This document shows positions 1 to 41,063 of a stretch of 41,063 nucleotides of DNA, one piece after another. The stretch is from positions 4,647 through 45,709 of the forward strand of contig JAAZXR010000032.1 of NCBI GenBank assembly GCA_014240065.1, read 5' to 3'. The stretch comes from Myxococcales bacterium (lineage in GTDB: Bacteria; Myxococcota_A; Polyangia; Nannocystales; Nannocystaceae). A program made the translations under genes and the position numbers. Position 1 is the first letter of the stretch; each line of letters begins with the position of its first letter. The notes below the pieces were generated by a model. The model was not told the DNA's origin and did not search any database. It worked only from the letters and a program-made list of their open reading frames with translations.

Positions 1-520
1 GCGAGGGGGTGGCGCTCAAGGTCGCGATCTCATGGCGTCCAAACGTCGCGAGCGCCCGCAAAATCGGTGGGGCGTCCGCGTCATCGGCGGCGTAGATTTC
101 GGATGCTTCTTCGAGTCGCCACTCCGCGACCAATAGACCCCCGAGCTGTGCGCGGGCCAGCCACTGTCGCTCCGGGCTGACCCCACCGTCTTCACTCATC
201 GCGAGGCGGCGTCGAAGGGCCTGCTCGATGCTGCGCTGTTGACCCGACTCCAGCGCTCTGCGGAGGGTTTCAGCTTGGTGGAGCGCGAGCTCCGCCCGAC
301 GTTGGGACACCAACAGCAGCCCGACGCCGCTCCCGATGGCGAAGGCGGCGAGGGCGGCGGTCCCCGGCCCACATCCGGTGCACATGGCGAGCCCGAGCAA
401 GAGCATCCACTGCGCTGCTGTGAAGCGTCGGTGCACCGTGGGAGTGTAGCGTGTCTCGCGGCGCGCCTGACGTTGAATTGGCGGGCTCAAAGCGGCGGCT
501 TCGCGCCAAGGTTGAGGCAC
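1..520 (-). CDS. Membrane protein with TPR-like helices, 5' part only (runs off left edge)
   Basis: This frame stays open from a GTG at 520 to the window edge (173 codons) and its 3' end lies outside the window. The N-terminus is basic. A strongly hydrophobic stretch at about residues 38-71 could form one long or two short membrane segments. Amphipathic helices rich in Ala, Leu, Arg and Glu follow (about 75-165), of the kind seen in TPR or coiled-coil proteins, including the segment LRRALESGQQRSIEQALRRR. I do not recognise a family. The GTG at 520 has an AGGCGAG-like ribosome site about 10 bases upstream; a second GTG at 436 is possible and has no such site. An in-frame stop lies just upstream of the 520 start. 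The gene sits downstream of the HNH gene on the same strand, separated from it by a strong hairpin. Confidence 0.6.
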   Translation of the reverse strand, partial: MPQPWREAAALSPPIQRQARRETRYTPTVHRRFTAAQWMLLLGLAMCTGCGPGTAALAAFAIGSGVGLLLVSQRRAELALHQAETLRRALESGQQRSIEQALRRRLAMSEDGGVSPERQWLARAQLGGLLVAEWRLEEASEIYAADDADAPPILRALATFGRHEIATLSATPS

Positions 521-550
521 GCGGGGGGCGCTCGCCTGGGGTTCACGCGG

Positions 551-586
551 CGGTCTCGCAGGGTGTGATCACCCGCTGCGAGACCG
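551..586. repeat. Strong inverted repeat (possible terminator) between HNH gene and left-edge gene
   Basis: The arms CGGTCTCGCA (551-560) and TGCGAGACCG (577-586) are perfectly complementary over 10 bp. An inner GGGTG/CACCC pairing sits inside them. On the minus strand it lies directly downstream of the HNH gene stop, so it may stop or attenuate transcription into the next minus-strand gene. There is no T-run after it, so a protein-binding palindrome is an equal possibility. Confidence 0.5.
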
Positions 587-593
587 GATCATT

Positions 594-878
594 TCAGCGC
601 CGGCAGTCGAGGCGCGAGCCCTCGAGGACGTTGCATCGGGTGCAGGCGATGGCGAAGTTATCGAGGGAGTCCTCGCCGCCATGGTTCTTCGGGATCATGT
701 GTTCGACGTTCGCAGACGAGGACGCCTCGCCTGCGGGTGTGATCGTGTGACGCCGTCCGCGATGGAACCACTTGCCGGAGCGCACCCGCTGGCGTGAAGA
801 CCCGACGCGCCGCTCCTCAAAGGTTCGATTGGTGGCGGCCGCCCAGAGCAAGAGCCGGTGGATTTCGGAGGAGGTCAC
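594..878 (-). CDS. Small HNH endonuclease-family protein
   Basis: This 94-residue protein carries an HNH nuclease core in its C-terminal half: EHMIPKNHGGEDSLDNFAIA followed by CTRCN. These supply the first His, the central Asn and the closing metal-binding residues of the beta-beta-alpha-Me fold. The N-terminus is a short basic helix region that may contact DNA. The reading frame is open further upstream, but that extension overlaps the divergent HAD gene and does not look like protein. I therefore start at the GTG at 878, just before TSSEIHR. HNH proteins of this size are often stand-alone chromosomal nucleases of unknown target. No phage or restriction genes are adjacent, so the biological role is open. 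Confidence 0.75.
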   Translation of the reverse strand: MTSSEIHRLLLWAAATNRTFEERRVGSSRQRVRSGKWFHRGRRHTITPAGEASSSANVEHMIPKNHGGEDSLDNFAIACTRCNVLEGSRLDCRR

Positions 879-935
879 GTGACTGCGTGGGTCTTTAGAG
901 CGTGACAGCCGCAGCGAATATCGGCACCATGGGGC

Positions 936-1649
936 GTGGACTCTCCGGGGATTCAGGTCGTCACTTTTGACTGCTACGGAACCCTCGTAGATTGGGAGGC
1001 CGGTATTTTGTCCGCGGTCTTGCCGTTGCTCGCGGGCTACGGGGTCGAGCGCGACTCGCGTCGCGTGCTGGAGGCGTTCGCGAGGGCTGAGGCCGCGATC
1101 GAAGCGCAGACCCCCTTCATTCGCTACGCCGAGGTGCTGCGTCGGACCTTCGTCCAGATGGCGAAAGATCTTGGATTCACACCGCGGCCCGACGACGCCG
1201 GGGTGCTCCTCGACACCTTTCACAGCTGGCCGATCTTCTCCGACACCACGGAGGGGCTGCGACGAATCGCGTCCTGCGTCCCGATCGGCCTGATCTCCAA
1301 TGTGGATGACGAGCTCGTAGCGCACACCATTCGTCGTCTCGATGCCCCATTCTCGACCGTCGTGACGGCGGAGCAGGTCGGGGCATACAAGCCCGACTCA
1401 CGGGTCTTCGAGCGAGCGGCTGATGTCTTGCGTCGCGCCAAGACCTCCACGCGCCAGGGGTGGTTGCACGCCGGACAGAGCGCGTTCCATGATCTCGCGC
1501 CCGCTCGCGCCTTCGGCCTCGCCACCGCGCACGTCCTCCGCGCGAACAGTCGCGGAGCTTCGGCAGTCCCGTCGTGCGCCTTCGAGGCTGACGTGGTCGC
1601 GGCGACGGTGATGGCGCTCGCCGATCACGTCGAGGAGCGCCGGTCATGA
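936..1649 (+). CDS. HAD-superfamily hydrolase, 2-haloacid dehalogenase-like
   Basis: This 237-residue protein has the haloacid dehalogenase motifs in order. Motif I is TFDCYGTLVDW, with Asp12 as nucleophile and the DxYGT form typical of L-2-haloacid dehalogenase-type enzymes. Motif II is LISNVDD (Ser). The conserved Lys lies in GAYKPDSRVFE, and the acidic motif in GQSAFHDLAPARAFGL. The length matches the family. The reaction is probably hydrolysis of a small phosphate ester or a carbon-halogen bond, and sequence alone does not tell which. The GTG start at 936 sits six residues before motif I. Its stop overlaps the start of the uracil-DNA glycosylase gene (ATGA), so the two are translationally coupled. 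Both are DNA-base or small-molecule clean-up type enzymes, but a functional link is only inference. Confidence 0.85.
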   Translation: MDSPGIQVVTFDCYGTLVDWEAGILSAVLPLLAGYGVERDSRRVLEAFARAEAAIEAQTPFIRYAEVLRRTFVQMAKDLGFTPRPDDAGVLLDTFHSWPIFSDTTEGLRRIASCVPIGLISNVDDELVAHTIRRLDAPFSTVVTAEQVGAYKPDSRVFERAADVLRRAKTSTRQGWLHAGQSAFHDLAPARAFGLATAHVLRANSRGASAVPSCAFEADVVAATVMALADHVEERRS

Positions 1650-2341
1650 GTCGTCGTGGCGCGAGGACGTTGCGGGGGTTGAACCGCGAGATAGTTCGCT
1701 GCGAGCGTTGCCCGCGGCTGCGCGCGTGGTGTGAGAGCGTCGTCGAGAACCCACGAGCGTCGTACCGCTCCCAGCGTTATTGGGGCAAGCCGGTGCCGTC
1801 GTTCGGTGATGATCATCCGCGCGTGTTGGTGGTCGGGCTCGCGCCGGGGGCCCACGGGGCCAACCGCACCGGTCGCATGTTCACGGGGGACAGCTCCGGT
1901 GACTGGCTGTTCGAGGCGCTTCATGCGGCGGAGCTGTGCGCTCACCCGAGGTCCACGTCGCGCAAGGACGGGCAAGAGCTGTACGGCGTTCGGATTAGTG
2001 GCGTCGTCCACTGCGCGCCACCGGGAAACAAGCCGCTCCGGGAGGAGCGGGACGCGTGTCGCCCCTACCTCGCGCGAGAGATCGATTTATGTGGTGAGGA
2101 CCTCAAGGTGGTGGTCGCGCTCGGCGGGTTCGCGTGGGACGGGGTGCTCTGGGCGCTGCGGGAGCGAGGATATCCGCGGACGCCCAAACCAAAGTTTGGG
2201 CATGGCGTGAGCGTACGAGTGGGTCCATATGAGCTCTTGGGGTGCTTTCACCCCAGCCAACTCAACACGTTCACGGGCAGGTTGACGAGACCGATGCTGC
2301 GCGATGTGTTCAGGGAGGCGAAGCGGCGGGGCGACGCGTGA
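1646..2341 (+). CDS. Uracil-DNA glycosylase, family 5 (UDGb-like)
   Basis: Predicted base-excision repair enzyme that removes uracil and possibly other deaminated bases from DNA. It has 231 residues. The family-5 signature is clear: GLAPGAHGANRTGRMFTGD at about 64-82, with Ala-Gly-Ala-His rather than the catalytic Asp or Asn of other UDG families, and the C-terminal HPSQLNTFTGRLT motif. Four cysteines (about 19, 22, 123 and 138, in RCERCP and CAPPGNKP...C) are placed as in the [4Fe-4S] cluster of these enzymes. The ATG overlaps the HAD stop codon in ATGA. It converges on the histidine kinase gene with an 11-base gap. Family-5 enzymes are reported to act on uracil, hypoxanthine and xanthine. 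Confidence 0.93.
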   Translation: MSRRGARTLRGLNREIVRCERCPRLRAWCESVVENPRASYRSQRYWGKPVPSFGDDHPRVLVVGLAPGAHGANRTGRMFTGDSSGDWLFEALHAAELCAHPRSTSRKDGQELYGVRISGVVHCAPPGNKPLREERDACRPYLAREIDLCGEDLKVVVALGGFAWDGVLWALRERGYPRTPKPKFGHGVSVRVGPYELLGCFHPSQLNTFTGRLTRPMLRDVFREAKRRGDA

Positions 2342-2352
2342 GCAGACCCAGA

Positions 2353-3414
2353 TCAACGAATCGGGAGCGCCACGGTCACGACGGTGCCGCGCCCAGGGTC
2401 GCTCACCACGTCCACGTTACCGCCGAGCTTCGAGATCAATTGACGGACCACAGAGAGCCCGATGCCGCTCCCGTCCTCACCCTTGGTCGTGAAATCGCGC
2501 TCGAACATCTGCGCTCGAATCTCCGGTGCGACCCCCGGGCCGTTGTCACCGATGCGAATCATCGCGACTGACCAGTCTGTGTCCGCTTGAAGCCAGACCC
2601 TCGACATCGGTCGGTCACAACTCAAGAGCGCGTCGATGGCGTTGCCGACGAGATTTGAGAGGACCTGATGCAACACCCCTGGGCGGACGTTGAGGATGGC
2701 GTCGCCGGCTGAGAAAGTGCTGGAGAACTTGATCTCAAGATCGTCGCGGTGACGGTAGGCTGACTGAAACATGGTGCAGCAGTTGGAGCACACCGTGAAG
2801 AGATCAGAGGCGACATCCCGGCGGCCTTGAGGGGCGCCGTCGAGCATATCTTCAACCTGTACACACATCCGGTCGACGGCTTGTCTCATCAAAGGCACCA
2901 GCTCGCGGTGGGGGTGGCTTGGGTCTTCGAGCATCGACACCAACATGCGCAGCGGATGCAGCTCGTTCTTGAGCTCGTGAGCGAGTGTTCGCGCGTCGTC
3001 GAGATCGAGGGCGTAGGTCCCAGAGTTATTCGCGTCGGAGTATTCCGCCTGTGTTCGCGCCATTAACGAGCGGGTTCGGTGGGCGAGCACCTCCGTGTTG
3101 ACGGTTCGAATGGAGCAATCGTCCGCACCCAGCTGAAGGAATATTTCCTTACTAAGGTCGTCTTCTGGTGCTGTGAGAATCATCATGGGGACGAGCGGCG
3201 CCCGTGGACGGATTTGACGAACAAGATCGTAGGGGTCGCCGCCGAGCTCGCCCACGTCGAGACACACGAGGCTCGGTTGACCGTGATAGAGCGCGTCGAT
3301 GAGCGCCTTGCTGCTGGTGAATCTCCGCTGCCTAAAACCAATATGTTGAAGCGCTCTCTCCATCGCATCATGAGTCGCGACGGGCGGCGACAAGACGTAG
3401 GCGATCGCATTCAT
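2353..3414 (-). CDS. Histidine kinase with N-terminal degenerate receiver domain
   Basis: A 353-residue soluble sensor kinase with no membrane segment. Residues 1-115 have a receiver-like fold, with Asp53 in CLDVGE at the usual phosphorylation position. The acidic pair after strand 1 is missing (YVLSPP), and the conserved Lys near GADDCSIR is Arg, so it is probably a pseudo-receiver. The phospho-acceptor is His146 in LAHELKNELHP. The catalytic ATPase follows: N box at about 250-263 (HQVLSNLVGNAIDAL), G1 IGDNGPG at about 288-294, then FTTKG and GSGIGLSVV. No partner response regulator lies in the window, so it is an orphan kinase. The ATG lies immediately after AAAGG with almost no spacer, which is unusual. 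The cognate signal is unknown. Confidence 0.92.
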   Translation of the reverse strand: MNAIAYVLSPPVATHDAMERALQHIGFRQRRFTSSKALIDALYHGQPSLVCLDVGELGGDPYDLVRQIRPRAPLVPMMILTAPEDDLSKEIFLQLGADDCSIRTVNTEVLAHRTRSLMARTQAEYSDANNSGTYALDLDDARTLAHELKNELHPLRMLVSMLEDPSHPHRELVPLMRQAVDRMCVQVEDMLDGAPQGRRDVASDLFTVCSNCCTMFQSAYRHRDDLEIKFSSTFSAGDAILNVRPGVLHQVLSNLVGNAIDALLSCDRPMSRVWLQADTDWSVAMIRIGDNGPGVAPEIRAQMFERDFTTKGEDGSGIGLSVVRQLISKLGGNVDVVSDPGRGTVVTVALPIR

Positions 3415-3828
3415 CCTTTACAACTATGCGCGAAATCTCGCCGAAGATCGATGTTTGGAGTATTTGATGCTCGCTCGTGTGCTGTCATGTAGGTAGGAGT
3501 GTTCGCCGCTCCTTCAACGAGACGTCTTAAGTTGCGCACACAACCCCTGATCATTTTGAGAACCCACGGGCGCTGAAAGCTCGCGTCGTCGTCTCCATAT
3601 GAAGATTTTCGCGCTGTGTGTCGACGTCTCAATCTGACGCGGACGAGCGAGCGTCGGTCGCGCGATTTGGAGAGACGCGAATCGAGGTGCCGGCCGGATT
3701 TGTCGCCGCGAGGGCGGCGCACCGGGGCCGGGCCGCATCGAGGGTCGCGGAGGACGCTGTTCGTCGGGTGTCCGCGGCGTGAAACGACCGCGAACAAGGC
3801 GGCGCTTTGGCGCGATCAACTCTCACTC
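3415..3828. other. Intergenic region without convincing gene
   Basis: About 410 bases between the kinase start and the tRNA-Ser terminator. Short open frames on both strands are arginine- and proline-rich with no domain or codon pattern of a real protein. The part next to 3415 must hold the kinase promoter, but I see no clear -35/-10 pair. Confidence 0.5.
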
Positions 3829-3870
3829 AAAACGCGCACGAGAATCCCAAGTCGGGCGGTCTCGTGCGCG
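3829..3870 (-). terminator. Rho-independent terminator of tRNA-Ser
   Basis: On the minus strand an 11-bp perfect stem (CGCGCACGAGA at 3833-3843 with TCTCGTGCGCG at 3860-3870) is followed by TTTTGAGTGAG. It begins 18 bases past the tRNA 3' end, the expected place for its terminator. Confidence 0.8.
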
Positions 3871-3888
3871 TTCGAGCGCGGACTTCGT

Positions 3889-3978
3889 TGGCGGAGGAGG
3901 TGGGATTCGAACCCACGGAAGCCTTTCAACTTCGCCGGATTTCAAGTCCGGTGCCTTCAACCACTCGACCACTCCCCC
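3889..3978 (-). tRNA. tRNA-Ser (anticodon UGA)
   Basis: A 90-base tRNA with an encoded CCA end. The acceptor stem is GGGGGAG with CTCCTCC (one G-T pair) and the discriminator base is G. The anticodon stem CCGGA/TCCGG closes the loop CTTGAAA, giving anticodon TGA, which reads UCA-type serine codons. The long variable arm between the anticodon and T arms is the hallmark of serine tRNAs, and the T loop GGTTCGAATCC is standard. It has its own promoter and terminator. Confidence 0.97.
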
Positions 3979-3993
3979 GAGCGTTGGCCTGGG

Positions 3994-4022
3994 AGTATCC
4001 GCGAACCGAGGCGAACTTACAA
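3994..4022 (-). promoter_or_regulatory. Sigma70-type promoter of tRNA-Ser
   Basis: On the minus strand TTGTAA (4017-4022) and GATACT (3994-3999) are separated by exactly 17 bases and lie 15 bases upstream of the mature tRNA 5' end. Each matches the housekeeping consensus at four of six positions. Confidence 0.6.
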
Positions 4023-4099
4023 GATCGGAGTGAAGTCGCGTCTCCCCCTCCAATTCGCCTCTCAACCAGGGGTCGAGGCGGCTCAGGAATGCGCGGGTG

Positions 4100-7000
4100 T
4101 TACAGGCGCGAGAGCTTCCGTTTGACAGACGGCAGCCCCGCCTCACCTTCGGGTGCCGAGTCGATGTAGACCGTGTAGATCGAGCGCGCCGCCCCGCGGT
4201 CGCCCTGCGCTTCGTGAGCGTGGCCCAAGCGCTTGAGGAGATCGAAGAAGTATGGATCGTCCTTGGTGATCAGTTTCCGGGCTTTCGCGAGGGTGCGGAT
4301 CACGTCCTTGTGCTTGTTGGCGTTGCCGTAGAGTCGCCCGGCCCAATACAGCGGTTCGAAGTCTTGAGCGTCGAGGCGGGCGGCGCGTTCGAACGCCTCG
4401 AGCGCGCCCTTGGTGTCGCCAATGTCCCGCTTTGCGAGGCCGATGGCGGTGACCGCGTAGCTAAACTTCTTGCTCCGCTTCACCAGCGGCTCAAGCACCT
4501 CGATCGCCTTTTGTGCGCTCCCGGCGTACGCGAGCTGTCTACCAAATAGCGCCGCGGCCTCGTCGTATAGCGGATCAATTTCAACGGCGCGCTGGTACGC
4601 CAAGGTCGCGTCCTTGACCCTGCCGTTGTACTCGAAGCCCTGGCCGCGCCACATCTCGAGCTCGGCGGAGGGCTGCTTGGGATTCGCGAGTTCAAGCTCG
4701 AGCAAGCCCCCTGGAAAGTCGCCAGTGCGAATCAGGATTTGACCCTTCACCATGTGGGCCTCCCACGAGGTCGGGTTCATCGCCAACACCACGTCGATCA
4801 GCGCGCTCGCGTCTTCCAGTCGATCTTGTTGGAGGCGAAGTCGGGCGCCTGTGATGACCAGCTCTTCGCTCGAATCCTCCGGCTTGGCGAGTTGGGAGCC
4901 GATGATGTCCTCAAGCTCTTGGAGGCGATTCCTCTTCAGGAGGATCTTCCCCAGGGGGGCGGTGAGCCCCGGGTAGCCGGAGGTCCGCTCAAACAGCTTA
5001 AGCAGCGCCTTCTCCCCCGACTTCTTCTGCCCACCGCTAATCTGCGCGATGCCAAGGGCGAGCAGGGCGTCGTTTTCTCCCGGATATTCCTTGAGCGCGC
5101 GCTTCGCTGCGTCGTGACTCTTGGCCCACTCACTCATCGACGCGTAGACCTTCGCTCGTCCGAGGTGGAGTCGCGACAGACTCTTGGCCTTGAGGGGCAT
5201 GTCATCGGTGATTTTTTCGAGCGCTTCGACGTGCGTGTCGAGGGTCGCGAGCGCGTCGGCGAATTTGCGACGAGTCGTCTGGAGTCGCGCGTCGGCGACA
5301 CTCGCGGCGACGAAGGAAAGGTCTTGCTCCGCCAGCTCACCGATGAGCTTGCGCACCCCCGCGCGGTCGTCACGAATGCCGAGCACCCGGGTTTGGATCT
5401 CGCCGCTCTTGAGCGTGGCGCCGAGCTCGGAGAGCGTCGCAGCCTTCGCGAGGGCATCCTCTCCTTCCCCCGCGCGGATGTCCGCGAGCGCCCCCTGGAA
5501 CAACACGTCGATGTCCTTGGGGCTCTCGGCCAGGATGCGATTGGCGTTCTGCCGCGCGGCTCGATAGCGGCCTGCGGCGTTCGAGAATTCGAGCTGCATC
5601 ACCGCGAGGTCGCGGTTATCAGAGCGTTTGATCGCCTCGTCAAACAGGCGCGCTGCGACAGCGATCTCTCCCTTGCGCATGGCGAGGCTCGCGCGGAGGC
5701 CCACGAGGATGGCTTGGTGGGCCTCGCTCGTGGTCTCGATCGACGGGAGGGCGTCGGCGAGCTCGGCGGCGTTCCTGAGGGCGCCCGCGTTGATCTCGGC
5801 GCGGAGCAGGGCCTCGCAAATTCCGAGGTGAGACGGGTTCGCCTCATGGAGAGAGATCAGCGCGTCGAGTCCCTTTGGATCCCCCGCGTCGTACTGGATT
5901 TCGGCGTGGGTCAGGGCGGTCGCGAGATCGTCGGGCGCCGCAGATTCGGCGATCCCTCCGATCACTGTGAGCGCCTCCACGAACTTGTCGAGCTCGTGCA
6001 GCGCCCACGCGCGGTACAGCTGTGAGCGCGCGTCTTCTCCGTCGAACAAAGGGAGCGCCTGAATCGGGTTCGATTGGACCAAGTGGCCGAGGCCCGCGAC
6101 CCGGTGTACTTCTGGGCGAGGATCCGTGCCGAGGCTGTCGACCATGCTCAGCCCCTTGGCCGCGAGCACCGGATCGGGGCCGTAGCGCAGCGCCCGGAGA
6201 AGCACCGCCTCTGCCTCGCCAATTCGGTCTGCTTTTTGTTCGGCGAGGGCTTGAGCTTGCTGATAGCCCTGCGGTGTGTCGAGGACGAGCCGCTCGAGGA
6301 TCGCCGGATCGCGCTCGACCGATTCCCCCTTCGGGGGAGCGGCGATCGGGGATTCGGTGGTCGGAACGTCAGCCTCCGCGTCAGGGTTATGCGCAGGTGT
6401 GGTGGCAGCTTCATCGCCTGTGATGAGCGGCAAGAACTCATCGAGCGCACCTGTCGCGTACGCGGCGCCGCCAACACCCACGACCAGCGCCGTCAACACT
6501 CCGATCTTGAGGCCAGCGGACACGGAGCGGGCGGGCGCCGGCGAAGTGAAGGGGGAGGTCGGGAGCGGGATATTGTTCTCGCTCGGGGGCTCGAGCGGGA
6601 CGGGCGAGGTGTGGTCTGTCTCGTGGGCGTCCACGAGGTTGGCGGAGCCGCGGCCGCGAGCCATGCTCTGCGCGCTGGGATCCGGGAGCGCGTCAAGGTC
6701 GAGCTCGAGCGCTTCGACGGTGTCTGGAGCGGCGGCGGAAGCGGCGGATAATTCGGGGGGTGCTTGGCGCGAGTCGGCGATGGGGGTGGGGAGGTTGAGA
6801 TCCTCGATCGGTGTGGGCAGGTCCAGGTCCTCGAGCGGTGTGGGCAGGTTGAGGTCGTCGTCGAAGGAGCCACCGAGGAGCTCATCTTCGGACCCGCCGA
6901 GACCCATGCCACCGTCCGGATGAGGGAGGTCGAGTTCCATTGGGCTCTCGTCGAGTGACCCCGCGCCGATGCCGATGGCCGCCCCTTCCTCAAACTCGAT

Positions 7001-7237
7001 CTCGCGCGCGCTGCCCTCGTTCTCGGGGTCGTCCGCGGGCGGACTCTTGGCGCTCGCCGGCATGGGAGGGAGGTCGAGGGACACGCCTGGCATGTCAAAA
7101 TCCTCGTCGTCTTCGTTGCCAATATGGGCGACGGGCTCGGGTGGCGCGAATCCCATGAAATGGCCGCATCGGCGACACGTGGTGGTGGAGAGGGGATGGA
7201 GCGCAGCGCGGCCGCAGGAAGAACAGGTTTGCATCAC
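4100..7237 (-). CDS. Large zinc-ribbon, single-TM, TPR-repeat protein
   Basis: A 1045-residue protein in three parts. Residues 1-27 hold a zinc ribbon with two Cys-x2-Cys pairs (CSSC, CRRC). Residues 30-235 are acidic, low in complexity, and include a tandem nine-residue LPTP-E-DL-type repeat. One membrane helix follows (about 245-265, GVLTALVVGVGGAAYATGAL). The remaining 750 or so residues are helical hairpins with TPR spacing (for example AYQRAVEIDPLYDEAAALFG), ending with the repeats GALEAFERAARLDAQDFEPL and nearby. The ribbon would face the cytoplasm and the TPR array the periplasm, where it probably scaffolds a multiprotein assembly. This layout is familiar from myxobacterial proteins of unknown role. 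The start is GTG directly followed by ATG (7234); GAGGA lies 9 bases before the GTG. It is divergent from the DTW gene across 48 bases. Confidence 0.9.
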   Translation of the reverse strand: MMQTCSSCGRAALHPLSTTTCRRCGHFMGFAPPEPVAHIGNEDDEDFDMPGVSLDLPPMPASAKSPPADDPENEGSAREIEFEEGAAIGIGAGSLDESPMELDLPHPDGGMGLGGSEDELLGGSFDDDLNLPTPLEDLDLPTPIEDLNLPTPIADSRQAPPELSAASAAAPDTVEALELDLDALPDPSAQSMARGRGSANLVDAHETDHTSPVPLEPPSENNIPLPTSPFTSPAPARSVSAGLKIGVLTALVVGVGGAAYATGALDEFLPLITGDEAATTPAHNPDAEADVPTTESPIAAPPKGESVERDPAILERLVLDTPQGYQQAQALAEQKADRIGEAEAVLLRALRYGPDPVLAAKGLSMVDSLGTDPRPEVHRVAGLGHLVQSNPIQALPLFDGEDARSQLYRAWALHELDKFVEALTVIGGIAESAAPDDLATALTHAEIQYDAGDPKGLDALISLHEANPSHLGICEALLRAEINAGALRNAAELADALPSIETTSEAHQAILVGLRASLAMRKGEIAVAARLFDEAIKRSDNRDLAVMQLEFSNAAGRYRAARQNANRILAESPKDIDVLFQGALADIRAGEGEDALAKAATLSELGATLKSGEIQTRVLGIRDDRAGVRKLIGELAEQDLSFVAASVADARLQTTRRKFADALATLDTHVEALEKITDDMPLKAKSLSRLHLGRAKVYASMSEWAKSHDAAKRALKEYPGENDALLALGIAQISGGQKKSGEKALLKLFERTSGYPGLTAPLGKILLKRNRLQELEDIIGSQLAKPEDSSEELVITGARLRLQQDRLEDASALIDVVLAMNPTSWEAHMVKGQILIRTGDFPGGLLELELANPKQPSAELEMWRGQGFEYNGRVKDATLAYQRAVEIDPLYDEAAALFGRQLAYAGSAQKAIEVLEPLVKRSKKFSYAVTAIGLAKRDIGDTKGALEAFERAARLDAQDFEPLYWAGRLYGNANKHKDVIRTLAKARKLITKDDPYFFDLLKRLGHAHEAQGDRGAARSIYTVYIDSAPEGEAGLPSVKRKLSRL
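6783..6861 (-). repeat. Tandem 27-base repeats coding LPTP-type units
   Basis: Three consecutive, imperfect 27-base copies inside the TPR gene encode nine-residue units of the form DLNLPTPxE. They lie in the acidic linker before the membrane helix. Copy number could vary without shifting the frame. Confidence 0.7.
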
Positions 7238-7285
7238 GACGGGTAGTCCTCGAAAGAGCCACGGCAGGATATCACCTCAGGGGCA

Positions 7286-8086
7286 ATGGCGGTGCCGTGG
7301 GCTTTACCGTGGCTCAAGGTGAGTCTACTGTCCACCCACCGGGAAATGGGCGGTCAACGGAGATTTCAGGCGACGCGGTGTCAGCGGTGCGGGTTGCACG
7401 AGACGCTGTGCGCGTGTGAGAGCGCACCGCGCGTGGAGCTCGGCACGCCGATCGTGGTGGTGCAGCACAACAAGGATTGCCGAAAACCGACCAATACGGT
7501 GCGAATCTTGACCGCGTGCTTGCCGAACTGCGCGGTCACACGCTACGCCGTGCGGGGCGCTGAGTTCGACCCAGCTCCGTTTACGTCGGCCGGTGAAGTG
7601 GACTGGTGCTTGCTGTTTCCGCGCACCGACGACGCACAGGTGACGGACGCCCCGCGACAGCTCGGCGTCGACGAATTCCGCCGCGGTTCGTGCCGAGATC
7701 GCCGCCGCGGGATCGTGGTGGTCGACGGGACGTGGGCGCAGGCGAGGAGGATGCGGCGGCGTCTCGACGCGCTGCGCTCGCTGCCGACTTTCCAGCTGCC
7801 GCCGGGGCCTGTGACGCGGTGGACGGTGCGATCCCAGTCCGATCCCGGACGGATGAGCACAGCGGAGGCGACGATCCGTGCGCTCGCCATTTGTGAAGGG
7901 GCGACGGCGCTGCGGCCAGTGCAGCGTTACTTCAATCTCGTGAGCGCGCGCATGATGTTCATGAAGTCTGCGCTGTCGACACCGGAGGTCCCCGCCGAAT
8001 GGAGCGACGATGTGATTTTTGAGGAGTCGCTCATCCTCGAGGAGCGGGACACGTCGAGCGGCACCACCGACACGTCGAGCGGTTAG
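7286..8086 (+). CDS. DTW-domain tRNA-uridine aminocarboxypropyltransferase
   Basis: Predicted to transfer the 3-amino-3-carboxypropyl group of S-adenosylmethionine to a uridine in tRNA (acp3U), as shown for DTW-domain enzymes such as TapT. The name-giving D-T-W motif is present as VVVDGTWAQARRM at about residue 144-156. An N-terminal cysteine cluster (RCQRCGLHETLCAC, about 31-44) is typical of the family, and the conserved HNKDCRKPTNT and RYFNLVSARMMF segments are present. The reading frame offers starts at 7286 (ATG), 7319 (GTG) and 7346 (ATG). Family members usually begin shortly before the cysteine cluster, so 7346 is quite possible. The C-terminus carries a short repeated DTSSG tail. Its stop codon interlocks with that of crtE on the other strand (TTAG). 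Confidence 0.9.
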   Translation: MAVPWALPWLKVSLLSTHREMGGQRRFQATRCQRCGLHETLCACESAPRVELGTPIVVVQHNKDCRKPTNTVRILTACLPNCAVTRYAVRGAEFDPAPFTSAGEVDWCLLFPRTDDAQVTDAPRQLGVDEFRRGSCRDRRRGIVVVDGTWAQARRMRRRLDALRSLPTFQLPPGPVTRWTVRSQSDPGRMSTAEATIRALAICEGATALRPVQRYFNLVSARMMFMKSALSTPEVPAEWSDDVIFEESLILEERDTSSGTTDTSSG

Positions 8087-9009
8087 CGAGGAGCGTGCAG
8101 GTCTTCACCGATCGCGTCGGGCAGCGTGGCCTCAGCACAGAGAGGATCCTCCGACGGCAGCTGCACGTTTGTCGGCTGCAAGCGCGCCGCGACGGCCGCG
8201 AGCCAGCTGTTGATGGGCCGCGGATCTTGACATTCGGGGACGGCGTCGAAGGCCGCGTCGAGGAGTTGTTCGAGGCGCTCGAGGGCGTTTGGGAGCCCTA
8301 GCGTGAGGACGGCATTCGGGCGACCGTGCGCGCGATCTTGGCCGGCAGGCTTCCCCATACCGCGGGCTTCGAGCGCGTCGTGCAGATCGTCGGCGACTTG
8401 GTACGCCTCTCCGATCAGCGCTCCAAAGTCGGCCCAGTGGTCTTCGAACTGCCCGGAGACGATGGCACCGCACCGCGCAGCGGCTTCAAACAGCGCGCCG
8501 GTCTTGGCCCGGTGATATCGGGTCAACACGACGTTTGGTTCGCACTCCCACGCCTGTCCGCCGATGATCCCTCGGTTTGCGCTGACCGCATCGGAGATCC
8601 GGCGCAAGAGCGCGGGGAGGTGTGCGGGCTTGACGCTTTTGTTGGTCAGCGTCTGAAACGCACCCACGATGAGCGCGTCGCCAGTGAGCACGGCGAGGGA
8701 CTCCCCGTAGGCCGCGTGGACCGAGGGTTGACCGCGGCGCTCGGCGGCATCATCGAAGCATGGGAGGTCGTCGTGGACGAGCGATGCGCAGTGCAAAAAC
8801 TCGATCGCATTGGCGGGGGCGCGCGCATCTTCGTCCGTCCCGCCACCGGCTTGGCTGACGGCGTGACACAGCAGCGGGCGCAAGCGGGCCCCGCCTCCGA
8901 GGCAGGCGTGTCGCATGGCTGCGGCGAGTCTCGGTGGGACGCTCCGCCCGTCTGAGACTCTCCTTAAGTCGTCTCTCAATCCCGATTCCAGAAGCAAGTG
9001 TGCCGCCAT
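8083..9009 (-). CDS. crtE: Geranylgeranyl diphosphate synthase (polyprenyl synthetase)
   Basis: A 308-residue trans-prenyltransferase that condenses isopentenyl diphosphate with allylic diphosphates, most likely making the C20 precursor for carotenoids. The first aspartate-rich motif is DDLPCFDD (about 80-87), the bacterial type with two extra residues. The second is QVADDLHD (about 205-211). The GGGARLRPLL and GDALIVGAFQ segments are also standard. I start at the ATG at 9009 (MAAHLLLESG); the frame continues upstream into the divergent crtD gene, but that part is not protein-like. The assignment as CrtE rather than another chain-length enzyme rests on its carotenoid neighbours. It is divergent from crtD with 66 bases between the chosen starts. 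Confidence 0.92.
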   Translation of the reverse strand: MAAHLLLESGLRDDLRRVSDGRSVPPRLAAAMRHACLGGGARLRPLLCHAVSQAGGGTDEDARAPANAIEFLHCASLVHDDLPCFDDAAERRGQPSVHAAYGESLAVLTGDALIVGAFQTLTNKSVKPAHLPALLRRISDAVSANRGIIGGQAWECEPNVVLTRYHRAKTGALFEAAARCGAIVSGQFEDHWADFGALIGEAYQVADDLHDALEARGMGKPAGQDRAHGRPNAVLTLGLPNALERLEQLLDAAFDAVPECQDPRPINSWLAAVAARLQPTNVQLPSEDPLCAEATLPDAIGEDLHAPR

Positions 9010-9075
9010 CGCCGCAAGTTTGGCGCACGTCCGCTTGTTGTCAATGTTCCTTGCGGCATGAGAGAGGGTGCTAAG
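9010..9075. promoter_or_regulatory. Divergent crtE/crtD control region
   Basis: This 66-base gap must serve both genes. On the minus strand TTGACA occurs at 9039-9044, with a weak CAAACT 16 bases on, which would place crtE transcription start almost at its ATG. On the plus strand an AGAGAGGG ribosome site (9060-9067) precedes the crtD GTG. The same TTGACAA word recurs in the crtI/carH gap, so it may be either a -35 box or part of an operator. Confidence 0.35.
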
Positions 9076-10668
9076 GTGCGCTCTGTGCGAACTGTGAACG
9101 AGAACGCGCATGTGACGCCTCATGTCGTGGTGGTGGGCGCGGGCATGGGCGGGCTGTCGGCGGCCGTGGATCTCGCGGCGAGCGGGGCGCGAGTCACGTT
9201 GATCGAGCGCGCAAAAACGGTCGGGGGGAAGGTTCGGAGCGTAGAGGTGGAGCGTCGAGGGATCGACGCGGGGCCCACCGTGATCACGATGAAAGATGTG
9301 TTCGAGGATCTGTTCGAGTGTGCTGGAGATCACCTTGAAGATCACCTAGAGCTCGCGCCGCTAGACATCCTCGCCCGTCACGCCTGGCCAGACGGCACCC
9401 AATTCGATCTCTTCGCGGACGCTGGGCGAGCCGAGGAGGAGGTCGCCCGAGTGTTCGGCGGAGATGCCGCGCGCGGCTACCTACGCTTCGTCACCTACGC
9501 TCGGGGGCTGTATCAAGAGGTCGAGCACCCCGTGATGCGCGCGTCCAAGCCGAGTCTGCTGCGGGCGGCGTGGACCATCGGGATGCGCGGACCGGCCTCC
9601 ATTCGACGCCTCGATTGGCGACGTACGATGTGGTCGGCGCTCGGCGAGTTTTTCCCAGATCCTCGACTGCGGCAGCTGTTCGGGCGCTACGCCACCTACT
9701 ATGGCTCGTCACCGTTCTCCGCGCCGGCGACCTTGAACCTCATCGCCCACGCCGAGAAGCTCGGAGTGTGGACAGCGAAGGGGGGCATGCGCGCGCTGTC
9801 AGGTGCTGTGGAAGACCTGGCCAAGCGCCTCCACGTAGAGATTCGGACGGCGACGCACGTGCGCGAGATTCGCTGCGAGGGAGGGCGCGCGACCGGCGTG
9901 ATCCTCGAGTCAGGCGAGTCGCTGGAGGCCGACGCGGTGGTGAGCAACGTCGATCCCGCGGCGCTGTCAGCGGGGCGCCTCGGGGTTGGGGCGACCCGCG
10001 CGGGGCGACCGATGCCACCGCGCGCGCGCTCGCTCTCTGCGATGACGTGGTGCAGCGTCGCGCGCCCTGCGGGCGTGGACCTCGAATATCACAACGTATT
10101 TTTCTCCGACGATTACGCGGCCGAGTTCGAGGCGTTGATGGGCGCGCGTGAGGTGCCCTTTGAGCCTACGGTGTACATTTGTGCGCAAGACAGGGCGCCG
10201 TCTCAGGAGCGTTCGACGGGACAGCGAGAGCGGCTGCTGTTGTTGATCAACGCGCCCGCCGACGGTGATCAAGCGCGCTTTAGCGACCACGTGGTGAACC
10301 AATGCAGAAACAACGCGACACGTCTCCTCACCCGCTGCGGCCTCGAACTTCACGACGAGGTGTCGGTCGTCACGACGCCCGCGCAGTTCCACGAGCTGTT
10401 TCCGGAGACCGGGGGGGCGCTCTACGGTGCGGCGACGCACCGCACGTTGGCGCCGTTCTCGCGACCCACAGCGAAGACCAAGATTCGCGGACTGTACCTG
10501 GTCGGGGGGGGAGTCCATCCGGGAGCGGGGGTGCCGATGGTCACGATGGGGGGCCGCATCGCGGCGAACGAAGTGCGCAAGGACCTCGCTTCGACCAACG
10601 GGTGGACCCCGGCGGCTACCTTTGGTGGTATCTCGACGTCGTCTCGGACGACGGGCGCGACGCGCTGA
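9076..10668 (+). CDS. crtD: Carotenoid 3,4-desaturase, CrtD-like (phytoene desaturase family)
   Basis: FAD-dependent carotenoid desaturase of about 530 residues. The dinucleotide-binding motif is VVVVGAGMGGLSAAVDLAA (about 17-35), followed by the GGKVRSVE and GIDAGPTVITM segments. The C-terminal flavin motif is LYLVGGGVHPGAGVPM. The pattern (YYGSSPFSAPATLNLIAHAE, ALYGAATHRTLAPFSRP) resembles 1-hydroxycarotenoid 3,4-desaturase rather than CrtI, and the next gene is crtC, its usual partner. I chose the GTG at 9076 because GAGAGGG lies 7 bases upstream; the ATG at 9058 has no ribosome site. The last 20 or so residues read through the crtC start in another frame and look like a non-conserved extension. 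Confidence 0.88.
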   Translation: MRSVRTVNENAHVTPHVVVVGAGMGGLSAAVDLAASGARVTLIERAKTVGGKVRSVEVERRGIDAGPTVITMKDVFEDLFECAGDHLEDHLELAPLDILARHAWPDGTQFDLFADAGRAEEEVARVFGGDAARGYLRFVTYARGLYQEVEHPVMRASKPSLLRAAWTIGMRGPASIRRLDWRRTMWSALGEFFPDPRLRQLFGRYATYYGSSPFSAPATLNLIAHAEKLGVWTAKGGMRALSGAVEDLAKRLHVEIRTATHVREIRCEGGRATGVILESGESLEADAVVSNVDPAALSAGRLGVGATRAGRPMPPRARSLSAMTWCSVARPAGVDLEYHNVFFSDDYAAEFEALMGAREVPFEPTVYICAQDRAPSQERSTGQRERLLLLINAPADGDQARFSDHVVNQCRNNATRLLTRCGLELHDEVSVVTTPAQFHELFPETGGALYGAATHRTLAPFSRPTAKTKIRGLYLVGGGVHPGAGVPMVTMGGRIAANEVRKDLASTNGWTPAATFGGISTSSRTTGATR

Positions 10669-11528
10669 CCGTCATCTTGTTCGTCGGCTCGGTTTTCTCC
10701 CCGTTTTATGCGGCCGCGTTGGGCAAGGGCGAGGGCGCGCACCCCGAGGATTATTGCGCGGTCAACGTGGCGGTGTACGGCGCGAATGAGCGTCGATGGG
10801 CGTTCAGTGAGCACCGACGAGCCGGGGTCGAGCGACGCGAGCAGCGGCTCGAGATGGGCCGTAGTCGAGCGCGTTGGGAGGACGGTGAGCTCGTGGTGGA
10901 GGTGGACGAGCGCGCCGCCGCTTATTGGAGCCGGCGGCGCGTTCGCGGCACGATTCGCGTCGCTTATAGAGCGTCGCCGCGAGTGTCGTTCGCGATCGAT
11001 CCCGACGGGCGCCATCGCTGGTGGCCCATCGCTCCCGTCGCCACCGCGAGTGTTCAAATGGATGAACCGCGGCTTTGTTTCTCAGGGTCGGCGTACCTCG
11101 ACAGCAACTTTGGTGTGGAGCCCCTCGCCGATGGTTTCGTCCGCTGGGACTGGTCGCGGGCAGAGGGCCGCGACGGTCAGACGACGGTGCTCTACGACGC
11201 GGTGCCTCGGCGTGGCGCGGCGTACGAGCGGGCCATGGTGTTCGACGCTGATGGATCGTGGCGCTACGCAGACGCGGCGTTGCAGACCCAGCCGCTCGGG
11301 CGCGGCTTTTGGGGCGTGAGTCGAGCGACCCGCACAGACGCGGGGGGCCGCGCGCGCGTGCTTCGAGCGTTCGAAGACGCGCCGTTTTATACGCGGGAGC
11401 TGATCGAGACGACGCTGGACGGCCACAGGGTTCACGCGGTCCATGAATCGATCGACCTGGACCGGTGGCGCAAGCCCGTGGTGCGGGCGATGCTCCCGTT
11501 CCGGATTCGGCGCTGGCTCGTCGAGTGA
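10602..11528 (+). CDS. crtC: Carotenoid 1,2-hydratase, CrtC-like
   Basis: Predicted to add water across the terminal double bond of acyclic carotenoids (hydroxyneurosporene synthase). Family landmarks are GGYLWWYLDVVSDDG at the N-terminus, VILFVGSVFSPFYAAA, AVYGANERRWAFSEH, and GSAYLDSNFGVEPL with GFVRWDWSRA in the middle. The length from the GTG at 10602 is 308 residues. The frame is open upstream and the preceding residues (FDQR) also resemble family N-termini, so translation may begin slightly earlier inside crtD. I see no ATG, GTG or TTG in frame just upstream. It overlaps crtD by 67 bases in a different frame and ends 4 bases short of the convergent crtB stop. Confidence 0.9.
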   Translation: MDPGGYLWWYLDVVSDDGRDALTVILFVGSVFSPFYAAALGKGEGAHPEDYCAVNVAVYGANERRWAFSEHRRAGVERREQRLEMGRSRARWEDGELVVEVDERAAAYWSRRRVRGTIRVAYRASPRVSFAIDPDGRHRWWPIAPVATASVQMDEPRLCFSGSAYLDSNFGVEPLADGFVRWDWSRAEGRDGQTTVLYDAVPRRGAAYERAMVFDADGSWRYADAALQTQPLGRGFWGVSRATRTDAGGRARVLRAFEDAPFYTRELIETTLDGHRVHAVHESIDLDRWRKPVVRAMLPFRIRRWLVE

Positions 11529-11532
11529 GCGG

Positions 11533-12513
11533 CTAGGGGGGCGCCGTGTGCCGGCGCGGAGGTGCGGGAGCGGTCGCGCTGGAGATCTGCGTGAGCAAGA
11601 AGGCGGTCTGCTCGAGCGGGGCCGAGGTGACGGGCGCCGGTGGCAGCGGACGCAAGAGCGCGCGGGCCATGAGCCAGAGCTTGCGTGGGAGGCTCGTCAT
11701 CGCGCGCGCAGAGACGGAGTCGTAGCGCCGCGAGGCGATCACGCGTCCGATGTCCGCGTAGATCAGCCGCGCCGCGTAGATCGCCGCTCGGCAGCGGCGA
11801 GGCAGCCGCGGGATGCCCGGCTCCGCGCGCTCGTACAGGTCGGCGGCGTGGTCGAGGAGGCGTCGGGTCACGGTCCCAAGCGCGGGAGAAAACACGGGCG
11901 ACGGACCGAGGTCAGCCGCGGCGACGCCAGCCTCGTCGAGCCAACGCTTGGGGAGATAGACCCGCCCCCTTCTCGCGTCCTCGCCGACGTCACGGGCGAT
12001 ATTGGTCAGCTGCATCGCGACCCCGAGGTCGCAGGCGCGCGCGAGCGTGTGTTCGTCGCGCACGTCCATCAGCAGGGTCATGATCACCCCGACAGTGGAG
12101 GCGACCCGCGCGGCGTAGCCAACCGTGTCTTCGATCCCATCGTAGGCTTTGTCGGTCGCGTCCCAGACGAAGCCATCGACGAGCGCGTCAAATACGTTGC
12201 GGGGGAGGGCGTAGCGCTGGACGACCACCGCGAGGCTGCGATCCACAGGGTCGTCGATCGGCGCGTTCGCGAAGATCTTGTCGAGCCGCTCGCGGAGGGA
12301 CCGCACGGCGCCGTGTGGATCACCGCTGTCGTCCACCAGGTCGTCCGCGACGCGGCAAAACGCGTAAAACACCGCCGCCGGATCGCGCACGGCGGGGGGC
12401 AAAAACCACGAGGCCGCCGAGAAGCTCTTGCTGCCTTTGGACAGCGCGCGACGACAGGCGATCACGTCGTCGCGCTGCAAACAGGGCGCAGGGGGATCAG
12501 CGAGCGGAGGCAT
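11533..12513 (-). CDS. crtB: Phytoene synthase
   Basis: Head-to-head prenyltransferase joining two geranylgeranyl diphosphates into 15-cis-phytoene, the committed carotenoid step. The 326-residue product has both aspartate motifs of the squalene/phytoene synthase family: RVADDLVDDSG (about 54-64) and QLTNIARDVGEDARRGRVYL. The early SFSAASWFLPP and AFCR segments are also characteristic. The ATG at 12513 lies within the last 17 bases of crtI, so the two are transcribed and probably translated together. The C-terminal 30 residues are Pro/Ala-rich and not conserved in type. The gene converges on crtC. Confidence 0.95.
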   Translation of the reverse strand: MPPLADPPAPCLQRDDVIACRRALSKGSKSFSAASWFLPPAVRDPAAVFYAFCRVADDLVDDSGDPHGAVRSLRERLDKIFANAPIDDPVDRSLAVVVQRYALPRNVFDALVDGFVWDATDKAYDGIEDTVGYAARVASTVGVIMTLLMDVRDEHTLARACDLGVAMQLTNIARDVGEDARRGRVYLPKRWLDEAGVAAADLGPSPVFSPALGTVTRRLLDHAADLYERAEPGIPRLPRRCRAAIYAARLIYADIGRVIASRRYDSVSARAMTSLPRKLWLMARALLRPLPPAPVTSAPLEQTAFLLTQISSATAPAPPRRHTAPP

Positions 12514-14059
12514 GGGCGGCGGTGGCGAGCTCGGCGACGTTGGGGACCACGCGTTCGAGCACCTTGGCCGACGATAGTACACCGGGCACCCCCGCGCCGG
12601 GGTGGGTGCCGGCCCCGACCAAGTACAAGCGGTCGATGTCCTCGGCTTGGTTGTGGGGGCGGAAGTACGCGCTCTGCGTGAGCACCGGCTCCATCCCGAA
12701 GGCCGCGCCCTTGACAGACGACAGCTCGTCGCGGAATTCGATGGGCGTGAGCAGGTGGGAGGCGGTGACGTGTGCTTCAAGATCTGGCATGACCGTCTCG
12801 GAGAGATACTTCATCACCTTCTGGCGATAGGGCTCCGCTTGGGTCTCCCAGTCGACGTCGCTGTCGAGGTGCGGGACCGGGGACAGCACGTACCACGCGT
12901 CGCAGCCCTCGGGCGCGAGGGTCGGATCCGTGGCGGTCGGTCGATGCAAGTACAGGCTGAAGTCCTCCGCGAGGTGCTTGTCGCGGAAGATGTCCGTGAG
13001 GAGACCCTTGTAGCGTGGCCCCAACAAGATGGTGTGGTGCGCGACATCCTCGTATTTTTTTGAGGTGCCGAAGTACCAGACGAACAGGCTCATGCTGAAG
13101 CGCGAGTTGTCGACCTTCTCATCGGTCCAGGTGCGTCGATGCTCCGGGGCGATGAGGTGCTTGTAGGTGAAGGCAGAGTCCGCGTTGGATACGACGACAT
13201 CGGCGCTGATCTTGGTGCCATCCGAGAGTTCCACGCCCGTGGCGCGGCCGCCGTCGATCAGGATTTCCTTGACCTTGGTGTTGAGTCGCACCGCGTTTCC
13301 TTGTCCTTCGATCAACTCGACGAGGCCTCGCACGAGGGCGCCCGTGCCGCCCACCGGGAAGTGCACGCCCCACTTTCGCTCGAGGAAGCAGATGAGGGAG
13401 TAGATCGAGGTGGTCTGGAAAGGGTTGCCGCCCACGAGCAGCGGGTGGAAGCTGAAGACCTGCCGGAGCTTGTCGTTCTTGATGTACTTGGACACCATGC
13501 CGTAGACCGTGCGGTAGCTTTGCAGCTTCACCATCTGCGGCACGATCTTCGCCATGTCCCACAGCTTGGAGAACGGCATGTACGAGAGCTGCTCAAAGCC
13601 GACCTTAAAGATGTGTCGGCTCATGTTGTAGAACTTCTTGTACCCGGCCACGTCGCTCGGGGAGAACCGCTCGACCTGCGCGATCATCTCGTCGGCATCG
13701 CCCGTATAATCGAAGACGTCGCCGTCATCGAATCGGATCCGATAAAATGGAGTGACGGGGCGAAGATCCACGTGGTCCGACATGTTCTTGCCGCACAGCT
13801 CCCACAGCTCCTCGAGCAAGAAGGGGGCGGTGATGACCGTGGGACCGCCGTCGAATTTGTAGCCCTGCTTTTCGTAGACGTAGGCGCGGCCTCCTGGTTT
13901 GTCGCGTTGCTCGAGGACGGTGACTCGGTAGCCGCGAGCGCCTAGACGGATCGCGGCGGCGAGCCCGCCGAACCCACTGCCGATGACGACGGCGTGCGGT
14001 CTTGGCGCCGACTCGTGGGGTCTGCGACTGGGATCTGCGGGTGCTGCGGAGGGCTGCAT
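12497..14059 (-). CDS. crtI: Phytoene desaturase
   Basis: FAD-dependent desaturase of 520 residues, acting on phytoene to introduce conjugated double bonds toward neurosporene or lycopene. The N-terminal Rossmann motif is AVVIGSGFGGLAAAIRLGARG (about 23-43), followed by EQRDKPGGRAYVYE and FDGGPTVITAP. The C-terminal motif is LYLVGAGTHPGAGVPGVLSS. The central FHPLLVGGNPFQTTSIYSLI is typical of bacterial-type CrtI. The first 20 residues are Pro/Arg-rich and non-conserved. The ATG at 14059 has no obvious ribosome site. crtI is the first gene of the crtI-crtB unit and faces the divergent carH-like regulator across 216 bases, which probably contain the regulated promoters. Confidence 0.95.
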   Translation of the reverse strand: MQPSAAPADPSRRPHESAPRPHAVVIGSGFGGLAAAIRLGARGYRVTVLEQRDKPGGRAYVYEKQGYKFDGGPTVITAPFLLEELWELCGKNMSDHVDLRPVTPFYRIRFDDGDVFDYTGDADEMIAQVERFSPSDVAGYKKFYNMSRHIFKVGFEQLSYMPFSKLWDMAKIVPQMVKLQSYRTVYGMVSKYIKNDKLRQVFSFHPLLVGGNPFQTTSIYSLICFLERKWGVHFPVGGTGALVRGLVELIEGQGNAVRLNTKVKEILIDGGRATGVELSDGTKISADVVVSNADSAFTYKHLIAPEHRRTWTDEKVDNSRFSMSLFVWYFGTSKKYEDVAHHTILLGPRYKGLLTDIFRDKHLAEDFSLYLHRPTATDPTLAPEGCDAWYVLSPVPHLDSDVDWETQAEPYRQKVMKYLSETVMPDLEAHVTASHLLTPIEFRDELSSVKGAAFGMEPVLTQSAYFRPHNQAEDIDRLYLVGAGTHPGAGVPGVLSSAKVLERVVPNVAELATAAHASAR

Positions 14060-14275
14060 GCAGCGAGTCTAGGCCACAGATAACTTTTGACAAGGCTTGA
14101 CTTTCCCGAGCAAAAATATGGCAGGAGAGGCCATTCAAGGACGTTTGAAAGCCCACATTCATGGCCTTATCATCCAAATGAAAGCAGTTTCGAAGCTTTG
14201 TACGAAAAGTGTGGTAGGCATGGTGTGACGACGGGCAGTCCTTTGACAACGAGGTCCCGTGTGGGCCCAATTTTC
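14060..14275. promoter_or_regulatory. crtI/carH divergent control region with TTGAC repeats
   Basis: The 216 bases between crtI and the CarH-like gene are clearly AT-richer than the surrounding genes. Two TTGAC words stand head to tail 10 bases apart (14087-14091 and 14097-14101), 28 bases upstream of crtI. A third TTGACAA lies at 14243-14249, 27 bases before the regulator ATG, and could be its -35 box. TTTCG-N10-CGAAA near 14192-14215 is a further short dyad. CarH-type regulators are known to bind head-to-tail repeats overlapping promoters, so this is the best operator candidate. Confidence 0.45.
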
Positions 14276-15256
14276 ATGAGCAACAAAAATTCTAAATACC
14301 GGATCCAGGCGGTGGCGGAGATGACCGGAATCCCGGCTGCGACCTTGAGGGCATGGGAGCGTAGATATGGCGTGCCCTCCCCCATGCGCACCGACTCGTC
14401 GTACCGGCTGTACTCGGGTGTGGACATCGAGGTGATCCGCAAGCTCCGCGAGCTCACCGAGAGCGGGATGGCGCCAGCGGAGGCAGCGCGCGTGGTGAAG
14501 GAGCAGCACGAATCCGAGGTGCCCGTCGACTCGGGCGCAGATCCTTTCGAGCGCGCCCAAGAGACGATCCTCGACGCTGTGGAGCGCTTCGACCCGACGG
14601 CGCTTGAGGTGGCGGTGCGGCGGATGATGTTCTTGGGGAGCGCGCCGATGGTCTTCGACCGGGTCCTCGCTCCGTGCATGCACACCATCGGTCACCGGTG
14701 GCATGCGGGCGAAATCTCGGTGGGTCAAGAGCATATGGCGAGCGAGATTCTTGGGAGCGCCGCGCGGGACATGCTGCGGCTGTTTCAGCACGACGAGGAC
14801 GCGTCGCTGGTGCTGCTGGCGTGCTTCGCAGACGAAGAGCACGCGCTCCCGATTTATGGGGTCGCGTTTCGTTTCGCCCAATGGGGCTATCACCCGGTCA
14901 TTTTGGGCGCTAGGACGCCCCCGGGCGCCATTCGCCACGCCGTGGAGCGGCTCGAACCGGCCGTCGTTGGCTTGTCGTTGACGATCTCCCCGCCGGCTCA
15001 CCGGGCGCGTGAGCTGTGCGAAGAGTACGCGGCGGCGTGCGGTTCGTTGCCGTGGGTCGTCGGTGGGAGAGGCGCCGGCGAGCTCACCAACGTGATCGAA
15101 GATTGTGGCGGGGTCTGCTTTGGCGCAGAGTCTGTGGCGACGCTGCGCGCCCGCATCGAGGGCCTTATCGCGAAGGCGCGACGAGAACGCGCTCAGGCTG
15201 CGGAGCATGCGACGAGCGGGTCCAGCGAAGGCTACGACGCGGACACAGGCGAGTAG
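14276..15256 (+). CDS. carH: MerR-type B12-binding regulator, CarH/LitR/CarA family
   Basis: Predicted repressor of carotenoid genes using cobalamin, probably as light sensor. Residues 8-60 form a MerR winged helix (IQAVAEMTGIPAATLRAWER). A four-helix bundle follows with the light-sensing W-x9-EH motif intact (Trp142, Glu152, His153). The Rossmann-type B12 domain has the expected lower-ligand His189 in DEEHALP. The spacing from His153 to His189 is very close to that in characterised CarH. The family's D/E-x-H-x-x-G glycine is Pro here, an oddity. Three quarters of the C-terminal domain look normal (VVGLSLT, WVVGGRGAGE). The ATG at 14276 is the first good start. It is divergent from crtI. Whether it senses light with adenosylcobalamin (CarH) or acts more like CarA cannot be decided from sequence alone. 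Confidence 0.9.
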   Translation: MSNKNSKYRIQAVAEMTGIPAATLRAWERRYGVPSPMRTDSSYRLYSGVDIEVIRKLRELTESGMAPAEAARVVKEQHESEVPVDSGADPFERAQETILDAVERFDPTALEVAVRRMMFLGSAPMVFDRVLAPCMHTIGHRWHAGEISVGQEHMASEILGSAARDMLRLFQHDEDASLVLLACFADEEHALPIYGVAFRFAQWGYHPVILGARTPPGAIRHAVERLEPAVVGLSLTISPPAHRARELCEEYAAACGSLPWVVGGRGAGELTNVIEDCGGVCFGAESVATLRARIEGLIAKARRERAQAAEHATSGSSEGYDADTGE

Positions 15257-15319
15257 GCGCGGACCCCCACCCGGCAGACGTCGCGCCGCGAGGGGGAGCT
15301 CGCGCCGGCCGCGACTCCC

Positions 15320-15358
15320 AAAAAGACAAAGCGCCTCCAGAGATTCTGGAAGGCGCTT

Positions 15359-15359
<1 letters not shown>
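15320..15359 (-). terminator. Rho-independent terminator of tRNA-Asp
   Basis: On the minus strand the arms TCTGGAAGGCGCTTT and AAAGCGCCTCCAGA (15328-15359) form a 14-bp stem with a 3-4 base loop, followed by TTTGTCTTTTTGGG. It starts at the very last base of the tRNA. Confidence 0.85.
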
Positions 15360-15435
<76 letters not shown>

Positions 15436-15448
15436 ATGAGGGAAGCGG

Positions 15449-15477
15449 AGAATGTTGCAGCGGCGGGGAAGTGTCAA
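15449..15477 (-). promoter_or_regulatory. Sigma70-type promoter of tRNA-Asp
   Basis: On the minus strand a perfect TTGACA (15472-15477) and CATTCT (15449-15454) are separated by 17 bases and end 13 bases upstream of the tRNA. Confidence 0.65.
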
Positions 15478-15719
15478 GACCTGCCCGCACAAATAATCTG
15501 AGCCGCGCATCCTGCACATTCACAGGCCCTCGACATGGGGGAGGGCTTCGTGGGCCCCGCCGGGCGCGCCGTAGGCCCCTTTGCCCGCCAGCATTCAGCC
15601 GCTGATGGAGTCACGCGCGCGCGCGGCGATCGGCGCGCAGCGCCGCAGATTCGCGGGATCGGAGGCCGATGGCGGAAGGTCCGACTCTTCCTCCCTCGGC
15701 GAGGCTCCCTTCGCGAGCG

Positions 15720-17294
15720 CTAGAAGGCCGCCGCGTCTTCGCCCGGACCTGCGAAGCTCCGATTCACGGGGGCCTTGGCCTGCGCCGGGCCTGAGCGCGC
15801 CGGCGCGGTGTCGTCGGCCCGATAGCGGATGAGCACCGCGTCGGCGCCGCTCGTGGAGACGGTGAGGGCGCGCGCCCGCGACATCGTTGGCAGGGTGAGG
15901 AATTGCTCGAGGAGTTTCTCGCGGTTCACGTTTCGCAACGCGAAGATGGGTACGGAGGTGCGGATCGCGATGACGTCCTCTTTGTACGCCGCTTGACCGG
16001 GCGCCGCGGCGCTCTGTTTGAGCCAGCCACGAAGCGTCGTGAGCCCATCGCCGCCCACGACGAACATCCCCGCGCCGGTGTGCCTTGAGAACGCGAAGTG
16101 CAGCCTGAGTCGGCCACGCTCGTCGAGGAGCGGCCGAAACTCGTTGGGGACCTGTTCGCGAATATTACCGACGGTGATGCGGTGGATGGGCTCACCAGCG
16201 GCGTCACCCACATTTTTCTTGAGGGAGACAGAGGGGGCGCCGTCGAAGAAGTTGCTGAGCAAAGAGAGGTCGTCCGCGACGCCTCCAAAGAGCCGGAGCA
16301 TGGCGACGCCGGACTTTTTAGGGTCGGTGCTGCCGAGGCCGAACATCAATTCCTCTTGAGAGGAGATCCCTACGAAGCACCGACCGTCCCAGGTTCGCAG
16401 CACGGAATTGGCGCGCCGACCGATCTTCTCGACGAGGCCGCGAATCAAGAACGGCTGCTCAGAGATGGTGTCGGAGATGCGGGCGACCGTGTCTTGAATC
16501 CACGCGTCGGATCCAGTCCATGCGAAGGTTCCACCGAGCGCCACAGCGTCAGATGTGGCGAGCGAGGTCAAGGCGCCGGCGCCAGCGGAGCGGGACGAGA
16601 GCAGCTCTTCGACGCTCTTCACCGCGATCGTCACGTCGATGGCATCGACGCTCCCAGAGGCCTCGAACCCCTGCACCCGCGCGGCTCCGGTGAGCGAGCG
16701 CGCGGCCACCCGGATCGGGGCGCTGTTGTATCGCCGCTGAAGCAGCGGGGCGGTCGCGAGCCCCCGGACGCTGGTGGCGAGGGCCAGCGTGTCCTCCTGG
16801 AGCCACACCAGCCGTGGAGCGGCGGGATCTGCATTGGGAGCGGTGAGCGCCCGCGCGCCGAAGGAGCCCTCGCGCGAGAGCGCGTCGATGGAAGCTCGCA
16901 GCGCTTCATCGGGCTCAGCGAGGAGCGGGATCGACACGATGGTCTCTACCGCGCCGAGCTGCACCATGGACAGGGGCTGGTTCCAATCGACGGAGTCTGT
17001 GATCATCTGGGCGAACGCCTCGTCGCCGACCCACTCGCCGAGGACCGACGAGAACATCCCGCGGGCGAGGGACGAAGAGTCGCCAAGCTCCGCGAGCTCG
17101 TCGAGGTAGCGCTGCGGCGCGTCGACGTACAGCAGGCGCTCGGGATCGTCGGGGAGCTCGAGCGCGTCGGGGAGGCGCGGTCCACGAGCGGCGTTGTCGC
17201 GGGCCCCATGGGAGCAGGAGGTGAGGGCAGCAGGGGCGCACAAGAGCAGGCTCAACGCGACCGAGCGGAGGACAGAGTGTAGGCGCACGCGCAT
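15720..17294 (-). CDS. Lipoprotein of unknown function
   Basis: A 524-residue exported lipoprotein. The signal peptide has a basic start, a hydrophobic core (ALSLLLCAPAA) and a lipobox LTSC with Cys27, so it should be anchored in the inner or outer membrane. The mature part has no motif I recognise. It reads as a globular alpha/beta protein with repeated segments of the form GGDGLTTLRGWLK and TFAWTGSDAWIQ, and many short strands, somewhat like DUF3352-type surface proteins. The gene lies 73 bases downstream of the FGE-like lipoprotein gene on the same strand, so the two are likely co-transcribed and may act in the same envelope process. The 284 bases between its stop and tRNA-Asp hold nothing else I can identify. 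Confidence 0.85.
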   Translation of the reverse strand: MRVRLHSVLRSVALSLLLCAPAALTSCSHGARDNAARGPRLPDALELPDDPERLLYVDAPQRYLDELAELGDSSSLARGMFSSVLGEWVGDEAFAQMITDSVDWNQPLSMVQLGAVETIVSIPLLAEPDEALRASIDALSREGSFGARALTAPNADPAAPRLVWLQEDTLALATSVRGLATAPLLQRRYNSAPIRVAARSLTGAARVQGFEASGSVDAIDVTIAVKSVEELLSSRSAGAGALTSLATSDAVALGGTFAWTGSDAWIQDTVARISDTISEQPFLIRGLVEKIGRRANSVLRTWDGRCFVGISSQEELMFGLGSTDPKKSGVAMLRLFGGVADDLSLLSNFFDGAPSVSLKKNVGDAAGEPIHRITVGNIREQVPNEFRPLLDERGRLRLHFAFSRHTGAGMFVVGGDGLTTLRGWLKQSAAAPGQAAYKEDVIAIRTSVPIFALRNVNREKLLEQFLTLPTMSRARALTVSTSGADAVLIRYRADDTAPARSGPAQAKAPVNRSFAGPGEDAAAF

Positions 17295-17367
17295 ACGCTA
17301 GCAGATTGAGCGACGGACGCGAGGCGAGCGGTCGCAGGGACCCCGGGGCTCCTCAGGGCTCCCTGGG

Positions 17368-18279
17368 CTACTTGCGGCCGCGGCGGCGTTTGGCCTTCTC
17401 GTTGATCGCCGGTGTGACGCAGCGAAAGCCGATCGCGATGTGGCGGAGGTTGGCGGGGCGACCGTGCCGAGCGGCGGCGCGTGCGAGCCCTCCAGTGGTC
17501 GAGAAGGCGCCCCCTTTGACGACGTAGCTGTCTTCTTCGTAGGGCGTTTTCGTCCACTCGAACACGTTGCCCGCCATGTCCTGGGCGCCGTAGGGGCTCG
17601 CGGCGTCGGAGAAACTGCCGACAGGGATGGTGTCGTCGAACTTCGCCTCTGCGCCGTTGAGGAGGCTCGGGTCGAAGTTGGTGCCCCACGGGTAGGCTTG
17701 GCCGCGTTCACCTCGGGCGGCTTTCTCCCACTGCGCCTCGGTTGGGAGCCGCGCGCGCACGCCGAAGCTCTTGCCCCACCACGCGCAGTAGGACGCCGCT
17801 TGGGCCTGCTCTACCAACACCACGGGGTGCGGCTGGCGATCTTGTCTGGGTAGCCCTTGGCGCCAGAGAAATTTCCTCACCTCTGCGTAGGGGCGACCCA
17901 AGCCTTGTCGACTCCACGTCGCGGAGTCGACGTAGGGCTCGGGCGCGCCGGTCTCGCGCATGTACTCGAGGTAGTCGCGTTGGGTTACGGGTGTGCGCAT
18001 GATTCGGAAGGCAGCCACCTCCACGGCGCTCTGCCGATACTCTTCTTTGACCCACAAGGACACCTCGGGGGTGGCGCGGCCGAGGCTCGCGTAGTCGATC
18101 TCGATGGCCACCGCCCGCTCGTCGAGGGTGCTGCCCATCAAGAACGGACCACCGTCGACCGCGACCGTGAGCGCGACGAGCGACGGCCCGCGGCTCACCC
18201 CCACTTTTTCGGGAATCGCGCAGCTTAGGAGCGTCGCCGTGAGTCCGAGGCACATAAGGGCGTGCGGTCGAAGTACCAT
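17368..18279 (-). CDS. Formylglycine-generating-enzyme-like (SUMF1 fold) lipoprotein
   Basis: A 303-residue lipoprotein with lipobox LLSC (Cys20). The rest is an FGE/SUMF1-type C-lectin-like fold: GGPFLMGSTLDE near the start, VTQRDYLEYM, RLPTEAQWEKAARG, YPWGTNFDP, GAQDMAGNVFEWT, VVKGGAF and IGFRCV at the end. In true formylglycine-generating enzymes two cysteines about five residues apart near the C-terminus oxidise the sulfatase. Here that region reads ARAAARHGRPANLRHIA with no such pair, so it is unlikely to activate sulfatases. It is more probably a structural or binding member of the fold, which is common and multi-copy in myxobacteria. The ATG at 18279 is the start that gives a proper signal peptide; the frame is open for 20 more codons. 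Confidence 0.87.
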   Translation of the reverse strand: MVLRPHALMCLGLTATLLSCAIPEKVGVSRGPSLVALTVAVDGGPFLMGSTLDERAVAIEIDYASLGRATPEVSLWVKEEYRQSAVEVAAFRIMRTPVTQRDYLEYMRETGAPEPYVDSATWSRQGLGRPYAEVRKFLWRQGLPRQDRQPHPVVLVEQAQAASYCAWWGKSFGVRARLPTEAQWEKAARGERGQAYPWGTNFDPSLLNGAEAKFDDTIPVGSFSDAASPYGAQDMAGNVFEWTKTPYEEDSYVVKGGAFSTTGGLARAAARHGRPANLRHIAIGFRCVTPAINEKAKRRRGRK

Positions 18280-18289
18280 CTCAATCTCT

Positions 18290-19336
18290 ATGCGACCCCT
18301 GCGGATCGGAATCAACGGACTTGGGCGAATCGGGCGCACCGTGGTGCGAAGTGCACTCGAACGGCTCGCCGATCCGGCCTGGCTCGGGACGACCCGGCCC
18401 GGACCGGACCTCGAAATCGTCGCGGCGAACGATCGGCTCGACGCGGAGGCGCTGGCCTACCTGCTCGAGTACGACAGCGTCCACGGGCGCGCCGCGCACC
18501 CCGTGCGGGTGTGCGACGGCCGCATCGAGATGGGGCCTTTGTCCATGCGCGTCTTCAACGAGAGCACGCCCCAAGACATCCCGTGGTCGAAAGAGCGCGT
18601 GGACATCGTGTTCGAGTGCACCGGGGCCTTCGGCCGCCGCCGGGAGCTTGAGCGGCACTTGAGCGAGGCGCCGCGGGTGCTGCTCGGCGCGCCGGGCGAG
18701 GCCGACGCGATGATCGTGGCGGGGGTTAACGATGGAGCGCTTCCACCAGATGCCACCGTGATCTCCGCGGCGAGCTGCACCACCCACGCCGTCGCGCCCG
18801 TGCTCTCCACCCTCGATGAGATGTTCAAGATCCGCTGGGCGTTGCTCGGGACCGTGCACGCCTACACCGCGGGGCAGTCGCTCATCGACGCCCCGGCGCC
18901 CGGCAGGGATCTTCGTCGGGGGCGGGCCGCGGGGCTCAACATCGTGCCCACCACCACCCACGCCACGCGCGCGGTCACGCAGGTGCTGCCGTCCCTGGCG
19001 GGCAAGCTGGCGGGCACCTCCACGCGGGTCCCCGTACCTGATGTTTCGATGTTCGACCTCACCGTCACGCTCGACCGCCCCACCGAGCTCTCCGAGGCGC
19101 TCGAGGTGCTCACGGAGGCGGCGCGGTCGCCGGAGCTGCGCGGGATCTTGGACGTCCGCGAGGCGCCGCTGGTGAGCTCCGATCTGGTGGGCGTGACCCA
19201 CTCGAGCGTGGTGGACGTCGGCGCGTGCGTGTCGAGCGGGCCGCTGCTGCGGATCGCGGGGTGGTACGACAACGAGAGCGGATACGCCGCCAGGATCTTG
19301 GATCTCGCGGCGATGGTCGGGAGGAGCTTGTCATGA
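18290..19336 (+). CDS. gap: Glyceraldehyde-3-phosphate dehydrogenase family
   Basis: A 348-residue NAD(P)-dependent aldehyde dehydrogenase of the GAPDH family, making 1,3-bisphosphoglycerate from glyceraldehyde-3-phosphate and phosphate. NAD is bound by INGLGRIGR (about 8-16). Catalytic Cys163 lies in SAASCTTHAVAP and the base is His190 in GTVHAYTAGQ. NIVPTTTHATRAV and WYDNESGYAARILDLA complete the signature. The usual Asn after Cys-Thr-Thr is His, and the sequence is rather divergent, so this may be a second GAPDH with another coenzyme or substrate (erythrose-4-phosphate, for instance) rather than the main glycolytic copy. Its stop overlaps the start of the MAPEG-like gene (ATGA). It is divergent from the FGE-like lipoprotein across 10 bases. 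Confidence 0.9.
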   Translation: MRPLRIGINGLGRIGRTVVRSALERLADPAWLGTTRPGPDLEIVAANDRLDAEALAYLLEYDSVHGRAAHPVRVCDGRIEMGPLSMRVFNESTPQDIPWSKERVDIVFECTGAFGRRRELERHLSEAPRVLLGAPGEADAMIVAGVNDGALPPDATVISAASCTTHAVAPVLSTLDEMFKIRWALLGTVHAYTAGQSLIDAPAPGRDLRRGRAAGLNIVPTTTHATRAVTQVLPSLAGKLAGTSTRVPVPDVSMFDLTVTLDRPTELSEALEVLTEAARSPELRGILDVREAPLVSSDLVGVTHSSVVDVGACVSSGPLLRIAGWYDNESGYAARILDLAAMVGRSLS

Positions 19337-19719
19337 CCGTCCCCATGATCTGCGTGTTCGCGGCGTTTGTGCTGACCTACGCGGCGCATCTCCCGGGCCT
19401 GCTCGCCCGCGCCAAAGACCCCGAGGGGTTCAACAACCGGCAGCCTCGCGCCCAGCAGGCGAAGCTGAGCGGGTGGGGGGCGCGCGCCGTCGCGGGACAC
19501 GCCAACGCCCACGAGGCCTTCGCCCCCTTCGCCGCCGCGGTCGTGGTGAACCACCTCGCCGGCGGCGATCTGCGGATCGCGTCGATTCTGTCCATCGGCT
19601 TTGTGGTGTGCCGCGCGGCCTACCACGCGGCCTACCTGCTCGACGTGGACTACCTGCGCACCTTGGTGTGGTTTCTCGGGCTCGCCTGCGTCGTCGGGCT
19701 CTTTGTCCAGCCGCTGTAG
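19333..19719 (+). CDS. MAPEG-family small membrane protein
   Basis: A 128-residue protein with four hydrophobic segments at about 4-25, 60-78, 83-103 and 110-126. It fits the MAPEG family (membrane-associated eicosanoid and glutathione metabolism). The family-like stretch RAVAGHANAHEAFAPFAAAV lies at about 51-70, and CRAAYHAAYLLDVDYLRT resembles the conserved Arg/Tyr motif near the third helix. Bacterial members are mostly uncharacterised. It is translationally coupled to the upstream GAPDH gene by an ATGA overlap, an odd pairing whose meaning is not obvious. Confidence 0.8.
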   Translation: MTVPMICVFAAFVLTYAAHLPGLLARAKDPEGFNNRQPRAQQAKLSGWGARAVAGHANAHEAFAPFAAAVVVNHLAGGDLRIASILSIGFVVCRAAYHAAYLLDVDYLRTLVWFLGLACVVGLFVQPL

Positions 19720-19762
19720 TCGGCGATGACGCTCCGGCCTGGCCACCGAGCACCTCACCAAC

Positions 19763-19792
19763 AAAAAAAGGCCAGGGTGCGATCCCCCGGCC
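19763..19792 (-). terminator. Rho-independent terminator of the boxCB operon
   Basis: On the minus strand GGCCGGGG pairs with CCCTGGCC around a short loop and is followed by seven T. It lies 25 bases past the boxB stop and also separates it from the convergent MAPEG-like gene. Confidence 0.85.
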
Positions 19793-19816
19793 TCTCTTCT
19801 CCGTCGTCTGGAAGCC

Positions 19817-21247
<1,431 letters not shown>

Positions 21248-21290
21248 GGTTGTTTCCTAGGGGTCGTTTGGAGTTCGTGGTGAAAGATCT

Positions 21291-21319
21291 AAGGGGCGTC
21301 GCGCGGCGAGGCGCCCCTT
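21291..21319 (-). repeat. Intercistronic hairpin between boxC and boxB
   Basis: AAGGGGCG (21291-21298) and CGCCCCTT (21312-21319) form an 8-bp stem around a 13-base loop; the arm includes the boxC stop codon. There is no T-run, so it is more likely an mRNA-processing or stabilising element than a terminator. Confidence 0.5.
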
Positions 21320-23003
21320 AGACGCGGTTCCAATCAAAGGTGGGCCGGTCGGGTTTTCCGTAGAGGGTCAACGCGCCCTCGGGGCCCGTGGCGTTCGGCC
21401 GGATGAAGATCCAGTTTTGCCACGCGGTCAGGCGGGCGAAGATCTTGGAGTCGGCGTTCTCGGCGCCAGGGAAGCGCAGGTTGGCCTCCATCCCCGTGAG
21501 CGCGTCGGGGGAGAGGCTCGCCCGCTCCTCGATGGCGATGCGCACGTCGTCGTCCCAGTCGATGTCATCGAGCAAGACTGTGACGAGGCCCGCGTCGTCC
21601 GCGGCTTCGGCGTCGAACAGCTGGTGCTTGCCGCGCACGTCCTCGAGCAGCTCGGGGGTGCCGATGAAGCGCGCCTCGAGTCGCGAGATCCCGTGGCTCA
21701 TGGGCAGGGCGCCGTCGTTGAACGCGCTGAGCCCGACCTGGACCGGGCTGTCGGGATCGTCGAGCAGATAGAAGCGGTCGGCGGCGAGGCACAGCTCGAG
21801 GAGGTTGCCCGCGAAGGCGGTGCCGGCGTCGCCCATGGCGAAGAAGGATCGGCTCGTGAGGTCGAAGCGCCGCAGCACCCGGCCCATGTGCAAGATCACC
21901 TCGTGGCTGAACCAGTGGTCCTTGATGTCGTGGAGGGCGGCGTCGTGGTCGAGGATGGTCTGCGGGTCGCCCTCCACGCGCACGAGCACCAGGCCGATGC
22001 CGAGGTGATTGACGCGCAGGTGGAGCAGGGCGTCGTCGAGCTCACGGTAGGCGCGCAGCGCCCACAGGTCGTCGCCCGCCGCGTGCACCGCGTCGGCGCC
22101 TTTTTTGAGGTGCGCGACGTCGTCGGCGGTGGGCGCTTGAATCGTGAGCTTGGCGAGGCGTTGGTCGCTGTCCCACTCGAACCGCACGTGACGGTACTGC
22201 CGAAAGTTGGCGCCGATCTCCGGCGCGAGCGGCTTGAGGGGCACGCCGGTGCGCGTGCCGGGGAGGAGGTCACCGCTCGACTCCTCGGCGATGGCCTTGG
22301 CGCGCGCCGCCATGGCCTCAGGGAACTTGGAGCGGGGATAGATGCCGTCGACGAGGTTCCACGCCACGGCGCGCTTGCCACGGATGCCCTCCGCGGTCGT
22401 GGAGAAGACGTCCGCCCGATCGCGTCGGATCTTGCGCTTGTCTACCAGGCGGGTGAGGCCGCCGGTCCCGGGGAGGACGCCGAGCAGCGGGACCTCGGGC
22501 AGGCTGACGGCCGAGTTGCCGTCGTCTTGCAGGTAGATCTCTTTGCAGGCCAAGGCGAGCTCGTAGCCGCCGCCCGCGGTGGTGCCGTTGCACGCGGCGA
22601 TATAGACCTGGGCGCTGTTCTCCGTGGCGTCCTCGATCTCGCAGCGGGTCTCGTTGGTGAACTTGCAAAAATTCACCTTCCACGCGTGGGAGGACATGCC
22701 CAACATGTTGATGTTGGCGCCGGCGCAGAACACCCGGTCGTTCCCGGAGGACAAGATGACCGTCCGGACCTGTGGGTGCTCGAAGCGCATCCGACGGACG
22801 AGGTCGGCGAGCTCGATGTCGACGCCGAGGTCGTAGCTGTTGAGCTTCAGCTCGTAGCCGGGTCGCAGGCCCGCGTCGGGGTTGACGTCCATGTCTACGC
22901 GCGCCACGTCTCCGTCCACGGAGAGGTGCCAGTGTCGGTAATCCGCCGCGGCGACTTCGAAGTCGACGGGTCGATGCAAATCGTCTGGAGCCTGGTCTGT
23001 CAC
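21318..23003 (-). CDS. boxC: 2,3-epoxybenzoyl-CoA dihydrolase BoxC
   Basis: Ring-opening enzyme of the box pathway: it cleaves 2,3-epoxybenzoyl-CoA hydrolytically to 3,4-dehydroadipyl-CoA semialdehyde and formate. At 561 residues it has the expected double length compared with simple crotonases. The N-terminal half carries the enoyl-CoA hydratase oxyanion-hole segments FCAGANINMLG (about 92-102) and CNGTTAGGGYELALAC (about 138-153), plus SLPEVPLLGVLPGTGG. The C-terminal half is a divergent second crotonase-like unit. The start is the GTG at 23003 (TDQAPDD). It is the first gene of the box operon; boxA, an aldehyde dehydrogenase and a benzoate-CoA ligase are not in the window. Confidence 0.96.
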   Translation of the reverse strand: MTDQAPDDLHRPVDFEVAAADYRHWHLSVDGDVARVDMDVNPDAGLRPGYELKLNSYDLGVDIELADLVRRMRFEHPQVRTVILSSGNDRVFCAGANINMLGMSSHAWKVNFCKFTNETRCEIEDATENSAQVYIAACNGTTAGGGYELALACKEIYLQDDGNSAVSLPEVPLLGVLPGTGGLTRLVDKRKIRRDRADVFSTTAEGIRGKRAVAWNLVDGIYPRSKFPEAMAARAKAIAEESSGDLLPGTRTGVPLKPLAPEIGANFRQYRHVRFEWDSDQRLAKLTIQAPTADDVAHLKKGADAVHAAGDDLWALRAYRELDDALLHLRVNHLGIGLVLVRVEGDPQTILDHDAALHDIKDHWFSHEVILHMGRVLRRFDLTSRSFFAMGDAGTAFAGNLLELCLAADRFYLLDDPDSPVQVGLSAFNDGALPMSHGISRLEARFIGTPELLEDVRGKHQLFDAEAADDAGLVTVLLDDIDWDDDVRIAIEERASLSPDALTGMEANLRFPGAENADSKIFARLTAWQNWIFIRPNATGPEGALTLYGKPDRPTFDWNRV

Positions 23004-23361
23004 CCTTTGGAATTTAGCAGCACCTCCGGGGTTTGATCTGTGCGAGGAGCGGCCATAGATGTGTGTACTCGCACGATTGGAGCGTGTGCATCACGACGTG
23101 TGAGATTCACTTCATGGACCGCGTGGTCGCGGCGCCAGGTGACGGTCGGGAGGTAGCCGGCCATGAGAAGCGCCGCTAGTTCCCGGCGGCGGACGCGGAC
23201 AGAGGATCGATGGAATCGTCGACTTGGTCCGCGTCGCTGACTCGCCGAACGCTCGGTCCACAGCGCCTGGGCGCCGCCTCATCTCTCCGTGTGCGGGGAC
23301 GCACGGCGCCGACGATGAGGAGAGGCCAGGGCCTTCGCGCCATACTCGCGAGTCGCTGCCT
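23004..23361. other. Intergenic region upstream of boxC
   Basis: A 358-base stretch between boxC and the small helical-protein gene. Open frames here are Arg/Pro-rich with no recognisable domain. It should hold the box operon promoter near 23004-23080, but I see no convincing -35/-10 pair. GGAGGT about 20 bases before the boxC GTG is the nearest purine-rich stretch. Confidence 0.5.
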
Positions 23362-23628
23362 CTAGTCGTCGTCGCTCTCGTCGGGGCGACCGAGCAATCG
23401 TTCGCGCGCCGCCGAGACGGCGTCGATGATCTCGTCACCGATCTTCTTGGCGTGGGCTTTGGTGTCACGCTCGATGGGTTCGAGGCCCGGGCGGACCTGC
23501 TCTTCCCAGGTCGCCTTCGCGTCTTTTCCCACGGCGGTCGCGGCCTCGACCGCGGCCTCACCCGCTCGCTTCGCGGTCTGTTCGAGCTCTTCGAGCCCGC
23601 GCTTGATCTTGTCTTTAAAGTCTTTCAT
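23362..23628 (-). CDS. Small charged helical (coiled-coil) protein
   Basis: An 88-residue hydrophilic protein with nearly uninterrupted amphipathic helix, rich in Lys, Glu and Ala (for example KIKRGLEELEQTAKRAGEAA), and an acidic DESDDD tail. There is no signal peptide or membrane segment. It resembles apolipoprotein- or CsbD/LEA-like stress proteins in composition but I cannot place it in a family. The ATG at 23628 follows GCGAG; the frame continues 34 codons upstream in non-protein-like sequence. A perfect 7-bp palindrome (23640-23666) lies just before the start and could bind a regulator. Confidence 0.65.
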   Translation of the reverse strand: MKDFKDKIKRGLEELEQTAKRAGEAAVEAATAVGKDAKATWEEQVRPGLEPIERDTKAHAKKIGDEIIDAVSAARERLLGRPDESDDD

Positions 23629-23639
23629 GGTGCTCGCGT

Positions 23640-23666
23640 TTGTTCGTTTCAGTATGACGCGAACAA
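23640..23666. promoter_or_regulatory. Palindrome TTGTTCG-N13-CGAACAA (possible operator)
   Basis: Perfect 7-bp inverted repeat with half-site centres about 20 bases (two helical turns) apart, 12-38 bases upstream of the small helical protein start. It has the geometry of a dimeric repressor site; the regulator is unknown. Confidence 0.4.
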
Positions 23667-23932
23667 CGGGGTGCTCGCCAATCTTGCTGCGCTCGAGCGC
23701 CCCCTCCTTCGCCGCCGTCGCCGTCATCTCTGCCCGCCAGGAGCCGCGGAGATGTGCGACGGTACCCTACATCGAGGAGGGCGACTGGCCTCAGTTTGCC
23801 GCCGCTTGCCGGTATCGTGTCCGCGATCGGTGCGGCCGAGTGGGCGAAGACGCCAAAGTGCCCCTTTGAGCCGCCGAGGCAGGGCCTTTGCCCTCAAGCG
23901 GCGCAAAGGCAGGTCGATGCCTCCACAGCACA

Positions 23933-25885
23933 ATGGCGAACGGGAAGCAGTCGGGCGCGATGCGAGGATCATCCTCGAGCGATGGACCGAGCGCGGCAGA
24001 CTCCGGCTCAAGTCACAGCGCCGAAGGCGTGCTCGCGGTGGCGGGCAGCAAGGTCCGTCAGGCCCACCAAACGGGCGGACACGATTCCGTGGAGACCTTC
24101 GCTGGATCTGGTCTCTCCCAAGCGCCGCAGACGCCCGAAGACCGAATCGGTCAGGTGCTCTCGGGGACCTATCGGATCGAAGAGATGATCGCTGTCGGTG
24201 GGATGGGCGCGGTGTATCGCGCCTCTCATGCGCGCTTGTCCCAGCCCTTCGCGGTGAAATTTCTCGATCAGGTGCTCGCGAAGGATTCAGAGGCCTACGG
24301 ACGCTTTCGGCAAGAGGCGGAGATCGCCGCCGCGATCAATCACAACAACGTGTTGCAGGTCTTCGACTTCGACATCGACAAGTTTGGCAGCCCGTACATG
24401 GTCATGGAGCTGCTCCAAGGGCGCACCTTGGACGTGGTTTTGAACGAGCAGGGGGCGCTGAACAAGCGAGAGATCCTCGCGATCTTTGATCCGCTCTGCC
24501 GCGCGCTCGATGCATGCCACGCCGCCGGCGTCGTCCATCGCGACCTCAAGCCGAGCAACATCATGGTGTGCTCCCAGGCAGACGGGAGCGTGACCGTCAA
24601 GCTGCTCGACTTCGGGATCAGCAAGATCACCCACGACGGCAACGACGGGATGACCCGCGACAACATCGTGATGGGGACGCCCAACTACATGAGCCCGGAG
24701 CAGGCGAGCGGTCAAAACAGCGACCTCGACGCCCGGGCCGACATCTTCGCGGTCGGGGCGATCTTGTACGAATCGCTGTGTGGGCGTCGAGCCTTCGACG
24801 CGGACGGCCTCCCTCAACTGCTGCACAAGATCGTCTACAAAGAGCCCGCGTCGCTCTCCGAGGAGGGGGTTCCGGATGGCGTGCGCGAGGTGGTCGAGGC
24901 GTGCCTCCATAAAAAGCCGCAGGATCGCTTGCAGCGGACCGCGTTGATCATCGCGGAGCTGCGGGGCGCCTACGACGCGCAAGAAAAGACGCCGCGGGCC
25001 AACAGCGGGGGCGTGAGCGTCACCGCCGTCGTGGCCGCGGCGCTGACCTCGGCGGTGGTCGCCGCAGGGCTGGGCTTTGGTCTGGGTAGCAAGCGCGCCC
25101 CGGCCGTCGCGACGGCCGCGAGCGCGGTCAAGGTCGCAGCGTCTGAGAAGCCCCGGGCGCCGCGCAGCGGCAAGGAGGCGCGCGCCAGCAACAAGAGCGC
25201 CGACGGATACGCGCCTCAGGTCATCGGGACCGCGAGCGCGCGGCTGGTCTCCAAGTCGGGCCGACTGTACCGGGGAGACCGGTCCTCGCTGAGCTACTGG
25301 TCAGATCGGGGGGCGGATCCTGTGACCAAGGTGCTCCCGTCGGCGGCGACGGTCACCGCGCTGCAGGTGCACGAGAACGGGAAGCTCGTCGCGGTCGGAC
25401 AAGGGGACGGCTGGGTGAGCGTGTGGGGCCACGAGCTGCGCAGCGAGACGTGGAAGCGAAAGTTTGGCGCGGACGCGGTGACGGGCATCGCGTTGGGCAA
25501 GGGCTTCGTCGCGCTCGCGCAAGGATCGAAGGTCGAGCTCGCGAATACGACGACGGGGAAGGCCTTCAAGTCGTTTGCGACGGTGGAGCCCCCACGCGGC
25601 ATGTTCTTCGCCCCCGGACTTGAGAACGTACTGTTCGCCTATGGGTCGCATCATTTTATGATGTTCGACACAAAGCGAAGACAAGCGCTCGACGATTTGA
25701 ACATGGGGGGTCACGTCATCCGCGCCGGGGTCGACGAAGACGGACAGGATGACGGAGCCCATCTTTGGGTGGAATTCGATCAAGGGCAGTGGCTGATCCG
25801 CAGGACCTACCGCGTCACGCGCCCCTCGCGCGAGGGCCCGGTGCAGATGTCGCTCACGGATACGCGATGGCAGGCCCGACCGTAG
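23933..25885 (+). CDS. Membrane-anchored Ser/Thr protein kinase
   Basis: Eukaryotic-type (Hanks) kinase of 650 residues. The first 70 residues are Ser/Gly-rich and disordered. The kinase domain spans about 80-345: glycine loop IAVGGMGAVYRA, Lys109 in FAVKFLDQ, catalytic loop HRDLKPSN (about 202-209), DFG as LLDFGISK, activation segment GTPNYMSPEQ, and DIFAVGAILYE. One membrane helix follows at about 362-385 (VVAAALTSAVVAAGLGFGLG). The 260-residue outer part is beta-rich (WVSVWGHELRSETW and similar) and propeller-like, so it probably binds a periplasmic ligand or cell-wall component. I chose the ATG at 23933; the ORF is open to 23888. The kinase's substrates are not indicated by neighbours. 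Confidence 0.93.
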   Translation: MANGKQSGAMRGSSSSDGPSAADSGSSHSAEGVLAVAGSKVRQAHQTGGHDSVETFAGSGLSQAPQTPEDRIGQVLSGTYRIEEMIAVGGMGAVYRASHARLSQPFAVKFLDQVLAKDSEAYGRFRQEAEIAAAINHNNVLQVFDFDIDKFGSPYMVMELLQGRTLDVVLNEQGALNKREILAIFDPLCRALDACHAAGVVHRDLKPSNIMVCSQADGSVTVKLLDFGISKITHDGNDGMTRDNIVMGTPNYMSPEQASGQNSDLDARADIFAVGAILYESLCGRRAFDADGLPQLLHKIVYKEPASLSEEGVPDGVREVVEACLHKKPQDRLQRTALIIAELRGAYDAQEKTPRANSGGVSVTAVVAAALTSAVVAAGLGFGLGSKRAPAVATAASAVKVAASEKPRAPRSGKEARASNKSADGYAPQVIGTASARLVSKSGRLYRGDRSSLSYWSDRGADPVTKVLPSAATVTALQVHENGKLVAVGQGDGWVSVWGHELRSETWKRKFGADAVTGIALGKGFVALAQGSKVELANTTTGKAFKSFATVEPPRGMFFAPGLENVLFAYGSHHFMMFDTKRRQALDDLNMGGHVIRAGVDEDGQDDGAHLWVEFDQGQWLIRRTYRVTRPSREGPVQMSLTDTRWQARP

Positions 25886-25990
25886 CATCGCGTGGCCAGG
25901 GAAAGCGCGGCGGAGTCCAAGGCGCGAGGCAGGTCACATGGGTGCGACGACCGCGTCCGATTTGCCCGTGATTTTCTGATAGGTTCGGGC

Positions 25991-27592
25991 ATGGATTTTC
26001 GGCGCTTTCGTTCGTCCCTTGCAGTCTTCGCGATGGCGGGCACCCTCGGGTGCAGCGGCTCATCCGGCGAGAGCGCCAGCGCAGAGGATGGCGGCACTGG
26101 GGGCGCCGACGACGGCAACCTGCCCCAAGAGGACCTGGGCATGGAGGGGATCCCCGCGCAGGGGGGCCTCACCATCAAGCGCGTGGAGGTGAACCAGGGG
26201 GTGGGTATCGACATCGCTCGCGACGGCGCCTGGCTCGACGGCCCGCAGCGCATCGCCAATATCATCTACGGGCGCGAGACGATTTTGCGGGCCTTTTGGA
26301 CCCTGCCAGCGGACTGGACCCCGCGCGCGATGGAGGCGCGGCTTCACCTTCGCTACACCGACGGCACCCAGACCGTGCAGTCCTTCGAGCTTGAGGTGGC
26401 GGGGCCGTCCGATCCCTCCGACCTCGCGACGGGAGCGTTCGGATGGCTCCTCGATCCGGAAGAGCTCCAAGCGGACATGGAATTCCGGGTGACGCTGTGG
26501 GAGCTTGGCGACGGTCCGAAGACGGAGTCACCGGTGGAGGCGACAGATGGCTGGAGCGTGGTGGGCGTGGAGCAGGCGCCCGCGGAGATCCGCGCGGTCA
26601 TCGTCCCGGTGATCTACAGCGACAACCCCGAGGGCTGCGAGACCGACATGACCGCCCTGACCGACGCCCAGTATCAGGGCTTCGCGGACTACCTGAAGGA
26701 TCAAAACCCCGCTCAAGAGATCATCTTAACCGTGCGTGAAGAGCCCATCTTGCGCACCTCGTCGATCAACGATCCCTCCAACTTCTTCTCGCAGCTTCAG
26801 CAGCTTCGCATCGACGACGACGCGGCGCCCAACGAGTACTACTACGGACTCTACGACGACTGCGGCGGAGCCGCCGGGACCTTGGGTGCGGCGCCCAGCG
26901 ACAACGTGCCGCCCACCAAGGAGGCGGCCCAAGGGCGGATCGCGGCGGGGCGCTGGTTCAGCGACGCCCAAGCGCCCGTCACGTGGAGCACCTTCCTTCA
27001 CGAGGTGGGGCACACCCAATCCTTCGCCCACACCCCCTGCGGCGCCGACGGGAATATGCCGGCCAGCCCCGATCCCGCCTATCCCTACAGCGGCGGGGAG
27101 ATCGGCGTGTGGGGCGTCAACACCCGCACCCTCAAGGGCTACGAGCCGGCGAGCGCCTTCGACTATATGGGCTACTGCGATCCCTCGTGGGTGTCCGACT
27201 ACCGCTGGCGGCTCGCGTTTGAGCAGATTCGTGCGCTCACGTCGTGGGATTACGAGTCCGCGCCGCCCTCCGAGTTACCGGCGACGCACCTGCTGCAAGG
27301 CCTGCTCTACGAAGACGGGAGCCAAGAGTGGTGGACGACCCTCGGGGCGCCCACGCCGGCCCGCGACTTCGTACCCTCGGTGGTGACCGTGCGACCCGAT
27401 CTGGCGAGCCCGCGCGAGGTGGAGGCGCAGGTGTGGGAGGTCCAAGACACGGAGCAGCAGGTGCGCATGGTGTCGGCGGTGCTGCCGGAGGGTGTCACGC
27501 ACCTGTCGCAGATCGACTCACTCGAGCTGCTCACCCAAGGCGAGCTGTGGACGCCCACGGCGGCGCAGCTGCGCGACGATGTGAGCCGCTAG
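25991..27592 (+). CDS. Metzincin-like zinc metalloprotease lipoprotein
   Basis: A 533-residue lipoprotein with lipobox TLGC (Cys21), followed by a Ser/Gly/Asp-rich linker of about 40 residues. The catalytic zinc motif is HEVGHTQSFAH (His337, Glu338, His341, His347), the HExxHxxxxxH form of metzincins. A likely Met-turn lies 45 residues on in DYMGYCDPSW. The preceding half is beta-rich (IKRVEVNQGVGIDIA, RAFWTLPADWTPRAME) and recalls M66/StcE-like proteins. It should be a surface-exposed protease. The ATG at 25991 gives a complete signal peptide. It ends in the first copy of a short direct repeat. The 105 bases before it contain no gene. Confidence 0.85.
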   Translation: MDFRRFRSSLAVFAMAGTLGCSGSSGESASAEDGGTGGADDGNLPQEDLGMEGIPAQGGLTIKRVEVNQGVGIDIARDGAWLDGPQRIANIIYGRETILRAFWTLPADWTPRAMEARLHLRYTDGTQTVQSFELEVAGPSDPSDLATGAFGWLLDPEELQADMEFRVTLWELGDGPKTESPVEATDGWSVVGVEQAPAEIRAVIVPVIYSDNPEGCETDMTALTDAQYQGFADYLKDQNPAQEIILTVREEPILRTSSINDPSNFFSQLQQLRIDDDAAPNEYYYGLYDDCGGAAGTLGAAPSDNVPPTKEAAQGRIAAGRWFSDAQAPVTWSTFLHEVGHTQSFAHTPCGADGNMPASPDPAYPYSGGEIGVWGVNTRTLKGYEPASAFDYMGYCDPSWVSDYRWRLAFEQIRALTSWDYESAPPSELPATHLLQGLLYEDGSQEWWTTLGAPTPARDFVPSVVTVRPDLASPREVEAQVWEVQDTEQQVRMVSAVLPEGVTHLSQIDSLELLTQGELWTPTAAQLRDDVSR

Positions 27593-27680
27593 GCGCGCAG
27601 AGATGAGCCGCGAGGCGCGCCGATGGTCGAGCTCTCAGGCGATGTGAGCCGCGAGGCGCTCCGAGGGTCGAGCCCACGGG
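27578..27680. repeat. Three imperfect direct repeats at the protease gene end
   Basis: Copies of GATG(TG)AGCCGC(T/G)AGGCGC occur at about 27578, 27603 and 27641; the first contains the protease stop codon. Copies two and three also share a following GGTCGAGC segment. This looks like a local duplication of the gene end. Confidence 0.7.
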
Positions 27681-27690
27681 CGGTGCGGAC

Positions 27691-28926
27691 CTAGGGCGCG
27701 CACGCGGATGGGTTGAAGCCGTAGAGGATCTCCTCCGAACGGTTGAGGGTGTAGACATTGCCGTCGTAGCCCACCGACACCCCCACGGCGTAGTCGTGGC
27801 CGGGCGTGCCGAACTGCATGGTATGTCCTCGGGTGCCCGCGGCGTCGAAGGTGGTGAGGAAGCCGTCGTCGTAGCCCCGCACCCACTGGCTGCCGTCGAT
27901 GGCCCCTTCGGTCCAACCCGAGATGTACACGCTCCCGCCGGCGTCGGCCTTGATGTACTGCGCGTGGTCGGTCACAGGGGTCCCGAACAGGCGGGTCCAA
28001 AGGACCGCGCCAGCGGAATCGTACTTGCGCACGAAGGCGTCACCGTGCCCGCGGTACTCCTGATCGTCGATGGAGGTGTGGGTGTAGCCCGTGATGAAGA
28101 CGTTCCCGTCGTCGTCGGTGGTGACGTCGTGCGCGGCGTCGTCTTCCGGCGTCTCGAGCTGGCGCACCCACCGGAGAGTTCCCGAGGTGCTGAACTTGGC
28201 GACGAAGGCGTCGTCGGACCATTTTGTGGCGCCAGGTTGGTCAAAGACGCCCTCGGTCCTCCCGGTCACGTAGACGTTCCCGTTCGCGTCGGTCGCGACC
28301 GCGTGGGGCTGCTCATCCTCAGTGGTGCCGAGGATACGCGTCCACTGTTGCGCTCCGTCGGGGTTGTATTTGGCGAGGAGGAGATCGCTCGATTGGGCCG
28401 ACCAGGTTCTGTGGACGACGTAGAGGTTGCCGCTCGGGTCGATGGCGAGGTCAATGACCGGTTTCGTATCAGAGCGGTACAAAATTCCCCGCTCGGTCCC
28501 GTCCGTTCCGTACCTTGCGATGAAGGCGTCTCTCTTTCCGGTCTCACCGGACTGGCGTTCACCAAAGACGAACAAATCTCCGTCGGGACCGGTCGCGATG
28601 GACGAGAGCCAGATACGATGGAGGTCGTCGGGGGTGATCTGTTGGGTCCATCGTACGGCACCTGCGGCGTCATAGGCGGCGATCACACCCATCGTCTCGT
28701 CGAGCAAGCTGTCGTTCCACACGACGTACACATGACCGTGGACGTCGGTGATCATGTCCTGAGGCGATGCGGTGTACAAATATTCGAGTGAACGGGTGAG
28801 GTCCTCGCAGACACCGTCATCGACGCACCCACTGCTGACCGCGGTCATGCTCAGCGCCGCGATGGCCGCCAACGCACCACCGCCGAGCAACCCACGACGA
28901 CGCGCTACCCAAACCGATGTGCTCAT
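27691..28926 (-). CDS. Beta-propeller (SBBP-type repeat) lipoprotein
   Basis: A 411-residue exported lipoprotein. The signal has an Arg-Arg-Arg-Gly-Leu-Leu start suggestive of the Tat route and a lipobox SSGC (Cys34). The mature part is a run of 50-residue repeats of the form GNVYVTGRTEG ... DAFVAKFSTSGTLRWVRQL, as in SBBP and related beta-propeller proteins, at least six of them, for example GNVFITGYTHTS and GSVYISGWTEG. No enzyme motif is visible; it is probably a binding or structural surface protein. The ATG at 28926 with GCGGA three bases upstream is preferred over the ATG at 28944. It converges on the metalloprotease gene. Confidence 0.88.
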   Translation of the reverse strand: MSTSVWVARRRGLLGGGALAAIAALSMTAVSSGCVDDGVCEDLTRSLEYLYTASPQDMITDVHGHVYVVWNDSLLDETMGVIAAYDAAGAVRWTQQITPDDLHRIWLSSIATGPDGDLFVFGERQSGETGKRDAFIARYGTDGTERGILYRSDTKPVIDLAIDPSGNLYVVHRTWSAQSSDLLLAKYNPDGAQQWTRILGTTEDEQPHAVATDANGNVYVTGRTEGVFDQPGATKWSDDAFVAKFSTSGTLRWVRQLETPEDDAAHDVTTDDDGNVFITGYTHTSIDDQEYRGHGDAFVRKYDSAGAVLWTRLFGTPVTDHAQYIKADAGGSVYISGWTEGAIDGSQWVRGYDDGFLTTFDAAGTRGHTMQFGTPGHDYAVGVSVGYDGNVYTLNRSEEILYGFNPSACAP

Positions 28927-29078
28927 TGGTCCGCTTCGATCCATGTGCGCAGCCTACCACCCCGCGATGGTGCAAAAGATCGAGCCTCCCGGACTACGGC
29001 GCGACTGTTCACCACCGCAGGCGTCGTCGTCGACGAGGCTGCGGGGCTCAGTTGACCCCGTCCGTAGGCTTGAGAAGC

Positions 29079-31451
29079 TCAATCGGGTGTGGAAGCAGGC
29101 GTGGGATTCGGGGCGGGCAGAACGTCCGCCGAGGCGGGCGTCTCAGGTGCGGGTGGAGCCGCGGGGGCGGGCGCAGCCTCGGGGGCGGGCGCAGTTTCGG
29201 GGGTGGGAGAGGGCTCGGGAGCGGCGGCGGGGGGATCGACCGGCGTGGGGTTGGCCGCCGGCGTGGGGCCGGGTGTCACGGTGGCCGCAGCCTTCGCGTT
29301 TTTACGACGCATGCGCCATTGCCTCCTGCCCTCGTATTTCTTCATGGGGAAGGCCACCCGCACACCGGTGGTGATGCCCAGGCCCGTATTCGACACGTCG
29401 GGGAGGTTGGGCACCTTGATGCGGCTGCTCCACTGTTGGCGCAGCTCCGCCATGAATCCGATGTAGTTGTTGATGCGGATGTCCACGCCCGCGTGGAGCT
29501 CAAAGCCCACGCCCGCGCCGAACTCCGCGGTGGTCGACATGGCCTCGCGCTGGTACTCGATATTCATCAAGTCGAGGCCGAACCCCAACCCGAAGGACGG
29601 GCGAATGAAGAAGTCTTCGAAGGCGTAGAATTCGCCGCCGAAGTAGAGCGGCACGCTGAAGTAATCGATCCCCGTGGCGTCTCCGGCGTCGAACCCTGGG
29701 GAGCCAGGTGATCGCACCAAGGTGGCGGTCCCGCGGGTGAAGCCGGTGCGAAAGTACGCGACGCCTTCGGGGAAGCTGCGGGGCTTGTCTTCGGTGTCGA
29801 AGATGGTCCAGCGCACGTCGACGCCGCGCAGCGCCTGACCAGCGCCGCTCTCGGAGAAGCCGGCGAACTGGTCCTTGGTGACCCGGGAGTCCCCTTGCTG
29901 GATCTCGCCGGCGGCGCCGTAGGGGGTGAACTGGGTGCCCACCGTCAGCTGCCCCCAGAGGATCTTGGGGATCTTCTCCTCTTTCTTCTTGTCGTCGTCG
30001 TCGTCGTCGTCGTCGCAGTCGCAGTCGGGTGGGGGAGGTGGACCTTCAGGATCGCCGCGCTCGCCGAGGCGGATGACCTCGACGGTGTCGCCGTCGGAGG
30101 AGGTCCAACGGCGGACCTCCCACTCGGGATCTTCCACCGCGAGCTGCGCTTCTGCGGCGGTGTAACCCGCGTAGTAGCTCGGGCCGTAGCCCACCCGGAA
30201 CAGGCCGGCGTGGAAGGCGTCGGCCAAGGCGCCGCGCTCTTGGGAGTCGCGGGTGGTGAAGGTGAGGTCGCTGGCGAGCACCGCGCCGTTGTCTTCGGCG
30301 GAGATTCGCGCCTCGACCCTGGCCCGGGTCCTTGGGTCTCGCCGGGCGAGGTACAAGGGTCCGCTCGGGACCCGCAGGTAGGCGGGGTGGGCGTCACTTC
30401 GCCGCAGGTCGGCGAGGCGGACGCCCCGCTCGTCTTCCACCAGATAGTGGCCGTTGTCCTCGCCCACGAACAAAACGACGCGGCGTTGGGGCAGGTCCCT
30501 GTGGACGAGGAGCGGCGCTCGCTGATCGGCGGCGGGGGGGTGTACGGACACGTCGAGGCGCGCGCGGGGGTCCTCCACGCCGCGGTTCGCCGCGGAGACA
30601 AAGGCGCCGATCTCGGAGTATTCGATGCGCCCGTCCCCGTTGATGTCGCCGCCGCCTCGCATGGCGCTCAGCAGCTGGTGGGTGAAGATCCCCCCGCGAT
30701 AGCGCTCCCACTCGTGGGTCGTTTGGTCGCTCGAGCTCGCGAGCAACACCCCGGTGTTGGGGTGGGCGTCGAGGCGCTCGGCGTCGAGGTACTCGCGCAC
30801 GGCCTCGGGGTTCTTGGGCGTGACGCGATCGGACTTCCAGCCCTCGCCACGAGACAACACCAGATCTTCGCTGCGGCAGGCGTCGACGAGCAGGTGGTTC
30901 ACGTTGGCCTTGGAGCCGCCGACGAGCTCGCCCAAGAGCTCATGACGGGTGAGGCGACCTTGTTCGAGGGTCAAGAATTCCCGGCCGTCATCGCCGAGAT
31001 CACCGTGGCCGGAGTAGTAGATCGTGAAGGTGGCGTCCTCATCGCTCGCCTCGATCTGCGCCATGAAGTCGGCGTGTGCCGTTCGGATCGCCTCCAAGTT
31101 CGGACGCTTCGCGCGCGTCACGAGCTCGGGGTACAGGGCCTGGCTCTCGGTGTCGAAGGTGGTGAGCAGCGCCACGGTGGTCCCGCTGTCCTCGAGGAGC
31201 TCTGTCATCCGCGCCGCGTCATCGTCGGCGAAGCGGAGGGTCGGGAGCGCATCGCGAGGGCTGAGGTTGGTGCCGATGACGATGGCGTAGGCGCTGGTCG
31301 CTTGGGTCGCGGGCGCCACAGCGGCGAAGGGGTCGGGCTCCTCCGCGCGTGCGACCGACGCGGCGAGCATCACGATCGCGGTGAACGCCGCGCCGATCAG
31401 GCGACGTTGGGAGGGGCGAGGGACGTGGATTTTGTCGGTACGTTTCATCAT
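29079..31451 (-). CDS. Exported caspase-family (C14) protein with C-terminal beta-barrel-like domain
   Basis: A 790-residue protein with a signal peptide (about 1-36, VMLAASVARA). A caspase/metacaspase domain covers about 50-330: strand AYAIVIGTN, catalytic His149 in YYSGHGD and Cys192 in LLVDACRSED, then GVLLASSSD. An EF-hand-like DINGDGRIEYSE loop follows (about 290-302), possibly binding calcium. An unassigned region leads to an acidic Asp8/Lys linker at about 480-490. The next 230 residues are beta-strand rich with alternating aromatics (YFSVPLYFGGEFYAFEDFFI, SFGLGFGLDL), like an OmpA- or opacity-type outer-membrane barrel. The tail is Pro/Ala-rich. I start at the ATG at 31451, whose ATGA overlaps the stop of the upstream gene, so it is coupled to the anti-sigma-like and sigma genes. 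Confidence 0.87.
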   Translation of the reverse strand: MMKRTDKIHVPRPSQRRLIGAAFTAIVMLAASVARAEEPDPFAAVAPATQATSAYAIVIGTNLSPRDALPTLRFADDDAARMTELLEDSGTTVALLTTFDTESQALYPELVTRAKRPNLEAIRTAHADFMAQIEASDEDATFTIYYSGHGDLGDDGREFLTLEQGRLTRHELLGELVGGSKANVNHLLVDACRSEDLVLSRGEGWKSDRVTPKNPEAVREYLDAERLDAHPNTGVLLASSSDQTTHEWERYRGGIFTHQLLSAMRGGGDINGDGRIEYSEIGAFVSAANRGVEDPRARLDVSVHPPAADQRAPLLVHRDLPQRRVVLFVGEDNGHYLVEDERGVRLADLRRSDAHPAYLRVPSGPLYLARRDPRTRARVEARISAEDNGAVLASDLTFTTRDSQERGALADAFHAGLFRVGYGPSYYAGYTAAEAQLAVEDPEWEVRRWTSSDGDTVEVIRLGERGDPEGPPPPPDCDCDDDDDDDDKKKEEKIPKILWGQLTVGTQFTPYGAAGEIQQGDSRVTKDQFAGFSESGAGQALRGVDVRWTIFDTEDKPRSFPEGVAYFRTGFTRGTATLVRSPGSPGFDAGDATGIDYFSVPLYFGGEFYAFEDFFIRPSFGLGFGLDLMNIEYQREAMSTTAEFGAGVGFELHAGVDIRINNYIGFMAELRQQWSSRIKVPNLPDVSNTGLGITTGVRVAFPMKKYEGRRQWRMRRKNAKAAATVTPGPTPAANPTPVDPPAAAPEPSPTPETAPAPEAAPAPAAPPAPETPASADVLPAPNPTPASTPD
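29991..30014. repeat. GTC trinucleotide tract (eight copies)
   Basis: Eight perfect GTC units in plus orientation code for eight consecutive Asp in the caspase-family protein linker. Slippage would change linker length without breaking the frame. Confidence 0.85.
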
Positions 31452-32317
31452 TGCGGCTTTCCAGAGGTCGTGTGCAGCTCGATGCCCAGCTCGACGGCCG
31501 AGCAGTCGCGCTGGGAGGTGCACGGTGGGTTGGAGTCTTCATCGAGGTACGTGGTCCAGGTGGGCCCCGAGGAGGTGGCGCTGGGCTCGCCGGCGAGGAC
31601 AGAGGCCCATCGTTGAATGTCGTCGTGATCCACCATGCGTCCTTGCTCGAGCAACACCCCGAACACGCGGAGCATTCCCGGGCGGTGATTGATCTCGAGG
31701 GCCACTGTGATCTGCGCGGGCGCCCACGCGCCGCTCTCGGGGCGAAGGGCGGCGGGGTCGTCGGGCGTCGGCGCGTAGTACAAGACCTGGCCGCGTCCAT
31801 CGAGGCCGAACAACACCAGCGGGCGGTCGGGATCTGTGGCTGCGGCGACGCGGTAGGCGAAGCTCATGGTGTCGGCCACCTCACAGCCGCGCTCGGCGGG
31901 TCGCAGCGGGTCGCCACACAGGGCGCGCAGAGCGAGCGGGCCGGAGGCGTCGTCTCCGCGCACGGTGAACTGCGAGGAGGTGTGGTCCGTGCGCACCCAA
32001 AACACCAAGGCGGCGAGACCCGCTGCGAGGGCGCCCCCGGACCACAGCGCGCGGCGCCCCCGGCGGAGCCATGTGGCCAGAGGATTGGCTCGGGGCTGGA
32101 GCTCGCCAAGCAGGCGGTCGTGCACGAGGTCGAGCTCGAATGGACACCAGCCGTCATCGCTGCCCTCGAGGATCCGCAGGCCGTGCACCGCGACGTCAAA
32201 GTGGGCCCGGGTGTCGGCGTCGGCAGACATCCGCTCGAAGAGGCGACGGCGTCGCCTCTGCGGGAGCTCCCCGAGCACGTAGCGCCGAATGGCCGCGAGC
32301 TTTCGGCGGTGGTTCAT
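31448..32317 (-). CDS. Single-pass membrane protein, anti-sigma-like layout
   Basis: A 289-residue protein encoded between the ECF-like sigma factor and the caspase-family gene, with ATGA overlaps on both sides. Residues 1-55 resemble the anti-sigma N-terminus (RRYVLGELPQRRRRRLFERM, then FDVAVHGLRILEG) but lack the His-x3-Cys-x2-Cys zinc motif. One membrane helix lies at about 90-108 (ALWSGGALAAGLAALVFWV). The C-terminal 180 residues would be periplasmic, with strands such as PLVLFGLDGRGQVLYYAP, like a small sensor or binding domain, and four cysteines that might pair. Position and topology suggest that it holds the sigma factor at the membrane, but this is inference; no sequence signature proves it. 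Confidence 0.8.
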   Translation of the reverse strand: MNHRRKLAAIRRYVLGELPQRRRRRLFERMSADADTRAHFDVAVHGLRILEGSDDGWCPFELDLVHDRLLGELQPRANPLATWLRRGRRALWSGGALAAGLAALVFWVRTDHTSSQFTVRGDDASGPLALRALCGDPLRPAERGCEVADTMSFAYRVAAATDPDRPLVLFGLDGRGQVLYYAPTPDDPAALRPESGAWAPAQITVALEINHRPGMLRVFGVLLEQGRMVDHDDIQRWASVLAGEPSATSSGPTWTTYLDEDSNPPCTSQRDCSAVELGIELHTTSGKPQ

Positions 32318-33072
32318 GCGACCCCCTTGATCAGCTGGGCGGTGGCCGCCGCGGCGAGCAGCAAGGTCGCGTCTTGGGGCAGCCATTGCGTCTCGCCCCG
32401 CGCTTGCAGGTAGCGGATGAGGGCGCGACGGATCTTTTTCTCCCGCGTACGAATCACTTGACGTCCGACGCCGAGCGCCGCGGCGACGTCCTGTTGGCCG
32501 GCGCCCTCCGAGTATCGGAGTCGGACGAGGGCTTGATCCTCGGGGCTCAGCTGCGCCAAAAATTCAGTCACCAGACGGCGCACGGAGGCGTCGTGCGCGG
32601 CGGCCTCCGGATTTTGGGGAGGCGCAGCGGCGGTGGGGGTGGCGAGGTGCGCGGGGGTCTCGGCGGTCTCGCTGACCGACTCGGGCCCCGCACCCACCGC
32701 CGGGAACAAGCGCTCTTTGGCGCGAAATCCGGCGATCACCACGTTGCGCGCGATGGTGGCGATGTAGGGGCCGTAGGGGCGCAAGCCGTCGTAGGAGATC
32801 CGCGCCTTGGGTTCGAAGGCCCGGCGAAAGGTGTCGTGGAGCGCGTCTTGAAAGTCGAAGGCGGAGGCGTAGCCCACGAACCGACGAGGTTGCCCGCCCG
32901 AACGGAACGAGAAGCCGTGTCGCAGCAGGCCGGCGATCCGGGGGGCATACTCGCGATACACGGCCGACAACACCTTCGTTTCCCCTTCGCGAAACGAGAG
33001 CAAAAACGGACGCGGCCAGGGCTCAAAATCCTGCGTGGTCGTCTGCGGGTCCTCGGCGGTCACAAGGTCCAC
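32314..33072 (-). CDS. RNA polymerase ECF-like sigma factor
   Basis: Predicted sigma70-family factor of about 252 residues. The region-2 helices include DALHDTFRRAFEP and GPYIATIARNVVIAGFRAKERL, and region 4 is FLAQLSPEDQALVRLRYSEG followed by QQDVAAALGVGRQVIRTRE, the DNA-binding helix-turn-helix. A 50-residue Pro/Ala-rich linker separates them. An extra hydrophobic C-terminus (LLLAAAATAQLI) is unusual. The frame is open to 33315, but the part before about 33081 overlaps the upstream region of a divergent gene and looks unconserved. GTG codons at 33081, 33072 and 33063 are all possible; I chose 33072. It is the first gene of the three-gene operon with the anti-sigma-like and caspase-family proteins. 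Confidence 0.85.
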   Translation of the reverse strand: MDLVTAEDPQTTTQDFEPWPRPFLLSFREGETKVLSAVYREYAPRIAGLLRHGFSFRSGGQPRRFVGYASAFDFQDALHDTFRRAFEPKARISYDGLRPYGPYIATIARNVVIAGFRAKERLFPAVGAGPESVSETAETPAHLATPTAAAPPQNPEAAAHDASVRRLVTEFLAQLSPEDQALVRLRYSEGAGQQDVAAALGVGRQVIRTREKKIRRALIRYLQARGETQWLPQDATLLLAAAATAQLIKGVA

Positions 33073-33304
33073 TATGCACACCGACCCGACGTTGGTTGGA
33101 TCCGATGAGCGTTTCTTCGAGATGACTGAAAATCGCGCACAGTCCGCAGCGCGCTCGAGCGCGCTCAGAATCTCGTTTGGCTGACTTCGATCGCAGTTCT
33201 TGAGGTGTGTGACCGGGGACTCGATCGCGACGTCGTGGCTGGGCGCGTCGAATCGTCGGCTCCACCGCGTTCGAATTGCCTCGCGCGCGCGAAGGGGGAG
33301 TTTG

Positions 33305-35104
33305 ATGGATGGCAACGAAGGATTTCGACGGAGTGTGGGCGGCTTGTTGGCGACGCTTGTGGGTGTTGGGGGTTGCCTGCTGGGTGCGGGAGAAGCCGCG
33401 GCCTACGACTGTGGTTCCCTCGCGGCCGCGCGACGGGGTGGCGCCGCCGGCTGCGACGCCGCGGACGTCGCCGCGATCGATGACGCGTACACCAACCCGC
33501 GGGTGCGAGGGAGGGGAAACGGCGACCTCATCGGTTTTTTCACTGGGGCGTGTGAAGATGGAGGCGATCTTTGTGCGGAGCCCCTGCGGTGCATGGACGG
33601 CACGCGACCGATCTATTACGTCGACCCCGCGCGGGATCCCATCAACAGCCCTTCGGACCCGATCTCGAACGGCTGGATTTTCTACGTGCAAGGTGGCGGG
33701 AGCTGTGGAGACGGAGTGTCTTGCGGCAACAAATATACGTCCTCAGAGCGAAGCGAGATGAGCAGCGCCCAGGCGAAGCGGTTTCGAAGTGAGCGGGGAA
33801 TCTTCGCAGATCCCCCGGGCACGACGAATCTGTTCACCAACTACAATCGCGTGTGGATCCACAAGTGCAGCTACGATCGATTCACGGGGAGCAACACCAA
33901 CGCTGGGGAACCATCGCCCTACAACGTCGGCGACACCGTGGACCTGTTCTCCCATGGTCGTCGCATTTGGAGCGCGGTCTTTGATGCGCTGACCACGAAT
34001 CACCCCAGCCTCGGGCTGGGATACTCGGTGTCGTCTCCGTGTCAGACGAGCACCTGTGATGGGACTTGCCCGGCTTCCGGTTGTGACGGGCACCTGCCGA
34101 CCCTCGCGAACGCCACGCATGTCATGCTCATTGGTTGGTCGGGTGGAGGTCACGGCATGATTCAGCAGCTCGACAGCCTCGCGGCGGAGCTCTCAACGAT
34201 CGCGGTCAACGCGGATATTCGCGGCGTCATCGACGCTCGCTTTATGCCTTCGGTCGAAGTTCAAGGCGCATTCTGGGAGGATTCTTTTGACGAGATCTCC
34301 GGGGCCGCTGTTCCCGATGGGATCAATGACTACCTCCAATGCGGGGTCGCGGGGACCGCCTCACCGGTGTGCACTGACAACGGTGACGGGATCATCGATG
34401 AGACAGAGGCGCTCAGCTCGGGCTCCACCGTCTACAACGCGGACTGGTTCACGCCGGGAGAGCTTCCGCAAAACCCAGGGTGTCCAGCGTGTGACGTGAC
34501 CTATGGGACGGACGAGTTTGCCGCGGGGAACCGTTTGGCTGATGGGTATGATTTTATGGGCACCCAGCCCGACGCCTCATGCCTCGCCGCACACCCGAAC
34601 GCTCCGAGCATCTGCTACGACTACACGCACGTGCTCTTGAATCATGTGGCGACACCATTCATGCTGCGATTCGGGATGCGTGATCAGGCGTTCTGGGGCC
34701 CAGACAGCCACGCGCTGGGGGCAGACGACCCCGACTACTTTTACACCGTGTCGGCGTATGTCGACCGGTCTCGCGTCCAGCTGAAGAACTATATCGAGGG
34801 TTTCTTCGACAACCCGCTCGCGACGCATCACTCGGAGCTCGCCACGGGCGCGGACCCTTCATGGCTCAACGAGGGGCTCCCCACGGACGCGCCATGGCCG
34901 ATGGCCGTGTTCGCGCCAGACAGCCAGGTTCACGCGGGGGTGGCAGGACGTGACGACACCTTCTTCGACGGGTGCATGGCGCCGTCCGGCGGCGGCCCTG
35001 TGCTCAGCGCCCACGACGCGCTCTTCGATTGGATCACCTACGACGTCGACATCCGCGCCTATGACGATGGCGCCAACTGGACCACAGCCGCCACCTGTCC
35101 GTGA
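33305..35104 (+). CDS. Secreted pectinacetylesterase/Notum-like hydrolase
   Basis: A 599-residue protein with a signal peptide (about 1-34, ending near GEAAAYDC). It has the hallmarks of the pectinacetylesterase/Notum alpha/beta hydrolase family: GWIFYVQGGGSC (about 120-131) near the oxyanion region, and the nucleophile elbow LIGWSGGGHGM (about 275-285, Gly-x-Ser-Gly-Gly form). Many paired cysteines in Asp/Asn-rich loops (CTDNGDGIIDETE) fit a secreted protein, and the latter loop resembles a calcium-binding dockerin-type motif. It is a likely carbohydrate or lipid esterase. GGGGAG lies 6 bases before the ATG at 33305, a strong ribosome site. It is divergent from the sigma-factor gene and converges on the SNF2 gene with a 6-base gap. 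Confidence 0.82.
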   Translation: MDGNEGFRRSVGGLLATLVGVGGCLLGAGEAAAYDCGSLAAARRGGAAGCDAADVAAIDDAYTNPRVRGRGNGDLIGFFTGACEDGGDLCAEPLRCMDGTRPIYYVDPARDPINSPSDPISNGWIFYVQGGGSCGDGVSCGNKYTSSERSEMSSAQAKRFRSERGIFADPPGTTNLFTNYNRVWIHKCSYDRFTGSNTNAGEPSPYNVGDTVDLFSHGRRIWSAVFDALTTNHPSLGLGYSVSSPCQTSTCDGTCPASGCDGHLPTLANATHVMLIGWSGGGHGMIQQLDSLAAELSTIAVNADIRGVIDARFMPSVEVQGAFWEDSFDEISGAAVPDGINDYLQCGVAGTASPVCTDNGDGIIDETEALSSGSTVYNADWFTPGELPQNPGCPACDVTYGTDEFAAGNRLADGYDFMGTQPDASCLAAHPNAPSICYDYTHVLLNHVATPFMLRFGMRDQAFWGPDSHALGADDPDYFYTVSAYVDRSRVQLKNYIEGFFDNPLATHHSELATGADPSWLNEGLPTDAPWPMAVFAPDSQVHAGVAGRDDTFFDGCMAPSGGGPVLSAHDALFDWITYDVDIRAYDDGANWTTAATCP

Positions 35105-35110
35105 CCGACG

Positions 35111-38100
35111 CTACAGCTCTTGCCAGGGATCGGTGGCGGGGGTGTCGAGCAGGCGCTCCACGTCTTCCATGGTGAGCTTCTTGCCCGTGGTGGTGTCGCG
35201 GCCCAGGGCCGACTCGGCGACGCGGCGCTTCTCTTGACCGAGCTCCACCATCTTTTGTTCCACCGTGTCTTCCATGACCAGGCGGTACACGAACACCGGC
35301 TTCTCTTGGCCGATTCGGTGCACCCGATCCGTGGCCTGATCTTCCACGGCCGGGTTCCACCACGGGTCGTAGTGGATGACCGTGTCCGCCTCCGTCAAGG
35401 TGAGACCGCTGCCGCCGGCCTTGAGGCTGATCAAGAACACCGGCGGTCCCTCGCTCTTTTGAAACCGCTCCACGAGCTCGGCGCGGTTTTTGGTGCCGCC
35501 GTGAAGCCACAAGAACTCGATGTCCATCTCTTCGAGCTTGGCCGCGATGATCTTCTGCATGGAGACGAACTGGCTGAACACCAGCACCTTGCGCCCGGCG
35601 CCGATGAGGTCGCCGATGAGCGCCTCGAAGGCCTCGAGCTTCGCGGAGGGGGGCACGACCTGGCTCTCGGGGAGCCCGAGGAGGTTCGGGTCGGTGCACA
35701 CCTGGCGCAGGCGCGTGAGCGCGGCGAGGATTTTGATCTGTGATTTCTCCACCCCGTGATCGGTGATCCGCCCTTGGATCTCCGTCTTCGCGGCCTTGAG
35801 GATCTTGTTGTACAGCGCGAGCTGCGGGCGGTTGAATTGTACGTAGAGCGTCTGCTCGGTCTTCGCGGGCAGCTCGCTGGCCACGTCCTCTTTACGGCGC
35901 CGCATGATGAACGGGCGCACCCGCGTGCGGAGGGTGTCGAGCGCCTCCACGTCGCCGTCCTCGATGGGCTTGACGTAGTTCTTTTGAAACTCCGTCAGCT
36001 TGCCCAAAAACCCGGGCGCCAAGAAATCAAAGATCGCCCAGAGATCGATGATGTGATTCTCCACGGGGGTCCCGGTGAGCGCGAGCCGGTGGTCGGTCTT
36101 GAGCTTGCGGGCGCTCTTGGCGGTGCCGGTGTTCCAGTTCTTGATGTACTGGGCCTCGTCGAGCAGGCCGTAGCGGAAGCGGATCTTGGACAGGTCGTCG
36201 ATGTCCCGGCGCAAGATGGTGTAGCTGGTGACCACCACGTCGACCTGCTTGAGCAAGCGGGCGTGCTCGCCTCGGTCGGGGCCGTGCCACACGAGCACGG
36301 TGATGGACGGCGCCCATTTCTTGATCTCCTGGTACCACACCGACAGCACCGAGGTCGGGCACACGATGAGGCTCGGCATCGGACCCTCCGCCTCCTTGGC
36401 CTTGGCGAGCAAGGCGATGGCTTGCACGGTCTTCCCGAGCCCCATGTCGTCCGCGAGGATGCCTGTCATCTGGTTCTCGTGGAGCTGCCACAGCCACGCG
36501 AAGCCCGACTTTTGGTAGTCGCGCAGCTTCGCGTTGAGCGCCTTGGCCTTGCGGGGCGCCTTGCTCGCGCGCTCGCCCACCATATTGTCCATGAGCTTTT
36601 TGACATCCTTGGCCACCGCGGCGTCGGGGACGGCGGAGAGCAGCTGGGACAGGGCGCCGAGCTCGAGGGTGTTGAGCTCCGCGTGACCGTCTTTGTCAAA
36701 TTGGATCGCGCCGGCGGCGTCGGCGATGGGCTTGAGGATCTTGGGATCGAGCTTCACCACGCTGCCGTCGGACAAGGTGATCCAGCGGCGCCCGTCGTGC
36801 ATCCATCGCAGCAGGTCATGGAACGACAGCAGGTCCTCGTCGCCCTCCACAGAGACGATGGCCTCCACGTCGAGCACCGAACCGCCGGGGTTCTTCACGG
36901 AGACCCGCGAGGTCGGAGACTTGGAGCGCACCTTGGGCAGGCTCGGGATGCGTTTGCTCCACGCCTCGGGGAGCAACGGGATGCCGGCCACCATGAATTC
37001 GATGGCGTCGTCGCCGCGCGCCGAGAACGCCCCCTCGGCGCTGTTCCAGCGCAGCTTGAGCTCCGTGAGGACCTTGCGGGCGGCGGCCTCGGTGTCGAGG
37101 TCTCGATAAAACGCGATGGTCTCCTTGCCGTGCGTAAAGGTGTAGCGCGCGGACTCTGGGTCGTCGCCGGCGATGGGCAAGGAGACGTTGCCGTAGCGGG
37201 CCGAGAGCTCCACGTTGAGGCGCTCGCCTTCGCCAGAGATCGTCGCGAGGATCTCCTCGACCTCGCGGGCGTCCGAGGCGAGGGCGAACAGGTCGTGTCG
37301 TGGGACCCCGACGGCCTCAAGCTGCGCGGTGAGCTTGTCCATATCGTCGGCGTCGACGCGGGTGTCCATGAGGATCCGTGGCTTCTTCGCCACCGCGGAC
37401 AACACCCACGGCGGGGTGTCGTGGACCATGAAGGCCTCGCCGCTTTCGGGCCAAAGAAACCAGGTGGGCGCGCCGGGAATGACGATGCCGCTGTCGACCT
37501 CGAAGCTGCGGTGGGCCTCGGTGTCCTCCAAAAACGCGTGGAGCTCGACCGCGTGGCCGTCGGCCTCGGCCTCCACGCGCAGCACCAGCGGGTTGTTGGA
37601 GAAGCGCAGGCGGCCGGCGCCCTTCAAGGAGATGGAGGCCTCTCGGGCGGCGTAGAGCAGGCCCGCGAGGGCCGAGGGCTCGAGCACCACCGCGCCCGTG
37701 TCCTCATCCTCGTCGATCGCCTGATCGAGGTAGCTTTGGATGAGCGCCTCCACGGGGGAGAGGGTGGCGCCGCGTCGGCGCTTGCCGCCGGTGGCCGCGC
37801 TGCCGGTGTCGAAGCTCTTGATGTACCAGCGGCCGCGGCGCTGATCGACCTGATAGCGGCGCCCTCGGGCCGCGCCAGACATGCTCTCTGTGACCCAGGG
37901 ATTGTTGGTGGTGGAGAACTCTTCTCCGTCCTCGGCTTGTTGGCGCACAGTCAAGGCGAGCGCGACCGCGTGCTGGCAAAACTTCTCCCAGCCGTCCATA
38001 AACGTCGGGCACGAGCAGTGCGCGTGGAGTTTCTTCCCGCGAGAGGCGAGCTCGATGCGGGTCTGGTGATCGGACTCGGAGTCGCCTTTGACCTTGCCCT

Positions 38101-38272
38101 TGATCTCCGAATCGCCGAGCACGAGGTCGTGGACGCGCTTGTTTTTCTTGAACAGCGCTTGGCCGGCGAGGAACGCCTTGGGGGTGGCGGTGCGCGTGAG
38201 GGCGTCCGTTTGCAGGAGTGGTAGAAATGGATCGAGTTGACTCAAGGGGACCTCAGTAGGGTGAGGGCGCAT
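35111..38272 (-). CDS. SWIM zinc-finger SNF2-family helicase
   Basis: DNA translocase/remodeller of about 1053 residues. The SWIM domain is near the N-terminus: CSC, then FCQH at about 86-101 (Cys86, Cys88, Cys99, His101). A large unassigned middle region follows (about 110-580). The SNF2 motor starts near 590 with GILADDMGLGKTVQAI (Walker A), DEAQYIKN (motif II) and LTGTPVENHIIDLW (motif III). The C-lobe has LKAGGSGLTLTEADTVIHYD and WWNPAVEDQATDRVHRIGQ (motifs V and VI). Bacterial SWIM-SNF2 proteins may remodel RNA polymerase or nucleoid proteins (as RapA does) but their role is not settled. I start at the ATG at 38272; a longer frame to 38500 is Pro/Arg-rich and not conserved in type. Confidence 0.93.
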   Translation of the reverse strand: MRPHPTEVPLSQLDPFLPLLQTDALTRTATPKAFLAGQALFKKNKRVHDLVLGDSEIKGKVKGDSESDHQTRIELASRGKKLHAHCSCPTFMDGWEKFCQHAVALALTVRQQAEDGEEFSTTNNPWVTESMSGAARGRRYQVDQRRGRWYIKSFDTGSAATGGKRRRGATLSPVEALIQSYLDQAIDEDEDTGAVVLEPSALAGLLYAAREASISLKGAGRLRFSNNPLVLRVEAEADGHAVELHAFLEDTEAHRSFEVDSGIVIPGAPTWFLWPESGEAFMVHDTPPWVLSAVAKKPRILMDTRVDADDMDKLTAQLEAVGVPRHDLFALASDAREVEEILATISGEGERLNVELSARYGNVSLPIAGDDPESARYTFTHGKETIAFYRDLDTEAAARKVLTELKLRWNSAEGAFSARGDDAIEFMVAGIPLLPEAWSKRIPSLPKVRSKSPTSRVSVKNPGGSVLDVEAIVSVEGDEDLLSFHDLLRWMHDGRRWITLSDGSVVKLDPKILKPIADAAGAIQFDKDGHAELNTLELGALSQLLSAVPDAAVAKDVKKLMDNMVGERASKAPRKAKALNAKLRDYQKSGFAWLWQLHENQMTGILADDMGLGKTVQAIALLAKAKEAEGPMPSLIVCPTSVLSVWYQEIKKWAPSITVLVWHGPDRGEHARLLKQVDVVVTSYTILRRDIDDLSKIRFRYGLLDEAQYIKNWNTGTAKSARKLKTDHRLALTGTPVENHIIDLWAIFDFLAPGFLGKLTEFQKNYVKPIEDGDVEALDTLRTRVRPFIMRRRKEDVASELPAKTEQTLYVQFNRPQLALYNKILKAAKTEIQGRITDHGVEKSQIKILAALTRLRQVCTDPNLLGLPESQVVPPSAKLEAFEALIGDLIGAGRKVLVFSQFVSMQKIIAAKLEEMDIEFLWLHGGTKNRAELVERFQKSEGPPVFLISLKAGGSGLTLTEADTVIHYDPWWNPAVEDQATDRVHRIGQEKPVFVYRLVMEDTVEQKMVELGQEKRRVAESALGRDTTTGKKLTMEDVERLLDTPATDPWQEL

Positions 38273-38576
38273 ACGCGGTGGCGGGTTCGCCGTTGACAGT
38301 GGAGTGGAGTCCGCGTCCGGCGGAGTCCTACTCGTCACGCTAACGAGCGAGGTCGAGTGCAACGCAACCAGAAGCGCTCGTCTCTCGCGGCCCCTGCATA
38401 GCACGGCGGCCGCGGCGGGGTCCAGCCCACGCGCAAGCGCGCTTGGTGACCGATATGGGGCAGATCTCACGATTTTGGGGACGGGTGACCCTGTGTTCAC
38501 GGGTCACAGGGGCGGGGAGTCGGAGCCGTGGTGTGTGGGGTTGTGGCAGGGGTCGCCGTGCGGGCACCATGACGCC
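38273..38576. other. Divergent intergenic region with overlapping hairpins
   Basis: This 304-base gap separates the SNF2 and methyltransferase genes. It contains two alternative short stems that share bases: GTGACCC/GGGTCAC (38485-38491 with 38501-38507) and CCCTGTG/CACAGGG (38489-38495 with 38505-38511). They lie about 66 bases upstream of the methyltransferase ATG. A lone TTGACA sits near 38294. I see no gene here. Confidence 0.45.
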
Positions 38577-39671
38577 ATGCGCGGACCCGACGGACTCAAC
38601 GCCCATGACCCCGGCGTACGTTTGCTCGCCAAGGTGGCGCGCGCGCGATGGGCCGATCGACTCAAGGCAGGCGGCGGCGTCTTGCTCGCGCATTGTGGGG
38701 AGGTGGAGAGCGTGGGGGCTGGGGCCACGCGGTGGATCTTGGATGTCCGCGAGCGGGAAGGGGCGGTGCATCGCTGTGTGGACACGGGGCGGGAGGTGGA
38801 GGCCCTCGCGGCCGACGGCGGACCCTTTCACCTCGCCTTGGCCTGGCCGCGCGCCCACCTGGGGCTGGACTTTAGCCAGTGGAGCCTGGCCGCGGCGGCG
38901 CTCGGGCTCGCGGAAGACGGCTGGCTCTTGTGTTCGGCGCGTAAACAAAAGGGGGGCAAGCGGCTCGCCGCCTTCATCGAATCGATCTTCGGTCGCGTGG
39001 AGGTGCTCGCGCGCGGGAGCGGCTACCAAGTGTACGGCGCGTCGCGGGGCGAGGGCTTCGACGCGGCCGCGGCCCGCGAGGCCTGCGCCGTCCGTTACCA
39101 GTGGCCGCTGCCCGACGAGCACCGCCCCGCCATGGCGAGCGGACCTGGGGTGTTCTCCAGGCGCGCCCTCGACGACGGGACGCGGGTGCTGCTCGTGCAC
39201 CTCGAGGCGCACGCGCGGCGCTTCGCCCACTGCACCCACGTGGTGGACTTGTGCGCCGGGGCGGGTCCCCTCGCCGTGGGCGCGGCGCACCGGCTCCCCG
39301 AGGCGCAGGTGTTGGCGGTGGACTCCAATTTGCTCGCGGTGCACGACATGCGCGAGAACATCGCGCGTCACGGCTTGGACGGGCGGGTACACGCGCGGCT
39401 CTACGACGGCATGCCGCCCGCAAGGGTCCCGGAGGCTGCGGGCTTCGAGGGGAAGGTGGGGCTGGTGCTGATGAACCCGCCGACCCACGCGCCGCGGGAA
39501 GCGTTGGCGACGTTGGTGGCGCCGCTGCGCGACTACCTGCGCCCATCAGGGGTGGTGTGCGCCGTGGTGAATCGCGCCGGCACCATGCGCGGCGTGTTCC
39601 AGGCCATGGGGGCCCAAGGTGACGCCTACGACTACCCCGGCTACACGGTGCTCGAAGCCCGGTGGCCGTGA
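38577..39671 (+). CDS. RsmC-like class I SAM-dependent methyltransferase
   Basis: A 364-residue protein with an N-terminal unassigned half and a C-terminal Rossmann methyltransferase. Motif I is VVDLCAGAGPLAVGAA (about 221-236), motif II VLAVDSN, and the catalytic motif is LMNPPTHAP (about 297-305), the Asn-Pro-Pro form used by N-methyltransferases that act on guanine or adenine in RNA or DNA. The two-domain layout resembles RsmC and RlmG, which methylate G1207 of 16S and G1835 of 23S rRNA, but either target, or another nucleic acid, is possible. I chose the ATG at 38577; the frame is open from 38304 without clear homology-like sequence. It ends next to a hairpin shared with the convergent small membrane gene. 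Confidence 0.87.
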   Translation: MRGPDGLNAHDPGVRLLAKVARARWADRLKAGGGVLLAHCGEVESVGAGATRWILDVREREGAVHRCVDTGREVEALAADGGPFHLALAWPRAHLGLDFSQWSLAAAALGLAEDGWLLCSARKQKGGKRLAAFIESIFGRVEVLARGSGYQVYGASRGEGFDAAAAREACAVRYQWPLPDEHRPAMASGPGVFSRRALDDGTRVLLVHLEAHARRFAHCTHVVDLCAGAGPLAVGAAHRLPEAQVLAVDSNLLAVHDMRENIARHGLDGRVHARLYDGMPPARVPEAAGFEGKVGLVLMNPPTHAPREALATLVAPLRDYLRPSGVVCAVVNRAGTMRGVFQAMGAQGDAYDYPGYTVLEARWP

Positions 39672-39692
39672 GCGAGGTGCGGCCCGGCGGGT

Positions 39693-39713
39693 GTGGGCTC
39701 GGTCGGAGCCCGC
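39693..39713. terminator. Short hairpin between convergent genes
   Basis: GGGCTC (39695-39700) and GAGCCC (39706-39711) form a 6-bp GC stem with a 5-base loop in the 46-base gap between the methyltransferase and the small membrane protein. There is no T-run, so it could be a weak bidirectional terminator. Confidence 0.35.
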
Positions 39714-39717
39714 GGTC

Positions 39718-40107
39718 TCACCAGCGTCGGTGGGCGCGGCTGCGCTGGTACTCGCGCCGCAGCTGCCGCACCAAGAGGGCGTAGCACACCCAGACCGCCA
39801 CGCCGACGGCGATACTCGACACGGTGGTGTTAAACACCGGGGCCTCGCGGGTGACCTGACGCAGCAGCCGCGCCGCGCGGATGTGGGCGACGGAGAAGAA
39901 CCCCAAGGTGAACGTGATCCCCAAGGCGACCACGATGGAGCCGCCCGACAACCGCGGGGTGCTCCCGAGTCGTCGCCCCGATTCCACGAATCTCAAGAAG
40001 ATGCGGAGCCACCCGCCGATGGCGGGGAGGAGCAAAAACCCAACGATGCCGGCGAGGCCAGAGACCGCGAGCGCGAGCTCGTTGGGGCGCATGACGGCTT
40101 CATTCAT
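39718..40107 (-). CDS. Small three-TM membrane protein
   Basis: A 129-residue protein with three hydrophobic helices at about 11-30 (LALAVSGLAGIVGFLLLPAI), 57-74 and 95-113 (VSSIAVGVAVWVCYALLV). Loops are Arg-rich; the C-terminal tail (RRWxx-type, RSRAHRRW) is basic and thus probably cytoplasmic. No family is recognised. The codon pattern and hydrophobic profile are those of a real protein. It converges on the methyltransferase gene and is divergent from the right-edge gene. Confidence 0.65.
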   Translation of the reverse strand: MNEAVMRPNELALAVSGLAGIVGFLLLPAIGGWLRIFLRFVESGRRLGSTPRLSGGSIVVALGITFTLGFFSVAHIRAARLLRQVTREAPVFNTTVSSIAVGVAVWVCYALLVRQLRREYQRSRAHRRW

Positions 40108-40338
40108 GGGACCGCCAGCCTACGTCGATCCCGCGTCGCGTGCCACGACGGCGTTCGCGTGGCTCGCGGGTCAACCGGGGAGGTCTTCGGTGGCCGCCGC
40201 GCGGGACAGCGTGGGCGAGGGTCGGCGGCCGCGGAGAGCCCTCACCCCGTCGTGGGCACCGTGAGGCGGTCGAGCGAGGCCCTGGGAGCGCGTTGCATGC
40301 GATGATCGGTTGGCACGGCGCGCGCATACAGCCGTCGC

Positions 40339-41063
40339 ATGCAGACTCATTATCTTCGCGCGTCGTCGTCCCACATTCACCTCGACCTCCGCCGCATGGC
40401 GCTCGCGGCCCCATTTTGGGAGGGACTTCGTGGAGAGGTGGGGCCGGTGTTGGGGGCGCGGCTGTCGGCGTGTGGCGTGGAGCTGGTGGTGCGAGGTGGC
40501 GCGGCGAGTCAGGTGCGGGGGCGGGTGGAGCGGGCGTTGCGGGCGGCGAGCCTGGCGAGCTTGTTCCCGGCGGGCGCGTGGTCATTTCCCGAGCGGTCGT
40601 CGTGGGTGGTCGACCCCCGCGCGGTGCCGGGGTTGGTGGTGGAGCTGGCCCAGCGCGCCCAAGAGGACGCGCACGCCCAAGGTCTGTTCGAACCGCTGTG
40701 GTCGACCTTCCGAGAGACCGTGGGGGCGAGCGCGTCGCCCTGGCTCGACACGGCGGCCCTGAGTCGAGCCGCCGGCGTCTCTCGCCTCGAGCTCCCGGTG
40801 TGGGCGGCGTGCCAAAATGGCCAGGGGGAGGGAGGCGCGCGGCGCCGGATCCAGCGCGCCGCGCTGCGATCTCGCGGGGTGCACGACTCGCTCAGCGTGC
40901 TGCAGGCGCTCTGCGCCGCGTACCGTTGTGGCCCCGAGGCGATCATGAATCATGAGGAGGCGCGGATCGTGGCGGTGGCCACCGCGCAGCGGGTGTCACT
41001 CGATCCCGGCGCGTTCGCAGCCCGGCTCGCGGTGCCGCGCGCGAGCCTGGACGCGCTGTGGTC
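40339..41063 (+). CDS. Protein of unknown function, 5' part only (runs off right edge)
   Basis: An open frame of 241 codons from the ATG at 40339 to the window end without a stop. The protein reads MQTHYLRASSSHIHLDLRRM, then an alpha/beta-like region (GARLSACGVELVVRGGAASQ) and a helical C-terminal part containing ALSRAAGVSRLELPVWAAC, which could be a helix-turn-helix-like segment, and another helix pair from about residue 175. No signal peptide or membrane segment is visible. Codon use is typical for the window, with strong GC at third positions. I do not recognise the family. It is divergent from the three-TM gene; the 231 bases between them hold no gene. Confidence 0.7.
   Translation, partial: MQTHYLRASSSHIHLDLRRMALAAPFWEGLRGEVGPVLGARLSACGVELVVRGGAASQVRGRVERALRAASLASLFPAGAWSFPERSSWVVDPRAVPGLVVELAQRAQEDAHAQGLFEPLWSTFRETVGASASPWLDTAALSRAAGVSRLELPVWAACQNGQGEGGARRRIQRAALRSRGVHDSLSVLQALCAAYRCGPEAIMNHEEARIVAVATAQRVSLDPGAFAARLAVPRASLDALW

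Follow-up and report, generated by a model that had tools for sequence, protein, structure and literature searches.

The window, a 41,063-nucleotide stretch of a myxobacterial contig, belongs to a metagenome-type assembly of 4.7 Mb (98% complete), whose closest relatives in collections include Plesiocystis, Enhygromyxa, Nannocystis and Paraliomyxa; these matches point to a myxobacterium of Nannocystaceae type. On its minus strand we confirmed three ORFs that encode, in reading order, an ECF sigma factor (32314..33072; 252 aa from the start given in the preliminary description), a membrane protein (31448..32317; 289 aa) and an exported caspase-barrel protein (29079..31451; 790 aa). Profile matches and structure modelling bear out the earlier naming of the products as an ECF-like sigma factor, a membrane partner and an exported C14 protease-barrel. 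The two ATGA overlaps by which that description joined the genes lie at 32317-32314 (sigma/membrane protein) and 31451-31448 (membrane protein/caspase). Among 85 collinear triads, [AG]TGA holds the sigma stop in 70 and the stop of the membrane protein in 69.

The sigma factor passes TIGR02937 (sigma70-ECF) at 50.8 bits (cut-off 42.9) and Sigma70_r4 at 33.2 bits (cut-off 24.1), with region 2 weak by Pfam alone (13.9 versus a cut-off of 24). Possession of regions 2 and 4 only, over a curated cut-off, places the predicted protein in the ECF group (group 4), and an alignment of 16 orthologues agrees with the gene call. From the aligned upstream regions of 16 orthologous loci we derived an ECF-type motif, CAACCCA-N15-[CG][AG]TAG, which lies upstream of the sigma gene at nearly all of them. 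The best promoter pair is exact in 8 of 16 sequences, compared with 4-6 in shuffles; with one change allowed it is present in nearly all 16, as judged by eye. The promoter-like element of the window, CAACCAA-N15-CATAG (33072..33098, minus strand), matches this consensus, and a scan for a sigma-70-type promoter found none. Because the GTG at 33072, first taken as the start, runs into the -10 element of this conserved promoter, the real start is probably GTG 33063, close to the transcript start; the identity of the gene as first described holds and its start probably does not.

The second protein crosses the membrane once, and its orthologues are 22-40% identical. A Pfam search with the protein itself gave no match; some relatives match zf-HC2 (E = 7e-4) and DUF4384. 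In its structure model (pLDDT 83) the membrane helix separates an N-terminal helical bundle from a C-terminal beta-sandwich. Order is poor around this helix, to residue 118, and the first strand starts at 128; a fold search with this model returned no significant match (best E 0.05). The bundle (helices 3-14, 20-32, 34-51 and 59-73) corresponds to a predicted cytoplasmic anti-sigma domain (residues 1-75; 32093..32317, minus strand) that has lost the HxxxCxxC zinc ligands kept in 50 of 93 triad relatives. The transmembrane helix occupies about residues 93-110 (31988..32041, minus strand), as judged from sequence and from hydropathy of relatives. Since the sequence on its N-terminal side is Arg-rich, the positive-inside rule predicts an N-in/C-out orientation, and the DUF4384-like beta-sandwich (residues 121-283; 31469..31957, minus strand) should be periplasmic. 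Its conserved cysteine pairs, C134/C145 and C271/C277, would fit that compartment. An N-terminal helical domain and a transmembrane helix, encoded beside an ECF gene, assign the protein to class I (ASD/ZAS), and we predict with high confidence that it is an anti-sigma factor.

The third protein passes Peptidase_C14 at 55 bits (cut-off 21.4), and a Peptidase_C14 search of this genome gave no second match. Its sequence begins with a predicted signal peptide (about residues 1-36, with the boundary at SVARA|EE; 31344..31451, minus strand), and a hydrophobic N-terminus is found in nearly all triad caspases and in few of the other caspases. The caspase domain (residues 52-300; 30552..31298, minus strand) contains catalytic His149 (31007-31005) and Cys192 (30878-30876), both invariant in 16 orthologues. 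Equivalents of this dyad are present in all triad caspases with a domain complete enough to read; apparently dead copies were a regular-expression artefact, since in the alignment they proved to be GHA/GHS and DSC variants that keep both catalytic residues. Caspase fold and His-Cys dyad together make the domain a C14B peptidase, and its structure model matches MALT1 and metacaspase-9. Metacaspases and paracaspases cleave after Arg or Lys. Asp78 and Asp190 of the triad caspase are conserved, align with positions conserved in Arg/Lys-specific metacaspases and provide a predicted acidic S1 pocket for such a preference. The loop DINGDGRIEYSE (residues 269-280; 30612..30647, minus strand) is of canonical EF-hand type and matches solved calcium-binding proteins. 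An eight-stranded outer-membrane beta-barrel (residues 497-703; 29343..29963, minus strand) falls below threshold by sequence (OMP_b-brl, E = 0.009) and is clear in the structure model, where it matches OmpA, OmpX, Ail and NspA; relatives encode stand-alone paralogues of it. An OmpA-like barrel would put the caspase on the periplasmic side. We rejected assignment to the EACC1-associated caspase system (NF047832, 43.4 bits versus a cut-off of 140) and a role in anti-phage defence, for which PADLOC gave weak matches only.

The arrangement is more than chance, as the same gene order recurs across Myxococcota. Searching 59 relatives with the anti-sigma yielded matches in 22 genomes, most with sigma and caspase genes adjoining in the same order. 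Among the 83 caspase neighbourhoods read in the family, de-duplication left 40 caspases in 20 other genomes beside a sigma and an anti-sigma gene, four more at contig ends and 37 of other kinds; in some triads the caspase is divergent from the sigma/anti-sigma pair. A scan of named genomes found complete triads at 67 of 80 loci among the best matches to the caspase query, in Myxococcus xanthus, Corallococcus, Archangium, Hyalangium, Pyxidicoccus and others, and the remaining 13 start no more than about 1.2 kb from the end of their contig. In a tree built by a quick method and containing several long branches, a single branch (SH-aLRT 81) separates the triad caspases from the solitary (cytoplasmic) ones encoded in the same genomes. 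The preliminary description had proposed that a real system would appear as a conserved triplet in diverse genomes, as it does here. It had also named two patterns that would speak against one, caspase relatives occurring widely without the other two genes and a sigma factor paired elsewhere with a different anti-sigma. No triad-clade caspase stood alone on a contig long enough to judge, among the best matches to the query, and no different partner for the sigma factor was seen. We hold with very high confidence that the triad is real and conserved.

A strict form of the promoter motif, applied to 29 genomes of the family, precedes triad sigma genes, stand-alone barrels in four genomes (34-43% identical to the caspase's own barrel) and a further exported protein family in three. 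In one genome (G005) the sigma gene has such a stand-alone barrel gene immediately upstream of it, on one contig. This distribution suggests autoregulation together with a small envelope regulon. The genome of the window has no stand-alone barrel, and we rejected a wide regulon there: apart from the operon, the motif matches at a single place, which has no clear interpretable gene start beneath it.

The juxtamembrane linker, which in the anti-sigma model leads from the membrane to the first strand, contains a candidate cleavage site, Arg120-Gly121 (SSQFTVR|GDD; 31955..31960, minus strand). In a first alignment of 94 anti-sigmas, the Arg120 column holds Arg (52) or Lys (42) throughout, followed mostly by Gly. 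A search of 151 genomes spanning the phylum supplied a second set, 97 anti-sigmas each encoded next to a caspase; here the column has Lys in 69 and Arg in 25, and in the three exceptions the Arg/Lys-Gly pair is displaced by one or two positions. Combined, column 120 is Arg or Lys in 188 of 191 sequences and is followed by Gly, Ser or Ala, a descriptive count given with no P value because the sequences are related and the sets share a few duplicates (L244 is the window itself). By residue class it is the most conserved position of the anti-sigma (98.4%, against a local Arg/Lys background of 10.5%). In one sequence, L205, the Lys precedes a Pro, which makes a poor site. The flanking residues vary with the caspase clade: sites beside HEW-type caspases mostly have Phe or Trp at P4 and Arg at P1, and those beside QES-type caspases mostly have Arg at P3 and Lys at P1. 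Such clade-matched residues are what is expected of a matched protease and substrate; shared ancestry of both genes would also give them, and that they may reflect co-inheritance rather than co-adaptation counts against reading them as a sign of cleavage.

Anti-sigmas with no caspase nearby offered a small comparison. Seven were found, one of them cut by a contig end. The Arg/Lys-Gly pair is lacking in four of the six usable cases (L227, L236, L325 and L353) and retained in two (L311 and L328). L353 is followed by an exported protein that by inspection is TPR-CHAT-like, another clan CD type. A further candidate control, L039, was rejected, its sigma gene having collapsed by internal deletion at a locus that looks decayed. 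In the DUF4384 proteins inspected that are not anti-sigmas, the pair is generally absent at that place. This control set of six points toward cleavage and does not settle the matter.

From the gene order and its conservation, the intact dyad, the model folds, the Arg/Lys-Gly site and the conserved promoter, we infer a cleavage, a signal, a direction of control and a site-2 step that would make the three genes one envelope-to-transcription switch. An anti-sigma of class I type, with a DUF4384-like periplasmic part, would keep the ECF sigma factor at the inner membrane, and the exported caspase would be tethered in the outer membrane through its C-terminal barrel, facing the periplasm. An envelope signal, possibly calcium acting through the EF-hand loop or possibly a ligand of the barrel, would activate the caspase, which would then cut the juxtamembrane linker of the anti-sigma on the C-terminal side of Arg120. 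Regulated intramembrane proteolysis, by a site-2 protease and then by cytoplasmic proteases, would degrade the stump; Peptidase_M50 homologues of site-2 proteases are present in this genome. Once free, the sigma factor would transcribe the operon that encodes it, along with a few envelope genes.

The preliminary description had suggested that the exported caspase senses or cleaves something and thereby affects release of the sigma factor; the conserved triplet and the linker site favour such a functional unit, and, with the Arg/Lys-Gly site near-universal, the foremost version of that idea is now that the anti-sigma is what the caspase cleaves. In our judgement the caspase probably carries out site-1 cleavage of its anti-sigma and so triggers sigma release, as predicted from the conserved sequences. 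The phylum-wide triad, the separate clade of exported caspases, the retained dyad, Asp78/Asp190 and the model match to MALT1 and metacaspase-9 argue for this. We also lean somewhat towards the fuller formulation, in which an outer-membrane-tethered, paracaspase-like dedicated site-1 protease cuts the near-universal Arg/Lys-Gly site of its anti-sigma, within an autoregulated signalling system that occurs all through Myxococcota and has several paralogous forms in each genome. On the other side stand the Lys-Pro of L205, the size of the control set and the relatedness of the sequences. Because the caspase would sit in the outer membrane and the site lies about 10 residues from the inner membrane, the linker would have to span the periplasm, which also speaks against site-1 cleavage. 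The site kept by L311 and L328 may mean that it is partly structural or that caspases act in trans.

The caspase might instead be the output of the switch. The anti-sigma would then sense through its DUF4384-like domain, and the freed sigma factor would raise exported caspase for use on other envelope or external proteins. Membership of the caspase in a probably autoregulated operon is in keeping with this account, as are the other exported proteins of the regulon predicted in relatives, including stand-alone barrels like the caspase's own. We nevertheless regard it as rather unlikely, since it leaves unexplained why the position of the anti-sigma most conserved by residue class is an Arg/Lys-Gly in the linker that varies with the caspase clade, and why the caspase is never apart from the pair where contigs allow judgement. 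Trigger and output are compatible roles, not exclusive ones.

Two further accounts keep the conserved pair and give it another task. It could be structural, marking the start of the sandwich, with the caspase acting on the anti-sigma and cutting nothing there, or serving as a sensor scaffold. A Gly near the start of a folded domain and the two caspase-free anti-sigmas that retain the site agree with this, but we consider it improbable: Arg and Lys replace one another freely at this position, which comes before the model becomes ordered, four caspase-free anti-sigmas lack the site, and a mere scaffold could do without the His-Cys dyad, yet every readable triad retains it. We give very little credence to the reverse relation, in which the periplasmic domain of the anti-sigma inhibits or baits the caspase until the sigma factor is needed and the site is a pseudo-substrate. 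A conserved substrate-like segment beside a dedicated protease is what an inhibitor would also show; Gly at P1', however, fits the cleaved bond of MALT1 substrates, and the juxtamembrane position fits site-1 cleavage.

Cleavage of the anti-sigma by its operon's caspase would have partial counterparts in known systems. MALT1 and the C14B metacaspases share with the triad caspase the fold, the His-Cys dyad, acidic S1 residues and a similar site; the S1 pocket of MALT1 binds P1 Arg through Asp365, Asp462 and Glu500 (PMC4357240), and FTVR|G, the site in the window, is similar to the consensus of MALT1 substrates, LxP/SR|G (PMC4659944). Unlike them, the triad caspase, a protease as predicted from sequence, is exported and has an outer-membrane barrel and an EF-hand-like loop. 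In the CRISPR-linked CASP system (TPR-CHAT protein Csx29, Csx30 and CASP-sigma), Csx29, which is caspase-like, cuts Csx30 and thereby lifts its inhibition of an ECF sigma factor (PMC10028731), a clan CD protease acting on an ECF sigma inhibitor as proposed here. That system, however, is cytoplasmic and RNA-activated, and its Csx30 is unlike the anti-sigma type of the triad. The window's operon lies outside it, with a C14 rather than a CHAT protease, a zf-HC2/DUF4384-like inhibitor and no CASP-type (Cas7-11) genes flanking. RseA/DegS and RsiW-type proteolysis likewise combine an ECF sigma factor with a single-pass anti-sigma and a presumed juxtamembrane periplasmic cut; in the triad, unlike RseA/DegS, the proposed site-1 protease is a caspase of the same operon, tethered in the outer membrane. 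Fec-type cell-surface signalling also joins an outer-membrane barrel protein, an inner-membrane anti-sigma and an ECF sigma factor, whereas the triad barrel is small, eight-stranded and carries a protease. The triad is not Fec-type, as neither its three proteins nor the anti-sigma relatives gave TonB-dependent receptor or FecR-type Pfam matches. A review links ECF54 with CHAT-domain proteases (PMC8999054), and ECF sigma genes are found with EACC2-caspase systems (PMC8195603).

The preliminary description had treated the coupling as unfamiliar, and in part it is not. Asplund-Samuelsson et al. (2012; PMC3501461) found a sigma-70 factor in the operons of four of the five metacaspases of M. xanthus, and reported such operons in Anaeromyxobacter, Haliangium, Sorangium, Ralstonia and Fibrobacter. 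Like the triad, these pair a caspase homologue with a sigma-70 factor in a predicted operon of the same phylum, and the myxobacterial ones are almost certainly the same system. The sections of the 2012 paper covered here contain no anti-sigma, export, barrel or cleavage site, and no mechanism beyond possible cell death. The sigma-caspase association itself is thus not new, and, relative to those sections, a mechanism with a concrete site is; no paper found in our partial coverage of the literature describes the anti-sigma partner, the barrel-fused export or the cleavage site. Cell death is the usual guess for bacterial caspase homologues, whose natural substrates and roles are largely open. 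With cleavage of the anti-sigma, a large group of them would acquire one specific substrate and one bond, both predicted, and a part in signalling that does not need cell death. An inhibitor cut at a similar Arg-Gly motif to release a transcriptional response would parallel MALT1 in animal immune cells. The same three genes occur in Myxococcus, so the idea is testable there.

The genes neighbouring the triad in the window, encoding an SBBP beta-propeller protein (27691-28944, minus strand), a pectinacetylesterase-family protein (33200-35104, plus strand) and an SNF2-type helicase (35111-38335, minus strand), lie outside the conserved module.

At locus L353 (genome and contig G158:C14), the sigma and anti-sigma genes are followed by a gene for an exported TPR-CHAT-like lipoprotein in place of the C14 caspase, and the anti-sigma factor lacks the Arg/Lys-Gly site, the candidate caspase cleavage site. 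This locus is possibly a triad variant using a different clan CD protease. A degraded copy of the module, L039 (G054:C427, about 8786-9880), has an internally deleted sigma gene, an intact anti-sigma gene and no caspase. We also observed a Myxococcus-like triad (L187) in BNCN01000017.1, titled Comamonas sp. KCTC 72670; probably the title is wrong or the record contaminated. Elsewhere, at least seven cytoplasmic-type caspase genes cluster on a single contig of a relative (L083 and L131; G007:C220, 1-34000).

The promoter motif of the triad sigma genes, CAACCCA-N15-[CG][AG]TAG, also precedes lone outer-membrane barrels homologous to that of the triad caspase (L373, L378, L388 and L395). An exported protein family of about 460 residues, without a Pfam match, is likewise preceded by the motif in three genomes (L367, L377 and L391).
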